From the NCBI GenBank assembly GCA_025927765.1, contig JAICKU010000018.1, forward strand, positions 1-54,826: a stretch of DNA of 54,826 nt, read 5' to 3'. Numbering within the stretch: position 1 is the first letter of the stretch; each line of letters starts with the position of its first letter. Both the position numbers and the translations under genes were made by a program. Under the pieces are notes generated by a model. The model saw nothing but the letters and a program-made list of their open reading frames with translations. It was not told the DNA's origin and did not search any database. The stretch comes from Burkholderiales bacterium (lineage in GTDB: Bacteria; Pseudomonadota; Gammaproteobacteria; Burkholderiales; Casimicrobiaceae). This document shows, piece by piece, positions 1-54,826 of the stretch.

Positions 1-476
1 CTACCTTCGTCTACATGACGAGGTGCGACGGATGCGGACACTGCGTCGACATCTGTCCCTCGGACATCATGCACATCGACCCGACCTATCGGCGGGCGTA
101 CAACATCGAGCCCAGCATGTGCTGGGAGTGCTATTCCTGCGTGAAGGCCTGCCCGCAGCATGCGATCGACGTGCGCGGCTATGCCGATTTCGCCCCGCTC
201 GGCCACAGCGTTCGCGTCGACCGCGATGAACGCAAGGGCACGATCGCCTGGAAGATCAAGTTTCGCGACGGCACGGAGAAGAACTTCCTGTCGCCCATCA
301 CCACGAAGCCCTGGGGCACGGCGATCCCCAAGCTCGCGGACGTTCCCGCACCGAGCAAGGAAATGCGCGACAGCCAGCTCCTGTACAACGAGCCGAAATG
401 GATCCGCATGGATGAGGGCGGCTTGCGAACGCTCGAGGACGCCGGCCTCAAGCTGAAGCAAGGCGTGTACTACTGA
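1..476 (+). CDS. aprB: Adenylylsulfate (APS) reductase beta subunit, 5' end cut by window edge
   Basis: Iron-sulfur subunit of APS reductase, which with AprA interconverts APS and sulfite plus AMP in the cytoplasm; it passes electrons to or from the AprA flavin. The reading frame is open to the window edge and reads TFVY before the internal Met at 15, so the true start is just upstream (families usually begin MPTFVYMTRCDGCG). Two ferredoxin-type 4Fe-4S motifs are visible near the N-terminus, CDGCGHCVDICP and CWECYSCVKACP, followed by the C-terminal tail that wraps AprA. The stop overlaps the aprA start as TGATG, so the two are translationally coupled. Family known; the direction of the reaction (sulfur oxidation or sulfate reduction) cannot be read here. 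Confidence 0.95.
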   Translation, partial: TFVYMTRCDGCGHCVDICPSDIMHIDPTYRRAYNIEPSMCWECYSCVKACPQHAIDVRGYADFAPLGHSVRVDRDERKGTIAWKIKFRDGTEKNFLSPITTKPWGTAIPKLADVPAPSKEMRDSQLLYNEPKWIRMDEGGLRTLEDAGLKLKQGVYY

Positions 477-2386
477 TGGCCTACCACACGATCGTCGAAG
501 ACGGCATCGACATCCTGGTCGTCGGTGCAGGTCTTGGCGGCACCGGTGCCGCGTGGGAAGCCAGGTTCTGGGGTCAGGACAAGAAGATCGTCATCGCCGA
601 GAAGGCCAACATCGACCGCTCCGGTGCGGTCGCCCAGGGGCTGTACGCCATCAACTGCTACATGGGCACCCGCTGGGGCGAGAACAATCCGGAGGACCAT
701 GTCCGCTACGCCCGTATCGACCTGATGGGGCTGGTGCGGGAGGACCTGCTGTTCGACATGGCGCGCCACGTCGACTCCACCGTGCACCAGTTCGAGGAGT
801 GGGGCCTGCCTATCATGAAGGACCCGAAGACCGGCCGCTATATGCGTGAAGGTCGATGGCAGATCATGATCCACGGCGAATCGTACAAGCCGATCGTCGC
901 CGAGGCGGCCAAGAAATCCGCGGACAAGGTCTTCAACCGCATCTGCGTCACCCACCTGCTGATGGACGAAAGCAAGCCGAACCGGGTCGCCGGTGCCGTC
1001 GGCTTCAACGTCCGCACTGGCAACTACCACGTCTTCAAGTCGAAGACCGTGATCTGCGGTGCAGGCGGCGCGTCCAACATCTTCAAGCCGCGATCGACCG
1101 GCGAAGGTGCCGGCCGCACCTGGTATGCGCCTTGGTCGTCGGCGTCCGCGTACGGGCTGATGATCAACGCCGGCGCGAAGATGACGCAGATGGAAAACCG
1201 CATCGTGCTGGCGCGCTTCAAGGACGGATACGGGCCCGTCGGCGCCTACTTCCTGCACCTCAAGACCTATACGCAAAACGCGCTGGGCGAGGAGTACGAA
1301 TCCAAGTGGTTCCCCGCGTTGCAGAAGATGGTAGGCAAGGAGTACCTCGACCCGGAGGCTTCCCACCTGACCCATCGGCCCATCCCGACCTGCCTGCGCA
1401 ACCACTGCATCATCAGCGAAGTGGCGGCCGGTCGCGGCCCCATCCACATGGTCACGATGAAGGCCTTCCAGGATCCTCACCTCGAAGAGGTCGGCTGGGA
1501 GAACTTCCTCGGCATGACCGTGGGCCAGGCGGTCCTGTGGGCCGCGACCGACGTGGATCCCAAGAACGAGAACCCCGAGCTGACCACGTCGGAGCCGTAC
1601 GTGATGGGCTCGCACGCGACCTGCTCGGGCGCCTGGTGCTCCGGTCCGGAGGATGTCTCGCCGCCGGAGTATTTCTGGGGCTACAACCGCATGACGACGG
1701 TCGAAGGCCTGTTCGGCGCCGGCGATGCGGTCGGCGGCACGCCGCACGCCTTCTCGTCCGGCTCGTTCACGGAAGGCCGGCTCGCTGCCAAGGCGGCGTG
1801 CAAGTACATCGACGACGGAAAAGGTGAAGGCATCGTCGTGTCGGAGGCGCAGATCGAGCGCCGCCGCAAGGAGATCTACAAGCCGCTCGAGCATTACAGG
1901 ATCTACCGCAATGCGGTGGTGGCGGGCACCGTCAATCCGCACTTCCACAATCCGCAGCAGGGACTCGACCGCCTGCAGAAGCTGATGGACGAGTATTGCG
2001 CCGGCTATACGGTCGGCTACATGACCAACGAAAAACTCCTGAACATCTGCCTCAAGAAGCTCGCGATCATGGAGGAGGATCTGCAAAGCCTCGCGGCGAA
2101 GGACCTCCACGAACTGCTGCGGGCGTGGGAATTGAAGCACCGTCACAGGGCCGCGGAGTGCGTCACGCAACACACGCTGTTCCGCAAGGAGACGCGGTGG
2201 CCAGGCTACTACTACCGAGGCGATGTCATGCGGGTCGACGACGAGAACTGGCACGTGCTCACCGTTTCGCGGAGGGATCCGGAAACCGGCGAATACACGA
2301 TGGAGAAGGCGCCCTGCTATCACCTGGTGGCGGAAGAGGAGCGGACGACGAGCAGCGACGTCACGACGCAGAAGCTGTCGGCGTGA
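476..2386 (+). CDS. aprA: Adenylylsulfate (APS) reductase alpha subunit
   Basis: Flavoprotein catalytic subunit of APS reductase, 636 aa, the usual family length. The N-terminal FAD-binding Rossmann motif reads VVGAGLGGTGAAWEA near residue 15, and the fumarate-reductase-like fold continues to a helical C-terminal domain. The start ATG overlaps the aprB stop (TGATG). The end overlaps the GTG of the next gene (GTGA), which points to one operon. In betaproteobacteria AprBA usually works in dissimilatory sulfite oxidation with Sat and a membrane anchor (AprM) or the Qmo complex. Neither is in this window, but genes upstream are not visible. Confidence 0.96.
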   Translation: MAYHTIVEDGIDILVVGAGLGGTGAAWEARFWGQDKKIVIAEKANIDRSGAVAQGLYAINCYMGTRWGENNPEDHVRYARIDLMGLVREDLLFDMARHVDSTVHQFEEWGLPIMKDPKTGRYMREGRWQIMIHGESYKPIVAEAAKKSADKVFNRICVTHLLMDESKPNRVAGAVGFNVRTGNYHVFKSKTVICGAGGASNIFKPRSTGEGAGRTWYAPWSSASAYGLMINAGAKMTQMENRIVLARFKDGYGPVGAYFLHLKTYTQNALGEEYESKWFPALQKMVGKEYLDPEASHLTHRPIPTCLRNHCIISEVAAGRGPIHMVTMKAFQDPHLEEVGWENFLGMTVGQAVLWAATDVDPKNENPELTTSEPYVMGSHATCSGAWCSGPEDVSPPEYFWGYNRMTTVEGLFGAGDAVGGTPHAFSSGSFTEGRLAAKAACKYIDDGKGEGIVVSEAQIERRRKEIYKPLEHYRIYRNAVVAGTVNPHFHNPQQGLDRLQKLMDEYCAGYTVGYMTNEKLLNICLKKLAIMEEDLQSLAAKDLHELLRAWELKHRHRAAECVTQHTLFRKETRWPGYYYRGDVMRVDDENWHVLTVSRRDPETGEYTMEKAPCYHLVAEEERTTSSDVTTQKLSA

Positions 2387-2733
2387 ACATCGTCGACAGC
2401 ACCGACGAGGCGATCCGCGCCATCGCCGATCCCCTGTGGCGCGATCTCCTCAAGTACTCCAACGAAGGCAAGTACGGAGAGTTCGTCCAGAGGTTCGCGA
2501 AGTCGCTGGCGCTGGCAATGAATCAGGTGGTCGTGAACCACCAGTTCGCGAACAGCGAGCTGGCGAGGAACCTGTCCGACGATTTCGACTATCTCGGGAT
2601 CATCCGCCGCGGCCAGCACGTCACGGTTCTTTATCGGCAACGAAGCACCACCAAGCCCGGCGAATGGCTTGGCAGGCTGGTCCTCGGCTACGAAGAGGGC
2701 GAGGTCAGGATTTTCGCGGCGTCCATCTTCTAA
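2383..2733 (+). CDS. Small conserved-looking protein of the apr operon, function unknown
   Basis: A 116-aa soluble protein with no signal peptide or membrane segment and no motif I recognise. It is acidic and helical at the N-terminus (DSTDEAIRAIADPLWRDLL) and ends in what looks like a beta-rich part (VTVLYRQRSTTKPGEWLGRLVLGY). The start is GTG 2383, which overlaps the aprA stop in a GTGA arrangement. The longer in-frame extension upstream only reads the aprA shadow. Tight coupling to aprA suggests a role in APS reductase assembly, stability or electron transfer, but this is inference from position only. Confidence 0.75.
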   Translation: MNIVDSTDEAIRAIADPLWRDLLKYSNEGKYGEFVQRFAKSLALAMNQVVVNHQFANSELARNLSDDFDYLGIIRRGQHVTVLYRQRSTTKPGEWLGRLVLGYEEGEVRIFAASIF

Positions 2734-2759
2734 AGTACGCGTGCCCGAGCATTCGACTC

Positions 2760-3269
2760 ATGAGTGAATCCATCCACGACGGCAAGTTCGTCGAGCTCAC
2801 CTACGAGGTGATCGACAGGAAATCGGGGCACGTGCTCACCGGCGTCGAGTTCCCGTTGGGTTACGTCCACGGACACAATGAAATCCTTGCGCCGTCGGTG
2901 CACGAGGCGCTGGAGGGCAAGTGCGCCGGCGATATGATCGAGGTACCGATCGACGGCAATCGCATTTTCGGACCGAGAGACGAGTCGCTGGTTTTCACCG
3001 ATCACCTCGAGAACGTCCCCGAGGAGTATCGGCACGTCGGCACCTCCATCCTGATGGAGAACGACAAGGGGCAGACCCGCAGCTTCATCGTGACGCGGAT
3101 GGATAGCGAGACGCTGACCGTCGACGGCAACAATCCGCTGTGCGGCCGGGAAGTCGTCTTCAGGCTCGAGGTGATGACCGTGCGCGACGCGACCGACGAA
3201 GAGACCAAAGACGGTGGAGCAGTCGGCGCCGCGCCCGGCATCGACCCGTCACTGATGAAACCGCTTTGA
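2760..3269 (+). CDS. SlyD-like FKBP-type peptidyl-prolyl isomerase
   Basis: A 169-aa protein of the SlyD-like FKBP family: prolyl isomerase halves flank an inserted flap (IF) chaperone domain. The hallmarks are the N-terminal beta strand FVELTYEVIDRKSGHVL, the loop GYVHGHNEILAPSVHEALEGKCAGDMIEV, and the return strand LTVDGNNPLCGREVVFRLEVMTVRDA. It lacks the His/Cys-rich metal-binding tail of E. coli SlyD. It starts at ATG 2760, 26 bp after the previous gene, in the apr operon. A chaperone role for cofactor-containing AprBA or another sulfur-oxidation enzyme is plausible but inferred from neighbourhood. Confidence 0.85.
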   Translation: MSESIHDGKFVELTYEVIDRKSGHVLTGVEFPLGYVHGHNEILAPSVHEALEGKCAGDMIEVPIDGNRIFGPRDESLVFTDHLENVPEEYRHVGTSILMENDKGQTRSFIVTRMDSETLTVDGNNPLCGREVVFRLEVMTVRDATDEETKDGGAVGAAPGIDPSLMKPL

Positions 3270-3351
3270 GTGGCGGTGCCGAACGGCATCGCAAGACTCG
3301 AAGCGTTGGTGCTCCAACCTGCAACCCGACGACACGAAAAGGGGATGAGTC

Positions 3352-3510
3352 ATGAGCGAGCAAAAACCCGTCACCAAGGTGCCTGACGGCCACACGCGCT
3401 TCTATACGACGCATCAGAAGGCGCCGAACGAAAAGGGGTTCGTCGGCTACGAAACCATCTGGAAGCCATTCCAGAAGGAAGTCGAATACAAGACGCCGAA
3501 GGCGCCATAG
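3352..3510 (+). CDS. 52-residue small protein at the end of the apr operon
   Basis: A short ORF (start ATG 3352, stop TAG 3508-3510) preceded by a strong purine-rich ribosome site (AAAGGGGATGAG). The product is hydrophilic and rich in Lys, Pro and aromatic residues; it begins MSEQKPVTKVPDGHTRFYTT and contains GFVGYETIWKPF. It has no Cys, no signal peptide and no membrane segment. I do not recognise the family. Good SD, sensible composition and position after the SlyD-like gene favour a real gene. Confidence 0.6.
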   Translation: MSEQKPVTKVPDGHTRFYTTHQKAPNEKGFVGYETIWKPFQKEVEYKTPKAP

Positions 3511-3534
3511 CGGCCACACGCGTAGAGTCGCGCC

Positions 3535-4047
3535 CTACCGATCGAGCGAGCGCAGCTCGAAGCGCAGCGCGTCGAGATCGCCCAGCAGCCACGTCGCGGG
3601 CGCGCCCACGCCGGCGACGGTGCCGGGATTGACGAGCACGCTCTCGCGTCCCTTGACGTTGCGGACGCGCTCGATGCCGGCCTCGTGCGAGTGCCCGCAG
3701 CACACGAGATCCCAATCGCCGGTGCACGCCATCGCGTAGCCGTACTCGGGATAATGCACGACGAACACGCGGCGCCCGGCGAGGTCGAGGCGCGCGTCCG
3801 CGCCGTGATATTGCACCTGCCCGTCGCTCTCGCGCGCGAGCCGCGACAGCGATACGGGGTCGCCGAGATTGTTGCCGTGAATCACGTGGATCGGCAGGCC
3901 GACGTCCATGGCCTTGCGCAGCGTCTGCGTGCCGATCACGTCGCCGCAATGGATCACGAGCGACGCGCCCTCCGCGGCGCCCGCGCGCACCGCGTCGGCC
4001 AGCGCATCGGCGCGGTCGTGACTGTCGGAAACGATGCAGATCTTCAT
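3535..4047 (-). CDS. YfcE/MJ0936-type metallophosphoesterase
   Basis: A 170-aa calcineurin-like phosphoesterase of the short YfcE/MJ0936 class. Metal-binding motifs are in order: SDSHDR (residues 7-12), HCGDVIG, HGNN, and near the C-terminus CCGHSHEAGIE and NPGT. Such enzymes hydrolyse phosphodiesters with Mn or Ni; the physiological substrate is usually unknown. Start ATG 4047 is chosen because the family begins right at the MKICIVSDSH strand; longer upstream readings are GC-rich shadow. It converges with the apr operon, with 24 bp between the stops. Confidence 0.88.
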   Translation of the reverse strand: MKICIVSDSHDRADALADAVRAGAAEGASLVIHCGDVIGTQTLRKAMDVGLPIHVIHGNNLGDPVSLSRLARESDGQVQYHGADARLDLAGRRVFVVHYPEYGYAMACTGDWDLVCCGHSHEAGIERVRNVKGRESVLVNPGTVAGVGAPATWLLGDLDALRFELRSLDR

Positions 4048-4079
4048 CACCGGATGATATCGCGCCCGCCGCAGGCTTC

Positions 4080-4499
4080 GTGGTAAAGGGCGGCGTGCGC
4101 GCCCTCTCCTTCGCCGCCGTGCTGCGCCTCGTCGCCGTGCTCGCGACCCTCGCGTTCGCGTCCGCGGGACACGCGCATCCCGGGTATCGCGCGGCACCGC
4201 GAGCGCCCGGCGACCTTGCGCGACATTTGGTCGCGAAATCGTCGGCAACGCCTTCCGCGCAGCACGCCCTTTCGCACGCCCCCGCGTGCCCCGGCGAAAC
4301 GAGCGGCGCGTGCAGTTGCGGCGTCGCGCTCGGCAGCGCGCCGCATCCACTGCCCGCATGCATCGCCGCGCGGCGTGGCGAAGCGCCGCCGTTCACCGAG
4401 CTCACCCGGATCCGTCACAACCCGGTCGATCGCCACGACACGTCGCTGATCGTCGCGGCGACGTACGCTGCGCGCGCGCCGCCGCCTTTCCTCCCGTAG
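4080..4499 (+). CDS. Small exported protein, possibly DUF2946-like
   Basis: A 139-aa product with a convincing N-terminal signal peptide (hydrophobic run VLRLVAVLATLAFASAGHA, probable cleavage after GHA). It then has a Cys/His-containing middle (ACPGETSGACSCG) and a proline-rich C-terminus ending RAPPPFLP. The last feature recalls DUF2946-type small periplasmic proteins that often sit beside copper or TonB-receptor genes. The start is a GTG; no good SD is seen. It is followed by a decayed outer-membrane-type gene, which makes a former metal-related pair possible. Moderate doubt because the region is GC-rich and several frames are open. Confidence 0.45.
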   Translation: MVKGGVRALSFAAVLRLVAVLATLAFASAGHAHPGYRAAPRAPGDLARHLVAKSSATPSAQHALSHAPACPGETSGACSCGVALGSAPHPLPACIAARRGEAPPFTELTRIRHNPVDRHDTSLIVAATYAARAPPPFLP

Positions 4500-4500
4500 T

Positions 4501-4555
4501 GCCCCGTTCGCCCTTCGCCGCCCGCGGACGGCATCGCCTCGTTCCAGAACGGGGC
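4501..4555 (+). terminator. Possible hairpin after the small exported gene
   Basis: A 9-bp perfect inverted repeat, GCCCCGTTC (4501-4509) and GAACGGGGC (4547-4555), directly follows the stop codon at 4499. The loop is 37 nt and no T-run follows, so it is at best a weak or factor-dependent terminator. Confidence 0.25.
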
Positions 4556-4830
4556 AGCATCGAATCGATCGGGAGGTGCACGGCGTGTGGAACGCGCCGG
4601 GACCGCGCGCCGATTTCCGTTACGAGTACATCGACCAGGATCAGCCGATGAGCGGCAGTCGTCGCGTCGGTGTCGGCGAGATCCCGGCACATCACGACGA
4701 GGTTCGCACGCGACGGCTACAAGCCCGGCGCGCAGGCCGGGATCGACACCGGGTTGCGTTACGAAGCGTCAACGGCGTGCAGCTCACCGCCAACGGGTCG
4801 GCGCTCGCGGGCCTGAGCGTGCAGTTCTAG
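4530..4830 (+). pseudogene. Decayed remnant of an outer-membrane / transporter-like protein
   Basis: Three reading frames carry protein-like pieces in order: GIASFQNGAASNRSG (about 4530-4575), then VWNAPGPRADFRYEYIDQDQ continuing to GVGEIPAHHDEVRT (4585-4706), then FARDGYKPGAQAGIDTGLRYEA (about 4700-4765, next frame), then VQLTANGSALAGLSVQF ending in a stop at 4830. The last piece ends in the alternating pattern and terminal Phe typical of beta-barrel C-termini. Frameshifts and large missing segments mean the gene is dead. The parent family is my reading of the pieces, not a search result. Confidence 0.45.
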
Positions 4831-5903
4831 GCGACGGCGTGGCGAGGCGCGTCGTTCGTCGTGCTCGCGTCGCCCGACTGCGACGGGAACAGCAGCTCGG
4901 GTTTGATCTCGATCACGCGCTTGTCGTCGAACGAGCGCGTGTCGATGATGCGAAACGCCTCGCCGAGCAGCCCCTCGACGTTCTGCCGCACCATGAGCAG
5001 CGGGAACGACAGCACGCTCGCGAACGGGTCCCAGTCGTAGCAGCCGAACGTGCACGCGGCGAGCTCGTCGGGCGGCAAGGTCTTCAGGAACCGCACCACG
5101 CCCTCGAGCGCGATCGTCGAATTGACGAAGAGCGCGCGCGGCAGGCCCCCGCTGCGCCGATGGAGTCGCTCGACCGCGGACTCCGCGAGCTCGGCCGCGT
5201 AACCGCACGCATCGAGCTGCGAAGCTTCCACGCCGCCGAAGCGCGCCGTGACGGCGTCGGCGAAGCCCTCCATCCGTCGCCGCGTCGCGTTGTCGGTGGC
5301 GATGCCGCCCACGAAATACGGCTTGTTGCGCTTTGGCGAGCGTGAGGCTCTCGAGCGATCGATGAGCGCGAGCGTCAACTGCTGTGCGCCCCAGTAGTTG
5401 TCGCTCACCACCGAGGTCGCCTTGGTGCCCGGCAGGTCGACGTTCACGTGCGCAACCGCGTGCGCCTGGCAAATCCGGCTGACCGAGTCGGGATCGGTCG
5501 CGCCGGCGACGACGAGGTACTCGATCCGGTACGAGATCAGCGTGCGCACGGTCTCGAGCTCGAGCGCCGGATCGCGCAGCGTGCTGACGACGAGCGGATA
5601 CCAGTGCCGCTCGCGCGCGAGGCGCTCGAACACCTGCGACATGCTGCTGAAGAAACGGTTGTCGTGCATCGGGATGATCATGCCGATCAGCCCCGAGCGG
5701 CTCTTGCGCAGTCCGCTCGCCTGCCGGTTTACCGTGTAGCGGTGCGTGTTCGCGAGACGCTGGACCTTCTTCGCCGTCGCTTCCGCGATGCGCCGCTCCT
5801 TCCAGTTGCCGTTCAGCACGGCGCTCACCGTCGACGCGGACACGCCGGCCAGCTCCGCGAGGTCGTAGATCGTCGATCTTCTCTTTTTCACGTCGGGTTG
5901 CAC
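4827..5903 (-). CDS. LacI-family transcriptional regulator of the sulfatase regulon
   Basis: About 358 aa. The N-terminal LacI helix-turn-helix is clear (TIYDLAELAGVSASTVSAVLNG), followed by the hinge helix region and a periplasmic-binding-like effector domain (SGLIGMIIPMHDNRFFSSM and onward). GTG 5903 is taken as start; GTG 5891, giving VKKRRSTIYDL, is equally possible, and neither has a clear SD. It is divergent from a sulfatase gene, and a perfect 16-bp palindrome lies in the shared spacer, the classic position for an autoregulated LacI repressor. An identical palindrome lies before the second sulfatase, so this protein probably controls both halves of the cluster. Ligand unknown; a sulfated sugar or polyol or its product is inferred. 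Confidence 0.9.
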   Translation of the reverse strand: MQPDVKKRRSTIYDLAELAGVSASTVSAVLNGNWKERRIAEATAKKVQRLANTHRYTVNRQASGLRKSRSGLIGMIIPMHDNRFFSSMSQVFERLARERHWYPLVVSTLRDPALELETVRTLISYRIEYLVVAGATDPDSVSRICQAHAVAHVNVDLPGTKATSVVSDNYWGAQQLTLALIDRSRASRSPKRNKPYFVGGIATDNATRRRMEGFADAVTARFGGVEASQLDACGYAAELAESAVERLHRRSGGLPRALFVNSTIALEGVVRFLKTLPPDELAACTFGCYDWDPFASVLSFPLLMVRQNVEGLLGEAFRIIDTRSFDDKRVIEIKPELLFPSQSGDASTTNDAPRHAVA

Positions 5904-5926
5904 GCCCCGGGAGCGGATGGCACAAT
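5898..5926 (+). promoter_or_regulatory. Candidate promoter of the first sulfatase operon
   Basis: TTGCAC (5898-5903), a 17-bp spacer, then CACAAT (5921-5926) resembles a sigma70 promoter reading toward the sulfatase gene. The -10 hexamer is the left half of the LacI-type palindrome, so repressor binding would block polymerase directly. Confidence 0.45.
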
Positions 5927-5935
5927 CGATTGTGC
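5920..5935. promoter_or_regulatory. LacI-type operator, copy 1
   Basis: Perfect 16-bp palindrome GCACAATCGATTGTGC with the central CG step usual for LacI-family sites. It lies between the divergent lacI-type gene and the sulfatase gene. The same 16 bp recurs exactly at 12710-12725. Confidence 0.75.
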
Positions 5936-5977
5936 ACGATAGCGTGCATGCGGCACCGCCGTCAAACGGGAGGTCTG

Positions 5978-8218
5978 GTGAGCGTGGAATTCGAGGGCAC
6001 GATCGCGACGACGTGGAACGAATCGACGCCGTGGTGGCCGCCGGCCGTGCGTCCGCCGAAGAACGCGCCGAACGTCGTGCTCGTGCTGTTCGACGACGTC
6101 GGCTTCGGCAGCTTCGGCTGCTACGGCGCCGAGATCGACACGCCGACAATCGACGCCCTCGCCGGCCTCGGCATCCGCTACAACAATTTCCACGTCACCC
6201 CTCTCTGCTCGCCCACGCGCGCATCGCTTTTGACCGGCCGCAATCATCACAGCGTCGGCATGGCGTTCCTCGCCAACGCCGACAGCGGCCTCCCCAACGC
6301 GCGCGGCCACGTGAGCAAGCAGGCCGCCACCCTGGCGGAGATGCTGCGCGGTGCAGGGTACAACACGATGTGCGTCGGCAAGTGGCATCTCGCGCCCATC
6401 GACCAGACGAGCGCGGCGGGACCCTACGACCAGTGGCCGCTCGGCCGCGGCTTCGAGCGCTACTACGGCTTCCTCGACGCGCTCACCGATCACTTCTACC
6501 CCGACCTCGTCTACGACAATCACCGCGTCGATCCGCCGGCCACACCCGAGGAGGGTTATCACCTCACCACCGACCTGATCGACCACGGCATCGCGTTCCT
6601 GCGCGACCAGGTGTCGGCCGGCGGCGAGAAGCCGTTCTTCCTCTACGTGGCGCTCGGCACGGCGCACTGTCCGCATCAGGCGCCCGAAGCATTCCTGCAC
6701 AAGTATCGCGGACGCTACGACGCGGGTTGGGATGCGGCACGCGAGGAGCGCTATCGCAGGCAACTCGACCTTGGCATCATTCCACGGGGCACGAAGCTCG
6801 CGCCCCGCAACGCCGACGTGCCGGCGTGGGACACGCTGTCCGACGACGAGAAGCGCGTCGCCGCGCGCCTGCAGGAAGCGTTCGCGGCGATGGTCGATCA
6901 TACCGACCACGAACTCGGGCGCCTCGTCGACGAACTGAAGCGCCTCGATCGCTTCGACAACACGATCTTCGTCGTGCTGTGCGACAACGGCGCAAGCCAG
7001 GAAGGCGGTGCGCTCGGCACGACGAACATCGTCGCGTACGAGAACGGCGACCAGCCGAGCCTCGAATTCAACCTCGCACGCCTCGACACGATCGGCGGTC
7101 CGCGCTCGCAGACGAACTATCCGAAGGGCTGGGCGATGGTCGGCAACACGCCGCTCAAGCGCTACAAGCAGAACACGCACGCCGGCGGCGTGCGCGCGCC
7201 GATGATCATGGCGTGGCCGAGCGGCATCGCGGCGCGTGGCGAGGTGCGACAGCAGTTCCATCACGTGATCGACGTCGCGCCGACGATCCTCGATCTCGCC
7301 GGCGTGCGCGCGCCCCGCACGTTCAACGGCATCCCGCAGTTGCCGCTGCACGGCGTCAGCCTGCGCTACACGTTCGCGCAACCCGATGCGCCGTCGGCGC
7401 GTCATACGCAGTACTTCGAGATGTTCTCGCACCGCGCGATCTGGCACGACGGCTGGAAGGCGGTGTCGTTCCATCACCGCGGCGGCCCGTACGCGCAGGA
7501 CACGTGGGAGCTCTATCGCCTCGACAAGGATTTTTCCGAGTGCAACGACGTCGCGGGCGAGCATCCGGACGTGCTCGAGCGCCTCGTCGAGTTGTGGTGG
7601 GCGGAAGCCGGCAAGTACGACGTGCTGCCGCTCGACGATCGCGGCTTCACCGAACGGGCGGTGCGCTATCAAAGCCCCGGCTCGCCGCGGTTGCGCACGC
7701 GCTTCTCGCTCCATCCGGGCATGAGTCGCATTCCGAGCGGCGCGGCGCCGCTCTTCGTCGATCGCTCGTTTCGCGTCACCGCGCATCTCAACCGGACGGG
7801 CAGCGTGCCGAACGGCGTCATCGTGTCGCTCGGCGACGTCTCCGGCGGCTTCACGCTGTACGTGAAGGACGCGCAGCTCGCGTTCGAATACAACTGGGAG
7901 GGCACGCTCTACCGCGTGGAAGCGCCGGCGAGCGTCACGGCGGAAAGCAAGTCGCTCGCGATGTCGCTCGAACGCGAGCAGGGGCTGGCGGCCCTCGTGC
8001 GCCTCTACGTCGACGGCCAGGAAATCGGGCAGGGGGACGTACCGCACACGGCGAAGTGGTTCATCTCGTGGTCGCCGCTCGACATCGGCAAGGACGGACT
8101 GTCGCGCATCACCGATACGTATCGCGACGCGTTCCCGTTCACCCCGGGCGCGCTCGAGCGCGTCGATTTCGAGCTCGAGTCGAAGGACGTCGTGCTCGAC
8201 CTGCATCCGGTCGACTGA
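5978..8218 (+). CDS. Cys-type sulfatase with C-terminal beta-sandwich
   Basis: A 746-aa type I sulfatase. It hydrolyses a sulfate ester using a formylglycine made from Cys77 in the motif CSPTRASLLTG; the paired Asp39-Asp40 in LFDDVGFG and a later DNG (VVLCDNGASQ) are metal ligands. The sulfatase fold runs to about residue 560, then a C-terminal domain (SFRVTAHLNRTGSVPNGVIV and onward) common in large arylsulfatases. No signal peptide, so it acts in the cytoplasm on imported substrate, consistent with the adjacent ABC importer. GTG 5978 follows GGGAGG (5968-5973); GTG 5984 is an alternative. The required maturation enzyme is encoded in the same operon. Confidence 0.93.
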   Translation: MSVEFEGTIATTWNESTPWWPPAVRPPKNAPNVVLVLFDDVGFGSFGCYGAEIDTPTIDALAGLGIRYNNFHVTPLCSPTRASLLTGRNHHSVGMAFLANADSGLPNARGHVSKQAATLAEMLRGAGYNTMCVGKWHLAPIDQTSAAGPYDQWPLGRGFERYYGFLDALTDHFYPDLVYDNHRVDPPATPEEGYHLTTDLIDHGIAFLRDQVSAGGEKPFFLYVALGTAHCPHQAPEAFLHKYRGRYDAGWDAAREERYRRQLDLGIIPRGTKLAPRNADVPAWDTLSDDEKRVAARLQEAFAAMVDHTDHELGRLVDELKRLDRFDNTIFVVLCDNGASQEGGALGTTNIVAYENGDQPSLEFNLARLDTIGGPRSQTNYPKGWAMVGNTPLKRYKQNTHAGGVRAPMIMAWPSGIAARGEVRQQFHHVIDVAPTILDLAGVRAPRTFNGIPQLPLHGVSLRYTFAQPDAPSARHTQYFEMFSHRAIWHDGWKAVSFHHRGGPYAQDTWELYRLDKDFSECNDVAGEHPDVLERLVELWWAEAGKYDVLPLDDRGFTERAVRYQSPGSPRLRTRFSLHPGMSRIPSGAAPLFVDRSFRVTAHLNRTGSVPNGVIVSLGDVSGGFTLYVKDAQLAFEYNWEGTLYRVEAPASVTAESKSLAMSLEREQGLAALVRLYVDGQEIGQGDVPHTAKWFISWSPLDIGKDGLSRITDTYRDAFPFTPGALERVDFELESKDVVLDLHPVD

Positions 8219-8232
8219 TGCACGGGCGTTGA

Positions 8233-9054
8233 ATGGCAACGCGCGTCCGATCGTTCTGGCGCACACCGCCCGGCAAGATCGCGTGGCTCGCGATCTGTCT
8301 CGGCTCGATCGTCGTGCTGCTCGGCGCGTGGTGGTATCTGACGCGTCCGGGGGGCGGCATCTCGCCGCTCTTTCTGCCGCCGCCCGACGAGGTGCTCGAC
8401 GCGTTCGTCCGCTTGCTTTCGCGGCCGTATCTCGGCAGCACGCTCGGCCAGCACATCGCGGCGAGCCTCGAGGTCGTGATGACGGGATGGCTGGCCGCCG
8501 GTCTCGTTGGGCTGCCGCTCGGCATCGCGATGGGCTGGTGGCGCAAGGCGCGCTGGGTCGCGTTCCCGATCTTCCAGGTCCTGCGGCCCGTGCCGCCGCT
8601 CGCGTGGATACCCCTCGCGATAGTATGGCTCGGCATTGGCGAATCGGCGCGCGTGTTCGTGGTGTTCATTGCCGCAATCGTGCCGTGGGTGATGAACTCG
8701 ATGCAGGCCGTGTACTCGATCGACGCGCTGCTCGTCAGTGCAGCGTTGACGCTCGGCGCGAACGATCGCCAGATCCTGACGCGCGTCGTGTGCCGCACCG
8801 CGCTGCCGACGCTCGTCGCCGGCGCGCGCATCTCGCTCGGCAATGCGTGGACGACGCTCGTCGCCGCCGAGCTGCTCGCCGCCACGTCGGGCCTCGGCTA
8901 CATCGCGCTCAACGCATCGCGCACGCTCGAGATCGGCATCCTGCTCGTCGCGATGGCGATCATCGGCGTGCTGGGCGCGCTGTTCTCGGTGATCATGCAA
9001 CTCGTCACGCGCATCGTCGCGCCGTGGTCGCGCGCGAATGCGGAAGGCGCGTAG
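8233..9054 (+). CDS. NitT/TauT-type ABC transporter permease
   Basis: A 273-aa inner-membrane permease of the TauC/SsuC/NrtB type, about six membrane helices. It has the family's inner loop SAALTLGANDRQIL that docks the ATPase, and the motif LGIGESARVFVVF. Second gene of the sulfatase operon, 14 bp after the sulfatase. It pairs with the next permease; having two permeases suggests a heterodimeric channel. Family substrates are taurine, sulfonates, nitrate and related oxyanions; here an organic sulfate ester is inferred. Confidence 0.9.
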   Translation: MATRVRSFWRTPPGKIAWLAICLGSIVVLLGAWWYLTRPGGGISPLFLPPPDEVLDAFVRLLSRPYLGSTLGQHIAASLEVVMTGWLAAGLVGLPLGIAMGWWRKARWVAFPIFQVLRPVPPLAWIPLAIVWLGIGESARVFVVFIAAIVPWVMNSMQAVYSIDALLVSAALTLGANDRQILTRVVCRTALPTLVAGARISLGNAWTTLVAAELLAATSGLGYIALNASRTLEIGILLVAMAIIGVLGALFSVIMQLVTRIVAPWSRANAEGA

Positions 9055-9057
9055 ACG

Positions 9058-9888
9058 GTGACGACGATCGCCGCGCCGATGGCATCAAGGCCGCGACGCG
9101 CGCCACTGTCGCCGCCCCTCGTCTACGGCGCGGCGGCGATCGCGTTCCTCCTCGTGCTGTGGTTCGCCGCGACGGCGATTCCGGGTGTGGTCAGCAACAA
9201 GGTCCTGCCCTCCCCCTTCGACGTCGTCGAGCGCTTCGCCACGCTCGCCGCCGACACGTTCAGCGGCAGCACGCTGTTCGGCCACGCGGCGGCGTCGCTC
9301 ACGCGCTGGCTGATCGGCGTGACCGTCGCCGTGGGCCTCGGCGTGCCGCTCGGCGTCCTGCTCGCGTGGCTGCCGCCGTTGCGCCCCGCCGTCACGCCGG
9401 TGTTCGAGCTGTTTCGCTACATCCCGCCGTTTGCATGGGTGCCGATCGCCGTCCTGTGGTACGGCGCGTCGACCACGACGCAGGCGATGATCGTGTTCAT
9501 CGCGGCGTTCCCCGCGTGCGTGATCAACACGCAGTTGGGCGTCGCGCAGGTCGACTCGATCCTGCTCCGTGCGGCGAAGACGCTCGGTGCCGGCGCCGCT
9601 ACGACGCTTTCCCGCGTGGTGCTCCCGGTGGCCGCGCCCGCCATCTTCACCGGCATCCGCATTGCGTTCAGCAACGGCTGGATGGCGCTCGTCGGCGCCG
9701 AGCTCGTCGTCGGCAAGCAGGGGCTGGGCTTCCTGATTTCGCAGGGGCAGATCAACGATTCGGTGTCGACGATCCTCGTCGGCATGATCACGATCGGTGC
9801 GCTCGGTGCGCTGATCGACGTCGTGCTGCAACGCGTGCAGCGCCTGCTGCTGCCGTGGAAGTCGGCGACGACGCGGCCGGTCGCGTAG
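9058..9888 (+). CDS. NitT/TauT-type ABC transporter permease
   Basis: A 276-aa second permease of the same importer, same fold as its upstream neighbour (RAAKTLGAGAATTLSRVVLP is the coupling loop). Start GTG 9058, only 3 bp after the previous stop. The C-terminus ends in a short basic tail. Confidence 0.9.
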   Translation: MTTIAAPMASRPRRAPLSPPLVYGAAAIAFLLVLWFAATAIPGVVSNKVLPSPFDVVERFATLAADTFSGSTLFGHAAASLTRWLIGVTVAVGLGVPLGVLLAWLPPLRPAVTPVFELFRYIPPFAWVPIAVLWYGASTTTQAMIVFIAAFPACVINTQLGVAQVDSILLRAAKTLGAGAATTLSRVVLPVAAPAIFTGIRIAFSNGWMALVGAELVVGKQGLGFLISQGQINDSVSTILVGMITIGALGALIDVVLQRVQRLLLPWKSATTRPVA

Positions 9889-9895
9889 ATCGATC

Positions 9896-10702
9896 ATGAC
9901 GACGACGAAAGCGCACGGTCCAACCGCGAAGATGGACATCCGCGGCGTGTCGAAGACGTTCGACACGCGCGCGGGTGCGGTGCACGCGCTCGACCGCTGC
10001 GATCTCGCCATTCGCGAAGGCGAGTTCGTCGTCGTCGTCGGTCCGTCGGGCTGCGGCAAGTCGACGCTGATGATGATCGCCGCCGGCCTCGAGGCGCCGT
10101 CGACCGGACAGATCCTCGTCGACGGCAAGCCCGCGGGCCCCGCCGGTCCGCAACGCACGGTCGTGTTCCAGCGCTTTGCGCTGTTCCCGTCCGAAACGGT
10201 CGCGCAGAACATCGCATTCGGCCTGCGCGTCGCCGGCGTCGATCGTGCCGAACGCGCGCGACGCGTCACCGAGCAGCTCGAGTTCATGCGGTTGTCGCAA
10301 TTCCGGGACGCGTACCCGCACGAGCTCTCCGGCGGCATGCAGCAGCGCGTGGCGATCGCGCGCGCGCTCGTCGTGCGTCCCGAGATCCTGCTCATGGACG
10401 AGCCGTTCGGCGCGCTCGACGCGCAGACGCGCACCGTGCTGCAGGAAGAAGTTGCGCGGCTGTCGCGGGAAATGAACTACACGGTGATGTTCATCACGCA
10501 CAGCGTCGAGGAAGCGGTGTACCTCGGCGACCGCGTCGTCGTGATGTCGAGCCGGCCGGGCCGCATCAAGAAGGAGATCGCCATCCCGCGCGACGCCGGC
10601 TGGCGCCGCCTGGACATCGAGGAGGCGAGCAGCGAGCCCGGCTTCATCGAGCTGAAACGCGAAATCTGGGCGTTGATCCGTACGGAAATCGTTCGCCAAT
10701 GA
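9896..10702 (+). CDS. NitT/TauT-type ABC transporter ATP-binding protein
   Basis: A 268-aa ATPase of the TauB/SsuB class. Walker A is GPSGCGKSTLMMI, the Q-loop is VFQRFALFP, the signature [15 protein letters not shown], Walker B ILLMDEPFGALD, and the switch His is in MFITHSVEEA. Start ATG 9896, 7 bp after the permease. It energises the importer formed by the two preceding permeases and the following binding protein. Confidence 0.93.
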   Translation: MTTTKAHGPTAKMDIRGVSKTFDTRAGAVHALDRCDLAIREGEFVVVVGPSGCGKSTLMMIAAGLEAPSTGQILVDGKPAGPAGPQRTVVFQRFALFPSETVAQNIAFGLRVAGVDRAERARRVTEQLEFMRLSQFRDAYPHELSGGMQQRVAIARALVVRPEILLMDEPFGALDAQTRTVLQEEVARLSREMNYTVMFITHSVEEAVYLGDRVVVMSSRPGRIKKEIAIPRDAGWRRLDIEEASSEPGFIELKREIWALIRTEIVRQ

Positions 10703-10724
10703 ACGTCGTCACCAAGGAGGAGAC

Positions 10725-11762
10725 ATGAAGCGCTTGAAGCAGGTCGCCGTGGGCATTGCAACGATCGCGGCGGTGACGGTGGCCGCGCTGCCGCTCGCCG
10801 GTCACGCGCAGGGCAAGCCCGAGCACGTGTCGATCACGCTCGTGAGCCAGGCGAACGAAGCCGGCTTTCCCGTATGGCTCGCGAAGAAGCTCAACTACTT
10901 CGCGGACAACGGCATCGACGCCAAGATCCAGTACTTCCCCAACGGCGGCGCCGCACTCGCGTCGGGTGCGGCGGGCGACTGGCAGGCAGGATGGATCGGT
11001 GCGCCGCCGGCGATCACCGGCTGGGCGAAGTTCAAGCTGATACCGGTCGGCACGATGATGAAGGAAGACCGGAACATCAAGCTCATCATGCGCAAGGACG
11101 CATTGAAGGGCAGCTCGCCGAAACAGGTGCTCGAATCGAAGAAGATCGGCACCGTGCCGAACAGCACGTGGAGCCAGGTGCTGTTCGCGTGCGCGAAGCA
11201 TTTCGGCGCCGATCCGTCGAAGATGCAGATCGTGCCGCTCGAGCCGCCCGTCACGCGGCAGTCGCTGCGCTCCGGCGAAATCGCGGCGGGCACCACCGAC
11301 TCGTCACCCGACTTCGACCTCGTCAACGACAAGGAGCATTTCGAAGTCGTGTGCGACGGCAAGATCGGCGGCACCTCCGTGATCGATCCGTACATCGTCA
11401 CGACACGTTTCGCGACCGAGCATCCCGATGCGGCCGCCCGTTACATCGAAGCAGCGTACCGCGCGAACGAGTTGATCATGGGCAACCGCGACCAGGCGGT
11501 GAAGTACCTGCTCGAGTACTACAAGGACGTCGGCATCGACGGCAACGAGGCCAAGGCGCGCTACACGCTCGGCTACCGCGACTACCAGACGCTCGACCAG
11601 GCGCTCGCCGACATGAAGAGCGGCGCCACCGAGAAGGCGCTGCGCTCGACCGCCGAGGTGTTCGTCGCGGGCGGAGCGTACGACAAGGTGCCCGATCTGC
11701 ACGCGGCCGTGCAGGCGGGACTGCCGATCCTCGAGGCCGCGAAGAAGCTGCACAAGAAGTGA
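10725..11762 (+). CDS. NitT/TauT-type ABC transporter substrate-binding protein
   Basis: A 345-aa periplasmic binding protein with a Sec signal peptide (VAVGIATIAAVTVAALPLAGHAQ). The mature part begins KPEHVSITLVSQANEAGFPVWLAKKLNYF, the TauA/SsuA-like opening. A strong SD, AAGGAGGAG, precedes ATG 10725. The TGA stop overlaps the GTG of the FGE gene (GTGA). It captures the substrate of the first importer; identity unknown. Confidence 0.92.
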   Translation: MKRLKQVAVGIATIAAVTVAALPLAGHAQGKPEHVSITLVSQANEAGFPVWLAKKLNYFADNGIDAKIQYFPNGGAALASGAAGDWQAGWIGAPPAITGWAKFKLIPVGTMMKEDRNIKLIMRKDALKGSSPKQVLESKKIGTVPNSTWSQVLFACAKHFGADPSKMQIVPLEPPVTRQSLRSGEIAAGTTDSSPDFDLVNDKEHFEVVCDGKIGGTSVIDPYIVTTRFATEHPDAAARYIEAAYRANELIMGNRDQAVKYLLEYYKDVGIDGNEAKARYTLGYRDYQTLDQALADMKSGATEKALRSTAEVFVAGGAYDKVPDLHAAVQAGLPILEAAKKLHKK

Positions 11763-12772
11763 CGCACTGTTGCTCGCCCGCGCGTCCGGTCGACGTGTTG
11801 CACGTTTCGTCGTATGCAACACCCACCGGCGCGCGAAGCGGGCGGCATCCGATCGAGCAGGCGGTGATTCCCGCCGGAACGTCGGCGATGGGCGATGCGT
11901 TCGGTGAAGGACTGCCGGAGGATGGCGAGCAGCCCGTGCACGACGTCGCCCTGGCCGCGTTTGCGATCGACGCCACGTGCGTCACCAACGACGCGTTTGC
12001 GGCGTTCGTCGCCGATACCGGATACGTGACCGAAGCGCAGCGCTTCGGCTACTCGGCGGTGTTCCATCTGCTCGTCACCGCGACCGACAACGACGTGCTC
12101 GGCGCACCGGACGACGCGCCGTGGTGGCGCGGCGTGCGTGACGCGCATTGGCGTCAGCCCGGCGGAGCGGGCTCGAACCTCGACGGACGTGGCGACCACC
12201 CGGTGGTGCACGTGAGCCACCACGACGCGCTCGCATATTGCGCATGGGCGGGCCGACGCCTGCCGAGCGAAGCCGAGTGGGAATGCGCGGCGCGTGGCGG
12301 ACTGGCGTGTGCCCGCTATCCGTGGGGCGACGATCTCGTCGTGGACGGCGCGCATCGCTGCAACATCTGGCAGGGCGACTTTCCCATGCGCAACACGACC
12401 GAAGACGGTCATGTCGGGACCGCGCCCGTGAAGTGCTATGCGCCGAACGGCTACGGCCTGTGGCAGACGTCGGGCAACGTGTGGGAATGGTGCGCCGACT
12501 GGTACGACGCTGCGTATTACCGGCATTCGCCGGCCTGCGATCCGCGCGGTCCCGCACACGGCGAGCGGCGCGTGCTGCGCGGCGGCTCGTACCTTTGTCA
12601 CGACTCGTACTGCAATCGCTATCGCGTCGCCGCGCGCTCGTCGAACACGCCGGACTCGTCGAGCGGCAACGTCGGCTTCCGCACCGTCGGCGCGGTGCCG
12701 CATTTCGTGGCACAATCGATTGTGCAGAGTCGGACTTCGGCGACTTCGGGGACTTCGGGGTCAGAGCGGTAA
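11759..12772 (+). CDS. Formylglycine-generating enzyme (sulfatase maturase, SUMF1-like)
   Basis: A 337-aa FGE-sulfatase domain protein that oxidises the Cys of CxPxR in sulfatases to formylglycine, using copper and oxygen. Both catalytic cysteines are present in YLCHDSYCNRYR: Cys280 and Cys285, with the five-residue spacing of characterised FGEs. Other family blocks are PVVHVSHHDALAYCAWAGRRLPSEAEWE, GNVWEWCADWY and LRGGSY. Start GTG 11759 overlaps the binding-protein stop. The last ~27 residues after GFRTV are not family-like: they are encoded by a LacI-type operator (AQSIV) and by one arm of a perfect inverted repeat that also provides the TAA stop. The tail therefore looks acquired. Its presence matches the two Cys-type sulfatases of the cluster. 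Confidence 0.93.
   Translation: MTHCCSPARPVDVLHVSSYATPTGARSGRHPIEQAVIPAGTSAMGDAFGEGLPEDGEQPVHDVALAAFAIDATCVTNDAFAAFVADTGYVTEAQRFGYSAVFHLLVTATDNDVLGAPDDAPWWRGVRDAHWRQPGGAGSNLDGRGDHPVVHVSHHDALAYCAWAGRRLPSEAEWECAARGGLACARYPWGDDLVVDGAHRCNIWQGDFPMRNTTEDGHVGTAPVKCYAPNGYGLWQTSGNVWEWCADWYDAAYYRHSPACDPRGPAHGERRVLRGGSYLCHDSYCNRYRVAARSSNTPDSSSGNVGFRTVGAVPHFVAQSIVQSRTSATSGTSGSER
12710..12725. promoter_or_regulatory. LacI-type operator, copy 2, inside the FGE gene end
   Basis: Exact second copy of GCACAATCGATTGTGC, with the flanking TGG and A also matching copy 1. It lies within the last codons of the FGE gene, 129 bp before the second sulfatase start, so it can govern transcription into the second half of the cluster. 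No clear -35 box is visible upstream. Confidence 0.7.
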
Positions 12773-12823
12773 GTATTCGGCGAGCCGAATACTTACCGCT
12801 CTGACCCCGAAGTCCCCGAAGTC
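12742..12823. repeat. Perfect 39-bp inverted repeat with 4-nt loop
   Basis: Left arm 12742-12780 and right arm 12785-12823 are exactly complementary over 39 bp, with loop CGAG. The arms contain repeated GACTTCGGG units and the core GGGGTCAGAG / CTCTGACCCC. The FGE stop TAA (12770-12772) is inside the left arm. Transcribed, it would form a very stable hairpin between FGE and the second sulfatase and could act as terminator, processing or mRNA-stability element. It belongs to the dispersed GTC-GAC-core family seen elsewhere in the window. Confidence 0.9.
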
Positions 12824-12854
12824 CGACGCCGTAGTCCCCGAAAGGAGATCGAGC

Positions 12855-14324
12855 GTGGCAAGCAGAACGGCGAAGCGGCCGAACATCCTGTTCATCGTCA
12901 GCGACGACCAGGGCCCGTGGGCGCTGGGTTGCGCAGGCAATCCCGAGATTCGCACGCCACACCTCGACCGGCTGGCGCAGCACGGCATCCGCTTCGACAA
13001 CTTCTTCTGCACGTCCCCCGTGTGCTCGCCGGCGCGCGCCTCACTGATGACCGGCGACATTCCCTCGCGCCACGGCGTGCTCGACTGGATTCGCGTCGGC
13101 AGCGTGGGCGAACAGCGCGTCGACTATCTCGCGGGCCAGACGCTCGTCACCGACGTGCTCGCAAGCGATGGCTATCGCTGCGGCCACGTCGGCAAGTGGC
13201 ATCTTGGCGCGAGCGATGTTCCGCGCGCGAACTACGTGAAGTGGTTCGCGCACCAGTCGGGGATGGGGCCCTACTACGACGCGCCGATGATCGATCACGA
13301 CAAGCCGGTCACCGTACCGGGCTACGTGACCGACGCGATCGCCGAGGTCGGCATGCAATTCCTGCGCGACGAAGCGGCACGCCCCGAGCCGTTCTGGCTG
13401 TCGCTGTGGTTCACCGCGCCTCACTATCCGTGGATCGACTGCCATCCGAAGGCATTTACCGACCTTTATCGCGACTGTCCGTTCGACTCGTGCCCCGACG
13501 AGCCGCCGCATCCATGGTTCACCGGCGGCAAGCCGGCCGTCGAGAAGGGTCGCCGCGAGCGACGCGAAAGCCTGATCGGCTACTTCGCCGCGGTGAGCGC
13601 CATGGACGCGGCGATCGGCCGCGTGCTCGCCGCGCTCGATCAACAGGGGCTCACCGACAGCACGCTCGTCGTGTTCATGAGCGACAACGGCATGAACCTC
13701 GGCCATCACGGCATCTGGGGCAAGGGCAACGGCACGCGGCCGCAGAACATGTACGACACGTCGGTGAAGGTGCCATGCATCGCGTCGCATCCGGGCCGCA
13801 TTCCCGCAGGACAGGTGAGCGATGCACTGGTGAGCGGCTACGACGTGTTTCCGACGCTGCTCGACTACGCCGGCGTCGTGCACACGCCGGCGCGGCCGAG
13901 GCCCGGCAGGAGTTTCCGCGCGTTGCTGGAAGGAACGGCCAACGGCGACGACGCGCCGATCGTCGTCTACGACGAATACGGACCGGTGCGCATGGTGCGT
14001 ACGCGCGAGTGGAAGTACGTGCACCGCCATCCGGACGGTCCGCACGAGTTGTTCGACCTGCGGGCCGATCCCGGCGAGCGCGTGAACCGCGTCGACGATG
14101 CGGATGCCGCGCCGATCGTCGCGTCGCTGCGCGGGCAGCTTTGCGACTGGTTCAGCGTTTACGTCGATCCGCTGCGCGATGCGGCCGACAAGGGTGTCAC
14201 GGGCTGCGGACAGCTCGGCCTCGCCGAGCGCTCGACGCCGGAGCAGCCGATGTTCGCCGACTCGCACCTGGTCGGCGCGGATTGGGATCTGTGGGTGGCC
14301 ACGGGCAACGGCAGGGCACCCTGA
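12855..14324 (+). CDS. Cys-type sulfatase (second)
   Basis: A 489-aa type I sulfatase with formylglycine site Cys57 in CSPARASLMTG and metal ligands Asp17-Asp18 in IVSDDQGPW; a later metal and substrate motif is VVFMSDNGMNLGHHG, and GKWHLG is also present. No signal peptide, so cytoplasmic. GTG 12855 follows AAAGGAG (12841-12847). It lacks the large C-terminal sandwich of the first sulfatase and is more like the N-sulfoglucosamine/iduronate/choline-sulfatase-sized group, so the two enzymes probably act on different sulfate positions or substrates. First gene of the second half of the regulon. Confidence 0.93.
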   Translation: MASRTAKRPNILFIVSDDQGPWALGCAGNPEIRTPHLDRLAQHGIRFDNFFCTSPVCSPARASLMTGDIPSRHGVLDWIRVGSVGEQRVDYLAGQTLVTDVLASDGYRCGHVGKWHLGASDVPRANYVKWFAHQSGMGPYYDAPMIDHDKPVTVPGYVTDAIAEVGMQFLRDEAARPEPFWLSLWFTAPHYPWIDCHPKAFTDLYRDCPFDSCPDEPPHPWFTGGKPAVEKGRRERRESLIGYFAAVSAMDAAIGRVLAALDQQGLTDSTLVVFMSDNGMNLGHHGIWGKGNGTRPQNMYDTSVKVPCIASHPGRIPAGQVSDALVSGYDVFPTLLDYAGVVHTPARPRPGRSFRALLEGTANGDDAPIVVYDEYGPVRMVRTREWKYVHRHPDGPHELFDLRADPGERVNRVDDADAAPIVASLRGQLCDWFSVYVDPLRDAADKGVTGCGQLGLAERSTPEQPMFADSHLVGADWDLWVATGNGRAP

Positions 14325-14343
14325 ATCGAGGAAGGATGAGGAC

Positions 14344-15423
14344 ATGACGAACGACGCTCGCATGACGGCCATCGTGTGCCACGCACCCAAGGACTATCGC
14401 GTCGAGAAGATCGCGAAGCCACAGGCCGGCGCGCGCGAGATGGTGATCCGTATCGGCGCGTGCGGCATCTGTGCGAGCGACTGCAAGTGCTGGTCGGGTG
14501 CCAAGATGTTCTGGGGCGGCAACGGCGCCGCGTCGTGGGTGAAGGTGCCGGTCGTGCCGGGCCACGAGTTCTTCGGCTACGTCGAGGAACTGGGCGAAGG
14601 TGCGGCCGGGCATTTCGGCGTTGCGCTCGGCGATCGCGTGATCGCCGAACAGATCGTGCCATGCGAAAAGTGCCGCTACTGCCGCTCCGGCAAGTACTGG
14701 ATGTGCGAGGTGCACAACATCTTCGGCTTCCAGCGCGAAGTGGCCGATGGCGGCATGGCGCAGTACATGCGCATCCCGCCGACGGCGATCGTGCACCGGA
14801 TCCCGCCCGAGCTGCCGCTCGAGGACGCGGCGATCATCGAGCCGCTCGCGTGCGCGATCCACGCGGTCAATCGCGGCGACATTCAACTCGACGACGTCGT
14901 GGTCATCGCCGGCTGCGGCCCGATCGGCCTGATGATGGTGCAGGTGGCGAAGCTCAAGACGCCGAAGAAGCTCGTCGCGATCGACATGGTGCCCGAGCGG
15001 CTCGCGCTCGCGAAGCAATACGGCGCCGACGCCGTGATCGACCCCGGCAAGGAGGACGCGGTTGCCGTCGTGAAGCGCCTCACCGACGGTTACGGCTGCG
15101 ACGTCTACATCGAGGCGACGGGATCACCGTCGGGTGCGGTGCAGGGCCTCGACCTCATCCGCAAGCTCGGGCGCTTCGTCGAGTTCTCGGTGTTCGGCAA
15201 GGACACGACCGCCGACTGGTCGATCATCGGCGATCGCAAGGAGCTCGACGTGCGCGGCGCGCACCTCGGGCCGTACTGCTATCCGATCGCCATCGATCTT
15301 TTGTCGCGCGGGCTCGTCACGTCGAAGGGCATCGTGACGCATGGCTATGGCCTCGAGCAATGGGACGAAGCGATCGAGGTCGCGAATTCGCTCGATTCGA
15401 TCAAGGTGTTGATGAAGCCGTAA
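14344..15423 (+). CDS. Zinc-dependent dehydrogenase, erythritol/L-threitol dehydrogenase-like
   Basis: A 359-aa medium-chain NAD(P) dehydrogenase. Structural zinc cysteines 107, 110, 113 and 121 (CEKCRYC...C) have canonical spacing. Catalytic zinc ligands are Cys43 in CGICASD and His74-Glu75 in GHEF; the cofactor motif is GCGPIGL. The stretch GRFVEFSVFGKDTTADWSII, followed by GDRKELDVRGAHLGPYCYP, closely matches what I recall of erythritol/L-threitol dehydrogenases. ATG 14344 lies 19 bp after the sulfatase. A polyol oxidase role after desulfation is inferred; sorbitol/threonine-dehydrogenase-like activity is the alternative. Confidence 0.88.
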   Translation: MTNDARMTAIVCHAPKDYRVEKIAKPQAGAREMVIRIGACGICASDCKCWSGAKMFWGGNGAASWVKVPVVPGHEFFGYVEELGEGAAGHFGVALGDRVIAEQIVPCEKCRYCRSGKYWMCEVHNIFGFQREVADGGMAQYMRIPPTAIVHRIPPELPLEDAAIIEPLACAIHAVNRGDIQLDDVVVIAGCGPIGLMMVQVAKLKTPKKLVAIDMVPERLALAKQYGADAVIDPGKEDAVAVVKRLTDGYGCDVYIEATGSPSGAVQGLDLIRKLGRFVEFSVFGKDTTADWSIIGDRKELDVRGAHLGPYCYPIAIDLLSRGLVTSKGIVTHGYGLEQWDEAIEVANSLDSIKVLMKP

Positions 15424-15425
15424 CC

Positions 15426-15469
15426 GTCGGACTCCACTTTTCGGTCGAATCGAAGAAGTGGAGTCCGAC
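15426..15469. repeat. Intergenic hairpin element of the GTCGGAC family
   Basis: Arms GTCGGACTCCACTT (15426-15439) and AAGTGGAGTCCGAC (15456-15469) are perfectly complementary. A further TTCG/CGAA pairing sits inside. CCTACTTTTCA follows, so it could also act as a weak terminator between the dehydrogenase and the binding-protein gene. Confidence 0.75.
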
Positions 15470-15495
15470 CCTACTTTTCAAACACAGGAGGAGTC

Positions 15496-16497
15496 ATGAA
15501 TCGCTTGCGCCGTACGCTCGTTGCCGTGAGCGCCGCCGTCGCGCTCGGCGGCCTCGTCTGCGGGGCCGCCGGAGCCCAGCAGCCGGGCAAGGGTATTACG
15601 ATCAACATCGGGTACTTCCCCGTGGTGTCGCCGGTTCCCGTCATGCGGGCGCAGCACATGCTCGAGGACAAGGGTTACACGGTGAACTGGGTGCCGATCA
15701 ACCAGGGGCTTCCGGGTGCGGCGAGCGCGATCGCCGCCGGCAAGCTCGACATCGCGTGGGGCAACAGCATCTCCGCAGTCGTGATCTTCTCGCAATCGCC
15801 CGACGCCGCGCAGTTCGTCGGACAGTCGTTCGTCAACGCGAACGTCACCGTCGTCGCGAAGAACAGCCCGATCAAGAGCGCGAAAGACATCGTGAACAAG
15901 AAGGTCGTCGTGAGCGGCATGAAGACGGCGTCGACGCTCTTCTTCCAGATCGGCCTCAAGAAGGCCGGCGTCGATCCCACGGCGAACGAATACTTCGTAT
16001 CGGGCACGGGTCCGGGCATGGTCGGCGTGCTCGATTCGGGCGGCGCTGAAGTGGTCGCCGGTTACGTGCCGTACGTGTCGGAGATGGTGCTGAAGGGCAT
16101 CGGCCGCGTGCTCTTCACCGGCTCGGATGCGATCGGACGTCCCGCGCCCGGCGACGGCTTCATCGCCAGCACCAAGTTCATCAAGGACCATCGCGAAGCC
16201 GTGAAGGACGTGCTGCGCGCGCAGTTCGCCGCCACGGATTTCATCAAGAAGAATCCCGACCAGGCGTACAAGCAGATGGCCGAGTTCGCGAAGGTCGACG
16301 AGGCGTCGGTACGCTATTCGTTCGAGAAGAACCTGATCGGCGTCGCGCCTACCTACGTGCCCGACGTCGAAGGCATCGTCGAGACCGAGAAGGTCGCGCA
16401 GGAGCTCGGCTTCGCGCCGAAGGGCGTCGACCTGCCGACGTTCACGCGCAAGTTCGAGAACACCGAGCTCGCGAAGGAAGTGCTCGCCGGCAAGTAG
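15496..16497 (+). CDS. NitT/TauT-type ABC substrate-binding protein (second importer)
   Basis: A 333-aa periplasmic binding protein with signal peptide (LVAVSAAVALGGLVCGAAGAQQ). The mature start is GITINIGYFPVVSPVPVMRAQ. It is clearly diverged from the binding protein at 10725, suggesting a different ligand. SD CAGGAGGAG lies before ATG 15496. First gene of the second SBP-permease-permease-ATPase set. Confidence 0.92.
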   Translation: MNRLRRTLVAVSAAVALGGLVCGAAGAQQPGKGITINIGYFPVVSPVPVMRAQHMLEDKGYTVNWVPINQGLPGAASAIAAGKLDIAWGNSISAVVIFSQSPDAAQFVGQSFVNANVTVVAKNSPIKSAKDIVNKKVVVSGMKTASTLFFQIGLKKAGVDPTANEYFVSGTGPGMVGVLDSGGAEVVAGYVPYVSEMVLKGIGRVLFTGSDAIGRPAPGDGFIASTKFIKDHREAVKDVLRAQFAATDFIKKNPDQAYKQMAEFAKVDEASVRYSFEKNLIGVAPTYVPDVEGIVETEKVAQELGFAPKGVDLPTFTRKFENTELAKEVLAGK

Positions 16498-16516
16498 CCG
16501 TTCGACGTCACCCACG

Positions 16517-17338
16517 ATGGCCACGCCTGCGATCGCCGCCCACGCGCCGCCCCGCCTGTCGCTTCGCGCGCTGCGGGTCGTGCTCGGGGTCGCGGGCGTG
16601 GTCGTGGCCATCGGCGTGTGGTGGCTGCTGTCGAGGCTTCTCGCGCACGGCGGCGGCGTCATCAACCGGTTGCCGCCGCCGCTCGCGGTGTTCTACGAGC
16701 TCGTGCACTACGCGCGCGGTGACCTGTGGCGCGACCTCGTCTTCAGCCTGCGGGTGTTCGCGATCGGCTGGGGCGTGGGGGTCGTGCTGGCCACGGTCAC
16801 GGGCCTCGTGCTCGGACGCTCGCAGCTCCTCGGCGACATCTTCCTGCCGATCGTCGAGGCGATCCGCCCGGTGTCGAGCATCGTGTGGGTGCCGCTGTCG
16901 ATCGTCTGGTTCGGCTTCGGCCTCACGAGCAAGGTGTTCCTCGTCGGCCTGGCCGTGTATCTCGTCGTGATCGTCTACGCGATCGACGGCTCGCGTCGTG
17001 TGCCGCCCGACCTCGAGCGCACCGCGACGATGCTGGGCATGAACGAATGGCAGCGCTTCGTGAGCCTCGTGCTGCCCGGCACGCTCACCGAAGTGCTGAT
17101 CGGGTCGCGCGTCGCGTTGATGGCCGGCTGGGGCACGGTGATCGTGGCCGAGCTCGTCGCCGCCGATTCGGGCCTCGGCGCGCATCTCATCGGCGTCGAG
17201 CAAAGCTACGACGTACCCGCAGTGATGGCGGCGATGATCTGCTTCGGCCTCGCCGGTTTCGTCATGAACGCTGCGTTCTCGTTCGTCGAGCGGCGGCTCA
17301 CGCCCTGGCGCCACGACCACGCCACGGAAACGTCATGA
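16517..17338 (+). CDS. NitT/TauT-type ABC permease (second importer)
   Basis: A 273-aa integral membrane permease with the coupling loop RTATMLGMNEWQRFVSLVLPG and about six membrane helices. Its stop overlaps the next permease start (ATGA), so both are co-translated. Confidence 0.9.
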   Translation: MATPAIAAHAPPRLSLRALRVVLGVAGVVVAIGVWWLLSRLLAHGGGVINRLPPPLAVFYELVHYARGDLWRDLVFSLRVFAIGWGVGVVLATVTGLVLGRSQLLGDIFLPIVEAIRPVSSIVWVPLSIVWFGFGLTSKVFLVGLAVYLVVIVYAIDGSRRVPPDLERTATMLGMNEWQRFVSLVLPGTLTEVLIGSRVALMAGWGTVIVAELVAADSGLGAHLIGVEQSYDVPAVMAAMICFGLAGFVMNAAFSFVERRLTPWRHDHATETS

Positions 17339-18096
17339 CGAGCACACAAGCGATTTCGCGCCGCGTGCTGCTGCCCGCGATCGGCGTGGCGATGGTACTC
17401 GCGATCTGGGAAGCGACCGTCGTGTTCTACAAGCTGCCGGCGATCGTGCTCCCCTCCCCGTTCGCGGTCGTCGCCACGCTCGTCGATCTCGTGCAGACGA
17501 GCGCGTTCTGGCGCGACGTCGGTGTGAGCCTGTACGAATTCGTCGTCGGCTACGCGATCGGCGTCGCGCTCGGCGTGGCCGTCGGCATGCTCGTCGGCGA
17601 GCGCCCGATGTTCCGCATGGCGGCGACACCCGTCATCGAATCGCTGCGCTTCATCGTGCCCTTCGCGTGGATCCCGCTCACGATCCTGTGGTTCGGCACG
17701 AGCTACGCCGGCAAGATCGCGCTCGTCGCGTACGCGGTGTTCTTCGTCATGGTCGTGTCGACGGCGCGTGCGATCGCGCAGGTCGAGCCGACGTTGTCTC
17801 GGGTCGGAACGATGCTCGGCATGGGGCCGTGGCGGCTTGCGTGGAAAGTGCATCTGCGTGCAGCCGCACCGATGCTCGCGAGCGCCGCGCGCGCGGCTGC
17901 CGCGATCGGCTGGATCGCCGTCGTCGCGGCCGAATACATCGGCGCGAGCGCGGGCCTCGGCCTCATGATCACCAACGCGGCAACGTCGCTCACGACGAGC
18001 GTCGTCATCGCCGGCATGATCGTCATCGGCGTCGTCGGCGCAGGCGTCAGTGCGTTGATCGGCGCGGCGTCGCGCGCGTGGCTCGATTACCGTTGA
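17335..18096 (+). CDS. NitT/TauT-type ABC permease (second importer)
   Basis: A 253-aa partner permease with the coupling loop SRVGTMLGMGPWRLAWKVHL and the motif LTILWFGTSYAGKIALV. Start ATG 17335 overlaps the upstream TGA; longer readings are out-of-family. Confidence 0.9.
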   Translation: MTSTQAISRRVLLPAIGVAMVLAIWEATVVFYKLPAIVLPSPFAVVATLVDLVQTSAFWRDVGVSLYEFVVGYAIGVALGVAVGMLVGERPMFRMAATPVIESLRFIVPFAWIPLTILWFGTSYAGKIALVAYAVFFVMVVSTARAIAQVEPTLSRVGTMLGMGPWRLAWKVHLRAAAPMLASAARAAAAIGWIAVVAAEYIGASAGLGLMITNAATSLTTSVVIAGMIVIGVVGAGVSALIGAASRAWLDYR

Positions 18097-18100
18097 GGCG

Positions 18101-18934
18101 ATGAGTACCAACCTCGAATCTTTGGCGACACTTGCACGATCGCCGCATGCGACAACGGGCACGAGCCGCGCTCACGAAGGCGAGCTCGTCGTCGAGAACG
18201 TCTTCCATCGCTACGTCTTTGCGGGACGGGACACGGAAGTGCTGCACGACGTGTCGTTTCGTATCGCAGCCGGACAGGTCGCGTGCGTCGTGGGCCCGTC
18301 GGGCTGCGGCAAGAGCACGCTGCTCGGCCTCGCGGCCGGCCTGCTGCGTCCGTCGGCCGGCACCGTTCGCTGGGATGGCACGCCGGTGCGCCTCGGTCCC
18401 AATCCGCATCTCGGCATGGCGTTCCAGCAGCCGGGGCTCTTCCCGTGGATGAGCGTACGCAAGAACGTCGCGATCGGGTTGCGCACGCGCGGCTACGATC
18501 GGCGCGAGGCGCGTCGCATCGCCGACGAATTCCTCGACACCGTCGGCCTGCACGACTTCAAGGACGCGTATCCGCGGCACCTGTCCGGCGGCATGGCGCA
18601 GCGCGTGGGCATCGCGCGCGCGCTGGCGCTGAAACCGCGACTCCTGCTGCTCGACGAGCCGTTCGCCGCGGTCGACGCGTTCACGCGCCTGAAACTCCAG
18701 CAGGAATTCAAGTCTCTGCTCGCGCTGTCGCGTCCCACGGTGCTCTTCGTCACGCACGACGTGCCCGAGGCGATCGCGCTCGGCGACCTCATCGTCGTGA
18801 TGAGCAAGCGGCCGGCGAGCGTGCAGACGATCATTCCCGTCGCGCGCGAGGAGCGCGACCGTGCGTCGCCCGCGTATGCGCGCAAGCTCGCGGAAACGCT
18901 CGCGTGCCTCGGCGTGACGAGCGACATGACGTAA
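18101..18934 (+). CDS. NitT/TauT-type ABC ATP-binding protein (second importer)
   Basis: A 277-aa ATPase: Walker A GPSGCGKSTLLGL, signature LSGGMAQRVGIARAL, Walker B LLLLDEPFAAVD, and switch His in LFVTHDVPEA. There is a ~28-residue N-terminal extension before the core (ELVVENVFHRYVF). It energises the two permeases immediately upstream. Confidence 0.92.
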   Translation: MSTNLESLATLARSPHATTGTSRAHEGELVVENVFHRYVFAGRDTEVLHDVSFRIAAGQVACVVGPSGCGKSTLLGLAAGLLRPSAGTVRWDGTPVRLGPNPHLGMAFQQPGLFPWMSVRKNVAIGLRTRGYDRREARRIADEFLDTVGLHDFKDAYPRHLSGGMAQRVGIARALALKPRLLLLDEPFAAVDAFTRLKLQQEFKSLLALSRPTVLFVTHDVPEAIALGDLIVVMSKRPASVQTIIPVAREERDRASPAYARKLAETLACLGVTSDMT

Positions 18935-18949
18935 CGCGAAGGGATGCGA

Positions 18950-20521
18950 ATGACAGACTACGTGATCGGCGTCGACATCGGGACGCAAAGCACCAAGGCG
19001 CTTCTCACCGACGCGCACGGACGCATCGTCGCGCAGCAGAGCAAGGCGTATCGCCCCGACACGCCACGCCCGCTATGGGCCGAGCAATGGCCGAGCGTGT
19101 GGCTCGACGCAGTCGTCGAGACGATCGCGGGTTGCGCGACGAAGGCTGCCCACACCGAGCCGGGATTCTCGCCGGACCGCGTGCGCGCGATCTGCATCGG
19201 CGGCCTTTACGGCGGCTCGGGCATTCCCGTCGACGAGAAGATGGAGGCGCTGCATCCGTGCCTCATCTGGATGGACCGGCGCGCCACCGCCGAGGTCGAC
19301 TGGGTGCGCCGGCACCTCGACCTCGAGCGGCTGTACGCGATCACCGGCAACGGCGTCGACAGCTACTATGGCTTCACCAAGATGCTGTGGCTGCGCAACC
19401 GCGCGCCGGAGGTATTCCGAAGGACGCGCTACTTCCTGCCGCCGAACGCGTTCGTCATCCATGCGCTTACCGGTGAAGTCGCCGTCGATCGCTCGTCCGC
19501 CGGCAACATCGGTGGCGTCTACGACCTGCGCGCCGGGCGCTGGTCGGAAGCGATGCTCGACGCGCTCGGCATTCCCGCGTCGACGATGCCGCCGCGCCTC
19601 GTCGCCTCGAGCGACGTGGTCGGCGGACTCACTGCCGATGCCGCGAAGCGCCTCGGCCTGCGCGCGGGCACGCCTGTCGTCGCCGGCGGCGTCGATGCGG
19701 CGATCGCCACGCTCGCCGCCGGCGTCACGCGTCCCGGCCAGCACGTCGCGATGATCGGCTCGAGCATGTGCTGGGGCTACATCGCGCACGACGTCGACGC
19801 CAGGAACGGTCTCGTCAGCATGCCGCACGTGTTCGGCGGTCCCGACGACCTCTACGTGTTCGGCGGCGCGATCAGCGCCGGCGCCTGCGTCACGTGGTTC
19901 CGCGACCAGTTCTGCCGGGACGTGGCGCACGAGGCAGCACGGTGCGGCGTGGACATGCACGAACTGCTCGATGCCGAGGCGCGCGAGGTCCCCGCCGGCT
20001 CGGAAGGACTCGCGTTCCTGCCGTACCTGATGGGCGAGCGCAGCCCGATCTGGGACGCGAAGGCGAGCGGCGCGTTCGTCGGCCTCACGCTCTATCACCG
20101 GCGCGAGCACGTGTATCGCTCGGTGCTCGAAGGCGTGAGCTATGCGCTGCGCGACAACATGGAAGCCGGTGCAAAGGCGGCGGCCCGCCTCGACGAGAAG
20201 CTGATCGTCGTCGGTGGCGCGACCCACTCGGACCTGTGGATGCAGATCATCGCCGACGTTACCGCACGTCCGGTGCAGACGATCGAGCAGGACGTCGAAG
20301 CCCCGATGGGTGCGGCACTGCTCGCCGCCTACGGGGTGGGCCTGATCGACGAGAACGAGGTGCGCCGCGGCTGGGTGACGCTCGTGCCGCGCGCGGCACC
20401 GGTGAACGATGCGGTGACGCGTTACGACGCGATGTTCGGCGTCTACAAGTCGCTCTATCCGGCGCTCGCAGCGAGCATGCACCAGCTCGCCGATGCCCGC
20501 GAAGCGCCGGTGTCCAAGTAA
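18950..20521 (+). CDS. FGGY-family carbohydrate kinase
   Basis: A 523-aa kinase of the xylulokinase/erythritol-kinase superfamily. The N-terminal phosphate motif is VIGVDIGTQSTKALL, and the substrate-side motif IWMDRRA is followed by the ATPase-core block VVAGGVDAAIATLAAG and FGGY-like LIVVGGATHSDLWMQIIADVTARPV. ATG 18950 is preferred over 18944 because GAAGGG then sits 6 bp upstream. As the last gene of the regulon it probably phosphorylates the desulfated, oxidised product (ketose or polyol). The exact sugar cannot be read from sequence. Confidence 0.88.
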   Translation: MTDYVIGVDIGTQSTKALLTDAHGRIVAQQSKAYRPDTPRPLWAEQWPSVWLDAVVETIAGCATKAAHTEPGFSPDRVRAICIGGLYGGSGIPVDEKMEALHPCLIWMDRRATAEVDWVRRHLDLERLYAITGNGVDSYYGFTKMLWLRNRAPEVFRRTRYFLPPNAFVIHALTGEVAVDRSSAGNIGGVYDLRAGRWSEAMLDALGIPASTMPPRLVASSDVVGGLTADAAKRLGLRAGTPVVAGGVDAAIATLAAGVTRPGQHVAMIGSSMCWGYIAHDVDARNGLVSMPHVFGGPDDLYVFGGAISAGACVTWFRDQFCRDVAHEAARCGVDMHELLDAEAREVPAGSEGLAFLPYLMGERSPIWDAKASGAFVGLTLYHRREHVYRSVLEGVSYALRDNMEAGAKAAARLDEKLIVVGGATHSDLWMQIIADVTARPVQTIEQDVEAPMGAALLAAYGVGLIDENEVRRGWVTLVPRAAPVNDAVTRYDAMFGVYKSLYPALAASMHQLADAREAPVSK

Positions 20522-20600
20522 AGTCAAACTCTACTTTTCGCCCGATCCCTTGCCAAAGGCCACAAGGTCCCCGCGAAGCAGGGTCTGACCCTCATTTCGT
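20521..20600. repeat. Degenerate copy of the intergenic hairpin family
   Basis: The gap between the FGGY kinase and aroD contains AACTCTACTTTTCG and the palindrome AGGGTCTGACCCT (about 20580-20592), the same cores as the elements at 12742, 15426 and 25297. The aroD stop codon lies at its edge. The converging genes are otherwise separated by nothing recognisable. Confidence 0.5.
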
Positions 20601-21383
20601 CGCGCGCGCAAGGAGCTCCAGCGCCTGGCGCAGGTCGTCGACCGGCATCTGCCCCGGCGCCGACGCCTGCTCGCCGGCGGCGAACGTCAACGACGAGCCG
20701 AACAACGCGCCCGCGATCCGCGACACGACGCCGAGCGGTCCCATCGCCATGCTGATCAGCGGCATGTCGAGCGCCGCATGCGCCTGCCACGTCGCGGCGA
20801 GCAGCGTCAACACGTCGTGCGGGTCGTGCGGCATTACCGCCACTTTCGCGACGTCGGCGCCCTCGCGCTTCGCCTGCGCGAATTTCCCGACGAGCACCGA
20901 CACGCTCGGCGTGGTCGCGAAGTCATGGAACGAGCCGATCAGGCCCACACGATGTTCGTGCGCCGCGCGCCGGACGCGCGCGAAATTCGCGCTGCCATTG
21001 CCAAGTTCGTAGTCGATGAAGTCCGCGCAGCGCGCTGCGCAGATCGCCTCGTACAGCGCGATCGCCTGCGTGTCGTCGAGCGCAGTTGCCGCACCGCCCT
21101 CGCGCGGCGATCGCCGCGTGACGATCAGCGGCGTGCCGCGCGCCGCGTCGCGAATCGCGTGCGCGACCGCGACGACGGCAGGGCCATCGACGATCCCGGC
21201 GAAATGATCGACACGCCATTCGAGCACGTCGGGCGACTTCGCCATGACCGCGGCGACCTCGTCGAGGATCCGCTGACGCGTGCTCGCCACCAGCGGCACG
21301 CACACCACGGGTACGCGGCCGTGCGCGATGGGCACGCCGTCGATCGCCAGCGGCCGGGCAGAAGCGACTCGCTCCGACGTCAT
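20592..21383 (-). CDS. aroD: Type I 3-dehydroquinate dehydratase
   Basis: A 263-aa class I dehydroquinase that converts 3-dehydroquinate to 3-dehydroshikimate through a Schiff base. Visible family blocks: VLEWRVDHF, LIVTRRSPREGG, the catalytic His in IGSFHDF, the Schiff-base Lys in DVAKVAVMP, and the closing loop GEQASAPGQMPVDDL. Start ATG 21383 overlaps the stop of the upstream gene (ATGA). Many proteobacteria use type II AroQ for the shikimate pathway, so this copy could be biosynthetic or serve quinate-type catabolism. Confidence 0.93.
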   Translation of the reverse strand: MTSERVASARPLAIDGVPIAHGRVPVVCVPLVASTRQRILDEVAAVMAKSPDVLEWRVDHFAGIVDGPAVVAVAHAIRDAARGTPLIVTRRSPREGGAATALDDTQAIALYEAICAARCADFIDYELGNGSANFARVRRAAHEHRVGLIGSFHDFATTPSVSVLVGKFAQAKREGADVAKVAVMPHDPHDVLTLLAATWQAHAALDMPLISMAMGPLGVVSRIAGALFGSSLTFAAGEQASAPGQMPVDDLRQALELLARATK

Positions 21384-21712
21384 TCGAAGTCCACGATCAA
21401 CAGGTCGAGCGGCATCGCGCGTTTCGCGTCCGGATCACCCGCTGCGCGCTCGGCCGGGTCGAGAACGTCGAGCGCGTCGATCGCAACCGAGCCACCCGTG
21501 AAATTGAGGAGCTCGACCTCGTAGACGAGATGAAACGCGGCATCGGAGCCGCGCACGGGAACGGGCGCGTCGAGCACGCGCGCGATCACCGGCGTGACGC
21601 GGATCGCTTCGTCGACGGCGGCCAGCGATGGCTGCGCAACGGTCATCCATGCGAGCGCCAACGTCGCCATGAGAGCGAAGCCGGCACGCCGTCGGAGCGA
21701 ATCGGAGCTCAC
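21380..21712 (-). CDS. Short exported protein resembling the N-terminal domain of M23 peptidases (possibly truncated)
   Basis: A 110-aa product with signal peptide (GFALMATLALAWMTVAQPSLA). A single domain follows: VIARVLDAPVPVRGSDAAFH, then LVYEVELLNFTGGSVAIDAL. The pattern PVPV-G-D--FHLVYEVEL-N resembles the domain found ahead of the catalytic part in some larger exported M23-type proteins. The catalytic part is missing and the frame ends at TGA overlapping the aroD ATG. GTG 21712 is chosen because it puts the signal peptide at the N-terminus. Either a small stand-alone domain or the stump of a deleted gene. Confidence 0.55.
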   Translation of the reverse strand: MSSDSLRRRAGFALMATLALAWMTVAQPSLAAVDEAIRVTPVIARVLDAPVPVRGSDAAFHLVYEVELLNFTGGSVAIDALDVLDPAERAAGDPDAKRAMPLDLLIVDFE

Positions 21713-21848
21713 GGCGCGAACAGTACCAAATCCGCGTAGCGGTATGCTTGCGCAGGTGCGGTCGCGCCTATGCAACGTGTCGATGCGCGGGCGACGCGAG
21801 CCGACGACAGGCGCGGGCTCCGCCGCGCGCATCGGTGAGGGAGAGACG

Positions 21849-22850
21849 ATGACGGCCTCGAGACGCGATTTCCTGAAGACCGGCGCCGCCGCGGCCACGC
21901 TGACCCTGCCCGCGATGCCGGCTTCCGCCCGCGACATCAACGCGGTGTCCAGCGACACGATCGACGCGCTCTTTGCCGCCCTGCCCGGCGACGTGGGCTA
22001 CAAGATCATGGTGCCCATGGGCAAGAAGATGTTCGTGGCGCGGCGCAACGCCGATCGGATGCTGTTCGCCGCGAGCGCGATCAAGACGTTCGTGCTGTGC
22101 GAGGCATTGCGGCAGGTCGACGCGCCCGACGTCGTCACCGTTCTCGAGGACCGGAAACTCGCGCTCGACGCGAGCGTCTGGTCACCCGGCAGCCCGATCT
22201 TCGATCCGCCCGACCTGACGGGCACCGTGTCCGAGCGCACGGCGATGGAGGCGATGATCACGCGCAGCGACAACACCGCGACCGACATGCTGTTCGCCGT
22301 CGCCGGTGCCGACAACGTGCGCGCGTTCATCGCATCGGCGGGACTCGCGAACACGCTCGTTCCCGACAGCACGCGCGTGTTCGCCGGCTACCTGTTCGGC
22401 GCGCCGAACTACAAGACGATCACCTGGGACGAACTGCTGAAGGCGGCGCAGGGCGGCGTCGTGAACCCGTTCCTGAACACCGTCGAGACGCTCGCGTCGT
22501 CCGCCAACGACTTCGTATCGTATTACTCGCGCGCGCTGCAGGGCGCGTTCTTCACGCATCCAGAAACGCTTCGCGAGTACCGCCGCGTGCTCACGCTGTG
22601 CGACTACATCTCGCTGATCCCGCTGCCGTCGGGGGTGAGCGCGTATGCGAAGAGCGGCAACGCCGATACACCGGGCTTCCACGCGCGCACGATCGCCGGC
22701 GGCCTGAACTTCGGCGATCAGTGGGTGTATTTCGCGTTCCTCCACAACTGGTACGCGGAGGCGGCGACAGATCCCGCCACGGTCGCGCAGCTCTTCGCGG
22801 CCATCAACGCGTCGCTGTCGCTCGTGAAGGCTTCGCTGTCGAAGGGCTGA
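21849..22850 (+). CDS. Tat-exported class A beta-lactamase-fold serine hydrolase
   Basis: A 333-aa protein with a twin-arginine signal (SRRDFLKTGAAAATLTLPAMPASA). Penicilloyl-serine-transferase motifs appear in order: S76-A-I-K79, S140-D-N142 and K268-S-G270. I see no ExxLN omega-loop motif carrying the deacylating Glu of true class A enzymes. It is therefore more likely a related serine hydrolase, transpeptidase-like or esterase-like protein than a proven resistance enzyme. GAGGGAGAG precedes ATG 21849. Convergent with the decarboxylase gene, 7 bp apart. Confidence 0.85.
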   Translation: MTASRRDFLKTGAAAATLTLPAMPASARDINAVSSDTIDALFAALPGDVGYKIMVPMGKKMFVARRNADRMLFAASAIKTFVLCEALRQVDAPDVVTVLEDRKLALDASVWSPGSPIFDPPDLTGTVSERTAMEAMITRSDNTATDMLFAVAGADNVRAFIASAGLANTLVPDSTRVFAGYLFGAPNYKTITWDELLKAAQGGVVNPFLNTVETLASSANDFVSYYSRALQGAFFTHPETLREYRRVLTLCDYISLIPLPSGVSAYAKSGNADTPGFHARTIAGGLNFGDQWVYFAFLHNWYAEAATDPATVAQLFAAINASLSLVKASLSKG

Positions 22851-22857
22851 CGGCGCT

Positions 22858-25164
22858 TCAGGCGCCCTTCTTCACCGTCCGCACGCGCAGTGTGGGCATG
22901 GCCGCGATCACTTTCGCGCCGGCGACGCAATCGACGAAATAGCGCTTGCGCCCTTCGATCTCCTCCTCGACGAGGCCGTGGATGTCGGTGTCGAAACCGG
23001 GGAAGCGCTCGTTGAAGTCGCGCGCGAACTGCAGGTACTTGACGATCTGCCGGTTGAAGCGCTCGCCGGGAATCAGCAGCGGAATGCCGGGCGGATAAGG
23101 CGTGAGCAGCACGCTCGTCACGCGTCCTTCCAGGTCGTCGATCTCGACGCGCTCGATCTCGCGGTGCGCCATCCGCGCGAACGCATCGGAGGGCTTCATC
23201 GCAGGCTCGAGGTTCGACAGATACATCTCCGTGGTGAGCCTTCCGATGTCGTTCGCGCGATAGATGCCGTGGATACTGCTGCAAAGATCGCGCAGGCCGA
23301 TCTTCTCGTAGCGTGGATACGCCTGCACGAAATCGGGCAGAACGCGCCACAGCGGCTGGTTGGTGTCGTAGTCCGACTTGAACTGCTGCAGGGCGGTGAC
23401 GAGCGTGTTCCAGCGACCCTTGGTGATGCCGATCGTGAACATGATGAAGAACGAGTAGAGCCCGGTCTTCTCGACGATCACGCCGTGCTCGGCGAGGTAC
23501 TTCGTGACGATCGCCGCGGGAATGCCCTGCTCGGCGAAGTCGCCCGAAACGTCGAGGCCCGGCGTCAGCACCGTCGCCTTGATCGGGTCGAGCATGTTGA
23601 AGCCGGGCGCGACGTCGCCGAAGCCATGCCACTTGTCGCCCGCGCGGATCATCCAGTCCTCGCGATCGCCGATGCCTTCGTCGGCCCGCGTGTCCGGACC
23701 CCAGACCTGGAACCACCACGACTCGCCGTATTCGAGGTCGACCGTGCGCAGCGCGCGGCGGAAGTCGAGCGCTTCCATGATCGATTCCTCGACCAGCGCC
23801 GGGCCGCCGGGCGGCTCCATCATCGCCGCCGCGACGTCGCACGACGCGATGATCGCGTACTGCGGCGACGTCGACGAGTGCATCAGGTACGCCTCGTTGA
23901 AGCGATAGCGGTCGAGCTGGCGCGTCTCGCTGTACTGCACGAGGATCTGCGACGCCTGCGACAGCGCAGCGAGCAGCTTGTGCGTCGACTGCGTCGAGAA
24001 GATCAGCGCATCCTTCGAGCGCGGCCGGTCCTTGCCGATCGCGTGCATGCCGCGATAGAACTCGTGGAACGCGGCGTGCGGCAGCCACGCCTCGTCGAAG
24101 TGCAGCGTGTCGATCTTCGTCGACAAAAGGTCCTTGATCGTCTCGGCGTTGTACAGCACCCCGTCGTAGGTGCTCTGCGTGAGCGTCAGGATCCGCGGCT
24201 TCGTCTTCACGTGCCGCGCGAACGGGTGCGCGCGGATCTTCTTCTCGATGTTCTCCCAGCGGAACTCCTCCATCGGGATGGGCCCGATCAGGCCCATGTT
24301 GTTGCGCGTGGGCGTGAGGAACACGGGAATCGCGCCTGTCATCGTGATCGCGTGCAGCACGGACTTGTGGCAGTTGCGATCGACGACGACGATGTCGCCC
24401 GGCGCGACGGTGGCGTGCCACACCATCTTGTTCGACGTCGACGTGCCGTTCGTCACGAAGAAGAGCTCGTCCGCGTTGAAGATTCGCGCGGCATTGCGTT
24501 CCGATGCGGCGACCGGTCCCGAGTGGTCGAGCAGTTGCCCGAGTTCGTCCACCGAGTTGCACACGTCGGCGCGCAGCAGGTTCTCGCCGAAGAACTGGTG
24601 GAACATCTGGCCCACCGGGCTCTTCAGGAACGCGACGCCGCCCGAGTGACCGGGGCAGTGCCACGAGTACGAGCCGTCGTTCGCGTAATGGACGAGCGCG
24701 CGGAAGAACGGCGGTGCGAGGCTGTCGAGGTACGTGCGCGCCTCGCGCAGGATGTAGCGCGCCACGAACTCGGGCGTGTCCTCGTTCATGTGGATGAAGC
24801 CGTTCAGCTGCCGCAGGATGTCGTTTGGGATGTGCCGCGACGTCCGGGTCTCGCCGTGCAGGAACACGGGGATTTCGGAATTGCGGAAGCGGATCTCCTC
24901 GACGAACGCGCGGAGCTTCGCGAGCGCGTGCCGCGTCTCCTCCGGCGAACCCGCGCCGAACTCCTCGTCGTCGATCGACAGGATGAACGCCGACGCGCGC
25001 GACTGCTGTTGCGCGAAGCTCGCGAGGTCGGTGTAGCTCGTCACGCCGAGCACCTCGGTGCCCTCGGCCTCGATGGCCCTCGCCAAGGCGCGAATGCCGA
25101 GGCCACTCGCGTTGTCGGAGCGGTAGTCCTCGTCGATGATCACGACGGGAAAGCGGAATTTCAT
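22858..25164 (-). CDS. PLP-dependent arginine/lysine/ornithine decarboxylase
   Basis: A 768-aa fold-III decarboxylase of the biodegradative arginine/lysine/ornithine class. An N-terminal wing (receiver-like) domain (VVIIDEDYRSDNASGLGIRALA) covers about 115 residues. The PLP domain has the Schiff-base Lys396 in STQSTHKLL and the DEAWLPHA motif, and the C-terminal domain includes TPYPPGIPLLIPGE. It decarboxylates a basic amino acid to agmatine, cadaverine or putrescine, giving polyamines or acid resistance; arginine is most likely for betaproteobacterial homologues. Start ATG 25164 begins directly at the wing domain. Confidence 0.93.
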   Translation of the reverse strand: MKFRFPVVIIDEDYRSDNASGLGIRALARAIEAEGTEVLGVTSYTDLASFAQQQSRASAFILSIDDEEFGAGSPEETRHALAKLRAFVEEIRFRNSEIPVFLHGETRTSRHIPNDILRQLNGFIHMNEDTPEFVARYILREARTYLDSLAPPFFRALVHYANDGSYSWHCPGHSGGVAFLKSPVGQMFHQFFGENLLRADVCNSVDELGQLLDHSGPVAASERNAARIFNADELFFVTNGTSTSNKMVWHATVAPGDIVVVDRNCHKSVLHAITMTGAIPVFLTPTRNNMGLIGPIPMEEFRWENIEKKIRAHPFARHVKTKPRILTLTQSTYDGVLYNAETIKDLLSTKIDTLHFDEAWLPHAAFHEFYRGMHAIGKDRPRSKDALIFSTQSTHKLLAALSQASQILVQYSETRQLDRYRFNEAYLMHSSTSPQYAIIASCDVAAAMMEPPGGPALVEESIMEALDFRRALRTVDLEYGESWWFQVWGPDTRADEGIGDREDWMIRAGDKWHGFGDVAPGFNMLDPIKATVLTPGLDVSGDFAEQGIPAAIVTKYLAEHGVIVEKTGLYSFFIMFTIGITKGRWNTLVTALQQFKSDYDTNQPLWRVLPDFVQAYPRYEKIGLRDLCSSIHGIYRANDIGRLTTEMYLSNLEPAMKPSDAFARMAHREIERVEIDDLEGRVTSVLLTPYPPGIPLLIPGERFNRQIVKYLQFARDFNERFPGFDTDIHGLVEEEIEGRKRYFVDCVAGAKVIAAMPTLRVRTVKKGA

Positions 25165-25296
25165 CGGTGGCTCCAGGGTTTCCCGACGGTACGGGCGTCC
25201 GCCCGCACCGGGGATAAGTGAGACTGACGGCGGTGGCGAAGTTCCGGCGGCAACGCGCACCGGGCCGCGGCAAGCCGCGCATTGTGCGCCAAACGC

Positions 25297-25380
25297 AAAA
25301 TGAGGGTCGGATCGTCATTTCCGCTCGGCGGTCGCACGATCCCGGAGCCGGTTCGGAGATGGGCGCCCGACCCGCATTTT
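25297..25380. repeat. Intergenic inverted-repeat element, AAAATG-GGGTCGG family
   Basis: AAAATGAGGGTCGG (25297-25310) and CCGACCCGCATTTT (25367-25380) form a 14-bp inverted repeat with one mismatch around 56 bp of unique DNA. An inner AAATGA/TCATTT pairing shares the left arm. It lies in the 298-bp divergent spacer between the decarboxylase and phoU-like genes; nothing else is recognised there apart from possible promoters. Confidence 0.65.
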
Positions 25381-25462
25381 CACACCCGGGCGACGATCGG
25401 TTACCATCGGCTGGCAACGGCGGCACCGCGGTTCCCCCTGGTCGCACTCCCCCATTCGCACC

Positions 25463-26119
25463 ATGGCCCTCAACCTGTTCAGCCGGCTGATGCCGCCGGA
25501 AAAGAGCTTCACCACGCTGTTCTGCGAGCAGGCCGACTGCATGGTCGACGCCGCGGAGCAACTGCGCGACATGGTCGGCAAGCGCGAAGTGCCGCTCGAC
25601 GCGCACATTACGTCGATCCGTGCGATCGAGAAGAAATCCGACGGCGTCGTGCGCGAGATCTTCCTGTCGGCGAACCGCACGTTCAATGCGCCGATCGACC
25701 GCGAGGACATCCTCGCCCTCGCCCACGAGATCGACGACGTGGTCGACCTGATCGAGGACACCGCCAAGAGCGTGCAGCGCTACGCGACCGCGACCATTCC
25801 ACCGGACATGCAGTCGATGGTCAACGGCATCGTGGAAAGTGCCGAGCTCCTGAAGAAGGCGATGCCGTTCCTCGATTCGATCACGCGCGATTTCCGCCAG
25901 CTCTACACCCTGTGCCAGCGTGTGGGACAGATCGAGGAGCAGGCCGACGAGGCGTTCGACGCCGCGCTGTCGCGCATCCGCGCCGACCTCCGCGGCGGAA
26001 CGATCGATACCGTCGCGTACCTCGATCTCAAGGAACTCTACGAGTGGATCGAGCGCGTCGTCGACAAGTGCGACGACGTGGCGAACCAGCTCCAGCGGAT
26101 CACCGCGAAGCACGTCTGA
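25463..26119 (+). CDS. PhoU-like DUF47 protein
   Basis: A 218-aa all-helical DUF47 (TIGR00153-like) protein that typically accompanies and regulates a PiT transporter. Visible are the characteristic PhoU-type helices with acidic metal-binding stretches (HEIDDVVDLIEDTAKSVQRY and EQADEAFDAALSRIRADL). Start ATG 25463; the pit gene begins 9 bp after its stop. Role in phosphate import control is by family association. Confidence 0.92.
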   Translation: MALNLFSRLMPPEKSFTTLFCEQADCMVDAAEQLRDMVGKREVPLDAHITSIRAIEKKSDGVVREIFLSANRTFNAPIDREDILALAHEIDDVVDLIEDTAKSVQRYATATIPPDMQSMVNGIVESAELLKKAMPFLDSITRDFRQLYTLCQRVGQIEEQADEAFDAALSRIRADLRGGTIDTVAYLDLKELYEWIERVVDKCDDVANQLQRITAKHV

Positions 26120-26128
26120 CGCGAGGCG

Positions 26129-27133
26129 ATGGAGACCGCCTCGCTGGGCTACGTTCTCATCTTCGGCCTCGTGGCCGTCGCGCTGCTGTTCGATTTCATG
26201 AACGGCCTGCACGACGCGGCCAATTCGATCGCCACCGTCGTCTCGACGCGCGTGCTCTCGCCGAAGGTGGCCGTGGCATGGGCGGCGTTCTTCAACTTCA
26301 TCGCGTTCGCCGTGTTCGGCCTGCACGTCGCGAACACCCTCGGCACCGGCATCATCGAGGCGAACGCGATCGACCCGCGCGTCATTCTCGGCGCGCTCGT
26401 CGGCGCGATCGCCTGGAACGCGATCACGTGGGCCTGGGGCCTGCCGTCGTCGAGCAGCCACGCGTTGATCGGCGGGCTCGTCGGCGCGGGCGTGGCCAAG
26501 GCCGGCTTCGGCGTGATCGTCTACTCGGGGCTCGGCAAGACGGCGCTCGGCATCGTGCTCTCGCCGCTCCTGGGTTTTGCACTCGCGCAACTCATTGCGG
26601 TTGCCGTCGCATGGGCGAATCGCAACTCGACGCCGTTCGCGGTCGACCGGCGCTTTCGCGTGCTGCAGCTCGTGTCCGCGGGCGCGTATTCGCTCGGCCA
26701 TGGCGGCAACGACGCGCAGAAGACGATGGGCATCATCGCCGTTCTGCTCTACTCGCAGGGGATGCTCGGCGGCGAATTCCACGTGCCGTTCTGGGTGGTG
26801 ATCAGCTGCCAGCTCGCGATGGCGCTCGGCACGCTGATGGGCGGCTGGCGCATCGTGCACACGATGGGCTCGCGCATCACGCACCTGAAGCCGATCCAGG
26901 GCTTCTGCGCGGAAACGGGTGGCGCGGTGACGCTCTACCTCGCTACCGCGTTCGGCGTGCCGGTGTCGACGACACACACGATCACCGGCGCGATCATCGG
27001 CGTGGGGGCGGCGCGGCGCGCGGCGGCGGTACGCTGGCGCATCGCGCAACGCATCGTCCTCGCATGGGTCGTCACGCTGCCCGCGGCCGGCGTCATGGGC
27101 GCGCTCGTGTACGAGCTCGCGACGCTCTTCTAG
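26129..27133 (+). CDS. pit: PiT-family inorganic phosphate transporter
   Basis: A 334-aa inner-membrane phosphate/cation symporter. Both inverted PiT signatures are present: FMNGLHDAANSIATVVSTRV near the N-terminus and SLGHGGNDAQKTMGII in the second half. About ten membrane segments. Operon with the DUF47 partner. It converges on the dehydratase gene with 3 bp between stops. Confidence 0.94.
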   Translation: METASLGYVLIFGLVAVALLFDFMNGLHDAANSIATVVSTRVLSPKVAVAWAAFFNFIAFAVFGLHVANTLGTGIIEANAIDPRVILGALVGAIAWNAITWAWGLPSSSSHALIGGLVGAGVAKAGFGVIVYSGLGKTALGIVLSPLLGFALAQLIAVAVAWANRNSTPFAVDRRFRVLQLVSAGAYSLGHGGNDAQKTMGIIAVLLYSQGMLGGEFHVPFWVVISCQLAMALGTLMGGWRIVHTMGSRITHLKPIQGFCAETGGAVTLYLATAFGVPVSTTHTITGAIIGVGAARRAAAVRWRIAQRIVLAWVVTLPAAGVMGALVYELATLF

Positions 27134-27136
27134 GCT

Positions 27137-28864
27137 TCAGTGGATCTCGGGTTCGGGCACGGGCACGCGCCCGGCGAGGAAGTCGAAGTCGCAACCTTCG
27201 GGCGCCTGGTTGACGTGCTCGCGATACAGCGTCACGTAGCCCAGGCCTGAAGCGAGCGTCGGCGCCTGCCACGCGGCGCGGCGGCGCGCGAGTTCGTCAT
27301 CGTCGACGCAAAGCTCCAGCCGGCGCGCGCCCACGTCGAGCAGGATTTCATCGCCGGTTTGCACGAGCGCGAGCGGTCCGCCGACGGCCGATTCCGGCGC
27401 CACGTGCACCACGCACGTGCCGTAATGCGTGCCGCTCATGCGCGCATCGGAAATGCGAACCATGTCGCGTACACCCTGCGCGAGGAGCTTCTTCGGAATC
27501 GGCAGGTTTCCCCATTCGGGCATCCCGGGTCCGCCGCGCGGCCCCGCATTCTGCAGCACGAGCACCGAGTCGGCGTCGGCGTCGAGATCGTCGCGGTCGA
27601 TGCGTGCCTCGAGATCGTTGATGTCGCGGAACACGACGGCACGGCCGCGGTGACGCATCAGCGCAGCACTCGCCGCGCTCGGCTTGATGACGCAGCCTTC
27701 GGGCGCGAGGTTGCCGTGCAGCACCGCCAGTGACGGCTGCGTCGAGATCGGCCGGTCGAGCGGCCGGATGAGGTCGTCGTTCCACACCTTCGCATCGGCG
27801 ATGTTGTCGCCGAGCGAACGTCCGCTCACCGTCGGGCACTCGAGATGCAGCTGCGACGCGATGCGCGTCATCAGCGCCGGCAGCCCGCCGGCCTCGAAGA
27901 AATCCTGCATCAGGCCTTCACCGGACGGCATGACGTTCGCGAGCGGCGGCACCCGCCGCGCGACGGCATCGAAATCGTCGAGCGCGAGCGGTACGTTCGC
28001 GCGCCGCGCGAGTGCGATCAAGTGGATCGGTGCATTCGTCGAGCCTGCGAGCGCCGCATCGACGACGAGTGCGTTCTCCACCGCTTCGCGCGTCATGAGC
28101 CGCGCGGGCGTGAGCTCCTCGTGCACCATCGCGACCGCGCGCGATCCGGTCTCCTCCGCAAGGCGCACGTGGTCGGCGTCCATCGCGGGAATCGACGACC
28201 CACCGGGCAACACGAAGCCCAGCGCTTCCGCGACGGCCGTCATCGTCGACGCGGTGCCCATCGTCATGCACGTGCCCGGCGAGCGCGCGATGCCCGCCTC
28301 GATCTCGTGCCACTCGGCCGGCGTGATCTTCTGCGCCCGCAATTCGTCCCAGTACTTGCGCGTATGCGTGCCCACGCCGAGGCGTGCGCCGCGCCAATGT
28401 CCGCTGATCATCGGGCCCGCGGGCAGGAAGATCGCGGGAAGACCCATGGTGATCGCACCCATCAGCAGGCCCGGCGTGGTCTTGTCGCAGCCGCCGATCA
28501 GCACCGCGGAGTCAACCGGATGACTGCGCAGCAATTCCTCGGTCTCCATGGCGAGCAGGTTGCGATAGAGCATCGTCGTCGGCTTCACCATGACCTCCCC
28601 GAGCGACAGCGCCGGCAGTTCGACGGGGAAGCCGCCGGCGAGCAGCACGCCGCGCTTGACCGCCTCCGCGCGCTCGCGCAGATGGGCGTGGCACGGCGAC
28701 AGGTCGCTCCAGGTGTTGACGATCGCGATCACGGGCCGGCCCATGAAGTCCTGCCGCCGATAGCCCATCGCCAGCACGCGCTGCCGATGCGCGGACGCGC
28801 GCATCGTGTCCGGGGCGAACCAGCGCTCGCTGCGCAACGGCTTGCGTTTCGGAGAATCGCTCAT
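27137..28864 (-). CDS. IlvD/Edd-family sugar-acid dehydratase (L-arabinonate/D-xylonate type)
   Basis: A 575-aa Fe-S dehydratase. Cluster cysteines Cys58 (LSPCHAH), Cys126 (GGCDKTTPG) and Cys199 (SPGTCMTMG) are spaced as in the 2Fe-2S pentonate dehydratases I recall (C59/C127/C200 in L-arabinonate dehydratase). The C-terminal GTHYGTCVVHVAPES block is also typical. It dehydrates a sugar acid to its 2-keto-3-deoxy form. Dihydroxy-acid dehydratase (IlvD) is the alternative, but linkage to an SDR and a sugar importer favours sugar catabolism. Start ATG 28864, 7 bp after the SDR stop. Confidence 0.88.
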   Translation of the reverse strand: MSDSPKRKPLRSERWFAPDTMRASAHRQRVLAMGYRRQDFMGRPVIAIVNTWSDLSPCHAHLRERAEAVKRGVLLAGGFPVELPALSLGEVMVKPTTMLYRNLLAMETEELLRSHPVDSAVLIGGCDKTTPGLLMGAITMGLPAIFLPAGPMISGHWRGARLGVGTHTRKYWDELRAQKITPAEWHEIEAGIARSPGTCMTMGTASTMTAVAEALGFVLPGGSSIPAMDADHVRLAEETGSRAVAMVHEELTPARLMTREAVENALVVDAALAGSTNAPIHLIALARRANVPLALDDFDAVARRVPPLANVMPSGEGLMQDFFEAGGLPALMTRIASQLHLECPTVSGRSLGDNIADAKVWNDDLIRPLDRPISTQPSLAVLHGNLAPEGCVIKPSAASAALMRHRGRAVVFRDINDLEARIDRDDLDADADSVLVLQNAGPRGGPGMPEWGNLPIPKKLLAQGVRDMVRISDARMSGTHYGTCVVHVAPESAVGGPLALVQTGDEILLDVGARRLELCVDDDELARRRAAWQAPTLASGLGYVTLYREHVNQAPEGCDFDFLAGRVPVPEPEIH

Positions 28865-28871
28865 GACATGG

Positions 28872-29543
28872 TCACCAAGGCAGCGGAATGTCGTTGTAGG
28901 CGAAGAAGCTGCCGGTTTCGTGGCGGCCCACGCGCTCGATGATCCCGCGCATGCCGGCCACGCTGCGGTCGACGTCGACGCGCCCCCCCGGCTCCGTCTT
29001 CGCCCAGCCAGGATGCAGCGCGAGCACGAGGATCTCACGCGGCGCGAGGTCGATCGCGAGGCTCTTCGCGACCGCGTTGAGCCCGGCCTTGCTCGAGCGG
29101 TACGCGTACGAACCGCCGGTCAGGTTCAGCGCGATGCTGCCCATGCGCGCCGACAAGAACGCCATCACCTTCATGCGGCTCGCCGCGACGTGCTCGACGA
29201 ACGCCTCCGCGAGCTTCATCGGCCCCATCACGTTCACTTCGAGCATCCGCTGCCAGAGCGCGTAGTCCGTCTGCCCGAACGGCGGATGCGGGCGGGCGAT
29301 GCCGGCATTGCTGACCAGGATGTCGATCGGCTCGCCACACAGCTCGCGCGCGAGCGCATCGATGGCCGCGAGATCGGAGACGTCGAGCTTCATGACATGC
29401 ACGTTGCCGGCAATCTCGTGCGTCGCCTGCGCCCTGCCGGGCTCGAGGCAGGTCGCGATCACCCGGCAGCCGGCAGTCGCGTACTGGCGCGCAAATTCGA
29501 CGCCGAGGCCCGTGTCGCAGCCGGTGACCAGCACCGTCGTCAT
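28872..29543 (-). CDS. Short-chain dehydrogenase/reductase
   Basis: A 223-aa Rossmann oxidoreductase of the SDR superfamily. Cofactor motif TGCDTGLG near residue 7, NAG in LVSNAGIARP, the active-site Ser and the Tyr-Lys pair in YAYRSSKAGLN. First gene of a two-gene operon with the sugar-acid dehydratase, preceded by a GGAGAA-type ribosome site. It probably oxidises the imported sugar or an intermediate; substrate not readable. Confidence 0.88.
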   Translation of the reverse strand: MTTVLVTGCDTGLGVEFARQYATAGCRVIATCLEPGRAQATHEIAGNVHVMKLDVSDLAAIDALARELCGEPIDILVSNAGIARPHPPFGQTDYALWQRMLEVNVMGPMKLAEAFVEHVAASRMKVMAFLSARMGSIALNLTGGSYAYRSSKAGLNAVAKSLAIDLAPREILVLALHPGWAKTEPGGRVDVDRSVAGMRGIIERVGRHETGSFFAYNDIPLPW

Positions 29544-29604
29544 CGGTCAGATTCTCCGGTATCGTAATGACGAATAGCATAACGCGACCCCCAAGGAGGC
29601 TTTC

Positions 29605-30882
29605 ATGCACGGTTCCCGCTCGGCTCGTCGTCGTTCGCTTGCTGTCGCCGGCGTCCTCATGCTCGCGCTCGCGGCCCCCGGCGGCGCGCAGGCGGCGGAC
29701 AAGGTCACGATCACGTTCGCGAACTGGGCCTCGGCGGAAGCCACCACCAAGCCTGCGATCGAAAAGGTCATCGCGGCGTTCGAAGCCGCGCACCCCGACA
29801 TCGTCGTCAAGAGCGAGGCGATGTCGTTCTCGGAGATCGCGCGCACGCTCGCGCTGCGCGTGCGCTCCGGCAACCCGCCCGACGTCGCGCAGCTCGCGGG
29901 CAACGACACGTTCCTGATCGCGGCCACCGGCAAGCTCGAGCCGCTGTCGGCGTACATCGACGCGAAGCTCGAATCGCAGATCAAGCGGGATGCGCTGACC
30001 GGCCTCTCGTATCGAGGCAAGCTGATCGCGTTTCCGTGGACGCTCGCGCCGGCGGGGCTGTGGTACGACAAGGCCATCCTGCAGAAGGCGGGACTCGATC
30101 CGCAACGCCCGCCGACGACGATCGACGAGCTCACGAAGGCGATGGCGGCCATCAGGAAGAGCCAGCCCGACGTGATTCCGCTCGGGCTCGACACGACGAA
30201 CCGGCCGTTCGCGCTGCAATCGAACTGGCCGTGGATGGCCACGTTCGGCGCCGACCCGCTCGGTGCGCAGCACGGCGACTCCGCGCAGATGAAGCAGTAC
30301 CTCGGATGGATGCGCGATCTCGCGAAGAACCGCTACATCGATCCGGGCCGCAAGATCGGGGAATTCCGGCCGCTCGCCGCGCAGGACAAGGTTGCGTTCA
30401 TCTGGGATCAGGTGCTGCTGCAGGGCGTGATCCAGAACGCGAACAAGATGTCGGATGCCGACTTCTACCAGCGCTGGGGCGTGACGACGCAGCCGGCGGG
30501 TCCGACCGGCAAGTCGTTTTCGTTCGAAGGCGGCCATCAACTGGTGCTGTTCGCCGACAGCAAGCAGAAGAAGGCCGCGTGGCAGTTCATCCAATACCTC
30601 GCGACGTCGCCGGAGGCGATCCGCGACTACACGCTCGGCCCCGGCGCATCGCTGCCGCCGCTCGTGAAGATGCCGACCCCCGAGCTCGAGAAGAAGCTCG
30701 ACACGCCGATCTTCCAGGCTTTCACGCAAACGATCATTCCCACGGTCACGACGCCACCGTACGGACCGGCGTTCGCGTCGGCGTCGTCGGCCATCATGGC
30801 GGGCGTGCAGCAGGCGGTGACGGGGTCCGAGGCGATCGATCAGGTGGCGGGCTCGATCCAGCAGCAACTGAATCGACGCTGA
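29605..30882 (+). CDS. Sugar ABC transporter substrate-binding protein
   Basis: A 425-aa family 1 (MalE/UgpB-like) extracellular binding protein. Signal peptide SLAVAGVLMLALAAPGGAQAA, then KVTITFANWASAEATTKPAIEKVIAAF and the PDVAQLAGNDTF loop. SD AAGGAGG before ATG 29605. First gene of a four-gene importer operon, divergent from the SDR/dehydratase pair across a 61-bp spacer, which suggests shared control of one sugar pathway. Confidence 0.92.
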   Translation: MHGSRSARRRSLAVAGVLMLALAAPGGAQAADKVTITFANWASAEATTKPAIEKVIAAFEAAHPDIVVKSEAMSFSEIARTLALRVRSGNPPDVAQLAGNDTFLIAATGKLEPLSAYIDAKLESQIKRDALTGLSYRGKLIAFPWTLAPAGLWYDKAILQKAGLDPQRPPTTIDELTKAMAAIRKSQPDVIPLGLDTTNRPFALQSNWPWMATFGADPLGAQHGDSAQMKQYLGWMRDLAKNRYIDPGRKIGEFRPLAAQDKVAFIWDQVLLQGVIQNANKMSDADFYQRWGVTTQPAGPTGKSFSFEGGHQLVLFADSKQKKAAWQFIQYLATSPEAIRDYTLGPGASLPPLVKMPTPELEKKLDTPIFQAFTQTIIPTVTTPPYGPAFASASSAIMAGVQQAVTGSEAIDQVAGSIQQQLNRR

Positions 30883-30897
30883 ACGATCTCGTTGCCC

Positions 30898-31812
30898 ATG
30901 CGCGTGGCGCTGGCGGGGAATTCGCGGCGACCGGCCGCGCGCACCGCGGAACGCATTCCGTGGTTCGACACGATGGTGCTGCCGTCGGCGGGCGTGCTCG
31001 CGATCGTCGTCGGCTATCCGGTCGTCTACACGCTCGTGCTGTCGGCCGAGGATTACAACCTGATCGGCACGACGCCGCCGCGCTTCGTGGGCGGCGACAA
31101 TTTCGCGAAGCTCGTCCACGACCCGACGTTCTGGCAGGCGCTCGGTAACACGCTGGTCTACACGTTCGGCAGCGTCGCGATCGCCGCGCTGCTCGGGCTC
31201 GCGCTCGCGCTTTTGACGGAACGCGCGAGCGGGCGCGCCGGCCGCATCGTGCGCGCACTGCTGCTCACGCCGTGGGCCGTGCCGTTCGTTGTCGTCGCAT
31301 TCCTGTTCCGCTACATGTACCTGCAGAACGGCGGCGCGATCAATGCGCTGCTGCTCGCAGCCGGCGTCATCGATACGCCGATCTCGTGGCTCAACGTGGC
31401 CTCGCTCGCGCTGCCTGCCGTGATGGTCACGAACGTGTGGGCGATGACGCCGTTCTTCTTCCTGCTGCTCGCCGCCGCGCTCGCCGGCATTCCGAACGAG
31501 GTGATCGAGTCGGCGCGTGTCGATCGCGCGCGCGGATGGAGCCTCGTCGTCGGCATCAAGTTGCCGTTCCTGCGCAATGCGCTCCTGGTCGGGTGCCTCC
31601 TGATGATCATCGCCAACTTCAACGACTTCGCCAAGATCTGGGCCATGACGCAGGGCGGGCCGGGCTATGCCACGACGACGCTCGTGGTGTACGTGTACCG
31701 GCAGGCCTTCGAAAGCTTCGCGATCGGCTACGCGTCGGCGATCGGCGTCGTGTGGCTCGCGCTGCTGCTCGTGTTCGCGTTCGCGTACCTGCGCGCGCTG
31801 CGCGTCCGATGA
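30898..31812 (+). CDS. Sugar ABC transporter permease (MalF-like)
   Basis: A 304-aa membrane permease with about six helices and the EAA-type loop ALAGIPNEVIESARVDRARGW. ATG 30898 is preferred over an in-frame TTG six bases upstream. The stop overlaps the next permease start (ATGA). Confidence 0.92.
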   Translation: MRVALAGNSRRPAARTAERIPWFDTMVLPSAGVLAIVVGYPVVYTLVLSAEDYNLIGTTPPRFVGGDNFAKLVHDPTFWQALGNTLVYTFGSVAIAALLGLALALLTERASGRAGRIVRALLLTPWAVPFVVVAFLFRYMYLQNGGAINALLLAAGVIDTPISWLNVASLALPAVMVTNVWAMTPFFFLLLAAALAGIPNEVIESARVDRARGWSLVVGIKLPFLRNALLVGCLLMIIANFNDFAKIWAMTQGGPGYATTTLVVYVYRQAFESFAIGYASAIGVVWLALLLVFAFAYLRALRVR

Positions 31813-32675
31813 TGGACGCCGCCGCCGATCGCCGTGGCGGAACGCGACGCACCGCGCGCGTCGTGCAGTACGTGGCCATCGCGCTCGCGCTGGTATGGAG
31901 CCTCGCGCCCGTGTACTGGATGCTCGCGACGTCGTTCAAGACCGAGCTCGAGGCAGCCCGCCTTGCGCCGACGCCGTGGCCGTTGCGGCCCACGCTCGAC
32001 AACTACCGCGGCCTCTTCGGCGGCTCGCTGCCGTTCCTCGCGTTCTTCGTCAACACGGTGGTGACGTGCCTCGCGACGGCCATCGTCGCCGTCATCATCG
32101 CAACGCCCGCGGCCTATGCGTTGTCGCGCGCGCGCTTTCGCCTGCGCGCCGCCACCGGCTACGCGATGCTGGTGTTCCGCATGCTGCCGCTCGTGGTGCT
32201 GCTCGCCCCGCTCTACCTGCTGCTGCTGAACGCCCGCCTTCTCGATACGCACACGGGCCTCGTCGTCGGCTTTGCGACGTTCGGCCTGCCGTTCGCCGTG
32301 TGGATGCTGAAGAGCTTCGTCGATGCCGTGCCGATCGAAGTCGAGGAAGCGGCGCGTGTCGACGGTTACCGGCGCTGGCAGATCCTGTTCCGGGTCGTCG
32401 TGCCGCTCATCCTGCCCGGGCTGCTGACCACGGGAACGTTCGTGTTCATGGAGGCGTGGAACAACCTGATCTATCCGCTCACGTTCGTCACCACGCTCGA
32501 GAAGCAGACGCTGCCCGCGGCGCTGGTGCTGACGTTCACCGGGCAGTTCAAGACCGACTGGGGCGGCATGATGGCGGCCGCGACGCTGACGACGCTGCCG
32601 CTGATGATCGCGTTCTTCGCCGTGCAGCGTTCGATGGTGCGCGGACTGACCTCGGGCGCGGTCGCGGGCGCCTGA
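31809..32675 (+). CDS. Sugar ABC transporter permease (MalG-like)
   Basis: A 288-aa membrane permease with the EAA loop VPIEVEEAARVDGYRRWQIL and the usual C-terminal FTGQFKTDWGGMMAAA segment. Start ATG 31809 overlaps the upstream TGA. The next gene follows after a 47-bp gap containing a hairpin element. Confidence 0.92.
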   Translation: MMDAAADRRGGTRRTARVVQYVAIALALVWSLAPVYWMLATSFKTELEAARLAPTPWPLRPTLDNYRGLFGGSLPFLAFFVNTVVTCLATAIVAVIIATPAAYALSRARFRLRAATGYAMLVFRMLPLVVLLAPLYLLLLNARLLDTHTGLVVGFATFGLPFAVWMLKSFVDAVPIEVEEAARVDGYRRWQILFRVVVPLILPGLLTTGTFVFMEAWNNLIYPLTFVTTLEKQTLPAALVLTFTGQFKTDWGGMMAAATLTTLPLMIAFFAVQRSMVRGLTSGAVAGA

Positions 32676-32677
32676 AC

Positions 32678-32722
32678 GAAAATAGGGTCAGACCCGGCAA
32701 GACGCTGCTTGTCTGCGATTTC
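32678..32722. repeat. Imperfect copy of the intergenic hairpin family
   Basis: The 47-bp gap contains GAAAATAGGGTCAGACCC followed by GCAAGACGCTGCTTGTCTGCGATTTC. CAGAC pairs with GTCTG, CAAG with CTTG, and the outer GAAA with TTTC. The ATG of the ATPase gene follows at once, so the hairpin would lie over its ribosome-binding region; no ordinary SD is visible. Confidence 0.5.
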
Positions 32723-33823
32723 ATGGCCGCCATCACGCTCCGCGACATCGAGAAGCGCTACGACGACACGCTCGTGCTGCGCGACTGCAACCTCGACATC
32801 GCGGATCGGGAATTCGTCGTGCTCGTCGGGCCGTCGGGCTCGGGCAAGACGACGCTGCTTCGCATCATCGCGGGCCTCGAGCGCACGAGCGGCGGCGAGA
32901 TCCTGTTCGACGGCGCACGCGTCAACGACGTCGACGTCGGCGACCGCGACATCGCGATGGTGTTCCAGAACTACGGCCTGTACCCGCACATGTCGGTGTA
33001 CGACAACATGGCGTTCGGGCTGCGCCGGCGCAAGCTCGCACCTGCCGACATCGACGATCGCGTGCGCCGCACTGCGCGCATGCTCGCGATCGAATCGTTG
33101 CTGGCGCGCCGACCGAGGCAGCTCTCCGGCGGGCAACGGCAGCGTGTCGCACTCGGGCGTGCGATCGTACGCGACCCCGCCGTGTTCCTGCTCGACGAGC
33201 CGCTGTCGAACCTGGACGCGCACCTGCGCGTGCAGATGCGCGCCGAGATCCTCAAGGTGCATCGCGCGGTCACGGCGACGGCCGTGTACGTCACGCACGA
33301 CCAGGTCGAGGCGCTGACGATGGGCGACCGCATCGTCGTGATGAACGCCGGACGCATCCATCAGGTCGGCACCCCGGCGGAACTCTACGATGCGCCCGTC
33401 GACCGGTTCGTCGCGTCGTTCATCGGCACGCCGGCGATGGGGTTCATCGACTGCGAGCGGCGTGCAAACGGCGATCGCGCCGAACTCGCAACGTCGTCGG
33501 CACGCATCACCCTGGGCGAGGTGCAAGCGCAGGCGCTTTCGTGCGCGAATGCTGGCAACGTGACCGTGGGCATTCGACCCGAGTGCCTGAGCGTCGCATC
33601 GGAGCGCGATGCCGCTGCCGCCGACGTCGCCGTGCGCGGGACGGTGCAGGTGGTCGAGATGCTCGGCGCCGAGCATTACGTGCACGTCGCGACCGAGGGT
33701 GGATCGCTCACGGCACGCGTGCCGCGGCATCAGCGGTTGCGCGTCGACGAAACCGTGACGTTCGTGGCGTCATCGCGCGACGTGCACCTGTTCGACCGCG
33801 AGACGGGGCGGGCGCTGCGGTGA
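32723..33823 (+). CDS. Sugar ABC transporter ATP-binding protein (MalK/UgpC-like)
   Basis: A 366-aa ATPase with C-terminal regulatory OB-fold (TOBE) domains. Walker A GPSGSGKTTLLRII, Q-loop VFQNYGLYP, signature LSGGQRQRVALGRAI, Walker B VFLLDEPLSNLD, then VYVTHDQVEALTMGDRI. From about residue 240 the MalK-type C-domain follows (NVTVGIRPECLSV). Start ATG 32723. It powers the two preceding permeases. Confidence 0.93.
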   Translation: MAAITLRDIEKRYDDTLVLRDCNLDIADREFVVLVGPSGSGKTTLLRIIAGLERTSGGEILFDGARVNDVDVGDRDIAMVFQNYGLYPHMSVYDNMAFGLRRRKLAPADIDDRVRRTARMLAIESLLARRPRQLSGGQRQRVALGRAIVRDPAVFLLDEPLSNLDAHLRVQMRAEILKVHRAVTATAVYVTHDQVEALTMGDRIVVMNAGRIHQVGTPAELYDAPVDRFVASFIGTPAMGFIDCERRANGDRAELATSSARITLGEVQAQALSCANAGNVTVGIRPECLSVASERDAAAADVAVRGTVQVVEMLGAEHYVHVATEGGSLTARVPRHQRLRVDETVTFVASSRDVHLFDRETGRALR

Positions 33824-33869
33824 CGTTTGGCGCAGGTGTTGCGGCCTGCGACAGCATCCGGGGCCCGGC

Positions 33870-35357
33870 CTACAGCTTCGGCAGCGTGACGCCCTGTTGT
33901 CCCTGGTACTTGCCGCCGCGATCCTTGTACGACGTTTCGCAGACTTCGTCGGACTCGAAGAAGATCACCTGCGCCACACCCTCGTTGGCGTAGATCTTCG
34001 CAGGCAGCGGCGTCGTGTTCGAGAACTCGAGCGTGACGTGGCCCTCCCACTCGGGCTCGAGAGGCGTTACGTTGACGATGATGCCGCAATTCTTCACGAA
34101 AACGCCGGCTTCGAGCGCGAAGTTACCCGCCTCCGGCACCGTCAGGCAGAAGACGTCGTGCTGGCCGGGCAGCTCGCGTACGGCAGCCACCTTGTGATTG
34201 CGCATGCCGCGAAAGCGGGCGATGTCGTCCGGGAAGCGACGGAAAACCGTGCGATCGCATCCCAGGCGATGGCTCGCGTCTGAGCCGGGAGGCTGAAAGT
34301 CCCTGGCCCAGGCTGCAGCACTCAACTCGCCTTGCCGCAACCGTTCCTGGGGGTCGCGGTACCGCTCGACGCGTGCGCGCTTCGACTGCAGCGCCGTAAA
34401 ACGTTCTTGCCACGCCCGGTCGCTACCGAGGCGACGCAACGCGTGCCGAATGGCGTCGCCGTGCGCTTCGGCATCGAAGCCCTCCCCGTAGTTCTCGTCG
34501 TTATGCAGCCGGATAGGGTCCGAAGCCGGCAGCCGCCGGATGTTCGTTGGACGGTTGTTGCGGCGGTCGAGGTCGATGTGATGGCGATGCGTGCCCGTCT
34601 CTTCCGAATAGATGCGAGCGCGCAGGTTCCATTCGTCGGCGAGCCGATGCGTCGCCACCATATGATTCCCGACGGGTTGGTAGACCGTCTCATGGCCACG
34701 CACGAGATCACGATACAAGGGCATCAACGATCGCCCCGGCCGCAGATCGGCCGCCTGCTGCAGCGCGCCGTCGCGGAGAATGAACTCGTGATCCGCTGTC
34801 GTGTGGATCAACTCGCCGTTGTCGAGCTCGATTTCGAGCAACGAATCGACGCCGATGTGGCGCGGCGCGTCGAGCAGCGACACGATCACGCGGCCACGCT
34901 CGCCGATGCTATAGCCCCAGAACAGCTCACCCGAATCGGCGCGGCGCGCCATCTCCTGCAGTGTCGGCGACGTACCGTCGACGAGCGCCACGCGGGTGTC
35001 GCCACGAAAGCAGCGTGCATACGTGCTTTTTCCCAGGCACGCCACCAGCACGTTGCGCGGTATCCGGAAATACTCGATGGTGCGCGCCAGCGCGAACGAA
35101 TTCGGCGGGATGATGCAGACGTCGCCGACGAAGTCGACGAACGAGCCTTCGTCGAACTTCTTCGGGTCGACGATCGTCGAGTTGATGTTGGTGAAGATCT
35201 TGAATTCGTTCGAGCAGCGAATGTCGTAGCCGTAGCTCGACGTGCCGTACGACACGATGCGATGGCCGTTCGCCTCGCGCACCTGACCGGGCTCGAATGG
35301 CTCGATCATCCGATGAGCCTTGGCCATGCGGCGGATCCAGCGGTCGGACTTGATCAT
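33870..35357 (-). CDS. dcd: dCTP deaminase interrupted by an intein
   Basis: A 495-aa precursor. Residues 1-115 and 424-495 together form a normal 187-aa betaproteobacterial Dcd (dCTP to dUTP, feeding dTTP synthesis). Residues 116-423 are an in-frame intein. The N-extein ends in the conserved active-site motif KSTYAR (Arg115), and the C-extein begins [16 protein letters not shown] with catalytic Glu in [11 protein letters not shown]. Without splicing the active-site motif is broken, so activity should depend on protein splicing. Start ATG 35357 overlaps the vapC stop (ATGA); no separate SD is visible, so translation is probably coupled. The gene ends in QGVTLPKL, the usual Dcd C-terminus. Confidence 0.94.
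34089..35012 (-). mobile_element. Intein with HNH homing endonuclease domain inside Dcd
   Basis: A 308-residue intein. Block A starts with the nucleophile Cys1 ([13 protein letters not shown]), and block B is HTTADHEF (intein residues 70-77). An HNH-type endonuclease segment follows ([20 protein letters not shown], residues 143-161, continuing to RLHNDENYG). Block F is [15 protein letters not shown] and block G AGVFVKN, with terminal Asn308 and +1 Cys of the extein. The penultimate residue is Lys rather than the usual His. By eye it is less GC-rich than flanking genes. All residues needed for class 1 splicing are present except the penultimate His, which some active inteins also lack. Confidence 0.92.
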
Positions 35358-35803
35358 GAATTTGACTCGCTACCTGACAGGTTCGGAACGACGCGCAGGC
35401 CTTCGGCAGTGGCCGCGAGCGCGAGGCGTCGATCGAAGCAAACGAATTCGAGCGGCTCGTGCGAGCCTTCCGCGGCGAGCACGGCGCTCGCGAGCCGAAT
35501 GGCGTCGCCCGCGCGAAGCGCATGCCGCGCGACCATCTTCTCCGCGGCTGACCGCAATGTCATCGTCGGCTCGGTCACGTTCCATCGCGCGGACAGGTCG
35601 GTGAGCCGATTCAACGCGCCGGCGAGCTGGATCTCCGATGCGATGCGCTCGCGATAGCGCCGGACGAATGCGGAAACGCACTCGATGGTGGCCGTCCAGG
35701 CGACGACGATGTCGGCATCGGACCGCAGCAAGCGTGCGACGACGTGGGTCGTGGCCTCCGGGATGACGAGCGGGACGAGCGCCGACGCGTCCCAGAAGCG
35801 CAT
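35354..35803 (-). CDS. vapC: VapC-type PIN-domain toxin
   Basis: A 149-aa PIN ribonuclease. Acidic catalytic residues are in place: Asp5 (FWDASAL), Glu41 (ATIEC), Asp100 ([10 protein letters not shown]) and Asp124 (VCFDRRL). Its ATG overlaps the vapB stop by one base (TGATG) and its own stop overlaps the dcd start (ATGA). It is the toxin of a type II pair; family members cleave tRNA or rRNA. It sits between the household genes mrp and dcd. Confidence 0.9.
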
Positions 35804-36093
35804 CAGTACCTCGCCTCTTCGCGATCCTGCAACAGCGCTTCCACCACGCTTCCCGATTCGGGCCAGTCGATCGGCGGAGGCAGCGTCCTGCGCGGCGGCC
35901 GCGCGGCACGACGAATGATGCCGCGCCGCTCGAGGTCGGCGAGGCGCTCGTCGTCGCTTTGCGACGCTTCGATGGGTACGATGCGGGCGATCGGACGGTC
36001 GCGTTCGAGAATCAGCACCGTTTCGCCCCGCTTGACGCCGGCCAGGAGCTCGGACAGGTGATTCTTCGCCTGCGAGATGGTTGCGGTCTTCAT
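35803..36093 (-). CDS. vapB: Phd/YefM-type antitoxin partner of VapC
   Basis: A 96-aa antitoxin with the Phd-type N-terminal DNA-binding part (MKTATISQAKNHLSELLAGV, RGETVLILERDRPIARIVP) and an Arg/Pro-rich C-terminal tail ending EALLQDREEARY that would wrap the toxin. ATG 36093 is chosen over ATG 36102 because the latter lies inside the -10 box of a good promoter. The transcript would then start about at the 36093 ATG, giving a leaderless or nearly leaderless message. The gene symbol follows the pairing with VapC; the fold is Phd-like. Confidence 0.85.
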   Translation of the reverse strand: MKTATISQAKNHLSELLAGVKRGETVLILERDRPIARIVPIEASQSDDERLADLERRGIIRRAARPPRRTLPPPIDWPESGSVVEALLQDREEARY

Positions 36094-36094
36094 T

Positions 36095-36111
36095 CTGGCC
36101 ATGTTAGCCAG
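36095..36111. promoter_or_regulatory. Candidate antitoxin operator
   Basis: Inverted repeat CTGGC-N7-GCCAG (36095-36099 and 36107-36111) spans the -10 box and probable transcription start of the vapB promoter, the expected position for autorepression by the Phd-type antitoxin. Confidence 0.4.
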
Positions 36112-36129
36112 GTCAGTAGCGCCCGTCAA
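36101..36129 (-). promoter_or_regulatory. Promoter of the vapB-vapC-dcd unit
   Basis: On the minus strand TTGACG (36129-36124), a 17-bp spacer, then TAACAT (36106-36101) is close to the sigma70 consensus. The expected start point is near 36094-36095, next to the vapB ATG at 36093. Confidence 0.6.
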
Positions 36130-36179
36130 TCCAACTTCTGGCCGAGGCCGTACGGCGCCGTCCCTTGCCTTTACGTCGG

Positions 36180-37268
36180 CTACGTGTTCTGCACGACGAT
36201 ATTCGGAAACTTCGACGAGAAGTCCTCGGCCTTCTTCGCCACGGCGATCGCCACGCGGCGCGCGATCGCCTTGTATTTCTGCGCCACCGCGCCATCGGGA
36301 TCGGCCACCACCGTCGGCCGTCCCGAATCGGCCTGCTCGCGGATCCGGATGTCGAGCGGGAGGCTTCCCAGAAACGCGACGTCGTAGTCGCGGCACATGC
36401 GCTCGGCGCCGCCTTCGCCGAAGATGTGCTCCTCGGCGCCGCAGTTCGAGCAGATGTGGATGGCCATGTTCTCGACGACGCCGAGGATGGGCACGCCCAC
36501 CTTCTCGAACATCTTGAGTCCCTTGCGCGCGTCGATCAGCGCGATGTCCTGCGGCGTGGTCACGATCACCGCGCCCGTCACCGGTACCTTCTGCGACAAC
36601 GTGAGCGCGATGTCGCCGGTGCCGGGGGGCATGTCGACGACGAGGTAATCGAGATCGCGCCAGTTCGTATCCTTCAACAGTTGCTCGAGCGCCTGCGTCA
36701 CCATCGGGCCGCGCCACACCATCGGCGTGTCGGTGTCGATCAGGAATCCGATCGACATCGCCTGCACGCCGTACGCTTCCATCGGCTCGATCGTCTTGCC
36801 GTCCTTCGACTCCGGACGACCGGCGAGGCCGAGCATCATCGGCTGCGACGGACCGTAGATGTCGGCGTCGAGCACGCCGACGCGCGCACCTTCGGCGGCA
36901 AGCGCCAGCGCGAGATTCACCGCGGTGGTCGACTTGCCGACGCCGCCCTTGCCGCTCGCGACGGCGACGATGTTGCGCACGTTGGGCAGCAGCTTCACCC
37001 CGCGCTGCACCGCGTGCGACGACGCCTTCTGCGACACGTTGACATGCACGCGCGACACGCCTGGCAGCGACGCCAGTCCGTCGTGCACGATGTGCCGGAT
37101 CGCTTCGTGCTGGCTGCGCGCGGGATAACCAAGCTGAATGTCGACGGTCAGATCACCGCCGTCGACCGTGATCTTCTTCACCTCCTTCGCGCTCACGAAG
37201 TCGCGCTCGAGGTTGGGGTCGACGAGCTCGCGCAGACGTTGCTGCACGTCCTGTTCGGTCAAGGCCAT
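36180..37268 (-). CDS. mrp: Mrp/ApbC iron-sulfur cluster carrier ATPase
   Basis: A 362-aa P-loop ATPase of the Mrp/NBP35/ApbC family that delivers Fe-S clusters to apo-proteins. N-terminal MIP18/DUF59 domain (RLRELVDPNLERDFVSAKEV), deviant Walker A SGKGGVGKST (106-113 for GKGGVGKS), VLDADIYGPSQP and VVDMPPGTGD. The cluster-binding CxxC is in HICSNCGAEEHIF. Start ATG 37268 has a GAGGAAG ribosome site. Upstream of vapBC-dcd on the same strand and divergent from metG, a common betaproteobacterial neighbourhood. Confidence 0.94.
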   Translation of the reverse strand: MALTEQDVQQRLRELVDPNLERDFVSAKEVKKITVDGGDLTVDIQLGYPARSQHEAIRHIVHDGLASLPGVSRVHVNVSQKASSHAVQRGVKLLPNVRNIVAVASGKGGVGKSTTAVNLALALAAEGARVGVLDADIYGPSQPMMLGLAGRPESKDGKTIEPMEAYGVQAMSIGFLIDTDTPMVWRGPMVTQALEQLLKDTNWRDLDYLVVDMPPGTGDIALTLSQKVPVTGAVIVTTPQDIALIDARKGLKMFEKVGVPILGVVENMAIHICSNCGAEEHIFGEGGAERMCRDYDVAFLGSLPLDIRIREQADSGRPTVVADPDGAVAQKYKAIARRVAIAVAKKAEDFSSKFPNIVVQNT

Positions 37269-37305
37269 GGCTTCCTCGGGATTGGTGCTGGCGGGTCCCG
37301 CTGTC

Positions 37306-37350
37306 GAGGGTCGGACTTCAAATTCGGTGCCGAATTTGGCGTCTGACCTC
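37306..37350. repeat. Intergenic hairpin element of the GTCGGAC family
   Basis: GAGGGTCGGACTTCAAATTCGG (37306-37327) and CCGAATTTGGCGTCTGACCTC (37330-37350) pair almost completely around a 2-nt loop. CAAATTCGG/CCGAATTTG is perfect; the outer part has three mismatches and one bulge. It lies in the mrp-metG divergent spacer. Confidence 0.75.
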
Positions 37351-37465
37351 AAACAGGGACTCGAATCGGTTGTCAATTCTAGTCCTGCCGTCTCGCGCCA
37401 CCCTTGCGGAACGTCAAGTTGCGAGTCCAGGACGCGCTCAGCGCGCGATGAGTCGCCGGCCGCTT

Positions 37466-37474
37466 TGCTAGAAT
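37466..37474 (+). promoter_or_regulatory. Extended -10 promoter of metG
   Basis: TGCTAGAAT: TGC followed by the -10 hexamer TAGAAT at 37469-37474, about 40 bp before the metG ATG. No convincing -35 box, as usual for extended -10 promoters. Confidence 0.55.
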
Positions 37475-37513
37475 TCGCGTTCCCGCCTCGCCCGATCACC
37501 GAACTCCAAAGGA

Positions 37514-39658
37514 ATGCCAGTCCCCTCGGCCCGCACGCTGTTCGTCACGACAGCGCTGCCCTACGCCAACGGGCCGTTCCACATCGGGCACATCATGGAG
37601 TACATCCAGGCGGACATCTGGGTGCGCTTTCAGCGATTGCAGGGCAACGCCGTGCACTTCGTGTGCGCCGACGACACGCACGGCGCGCCGATCATGCTGG
37701 CGGCCGAGGCCGAAGGCACCACGCCGGAGGCGCTGATCAACCGCGTCGGCGAATCGCACCGGCTGGACTGGGCGCGCTACCGCATCAGCTTCGACACGAC
37801 GTATTCGACGCATTCGCCGGAGAACGTCGAGCTCGCGCAGGCGATCTTTCGCGCACTGCGCGACCGCGGACTGATTGCGACGCGTACGATCTCGCAGTTC
37901 TTCGACCCGATCAAGGGCATGTTCCTGCCCGATCGCTACATCAAGGGCACGTGTCCGAAATGCGGGGCGAAGGACCAGTTCGGCGATGCGTGCGAAGTGT
38001 GCGGCTCGACGTACGCGCCCACCGAGCTGATCGATCCTTATTCGACGCTGACCGGCGCCAAGCCGCAGATGCGCGAATCCGAGCACCTGTTCTTCCGGCT
38101 CTCGGCACCCGAGGTCGTCGCGTTCCTGCAGCAGTGGACCGCGCAGCCGGCGCCCGGGCAAACGCTGCAGCCGGAGGTGTACAACAAGGTGCAGGAGTGG
38201 CTGGTCGACGGCGGCAAGCACCTCAACGACTGGGACATCTCGCGCGACCCGCCCTACTTCGGCATCGAGATTCCCGACCAGCCCGAAGGCCTCTCGCCGA
38301 AGTACTTCTACGTGTGGCTCGACGCGCCGATCGGCTACCTCGCCGCGCTCAAGAAGCACTTCGACTCGGGCGCGGCGGGCGCGCTCGGCGAGCCACGCAG
38401 CTTCGACGAATTCCTGTCGTCGCCGGAGGTGGAGCAGTTCCACTTCATCGGCAAGGACATCGTGTACTTCCACACGCTGTTCTGGCCTGCGATGCTGCAT
38501 TTCTCCGCCCGCAAGACGCCCACGAACGTGTTCGTGCATGGCTTCATCACGTTCAAGAGCGAGAAGATGTCGAAGTCGCGCGGCACCGGCATCTCGCCGC
38601 AGCGCTACATCGAGCTCGGCCTCGATCCGCAGTGGCTGCGCTATTACCTCGCGGCCAAGCTCAATTCGCACGTCGAGGACGTCGATTTCTCGCCCGACGA
38701 CTTCATCGCGCGCGTCAACAGCGACCTGATCGGCAAGTACGTCAACATCGCGAGCCGCGCGGCGATCTTCATCACGCGCCACTTCGACGGCGTCCTCGCG
38801 ACACCCGGCGAATCCGAGACCGATCGCGCCAACCGCCTGACCATCGCGCAGATGGAAGCCGAGGCCGCCCGCGCGAATTACGAGGCGCGCGAGTTCGGCA
38901 AGGTGCTCCGCGACGTCATGCGTGCCGCCGACCGGATCAATGAGGCGTTCGATGCCGCGCAGCCGTGGGTGCTCGCGAAGGATCCGTCGCAGCGCGATCG
39001 CTTGCAGACCGTCTGCTCGCAGGCGCTGCAGGGATTCCAGAACCTCAGCGTGCTGTTGGCACCCGTGCTTCCCGACGTCGCGTCGCGCGTCGCGCGCGAG
39101 TTCTTCGGGCTCGACCGTGATTTCGTGTGGTCCGATTCATGGAAGGAGCCGGCGCATGTCAACGCGTACAAGCACTTGATGACGCGCGTCGAGCCGAAGA
39201 AGATCGACGCGTTGCTGGGCATCGAGCCGGCGCCGGCGCCGGCCGCACCCAAGGGGGTCGCGCCCGCGAAGCCGAAGGCCGCGGCTGCACAGGCAGGCGC
39301 GACGTCCACGGCGAGTGCGCCGGGCACCTCGCCCATCACCCTCGACGATTTCACCAGGATCGACCTGCGCATCGCGCGGATCGTGAATGCCGAGGCCGTC
39401 GAAGGCGCCGACAAGCTCGTGAAGCTCACGCTCGACGTCGGCGAGCTCGGCTCGCGCACCGTGTTCGCCGGCATCAAGTCGGCGTACGCGCCCGAATCGC
39501 TCGTCGGCCGTCTGACGCCGATGGTGGCCAACCTTGCGCCGCGCAAGATGCGCTTCGGCGTGTCCGAAGGCATGATCCTCGCCGCTTCGGGCGAGGGTCC
39601 CGGCATCTACCTGCTCGCACCCGATTCCGGCGCCCTGCCCGGCATGCGCGTCAAGTAG
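37514..39658 (+). CDS. metG: Methionyl-tRNA synthetase
   Basis: A 714-aa class I synthetase that charges tRNA-Met in the cytoplasm. HIGH motif at residues 23-26, zinc knuckle [18 protein letters not shown], catalytic KMSKS at 351-355, and the anticodon-binding helical domain. An Ala/Pro-rich linker (residues about 573-605) leads to a C-terminal EMAP-like tRNA-binding domain ([20 protein letters not shown]) used for dimerisation. Full length for the long bacterial form. Confidence 0.97.
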
Positions 39659-39662
39659 CGCC

Positions 39663-39734
39663 GGCCAAACCCCGGGCTTCATGCAGCGCGCCCGGACGCG
39701 GCGAGCGCGCTCCATTGTCGACCGGGGTTTAGCC
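39663..39734 (+). terminator. Two-stem hairpin after metG
   Basis: GGCCAAACCCCGG (39663-39675) pairs with CCGGGGTTTAGCC (39722-39734) with one mismatch. An inner stem AGCGCGC/GCGCGCT (39685-39691, 39705-39711) sits within. It starts 5 bp after the metG stop. There is no T-run, so a factor-dependent or attenuator-like role is more likely than a simple terminator. The rest of the gap to 39860 shows nothing recognisable. Confidence 0.4.
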
Positions 39735-39867
39735 AAGGCGCGTTCCATCATCGCCAACGCCGATAACGACGCGCTCGCGAGCCGAGGCGCACCGCGTCGC
39801 CACGCCGCCTTCGCTGCATTCCATGGCCGAGCACGACGCTGCGCGCGCTGCGTCGAGCGCCATGTGA

Positions 39868-39896
39868 TTTACATGTGCAGGCCGTGCACATACAAT
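39868..39896 (+). promoter_or_regulatory. Near-consensus promoter of the RHH-Ehr operon
   Basis: TTTACA (39868-39873), exactly 17 bp, then TACAAT (39891-39896), strong sigma70 boxes. The -10 overlaps the first possible ATG (39895), so translation must start at ATG 39907 or later, giving a leaderless or near-leaderless message. Confidence 0.7.
39873..39891. promoter_or_regulatory. Palindromic operator in the promoter spacer
   Basis: ATGTGCA-GGCCG-TGCACAT, a 7-bp perfect inverted repeat filling the spacer between -35 and -10. An overlapping CATGT-N5-ACATG repeat lies just upstream (39861-39875). A natural site for autoregulation by the ribbon-helix-helix protein encoded next. Confidence 0.55.
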
Positions 39897-39906
39897 GCCC
39901 AACGTC

Positions 39907-40116
39907 ATGGAACGCAAGACCGCGCGGCTGACGCTGCTCATCGACCCGCGCAAAAAGAAGCTGTTCGAGGAGATCTGCGCCGCGCAGGACCTCACGCCTT
40001 CGCAGGTGGTGCGCCGGCTGATCCGCGAGTACGTCGTCGAGCACGCCGGCGGCCGCAAGCTGCCGCCCTGGCTGATCGAGGGCCGCACCGGGGACGCATC
40101 GGACAAGGCCCGCTGA
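39907..40116 (+). CDS. Ribbon-helix-helix (CopG/Arc-like) regulator
   Basis: A 69-aa small DNA-binding protein. An N-terminal beta strand (RKTARLTLLIDP) is followed by two helices (KKKLFEEICAAQ and TPSQVVRRLIREYVVEH), the ribbon-helix-helix layout. A short tail (GGRKLPPWLIEG) follows. ATG 39907 is preferred over ATG 39895 because the latter is part of the -10 hexamer. It is the first gene of the operon, one base before the GTG of the hyfB-like gene, with a palindrome in its promoter. It likely represses its own operon and so the membrane complex; this is inference. Confidence 0.8.
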   Translation: MERKTARLTLLIDPRKKKLFEEICAAQDLTPSQVVRRLIREYVVEHAGGRKLPPWLIEGRTGDASDKAR

Positions 40117-40117
40117 C

Positions 40118-42112
40118 GTGACTGGCGCACTCCCCGGCGTCGTCGCTGCCATCGTGGGGTGGCTCGCGATCGGCGTGCTGTGCATCCTGAAGCCGCACGA
40201 CCTCCGCGTCGTGCGCGTGCTCTTCCCCGCCGGCGCCGTCATCGCGGTCGCGCTCGCCGGCATCGGGCTGGCCGCACTCGCCGCAGCACCGCAGTCGATG
40301 GTGCTGCCGCTCGGCCTCCCCGACTTGCCGTTCCACCTGCGGCTCGATCCGCTGGCCGCGTTCTTCCTGCTGCTGCTCGGCAGCGCCTCGACGTGCATCT
40401 CGCTGTTCTCGTCGGGTTACTTCCGCAACGAAGAAGGTGCAGCGCCGGGACTCCTTGGATTGCAATACCACGTATTCCTCGCGGCCATGGCGCTCGTGCT
40501 CGTCGCCGACGACGCCTACGTGTTCATGATCGCGTGGGAGACGATGGCGCTTGCGTCGTATTTCCTCGTCACCACCGATCACCGCAAGCCCGCGATCCGC
40601 AGCGCCGGCTACCTGTACCTGCTGATTGCGCACGTCGGCGCCATCGCGATCCTGCTCTGCTTCGGCGTGCTGCAGGGCGGCCGCGGCGATTACACGTTCG
40701 ACGCCATGCGCGGCGTCACGCTCGGCGGCATCGCACCCAGCCTTGCGTTCTTCCTGGCGCTCGCGGGCTTCGGCGCCAAGGCCGGCCTGCTGCCGCTGCA
40801 CATGTGGCTGCCGGAAGCACATCCCGCTGCGCCATCGCCCGTGTCGGCGCTGATGAGCGGCGTGATGTTGAAGACGGCCATCTACGGGATGCTGCGCGTG
40901 ACCTTCGACCTGATGCACGTGCAGTTGTGGTGGTGGGGCGTCGCCGCGCTCGCGCTCGGGCTTTTGACCGCGCTCTTCGGCGTGATCTTCGCCGCCGTGC
41001 AGACCGACATGAAGCGGCTGCTCGCGTATTCGTCGATCGAGAACATCGGCATCATCGTCGCGGCCTTCGGTCTCGCCATCGTGTTCCAGGCCAACGACAA
41101 GCCGCTCCTCGCCGGCATCGCGCTCACCGCCGCGCTCTACCACTCGCTCAACCACGCGTTCTTCAAGAGCCTGCTGTTCCTCGCGACCGGGTCGGTGCTG
41201 CACGCGACGAATGAGCGCAGCCTCGGACGCCTCGGCGGGCTGATCCACCGGATGCCGTGGGTCGCGTGGCTCGCGCTCGTGGGCACGCTCGCCATCGCCG
41301 GATTGCCGCCACTCAACGGCTTCGTGTCCGAGTGGCTGCTGCTGCAGGCGTTCCTGTTCACGCCGAGCCTGCCGCAGTCGTTCGTGAACATGCTCGTGCC
41401 GCTCGCGGCCGCCGCGCTGGTGCTCGCCGTGGCGCTCGCCGCGTACGTGATGGTGAAGTTCTACGGCGTGGTGTTCCTCGGGCGCCCGCGCGAGCCGGCG
41501 CTCGTGCATGCGCACGATGCCGGCGGCTTGGAGCGCGCAGCCCTTCTGCTGCTCGCGCTCGGCTGCGTGCTGCTCGGGCTCATCCCCACGAACGTCATCG
41601 GCGCGATCGATCACGTCAATGCGCAACTGCTCGGCACCAGCGTGCGCGCGGCGGGCGAATCGACCTGGTGGCTGCTCGCCCCCGTCGCACTCGAACGCTC
41701 GAGCTACAGCCCGCCGATCGTGCTCGTGGTGATCGTCGGCGTCGTGCTGGCGACGATGATCGTCGTGCATCGCGTGTGGCACGGCCGTGTCCGGCGTGCG
41801 CCCGCGTGGGACTGCGGCTTCCCGCTCCAGACGCCGCGCATGCAGGACACGGCGGAGGGCTTCGGCCAGCCGATCCGGCAGGTGTTCGAGCCGTTCTTCC
41901 ATATCGAGCGCCATCTGCCGTCGCCGTCCGATACGACGCCCGTGTATTTCATGCGTGCGAGCGACCGGCTGTGGACCTGGCTGTATGTGCCCATCGCTCG
42001 CACCGTCGAAGTGCTCGCACGCGTCGTGGGGTTGCTGCAGCAGGGGCGCATCGGCGTGTACCTCGGGTACAGCTTCGTGACGCTGATCGCGTTGCTGCTG
42101 TTCGTCGGTTAG
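40118..42112 (+). CDS. HyfB-like proton-translocating antiporter-type subunit
   Basis: A 664-aa Mrp-antiporter/NuoL-type subunit, close to HyfB/HycC of formate hydrogenlyase complexes, with about 16 membrane helices. Key residues are in MIAWETMALASYFLV (Glu) and GFGAKAGLLPLHMWLPEAHP (Lys, His), plus KRLLAYSSIENIGII. The C-terminal part AWDCGFPLQTPRMQDTAEGFGQP is typical of HyfB. Start GTG 40118. Its stop TAG is immediately followed by the ATG of the next gene. Confidence 0.93.
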   Translation: MTGALPGVVAAIVGWLAIGVLCILKPHDLRVVRVLFPAGAVIAVALAGIGLAALAAAPQSMVLPLGLPDLPFHLRLDPLAAFFLLLLGSASTCISLFSSGYFRNEEGAAPGLLGLQYHVFLAAMALVLVADDAYVFMIAWETMALASYFLVTTDHRKPAIRSAGYLYLLIAHVGAIAILLCFGVLQGGRGDYTFDAMRGVTLGGIAPSLAFFLALAGFGAKAGLLPLHMWLPEAHPAAPSPVSALMSGVMLKTAIYGMLRVTFDLMHVQLWWWGVAALALGLLTALFGVIFAAVQTDMKRLLAYSSIENIGIIVAAFGLAIVFQANDKPLLAGIALTAALYHSLNHAFFKSLLFLATGSVLHATNERSLGRLGGLIHRMPWVAWLALVGTLAIAGLPPLNGFVSEWLLLQAFLFTPSLPQSFVNMLVPLAAAALVLAVALAAYVMVKFYGVVFLGRPREPALVHAHDAGGLERAALLLLALGCVLLGLIPTNVIGAIDHVNAQLLGTSVRAAGESTWWLLAPVALERSSYSPPIVLVVIVGVVLATMIVVHRVWHGRVRRAPAWDCGFPLQTPRMQDTAEGFGQPIRQVFEPFFHIERHLPSPSDTTPVYFMRASDRLWTWLYVPIARTVEVLARVVGLLQQGRIGVYLGYSFVTLIALLLFVG

Positions 42113-43057
42113 ATGCTGGGCGCCCTGGCTTCGCAGATCCTGCAGGTCGCCGTTGCGCTCGCGCTCGCGCCGCTCCTCGTCGGCTGGGTCGATCAATGCC
42201 GCGCATGGCTCTCGAACAGGCGCGCGCCGTCGATCCTTTTGCCGTATCGCACCATCCACAAGCTGTTCGTCAAGGATGCCGTGGTCGCCGACAACGCGTC
42301 GCCGCTCTTCCGGCTCGCGCCGTACGTCGTGTTCGGCGCGATGGCCTGCGCGGCGGCGATCGTGCCCTCGCTCGGCACCGCGCTGCCGTTCGGCACCGCC
42401 GCCGACACGATCGCGCTCGTCGGCCTGTTCGCGCTCGCCCGCGTGTTCATCGCGCTCGCCGCAATGGACATCGGCACGGCGTTCGGCACGCTCGGCGCGC
42501 GCCGAGAGATGTTCATCGGCTTCCTCGCCGAGCCGGCGCTCCTGATGGTGCTGTTCACCGCATCGCTGATCTCGGGCTCGACTTCGCTGCCCACGATCGT
42601 CGACACGCTCGCGCACGGCCCGCTCGGCATCTACCCGAGCCTCGCGTTCGCCGGCGTCGCGTTCACGATGGTGTCGCTCGCCGAGAACGCGCGCGTGCCG
42701 ATCGACAACCCGGCCACGCACCTCGAGCTCACGATGATCCACGAGGCGATGCTGCTCGAGTATTCGGCGCGGCATCTTGCGCTGCTCGAATGGGCGTCGG
42801 CGCTCAAGCTCTTCAACTACTCGTGCATCGGCCTCGCGCTCTTCGTGCCCTTCGGCGTCGCGAGCGGCGCGAACGCGCTTGCGATCCTCGGCGCGGCGCC
42901 GGTGCTCATCGCCAAGCTCGCTGTCGGCGGCGCCCTGCTCGCGCTGATCGAAACGCTGTCGGCCAAGCTGCGCATCTTCCGCGCGCCGGAGTTCCTCGCC
43001 ACCGCATTCCTGCTCGCGGTGCTGGCAATGCTCGTCAAGCTGCTGCTCGGCGCCTGA
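42113..43057 (+). CDS. HyfC-like (NuoH-type) membrane subunit
   Basis: A 314-aa membrane protein of the NuoH/HycD/HyfC family that anchors the peripheral arm. The conserved acidic/charged loops PYRTIHKLFVKDAV and ENARVPIDNPATHLELTMIHEAM are clear, with eight or so membrane helices. Start ATG directly after the upstream stop; stop overlaps the next ATG (TGATG). Confidence 0.93.
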   Translation: MLGALASQILQVAVALALAPLLVGWVDQCRAWLSNRRAPSILLPYRTIHKLFVKDAVVADNASPLFRLAPYVVFGAMACAAAIVPSLGTALPFGTAADTIALVGLFALARVFIALAAMDIGTAFGTLGARREMFIGFLAEPALLMVLFTASLISGSTSLPTIVDTLAHGPLGIYPSLAFAGVAFTMVSLAENARVPIDNPATHLELTMIHEAMLLEYSARHLALLEWASALKLFNYSCIGLALFVPFGVASGANALAILGAAPVLIAKLAVGGALLALIETLSAKLRIFRAPEFLATAFLLAVLAMLVKLLLGA

Positions 43058-43791
43058 TGTCGATCGGCACGCAACTCATCAACCTGTTCGCGGCGGTGCT
43101 GCTGCTGCTCGCGTTCGCGATGCTCGCGCAGCGCCGCGTCGTGTCGCTGATCGATCTTTTCGCAGGCCAGGGCCTCGTGCTCGCGCTGTCGACCGCCGTG
43201 GTCGCGTATACGACGTCGCAGCCGCACCTGTACCAGTCGGTGGCGCTCACCGTGATCCTCAAGGTGTTCCTGCTGCCGTGGATCCTGCATCGACTCGCGC
43301 GCAAGCTCGACGTGCGCTGGGAGTTCGAGGGGCTCGTCAACACCCCGACGACGATGCTGATCGGCATCGTGCTCGTCGTGTTCGCGTTCAACCTCGCGTT
43401 GCCGATCTCCGAGATCGCGAGCACGATCAACCGCTCGACGCTCGGCATCGCGATCGCGAGCGTGATGCTGTCGTTCCTGATGATGATCGTGCGACGCAAG
43501 GCGATACCACAGGTGATCGGCTTCCTGTCGATGGAAAACGGCCTGTTCTTCGCCGCGACGAGCGCGACCTACGGCATGCCGATGGTCGTCGAGCTCGGCA
43601 TCGCGCTCGACGTGCTCGTCGGCATGCTGATCCTCGGCGTGTTCTTCTTCCAGATCCGCGAGCAGTTCGACAGCCTCGACTTGAAGCACCTCGAGCAGTT
43701 GCGCGACGAGCAGCTCGCACGGCGCGCGCCGCCGGGGCTCGAGGACCTCGCGAAGCCCGATCGCGAACTGCCGCCGGAGACGACGCGATGA
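43057..43791 (+). CDS. HyfE-like membrane subunit
   Basis: A 244-aa membrane protein of the HyfE family with about seven helices, including QGLVLALSTAVVAYTT and IPQVIGFLSMENGLFFAATSA (NuoK-like). The C-terminal ~40 residues are charged and cytoplasmic. ATG 43057 overlaps the hyfC-like stop; the end overlaps the hyfF-like start (ATGA). Confidence 0.9.
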   Translation: MSIGTQLINLFAAVLLLLAFAMLAQRRVVSLIDLFAGQGLVLALSTAVVAYTTSQPHLYQSVALTVILKVFLLPWILHRLARKLDVRWEFEGLVNTPTTMLIGIVLVVFAFNLALPISEIASTINRSTLGIAIASVMLSFLMMIVRRKAIPQVIGFLSMENGLFFAATSATYGMPMVVELGIALDVLVGMLILGVFFFQIREQFDSLDLKHLEQLRDEQLARRAPPGLEDLAKPDRELPPETTR

Positions 43792-45239
43792 TCGAGATCA
43801 TCGCGATCCTCGCGCTGCCGCTGATCGGCGCCGCCGTGCTCGCGTTCGTCGGCGAGCGTCCCTACGCCGCCACCGTCAACGTGATCGCGAGCCTGTGCAC
43901 GTTCGTCGCGTCGGCCGCGCTCACCGTGCACGTGATCGTGGGCGGCCCGTTCGTCACGCTCGGCCGCCAGTTCCTCGTCGACCCGTTCAACGTGTTCCTG
44001 GTCGCGCTCACCGCGTTCGTCGCCTTCACGACGTCGGTGTTCTCGCGGCCGTACATGCGCATCGAGGAAGAGCACGGCAAGCTGACGGTGGCGCGCATCC
44101 GCCTCTACCACAGCATGTACCAGCTCTTCACGTTCACGATGCTGCTCGCGCTCCTCACGAACAACGTCGGCGTGCTGTGGGTGGCGATGGAGGCCGCGAC
44201 GCTCACCACCGTGCTGCTCGTGTCGCTTTATCGCACGCCTGCGAGCCTCGAAGCGGCGTGGAAGTACTTCATCCTGTGCGGCGTCGGCATCGCGCTCGCG
44301 CTCTTCGGCACGATCCTCCTCTACTTCGCCGCCGAGAAACTGCTTGGCGCGGGCGGCGGCGCGCTGCTCTGGACCGAGTTGAACGACGTGCGCGGCGATC
44401 TCGAGCCGAGGGTGCTGTCGATCGCGTTCGTGTTCCTGCTCGTGGGCTACGGCACGAAGGTCGGCCTCGTGCCGCTGCACAACTGGCTGCCCGACGCGCA
44501 CGCCGAAGGTCCGACGCCCGTCTCCGCGGTGCTGTCCGGCCTGCTGCTGAACGTCGCGCTCTATGCGGTCGTCCGCTGCAAGGTGCTGGTCGACGGTGCG
44601 CTGCCCGGCGCGTTCGCGAAGAACCTGATGATCGGCTTCGGGCTCGTGTCGGTCGTCGTCGCGGCGTTCCTGCTCCTTCGCCAGCGCGACATCAAGCGGC
44701 TCTTCGCGTACTCGTCGATCGAGCACATGGGCATCATCACGTTCGCGTTCGGCCTCGGCGGCCCGGTCGCGAATTTCGCCGGGCTATTGCACATGACCGT
44801 GCACTCGCTCACCAAGTCGGCAATCTTCTTCGCGGCCGGACATGCCGCGCAAAAGACCGGCACGCAGTTGATGGAGCACATCCGCGGCCTCGTGACGATC
44901 AGTCCCGTCGTCGGCTGGGGGCTGGTCCTCGGCACGCTCGCGATCCTCGGCATGCCGCCGTTCGGCGTGTTCGCGAGCGAGTTCCTGATCCTCACCACCG
45001 CGATGCGCGAACTCGCGTGGTCGACGCCGTTCCTGCTGATCGCGCTCGGCGTGGCGTTCGCCGCCGTGTTCTCGAAGGTGCAGCCGATGGTGTTCGGCGA
45101 AACGACGGCCGTGCGGCTTCCGGTGCGACCCGCCATGATGCCGGTGTTCGTGCACCTGGCACTCGTGCTGATGCTCGGTCTGTGGATCCCGCCGTTCCTC
45201 GCGGAGTGGTATCGCAGCGCCGCGCGGCTGATAGGATAG
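43788..45239 (+). CDS. HyfF-like antiporter-type subunit
   Basis: A 483-aa second antiporter-type subunit (NuoM/N-like, HyfF). Conserved WVAMEAATLTTVLLVSLYR (Glu), GYGTKVGLVPLHNWLPDAHAEGPTPVSAVLSG (Lys) and KRLFAYSSIEHMGII. About 14 membrane helices. Together with the HyfB-like subunit this gives two putative ion-pumping modules in the complex. Confidence 0.92.
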   Translation: MIEIIAILALPLIGAAVLAFVGERPYAATVNVIASLCTFVASAALTVHVIVGGPFVTLGRQFLVDPFNVFLVALTAFVAFTTSVFSRPYMRIEEEHGKLTVARIRLYHSMYQLFTFTMLLALLTNNVGVLWVAMEAATLTTVLLVSLYRTPASLEAAWKYFILCGVGIALALFGTILLYFAAEKLLGAGGGALLWTELNDVRGDLEPRVLSIAFVFLLVGYGTKVGLVPLHNWLPDAHAEGPTPVSAVLSGLLLNVALYAVVRCKVLVDGALPGAFAKNLMIGFGLVSVVVAAFLLLRQRDIKRLFAYSSIEHMGIITFAFGLGGPVANFAGLLHMTVHSLTKSAIFFAAGHAAQKTGTQLMEHIRGLVTISPVVGWGLVLGTLAILGMPPFGVFASEFLILTTAMRELAWSTPFLLIALGVAFAAVFSKVQPMVFGETTAVRLPVRPAMMPVFVHLALVLMLGLWIPPFLAEWYRSAARLIG

Positions 45240-45241
45240 AC

Positions 45242-46798
45242 GTGGACCTCACCCCCCTCGGCCTCGTCGCCGCACCTCTCGCCGCCGGCGTGCCCGGGCA
45301 ACGCGCGCAGGCCAGTTCCGGCCAGCTGCTGACCGCCTGCCGGCTCGCATGGGAGAACGACGGCCGGCTGGTCGCGATGTGGGGCACCGACGAGCGCTAT
45401 CGCCAGCGTGGTTTCGGGCTGCGCGTGGTCGTCGAGGACCGCGAGGGCCTGACGCTCCTCGAGCATACGCTGCCCGACGATCGCGCGCGCTATCCCGACG
45501 TGACGCCGATTTTCCCGGCGGCGAACCGCATGCAGCGCGCGACGTTCGATCTTCTCGGCATCGCTGCGGAAGCCGACGACACTCGACCCTGGCTGTGGGC
45601 CGAAAGCCACGCGACGCGCGAATTCCCGTTGCGCCGCGATTACACGGTGAGCGAACCGCAGGCGTCGCGACAGGACGAATACGAATTCGTGCGCGTCGAC
45701 GGCGAAGGCGTGCACGAGATCGCCGTCGGCCCGGTGCATGCGGGCATCATCGAGCCCGGCCACTTCCGCTTCCAGGTCGTCGGCGAGAAGGTGCTGCGCC
45801 TCGAGGAGCGACTGGGCTACACCCACAAGGGGGTCGAAAAGCGCTTCGCGTCCTGCTCGATCGACGAAGGCGAGAAGCTCGCCGGCCGCATCTGCGGCGA
45901 CAGCACGGTCGCCTACGCGTGGGCGTACGCGCAGGCGGTGGAAAGCGCGGCCGGCGTCCTGCCGCCGGTGCGTGCGCGCTGGTTGCGTGCGCTGTGCCTC
46001 GAACGCGAGCGCCTCGCGAATCACCTGGGCGACCTCGGCGCGATCGGCAACGATGCCGGCTTCGCGTTCGGCCTCGCGCAGTTCTCGCGCCTGCGCGAAG
46101 ACGTGCTGCGCGCCAACGCCACGGCGTTCGGCCATCGGCTGCTGATGGACGTGGTCGTGCCCGGGGGCGTTGCGCAGGATCTCGCGTTCGAGCACGTGCA
46201 CGCGATGCATGACGAAGCCGGCCGGATCGCACGGCAGGTGCGCCGGATCCGCGAGATCTACGACGAGCATGCCGGCGTGCAGGACCGCTTTCGCGGCGCC
46301 GGCCGCGCGTCGCCGGAACTCGCGCGCACGATGGGACTCGTGGGCCTCGCCGGTCGCGCAAGCGGCGAAGCGCACGACCTTCGCTGCGAATATCCCTGTT
46401 CGCCGTACGATCTGCTCGACGTGCGCATGGCCGTGCAAAGCGCGGGCGACGTGTGGGCGCGAGTCGCCGTGCGCTTCGACGAAGCGCTGGAATCGGCGCG
46501 GCTCCTCGGCATCATCACGACCGCGTTGCTCGATCCCGCGACGATGAGTCCCGTGCAATGCGCGCTGCCGTCGCGCACGTCGGCCAACGTTGCGATCGGT
46601 TACGTCGAAGGCTGGCGCGGGCCGGTGATGATGGCGCTCGAGCTCGACGACGACTGGACGATCCGCCGCTGCCGGCCGCAGGATCCGTCGTGGTGCAACT
46701 GGCCGGTGATCGAGCACGCGGTGATCGGCAACATCGTCGCCGACTTTCCGCTGATCAACAAGTCGTTCAACCTCGCGTATAGCGGGCAGGACCTCTGA
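45242..46798 (+). CDS. HyfG-like large subunit lacking nickel ligands (NuoCD-type fusion)
   Basis: A 518-aa fusion of a NuoC-like domain (YPDVTPIFPAANRMQRATFDLLGI) and a NuoD/hydrogenase-large-subunit-like domain. In true NiFe enzymes nickel is held by CGxC and DPCxxC pairs. Here the first site reads GRICGDSTVAYA (second Cys replaced by Ser) and the last reads DPSWCNWPVIEHA (first Cys replaced by Ser, remaining Cys displaced). Nickel cannot be bound as in hydrogenases, so this is an energy-converting hydrogenase-related subunit. Start GTG 45242, just after the hyfF-like stop. Confidence 0.9.
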   Translation: MDLTPLGLVAAPLAAGVPGQRAQASSGQLLTACRLAWENDGRLVAMWGTDERYRQRGFGLRVVVEDREGLTLLEHTLPDDRARYPDVTPIFPAANRMQRATFDLLGIAAEADDTRPWLWAESHATREFPLRRDYTVSEPQASRQDEYEFVRVDGEGVHEIAVGPVHAGIIEPGHFRFQVVGEKVLRLEERLGYTHKGVEKRFASCSIDEGEKLAGRICGDSTVAYAWAYAQAVESAAGVLPPVRARWLRALCLERERLANHLGDLGAIGNDAGFAFGLAQFSRLREDVLRANATAFGHRLLMDVVVPGGVAQDLAFEHVHAMHDEAGRIARQVRRIREIYDEHAGVQDRFRGAGRASPELARTMGLVGLAGRASGEAHDLRCEYPCSPYDLLDVRMAVQSAGDVWARVAVRFDEALESARLLGIITTALLDPATMSPVQCALPSRTSANVAIGYVEGWRGPVMMALELDDDWTIRRCRPQDPSWCNWPVIEHAVIGNIVADFPLINKSFNLAYSGQDL

Positions 46799-46823
46799 TG
46801 ATCGCTTCACAAACGCGACGCTG

Positions 46824-47342
46824 ATGTACGAAACGCTGCGCCAGATCCTTCGCGTCGGGTTGCCGTCGGAAGCGGCCCCCGCAGCAGCGCCGGACGACGT
46901 CGTCGTGCGACGCCTGCACGAGGACATCCTGCGCACGCTCGGCCGCGCGCTCACGATCCGCCACGTCGACGCCGGCTCGTGCAACGCCTGCGAGCTCGAG
47001 GCGCAGGCGCTGTCGAATCCGTACTACAACCTCGAGGGGCTCGGCATCCGTCATGTCGCGAGCCCGCGCCACGCGGATGCCTTGATGGTGACCGGGCCGG
47101 TGACGACGCACATGGCGGTCGCGCTTCGCCGCACGTACGACGCGATGCCGGAACCGAAGCTCGTCATCGCCGCCGGTTCATGCGCGATCGGCTGCGGCAT
47201 CTACGGCGCCAACTACGCGACCGTCGGTGAAGTGGCGAAGATCCTGCCTGTCGACATCGCGATCCCCGGATGCCCGCCGTCGCCGACGGCGCTGCTGCAG
47301 GGGATACTCGCGGCGATCCAGGCTTCCGCCGCGAAGCGCTGA
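46824..47342 (+). CDS. HyfI/NuoB-like iron-sulfur subunit
   Basis: A 172-aa small subunit with the ligands of the proximal (N2-type) 4Fe-4S cluster: GSCNACE, GSCAIGCGIY and PGCPPSP. It docks on the large subunit and passes electrons toward its active site. Last gene of the six-subunit complex. No NuoI-like ferredoxin subunit and no formate dehydrogenase gene follow, so the electron donor is not encoded here. Confidence 0.92.
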   Translation: MYETLRQILRVGLPSEAAPAAAPDDVVVRRLHEDILRTLGRALTIRHVDAGSCNACELEAQALSNPYYNLEGLGIRHVASPRHADALMVTGPVTTHMAVALRRTYDAMPEPKLVIAAGSCAIGCGIYGANYATVGEVAKILPVDIAIPGCPPSPTALLQGILAAIQASAAKR

Positions 47343-47349
47343 ACGAAGC

Positions 47350-47365
47350 GCCGCCGCACGGCGGC
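47350..47365 (+). terminator. GC-rich hairpin after the Hyf-like operon
   Basis: GCCGCCG-CA-CGGCGGC, a perfect 7-bp stem starting 8 bp after the last stop codon. No T-run follows (ATCTGGTAACG), so it is a weak or factor-assisted terminator. Confidence 0.4.
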
Positions 47366-47403
47366 ATCTGGTAACGTTTGCCGTTTCCTTCGAGGAGCGC
47401 GCC

Positions 47404-48222
47404 ATGTTGCGACCGCTTGCCACGCTGTGCCTCGCCGCCGCCGTTCTCGTGTCCGCGCCCGCGCTCGCCGACGACATCAAGGCCGGCTCGATCACGAACA
47501 GCCCGCCGATGATCTCGTACGCGTCGGACGGCACGACGCTGCAGGGCGCGATCGTCGACCTCGCCGCGGCGATGAGCAAGCAGATGGGACGAACCATCGT
47601 GTTCGAGTCGATCCCGTTCAACGCGCTCATTCCCGCACTGCAGGCGAAGCGCATCGACATCACGTTCACGATGATGAACGACACGCCCGAGCGGGAGAAG
47701 CTGCTCGACTTCGTCGACTTCTTCAACCTCGGCACGATGCTGCTCATCAAGAAGGGCAACCCCGACCACGTCGAAAGTCTCGAGACGCTGTGCGGCAAGA
47801 AGGTGTCGACGGTGCAGGGCTCGACGCAGATCAAGCTCGTCGACGACGCAAGCGCCAAGTGCAAGGCGGAAGGGAAGCCTGCCATCGAGAACCTGCAATA
47901 TGCGCAACCGTCGGACGCGCGGCTGCAGGTCCAGACGGCACACGTCGCCGCATTCCTCGGCAACACGCCGGTCATGATCTATCTCGCCAGGACCGCGGGT
48001 GACGGCACGATCTTCGACGTCGTGCGGGGACACGAGTACCAGCCGGTTCCGCTCGGCATCGGTGTCGACAAGACGAACACCGCGCTTCGCGACCAGTTGC
48101 AGAAGGCGCTCGATGCGCTGATCGCGAACGGCTCGTATCGCACGATCCTCGGGAAGCACGGCGTCGAAAGCGGCGCCGTGAAGAGCGCGACGATCAACGG
48201 CGGCGCGAACGCGAAGATCTGA
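47404..48222 (+). CDS. Polar amino-acid-type ABC transporter substrate-binding protein
   Basis: A 272-aa family 3 binding protein. Signal peptide LATLCLAAAVLVSAPALA, then a short SBP_bac_3 domain with FNALIPALQAKRIDITFTMMNDTPEREKLLDFVDFF, the classic loop. SD GAGGAG lies before ATG 47404. First gene of a three-gene importer; ligand class amino acid or small polar molecule. Confidence 0.92.
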   Translation: MLRPLATLCLAAAVLVSAPALADDIKAGSITNSPPMISYASDGTTLQGAIVDLAAAMSKQMGRTIVFESIPFNALIPALQAKRIDITFTMMNDTPEREKLLDFVDFFNLGTMLLIKKGNPDHVESLETLCGKKVSTVQGSTQIKLVDDASAKCKAEGKPAIENLQYAQPSDARLQVQTAHVAAFLGNTPVMIYLARTAGDGTIFDVVRGHEYQPVPLGIGVDKTNTALRDQLQKALDALIANGSYRTILGKHGVESGAVKSATINGGANAKI

Positions 48223-48228
48223 GATGAA

Positions 48229-49053
48229 ATGAGCTCGCGCGAAGTGACGACGCGCGTGGTTCCATTGCCTCGGCCGGGACTGTGGATCGGCAGCGCGATC
48301 GTCGTCGTCCTCGCCGCGTTGATTGCGGTGTCGGTGTTCCGCAACCCGAACATCCAGCACGGCGTCATCGCGCAATACCAGTTCGCGCCCGCGATCCTGC
48401 GCGGGCTCGAGCTCACGGTCGTGCTCGCGCTCCTCGCGGCGGGCATCGGCCTCGTGCTCGGCGTCATGCTCGCAGTGATGCGCATTTCGGCGTCGCCGAT
48501 CCTGCGCGTCGCCGGCGCCGCCTACACGTGGCTGATCCGCGGCACGCCGCTGCTCGTGCAAATCCTGATCTGGGGCAACCTCGCGCTTCTCTTCGAATAC
48601 ATCGGCCCGTTCCGCACCAACGACGTGCTCACACCGTTCGTGGCGTCGGTGATTGCGCTGGGGCTCAATGAAGGCGCCTACATGGCCGAGATCGTGCGGG
48701 CCGGCATCCTCGCGGTCGATCGCGGCCAGGTCGACGCGGCGCTCGCGCTCGGCATGTCGCGCCGCCTCGCGTTGCGCCGGATCATCCTGCCGCAGGCGCT
48801 GCGCGTGATCGTGCCGCCTGCGGGCAACCAGTTCATCTCGCTGCTCAAGGCGACCTCGCTCGTGTCGGTGATCGCGGGCGGCGACCTCCTGACGGCAGCA
48901 CAGAACATCGCGTCGTCGAACCTGCACACGATCGAGCTGATGCTCGTCGCCACGTTCTGGTACCTCGTGCTGACGACGATTACGAGCGTCGCACAGCATT
49001 TCGCCGAGCGGCGGCTCGCGCGCGGGCATCTCGGGCTTCATGGCGGACGGTGA
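48229..49053 (+). CDS. Polar amino-acid-type ABC permease
   Basis: A 274-aa HisM/GlnP-like permease with the EAA loop [35 protein letters not shown] and the motif [17 protein letters not shown]. About five to six membrane helices. Start ATG 48229, 6 bp after the binding protein. It overlaps the start of the ATPase gene by 14 bp. Confidence 0.92.
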
Positions 49054-49834
49054 GCGGGCGGCCGCCATGGTGCGCGCCGAGGGCGTGCGCAAGCGCTTCC
49101 GTCGCACCGAGGTGCTGAAGGGCATCGATCTCGAGGTGCGAAGCGGCGAAGTGCTGTGCCTGATCGGGCCGTCGGGATCGGGAAAGAGCACGTTGCTTCG
49201 CTGCGTCAACCATCTCGAGCGCATCGACGACGGGCGCATCTACGTCGACGGCGAGTTGATCGGCTATCGCGAACGCGGCGACGCGCTGCACGAACTGCAC
49301 GAGCGCGAGGTGTGCCGGCAGCGCTCGGCGATCGGGATGGTGTTCCAGCGCTTCAACCTGTTTCCGCACATGACGGCGCTCGAGAACGTGATCGAGGCGC
49401 CGATCCGCGTACGTCACGATGCGAAGGCCGACGCCACGGAGCGCGCCACCGCACTGCTCGCGCGTGTCGGTCTCACGCACAAGGCGCACGCCTACCCTTC
49501 CGAACTGTCGGGCGGCCAGCAGCAGCGCGTCGCGATCGCCCGCGCGCTTGCCATGCGGCCGAAGCTGATGCTGTTCGACGAGCCTACGTCGGCGCTCGAC
49601 CCCGAACTCGTCGGCGAAGTGCTCGCCGTGATGCGCGCACTCGCCGACGACGGCATGACGATGATCGTCGTCACGCACGAAATGGCGTTCGCGCGCGAGG
49701 CCGGACACCGGATCGCGTTCATGGACGACGGCGTCATCGTCGAATCCGGTGCGCCGCGCGAAATGCTGTCCCATCCCGAACACGCGCGCACGCGCGCGTT
49801 TCTTTCGCGACTCCTCACGCATCCGATCACGTAA
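49040..49834 (+). CDS. Polar amino-acid-type ABC ATP-binding protein
   Basis: A 264-aa GlnQ/HisP-like ATPase: Walker [16 protein letters not shown]-loop [17 protein letters not shown], signature [15 protein letters not shown], Walker [16 protein letters not shown], and switch [17 protein letters not shown] slightly long insertion ([26 protein letters not shown]) precedes the Q-loop, as in some HisP-like proteins. Confidence 0.93.
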
Positions 49835-49837
49835 GCC

Positions 49838-50677
49838 ATGACCATGAAGCTCGTCCTGCTTGGCACCGGCGGCGGACCGATGCCGAAGGTCACACGCTCC
49901 GCACCCGCCAACGCCGTCGTCGTCGACGGCGTCACGTACATCGTCGATTGCGGCAACGGAGTCGCGCGGCAGATGGCGCGCGCGCGTTTGCCGTTCCGGT
50001 CGCTGCGCGCGGTGTTCGTCACGCATCACCACTCTGACCACAACGCCGACTTCGGCAACCTGTTCCTGCTGCTGTGGGCCGGCGGCCTCGATCAGCCCGT
50101 CGACGCGTACGGACCGCCGCCGCTGCGCACGATGACCGGGCAGTTCCTCGCGCTCAATGCGTACGACATCGCCACGCGCATCGCCGACGAGGGCCGACCA
50201 CCGCTGGCACCGCTGATCCGCGCGCACGAGATCGATGCGCCGGGCGAGGTGTATCGCGACGAGCGGGTGCGCGTCACCTGCGCACTCGTCCGTCATCCGC
50301 CGGTGGTGCCCGCGTTCGCCTTCCGCTTCGATACTCCGGACCGCTCGATCGTGTTTTCGGGCGACACGGCGCCCTGCGACAGTCTCGTCGAGCTCGCGCG
50401 CGACGCCGACGTGCTCGTCCACGAAGTACTGCACGCACCGTCGCTCGACGCGATCTGCGGGAACCTCGCCAATGCAACCCGTTTGCGTCAACACCTGCTC
50501 GACAGCCACACGACCGAGGAGCAGGTGGGCATCGTCGCGCGGGAAGCGGGTGTGGCCACGCTCGTCCTTTCGCACTTCGTTCCCGCCGATTCGGTCGCCG
50601 AGGAGACCTGGCGCGAGGCGGCGGCGCGACAGTTCGGCGGAAAGATCGTGCTGGGCCAGGACCTGATGGAGATCTGA
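49838..50677 (+). CDS. Metallo-beta-lactamase-fold hydrolase (RNase Z / AtsA-like)
   Basis: A 279-aa MBL-fold enzyme with the metal motif THHHSDHNAD, the later His in VHEVLH, FSGDTAPC and the C-terminal LSHFVPAD. Opening LVLLGTGGGPMP is typical of the ElaC/AtsA-like group. No signal peptide. It follows the importer by 3 bp, so it may hydrolyse the imported compound; a real tRNA 3' processing role is less likely given context. Confidence 0.85.
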   Translation: MTMKLVLLGTGGGPMPKVTRSAPANAVVVDGVTYIVDCGNGVARQMARARLPFRSLRAVFVTHHHSDHNADFGNLFLLLWAGGLDQPVDAYGPPPLRTMTGQFLALNAYDIATRIADEGRPPLAPLIRAHEIDAPGEVYRDERVRVTCALVRHPPVVPAFAFRFDTPDRSIVFSGDTAPCDSLVELARDADVLVHEVLHAPSLDAICGNLANATRLRQHLLDSHTTEEQVGIVAREAGVATLVLSHFVPADSVAEETWREAAARQFGGKIVLGQDLMEI

Positions 50678-50734
50678 CGCCTCAGCGCGCGTAGACTAGC
50701 GGCCCATCGAACGACGATGGTCGAAAGGTCACCC

Positions 50735-53700
50735 GTGGCCACGCTTCCGAAGAAGCCCTCCACTGCGCGCAAGCGCACGCCAGCCACGGACGCTTCGGTG
50801 ACGAAGCCGCCCACGCGTCGCAAGGCCAGGAACGCGGATCCGAACCCCGACCTCGGCGCCCGGCGCGAAGCGGAGCTTGCGCTCGTCAACCTGATCCAGC
50901 ACGGCCTCGCGAGAAAGCTTCGCTTCGAAGCGATCGTCGACCTCGTCGGCGACAAGCTGCGCGAAGTACTGAAGACCGACGAGATCGGCGTGCGGTGGTT
51001 CGATCATGACCGGAAGGCCGTCTGCTACCTCTACGAGTACGAGCACGGTGTGCGCCTGTCGATTCCCGACGATGTGCAATCCGCCGACAAGTGGGCGCGC
51101 CTGATTGCCCGCACGTATCCACGCGTGCTGAACACCGCCGCCGAAATGGCGACCGCCGGAATCATTCCCGGAACCGAGGCCGCGAAATCCAATGCGTCCG
51201 TCCCGATCGTCGGCGGTGATCGCGTGCTCGGCCAGATCGTCGTCGAGGACTACGAGCGCGAGCATGCGTTTGGCGACGCGGAGGTTCGCCTGCTCACCAC
51301 CGTCGCATCGTCGATGGGTGTCGCGCTCGAGAACGCCCGGCTTTTCGACGAGACGCAGCGGCTGTTGAAGGAAACCGAACAGCGCGCGGCCGAGCTTGCC
51401 ATGATCAACAGCATCCAGGAGGGAATCTCGGCGAAGCTCGATTTCCAGGCGATCGTCGATCTCGTCGGCGACAAGCTGCGCGACGTGTTCCATACCCGCG
51501 ATATCGGCATCCGCTGGTTCGACCACGCCAGGCGGATCGTGCATTACCTCTACGATTACGAGCACGGGGTGCGCCTGACGATCCCGGCCGCGCCGCCGCC
51601 GACAACGCCGTGGGAAACGCTCGTTTCGCGCCGCGAGCCGCGCGTGTTTCATACGGCGGTCGAAGTCGCGGCCGGTGGAGTCGTTCCGGGCACGGATACG
51701 TCGCTGTCGGTCATTTCCGTGCCGATCATCGGCAGCGACCGCGTCATCGGCGCCATCACGATCGAGAGCTTCGAGCGCGAGTACGCATTCAGCGATTCCG
51801 ACGTCCGCCTGCTCACGACGATTGCGTCCAGCATGGGTGTGGCGCTCGAGAACGCGCGGCTCTTCGACGAGACGCAGCGCCTCTTGAAGGAAACCGAGCA
51901 GCGCGCGGCCGAGCTCGCCGTCATCAACAGCGTCCAGCAGGGCATGGCAGCGAAGCTCGAGTTCCAGAGCATCGTCGATCTCGTCGGCGACAAGTTGCGC
52001 GACGTGTTCGGGACCGGAGACATGGGGATTGCCTGGCACGACCCGACGACGAATCTCGGCCACTACCTGTACGCCTACGAGCACGGCAAGCGGCTGACGA
52101 TTCTGCCGGCTCCGCCCACGCCGGGCGGCCTTTTCGAGACGATGGTGCGCACGCGGCAGCCGATGGTGCTGAACTGCGCGAGCGACTATGCGACGATGCC
52201 GGGTGGCACGATCCCGGGCACCGACACCAGCAAGTCGTTGCTCTGCGTCCCGATCATCGCCGCCGATCGCGTGCTCGGAAACGTCACGATCGAGAACTAC
52301 GAGCGCGAGAACGCGTTCGGCGAGGCCGACGTCCGCCTGCTGACGACGATCGCCGCGTCGCTTGGAACCGCGCTCGAGAACGCGCGGCTCTTCGACGAGA
52401 CGCAGCGGCTGTTCAAAGAGAGCGAGCAGCGCGCCGCCGAGCTCGCGGTGATCAACAGCGTCCAGCAGGGGCTCGCCGCGGAGCTCGATTTCAACGCGAT
52501 CATCGACCTCGTGGGTGACAAGATCGCCGAGATTTTCGGCTCGAAGGACATGTCGGTTGCGCTGTACGACCCGCAAAGCAACGTGGCGACGATGCCGTAT
52601 TACCTCGAGCATGGCGAGCGATTTCCGATCGCACCGTTCCAAATGGGCAAGGGATTGACCTCGCACGTCATCAGGACGCGGCGCCCGCTGGTGATCAACA
52701 GGGATTTCCGGCGGCGAGGCGCCGAACTGGGCGCCCGCTTCATCGGCGATGCGAGCGCAGGAGACGTTGGAAAGAGCTACGTCGGCGTCCCCATCCTGAA
52801 AGGCGACGAGGCACGCGGCGTCGTCGCGCTCTACGCCGTCGAGGAAGACGCGTTCGACGACGCCGCCGTGCACTTGCTCGCGACGCTGGCCAACACGATG
52901 GGGGTCGCCCTCGAGAACGCGCGGCTCTTCGACGAGACGCAGCGGCGCGCGCGTGAAACGGCGGCGCTTGCGGAAGTGGGCCGCGACATCTCGTCGACGC
53001 TCGACCTCGCGAAGGTCATGGATCGCATCGCGCGCCACGCGAAGGATCTCCTCCATTGCGACAACAGCGCGATCTTCCTTCCGGAGCCCGATGGCCGGTC
53101 GTATCGCGCAATCGTCGCGGTCGGCGAGGTATCCGATCAGATTGCGGCGACGGAGATCACCACGGGGAGCGGCATCATCGGCAATATCCTCGCTGCCGGC
53201 CGCGCGGAATACGTCAACGACACCGCCAGCGACGCGCGCGGCATCCAGATCGCCGGGACGGAGCGCGCGCGCGACGAGCGGTTGATGGTGGCGCCGCTGG
53301 TGGCCGGACGGACGGTCAAGGGCGCGATGGCCGTCTGGCGTACCGGCGGCCGGCTTTTCGACCAGGAGGAGCTCGACTTCCTCACCGGCCTGTCGCTGCA
53401 GGCCACGGTCGCGATCGAGAACGCGCGCCTCTTCGCCGAAGCGCGCGAGGCGCGCGCCGCGGCCGAAACCGCGAACGAGGCGAAGAGCGCGTTCCTGGCG
53501 ACGATGAGCCACGAGATCCGCACGCCGATGAACGCCGTCATCGGCATGAGCGGCCTGCTGCTCGACACGCCGCTCGACGCCGAGCAACGCGACTACGTCA
53601 ACACGATCCGTGATTCGGGCGACGCGCTGCTGACGATCATCAACGACGTGCTCGACTTCTCGAAGATCGAAGCGGGCCGGATGGATATCGAGGCGCAGCC

Positions 53701-54826
53701 GTTCGACCTGCGCGAATGCGTCGAGTCGGCGCTCGACCTCGTCAGCGCGCGCGCCATCGAGAAACACGTGGAGCTCGCGTACCTGTTCGAAGGCGACGTG
53801 CCGCGCGCCATCGAGGGCGACGTCACGCGACTGCGCCAGATCATGCTGAATCTGATGTCGAATGCGGTGAAGTTTACCGACGCCGGCGAAGTCGTCGTCA
53901 CCGTCACGTCGAAGCCTCTGCCGGGGCACCGGGTCGAAGTGACCTGCGCGGTGCGCGACAGCGGCATCGGACTGTCCGAGGAAGCGATGAGCCGGCTGTT
54001 CCAGTCGTTCTCGCAGGCCGATTCGTCGACGACGCGCAAGTACGGCGGCACGGGCCTCGGGCTCGCGATCAGCAAGCGCCTGTCGGAGTTGATGGGCGGA
54101 CGGATGTGGGCGCATAGCGAAGGCCCAGGCAAGGGATCGACCTTTTACGTGAGCATCGTCGCACCGGTGGCCGAGCTGCCGGCGGCGCGCCAGCGCGATT
54201 ACCTTTGTGTGCAACCTGCGCTGTCCGGCAAACGACTGCTCGTGGTCGACGACAACGCGACCAATCGGCGCGTGCTGCTGCTGCAGACGGCGAAGTGGGG
54301 CATGGTGCCGCGCGCAACCGAATCGCCGCGCGAGGCGATGCGCTGGCTGGCGGCGGGCGAGGCATTCGACCTCGCGATCGTCGACATGCACATGCCGGAG
54401 ATGGATGGCGTGGCGCTGGCGCGGGAAATCCGTGCGCATCATCCGCAGTTGCCGCTCGTGCTCGCAAGCTCGCTCGGACGCCGCGAGGTCGGCGAAAGCG
54501 AGCGGCTCTTCGCCGCGTTCCTGACGAAGCCGATCCGCCAGTCGCAGCTCTTCGACGTCCTGGTCGGCCTGCTCGGCGACGATGCTGCGCGTCACGCGAC
54601 GCCCTCGCCGCTCGCGCCGCGCATCGATCGCGAGCTCGCCGCCCGCCATCCGTTACGCATCCTGCTGGCGGAGGACAACGTGGTGAACCAGAAGCTCGCG
54701 CTGCGTGTGTTGCAGCAGATGGGTTACCGGGCGGATCTCGCGTCGAATGGCATCGAGGCGGTCGAATCCGTGGAGCGCCAGACTTACGATGTCGTGCTGA
54801 TGGACGTCCAGATGCCGGAAATGGAC
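50735..54826 (+). CDS. Multi-GAF hybrid sensor histidine kinase, 3' end cut by window edge
   Basis: At least 1364 aa, no membrane segments, so cytoplasmic. After a Lys/Pro-rich N-terminus come four related GAF domains in tandem (about residues 50-205, 220-375, 392-548 and 568-735), joined by a recurring linker ([20 protein letters not shown]). A fifth, different GAF covers about 745-905. HisKA follows with phosphoacceptor His926 ([10 protein letters not shown]), then HATPase_c ([25 protein letters not shown]), receiver 1 ([11 protein letters not shown], Asp1217) and receiver 2 ([11 protein letters not shown], Asp1357) running off the window. GTG 50735 has AAAGG 6 bp upstream; ATG 50717 is the alternative start. 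A phosphotransfer domain or output may follow outside. Confidence 0.93.
50880..52960 (+). repeat. Intragenic tandem repeats encoding GAF domains 1-4
   Basis: Four units of roughly 510-530 bp. Each opens with a segment encoding IVDLVGDK and ends with a nearly identical stretch encoding [14 protein letters not shown] (near 51330, 51840, 52370 and 52905). The similarity at DNA level points to fairly recent duplications within the gene; unit 4 is the most diverged. Confidence 0.8.

Follow-up and report, generated by a model that had tools for sequence, protein, structure and literature searches.

Among the closest described systems is an intein in dCTP deaminase (Dcd) of a cyanophage. ORF069 of cyanophage vB_AphaS-CL131 (MG209611) carries a Dcd intein that, according to the parts of the report available to us, excised itself after expression in E. 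coli (PMC6293099). The same partial text cites self-splicing Dcd elements for one Proteobacterium and one Chloroflexi (MacGregor et al. 2013); these share host gene and phyla with the family described below, a likeness drawn from the citing text alone.

The window analysed here is a stretch of 54,826 nucleotides from a Burkholderiales bacterium (family Casimicrobiaceae; contig JAICKU010000018.1 of assembly GCA_025927765.1), in which dcd is split by an insert of 308 codons. The CL131 intein resembles this insert in host protein, insertion residue (KSTYAR/C), HNH type, Cys1 and last Asn. It differs in its length of 352 aa, in an HNH_3 match over the cut-off (35.7 bits) and in lying in a phage gene; the two inteins are 32% identical, and in the tree a long branch separates CL131 from the bacterial family. 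The best intein-type family profile is NF052663 (RtcB_rel_intein2; 9.1e-37 for the window protein and 5.1e-34 for a full-length relative), which differs in that the host is an RtcB family protein and that the window scores far below its whole-protein cut-off. HNH-type inteins of viral contigs (e.g., L129, L131, L138) are alike in their CFTGDT-type start and, mostly, their NFAL...GVFVHN-type end, but share 23-53% identity in the best segment over 64 loci and, among the flanks that were read, mostly occupy hosts other than Dcd.

The site between Arg115 and Cys116 is thus already known from phage CL131. What is new is the decay of the window copy, a conflict between intein and host trees, a second site in Dcd that holds a LAGLIDADG intein, and a Dcd that carries two inteins. 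In a search of the literature outside subscription papers and intein databases, we found no report of a cross-phylum family, of a second site or of a double-intein gene. We are highly confident that the window insert is a cis-splicing, class-1-type intein from a family spread by homing, whose endonuclease has decayed and whose splicing has been kept, leaving it immobile and on the way to a mini-intein.

An intein between Arg115 and Cys116 of Dcd

The gene and its parts lie on the minus strand of the window as follows.

33870..35357, minus: dcd precursor gene (dCTP deaminase with intein), 495 aa plus stop, from the translated open reading frame
35013..35357, minus: N-extein, Dcd residues 1-115, ending in KSTYAR (TIGR02274, PF22769, 4dhk_A)
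34089..35012, minus: intein of 308 aa, Cys1 to Asn308 (junctions, profiles, AlphaFold model)
34086-34088, minus: codon of the +1 residue, Cys116
33870..34088, minus: C-extein, Dcd residues 116-187 plus stop (4dhk_A match)

The intein makes up residues 116-423 of the 495-aa precursor and is inserted in frame; its first residue is Cys, its last is Asn, and the host's Cys116 is the +1 residue. Over the insert, PF14890 (Intein_splicing) scores 46.9 bits (E 3.2e-12; Pfam cut-off 35.8), and the two terminal profiles also exceed their cut-offs (24.5 and 15.6 bits), TIGR01445 (intein_Nterm) with 26.7 bits and TIGR01443 (intein_Cterm) with 16.9. The host protein passes the curated cut-off of TIGR02274 (dCTP deaminase) with 146.8 versus 92.8 bits. 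The solved Dcd 4dhk_A, whose own chain is uninterrupted, aligns to the two flanks as separate segments that join up at the insert (phmmer E 8.9e-102), and the flanks joined without the insert give a Dcd of 187 aa. A sequence-only reading of the locus had proposed just such an intein, of 308 residues with a Cys start, an Asn end and a +1 Cys, whose removal restores a 187-aa Dcd; the boundaries and profiles bear this out. It had also placed the insertion directly after Arg115 of KSTYAR, and the residue preceding the +1 Cys does align with chain residue 115 of the Dcd entry 1xs1, which we take to be the E. coli enzyme. We regard it as confirmed that the insert at this position is real as an intein, and chance is excluded as its cause.

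Arg115 and Ser111 of Dcd are presumably catalytic residues; a literature search on Dcd active-site residues returned no text. The host enzyme would be inactive until splicing. Given that the window genome (G000), which is 95.6% complete, has a single Dcd match at E <= 0.001, any Dcd that the cell makes is probably a product of splicing.

Occupied and empty sites in the genus and family

Within the genus, five of 22 genomes have an intein between Arg115 and Cys116 (G000, G008, G014, G016 and G021), and those of the four other carriers are 376-377 aa long and begin at the same residue as that of the window. In 13 of the 22 the Dcd matches abut at the insertion site, which is therefore empty, and nine of these could be read directly as an uninterrupted ten-residue stretch. 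The remaining genomes are G006 and G013, with a different Dcd intein, G009, where the gene is cut by a contig end, and G003, in which no Dcd match was found. Across the family the intein is present in six of 64 genomes, the sixth copy (G468) being split across two contigs; G015 was left out of this tally, with a weak partial match (4.4e-4) on a contig other than that of its Dcd.

The in-frame insert has, as expected of an intein, precise empty-site homologues. The sequence-only reading had named as its contrary case a structural domain shared by all close relatives, with no precise empty-site Dcd homologues among them, and we reject that interpretation because of the exact empty sites in the genus. 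As the draft genome consists of 148 contigs, of which the window is one, one could ask whether the insertion arose during assembly. This explanation is already refuted, and we give it practically no weight: four further genomes of the genus carry an intein homologue of 376-377 aa at this residue, and the best 80 of 153 loci from a wider scan, those four included, begin there as well.

Splicing residues and predicted fold

The residues on which splicing would depend are found at the following positions, each assigned by alignment.

34983..35012, minus: block A region, ten residues with the nucleophile Cys1
34788..34799, minus: block B core T-x-D-H (TADH; Thr72, His75)
34146-34148, minus: Cys289, assigned to F:4
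34089..34205, minus: C-terminal splicing part, blocks F and G, with Lys307 penultimate and Asn308 last

We aligned 81 Dcd inteins, namely 78 of the 80 scan loci, the window copy, CL131 and the viral copy L162; L055 and L107 were dropped. All 81 have Cys1, the Thr, Asp and His of block B, the Cys assigned to F:4 and the last Asn, where the conservation of Cys1, as of the first HNH His, is partly by construction because the patterns of the species-genome scan required a Cys-Phe start or the first HNH His pair, the other conserved residues being absent from those patterns. Of the 80 loci, 78 have Cys at +1; L055, with its C end out of frame, and L107, where the match stops early, are the exceptions. 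The out-of-frame C-terminal end of L055 (JAOSJU010000001.1) may reflect a sequencing indel or a broken gene.

The penultimate residue is more variable (His in 30 of the 81, Ser in 26, Arg in 10, Lys in seven including the window, others in eight). In block G the window copy has Lys in place of His, and so lacks a common but non-obligatory feature of class 1 inteins. In the parts of one source available to us, the His at G:6 is described as a residue that assists splicing, and two titles cited there concern splicing without it (PMC4031507). The same source describes class 3 inteins as having no nucleophile at position 1 and a Cys at F:4. The F:4 Cys might suggest this class here, and it is ruled out because Cys1 is present in 81 of 81 copies.

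An AlphaFold model of the window intein, built on an alignment of 54 sequences, has a mean pLDDT of 86.6, with low confidence at intein residues 238-252. A Foldseek search with the model returned inteins first (best 1zd7, a DnaE intein, E 3.8e-7; also 6frg and 4gig), with 45 matches at E <= 0.001. Among the 50 matches listed, TM-scores were 0.16-0.41 by query length and up to 0.80 by target length, the former being low because most of the matched chains are mini-inteins or splicing domains. The model thus predicts a Hint fold for the window intein. In four pairs that include the window copy, dN/dS of the splicing region is 0.08-0.16 (dS is high), which indicates that this region is under constraint. 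We predict from these features that the window copy splices.

Lesions in the endonuclease region

The segment between the splicing parts contains a recognizable but damaged HNH motif and two deletions.

34500..34589, minus: HNH segment HRHHID...NNRPTN...PIRLHN (PF13392 below cut-off; alignment)
34515-34517, minus: codon CCT (Pro) in place of a conserved HNH His (alignment)
34370..34371, minus: junction of a 102-bp (34-residue) in-frame gap relative to the four same-genus inteins
34227..34298, minus: region of a 93-bp (31-residue) in-frame gap, with an altered remnant of TGSIRGAAR (alignment, model)

At position 166 of the intein, all 65 full-length copies have His, presumably a metal ligand, and the window has Pro; His144, His145, Asn152, Asn153 and His170 of the motif are kept. 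The set of HNH active-site residues is thus incomplete in the window. The region downstream of the motif, which may bind DNA, is not intact either: 34 and 31 residues are missing, a further 9-12 bp are missing near the end relative to the same-genus copies of 376-377 aa, and the segment TGSIRGAAR, conserved in most copies and presumed to be a helix-turn-helix, reads PGSDASH. The His-to-Pro change and the deletions were read from one assembly. The sequence-only reading had listed blocks A, B, F and G plus an HNH segment; the blocks hold, with the penultimate Lys in block G, and the HNH segment is present in the damaged form described here.

The score of PF13392 on the window HNH segment (18.8 bits, cut-off 24.8) was dropped as a sign of decay, because an undamaged same-genus relative scores lower (14.2 bits). 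Substitution rates do not clearly show faster change of the window HNH segment: dN/dS could be computed for three window pairs (0.09-0.11) and for a single pair of relatives (0.12), and pN is 0.135-0.169 in window pairs versus 0.092-0.144 in other pairs. As dS is near saturation, these values do not show faster change, and our case for recent decay is built solely on the individual lesions. By length, the 81 copies fall into 65 full ones (at least 340 aa, including CL131 and L162), three partial ones (the window with 308 aa, L101 with 322 and L093 with 326) and 13 mini-inteins (210-285 aa). The window HNH endonuclease is probably dead, and this copy should splice yet not home.

Could splicing have been lost as well, in a cell that does without Dcd? 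The damaged endonuclease region and the missing penultimate His might suggest such a relic. However, the splicing residues remain in place, no stop interrupts the 495 codons and the splicing region appears constrained; given that the penultimate His is absent from 51 of the 81 copies, its lack is no mark of a dead intein. We consider a splicing-dead relic very unlikely.

Conditional splicing, in which the intein would block the Dcd active-site loop until the right redox, metal or stress state is reached, is another scenario, and one that we hold to be unlikely, if somewhat less so. The insertion does split the active-site motif of the only dcd found in this genome, and a ComEB-type dCMP deaminase was not found there at E <= 0.001 (a control matched in eight of 14 genomes). 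The Cys residues at F:4 and +1 could be redox-sensitive, and conditional splicing is described for mycobacterial DnaB in the available parts of two reports (PMC6195587, PMC7360933). A switch of this kind is not needed in the 13 of 22 genus genomes where Dcd is uninterrupted, and homing alone explains both the patchy presence and the endonuclease decay.

In the reading that we favour, a homing intein that has lost mobility and still splices, the dcd precursor would be translated whole. Cys1 and then the host's Cys116 would attack the N-terminal junction, after which Asn308 would cyclise and the two Dcd pieces would be joined into the enzyme of 187 residues. As for homing, the family's HNH endonuclease would presumably cleave dcd alleles that lack the intein, in the stretch of DNA that encodes the conserved GKSTYARCG. 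In the window copy the endonuclease would have decayed and splicing would have been kept, since no other dcd was found in the genome and this one depends on it.

Distribution and probable transfer between phyla

When species genomes were scanned with the intein alignment, 188 candidate stretches emerged, 153 of them relatives; the best 80 of these were analysed. All 80 begin at the same Dcd residue. The N-flank is KSTYAR in 67, KSSYAR in 10 and KSTFAR in two; in the remaining locus, L106, STYAR comes straight after another intein. By record, 41 belong to Pseudomonadota, 23 to Chloroflexota, seven to Cyanobacteriota, three to Deinococcota and one each to Methylomirabilota, Acidobacteriota and Elusimicrobiota, and three are without a phylum. 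Dcd is therefore a recurrent bacterial insertion site (80 of 80 among the best relatives). Together with the published phage CL131, this corrects the earlier impression that Dcd is not a standard site in bacteria. The family is nonetheless rare: among 398 genomes sampled across the phylum of the window, the Dcd intein was found in G000 only, with three partial matches at 1e-7 or worse, although often just four first-look candidates per genome were scored, so copies can be missed.

Three viral copies occupy the same Dcd residue (CL131, L162 and L157). Of the 64 viral loci, the flanks of 32 were read, L162 alone being in Dcd, and a motif scan of all 64 added only L157. The latter, on a 270-kb viral contig (IMGVR_UViG_3300022744_000020), is a mini-intein at the same Arg/Cys site, apparently without an endonuclease. 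Searched against PLSDB, the window intein matched one record, annotated gyrB (32% identity, E 6e-34).

Sixty-one full copies carry a phylum name; their cross-phylum pairs (n=1163) have median identities of 63.9% for Dcd and 71.8% for the splicing region, their within-phylum pairs (n=667) of 82.5% and 73.2%. The identity of the whole intein equals or exceeds that of Dcd in 414 of the 1163 cross-phylum pairs, versus nine of the 667 within-phylum pairs. A tree that keeps Chloroflexota as one clade is rejected for the intein (p-AU 0.00015) and is not rejected for Dcd (p-AU 0.503). This test set 18 rows against 45, omitting the three that lacked a phylum; the group was chosen after the tree was inspected, and the trees were of a quick kind. 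This conflict between intein and host trees points to transfer between phyla. Phyla are strongly clustered in the intein tree (eight changes versus a shuffled mean of 25.4), and Cyanobacteriota (six rows) and Deinococcota (three) each stay together in both trees, which speaks against free traffic.

A phage as recent donor is not supported, because in a tree of 68 rows (L157 not among them) CL131 and L162 are set off from the bacterial copies by long branches. Phage Dcds near the window Dcd (79.7% identity, 38% query coverage) match in two pieces joined over 558 bp, with no insert.

A second site five residues upstream

The different Dcd intein of G006 is of the LAGLIDADG type, has 411 residues (PF14528 67.4 bits, PF14890 64.8 bits) and lies between Lys110 and Ser111, five residues upstream of the window's site.

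L034, 522-1754: LAGLIDADG intein in Dcd of G006
L106, 1290-2522: LAGLIDADG-type intein of a double-intein Dcd
L106, 2538-3350: HNH-type mini-intein of the same Dcd

A homologue in G013 is split over two contigs (L035/L036), so that this site is occupied in two of the 22 genus genomes. These are also the two of 64 family genomes with this intein (best identities 100 and 79%); 12 more family genomes matched it at 28-33%, presumably through other inteins. A search of viral contigs gave five candidate stretches, with no relative among them. Among NCBIfam profiles, this LAGLIDADG intein matches PRK07773 best (replicative DNA helicase, 1.1e-64); given that the window insert matches RtcB_rel_intein2 best, the two Dcd inteins do not appear to be recent copies of each other.

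In L106 (JADZCB010000308.1), a gammaproteobacterial MAG, both inteins lie in one open-frame Dcd, in the order Dcd 1-111 (numbered with one extra N-terminal residue relative to the window), a 411-residue LAGLIDADG-type intein, STYAR, a 271-residue HNH-type mini-intein and the C part of Dcd. It is the only one of the best 80 loci (of 153) whose flank shows both. The MAG also holds a second, empty dcd (L204) and so may be mixed; a false join by the assembler within 15 bp is unlikely.

The KSTYARC loop could be a double docking site for two unrelated inteins, the HNH type at Arg115/Cys116 and the LAGLIDADG type at Lys110/Ser111, which can both be present in one gene, with the window holding an HNH competitor that has lost its mobility; we give this proposal about an even chance. 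With insertion points 15 bp apart, the DNA targets presumably overlap, and each insertion should then destroy the target of the other. Neighbouring inteins in Haloferax MCM are reported to interfere in homing, in the part of that source available to us (PMC10643990). If the proposal is true, the five-residue extein of L106 makes the order of splicing, and exclusion between selfish elements, testable.

The family gains a new, decaying member in the window copy, whose interest lies in the contested active-site loop. A small Dcd of 187 aa whose active-site loop takes two different inteins five residues apart is a clean system for study. It opens questions about inteins that cross phyla, about exclusion or tolerance at neighbouring targets, and about endonuclease decay with splicing kept. 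Full (at least 340 aa), partial and mini (210-285 aa) copies at one residue, with a variable penultimate position, may also serve intein engineering.

Neighbouring genes and other intein-like insertions

The dUTPase gene dut (TIGR00576) was found in 10 of the 22 genus genomes at E <= 0.001 (nine over the cut-off; the drafts are incomplete), and not in the window genome at that threshold. It is present in one of seven carriers of either Dcd intein versus nine of 15 others (Fisher p = 0.074, uncorrected for kinship), the 15 including G003 and G009, whose Dcd state could not be read. On these numbers we do not claim a link between a missing dut and a Dcd intein.

Between dcd and the gene of an Mrp-like ATPase (36180-37499), the window has, on the minus strand at 35354-36093, a Phd/YefM-type antitoxin (40.1 bits to PF02604) and a PIN-domain protein, whose match to PF01850 falls slightly short of the cut-off (22.7 versus 23.6 bits). 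Further intein-like insertions occur on three other contigs of the window genome (C141, C7 and C117; L037, L038 and L040). Judging by the flanks, two are in a DnaB-like helicase and one is in each of two ribonucleotide-reductase-like proteins; the insertion on C117 scores 16.7 bits, below the profile cut-off.
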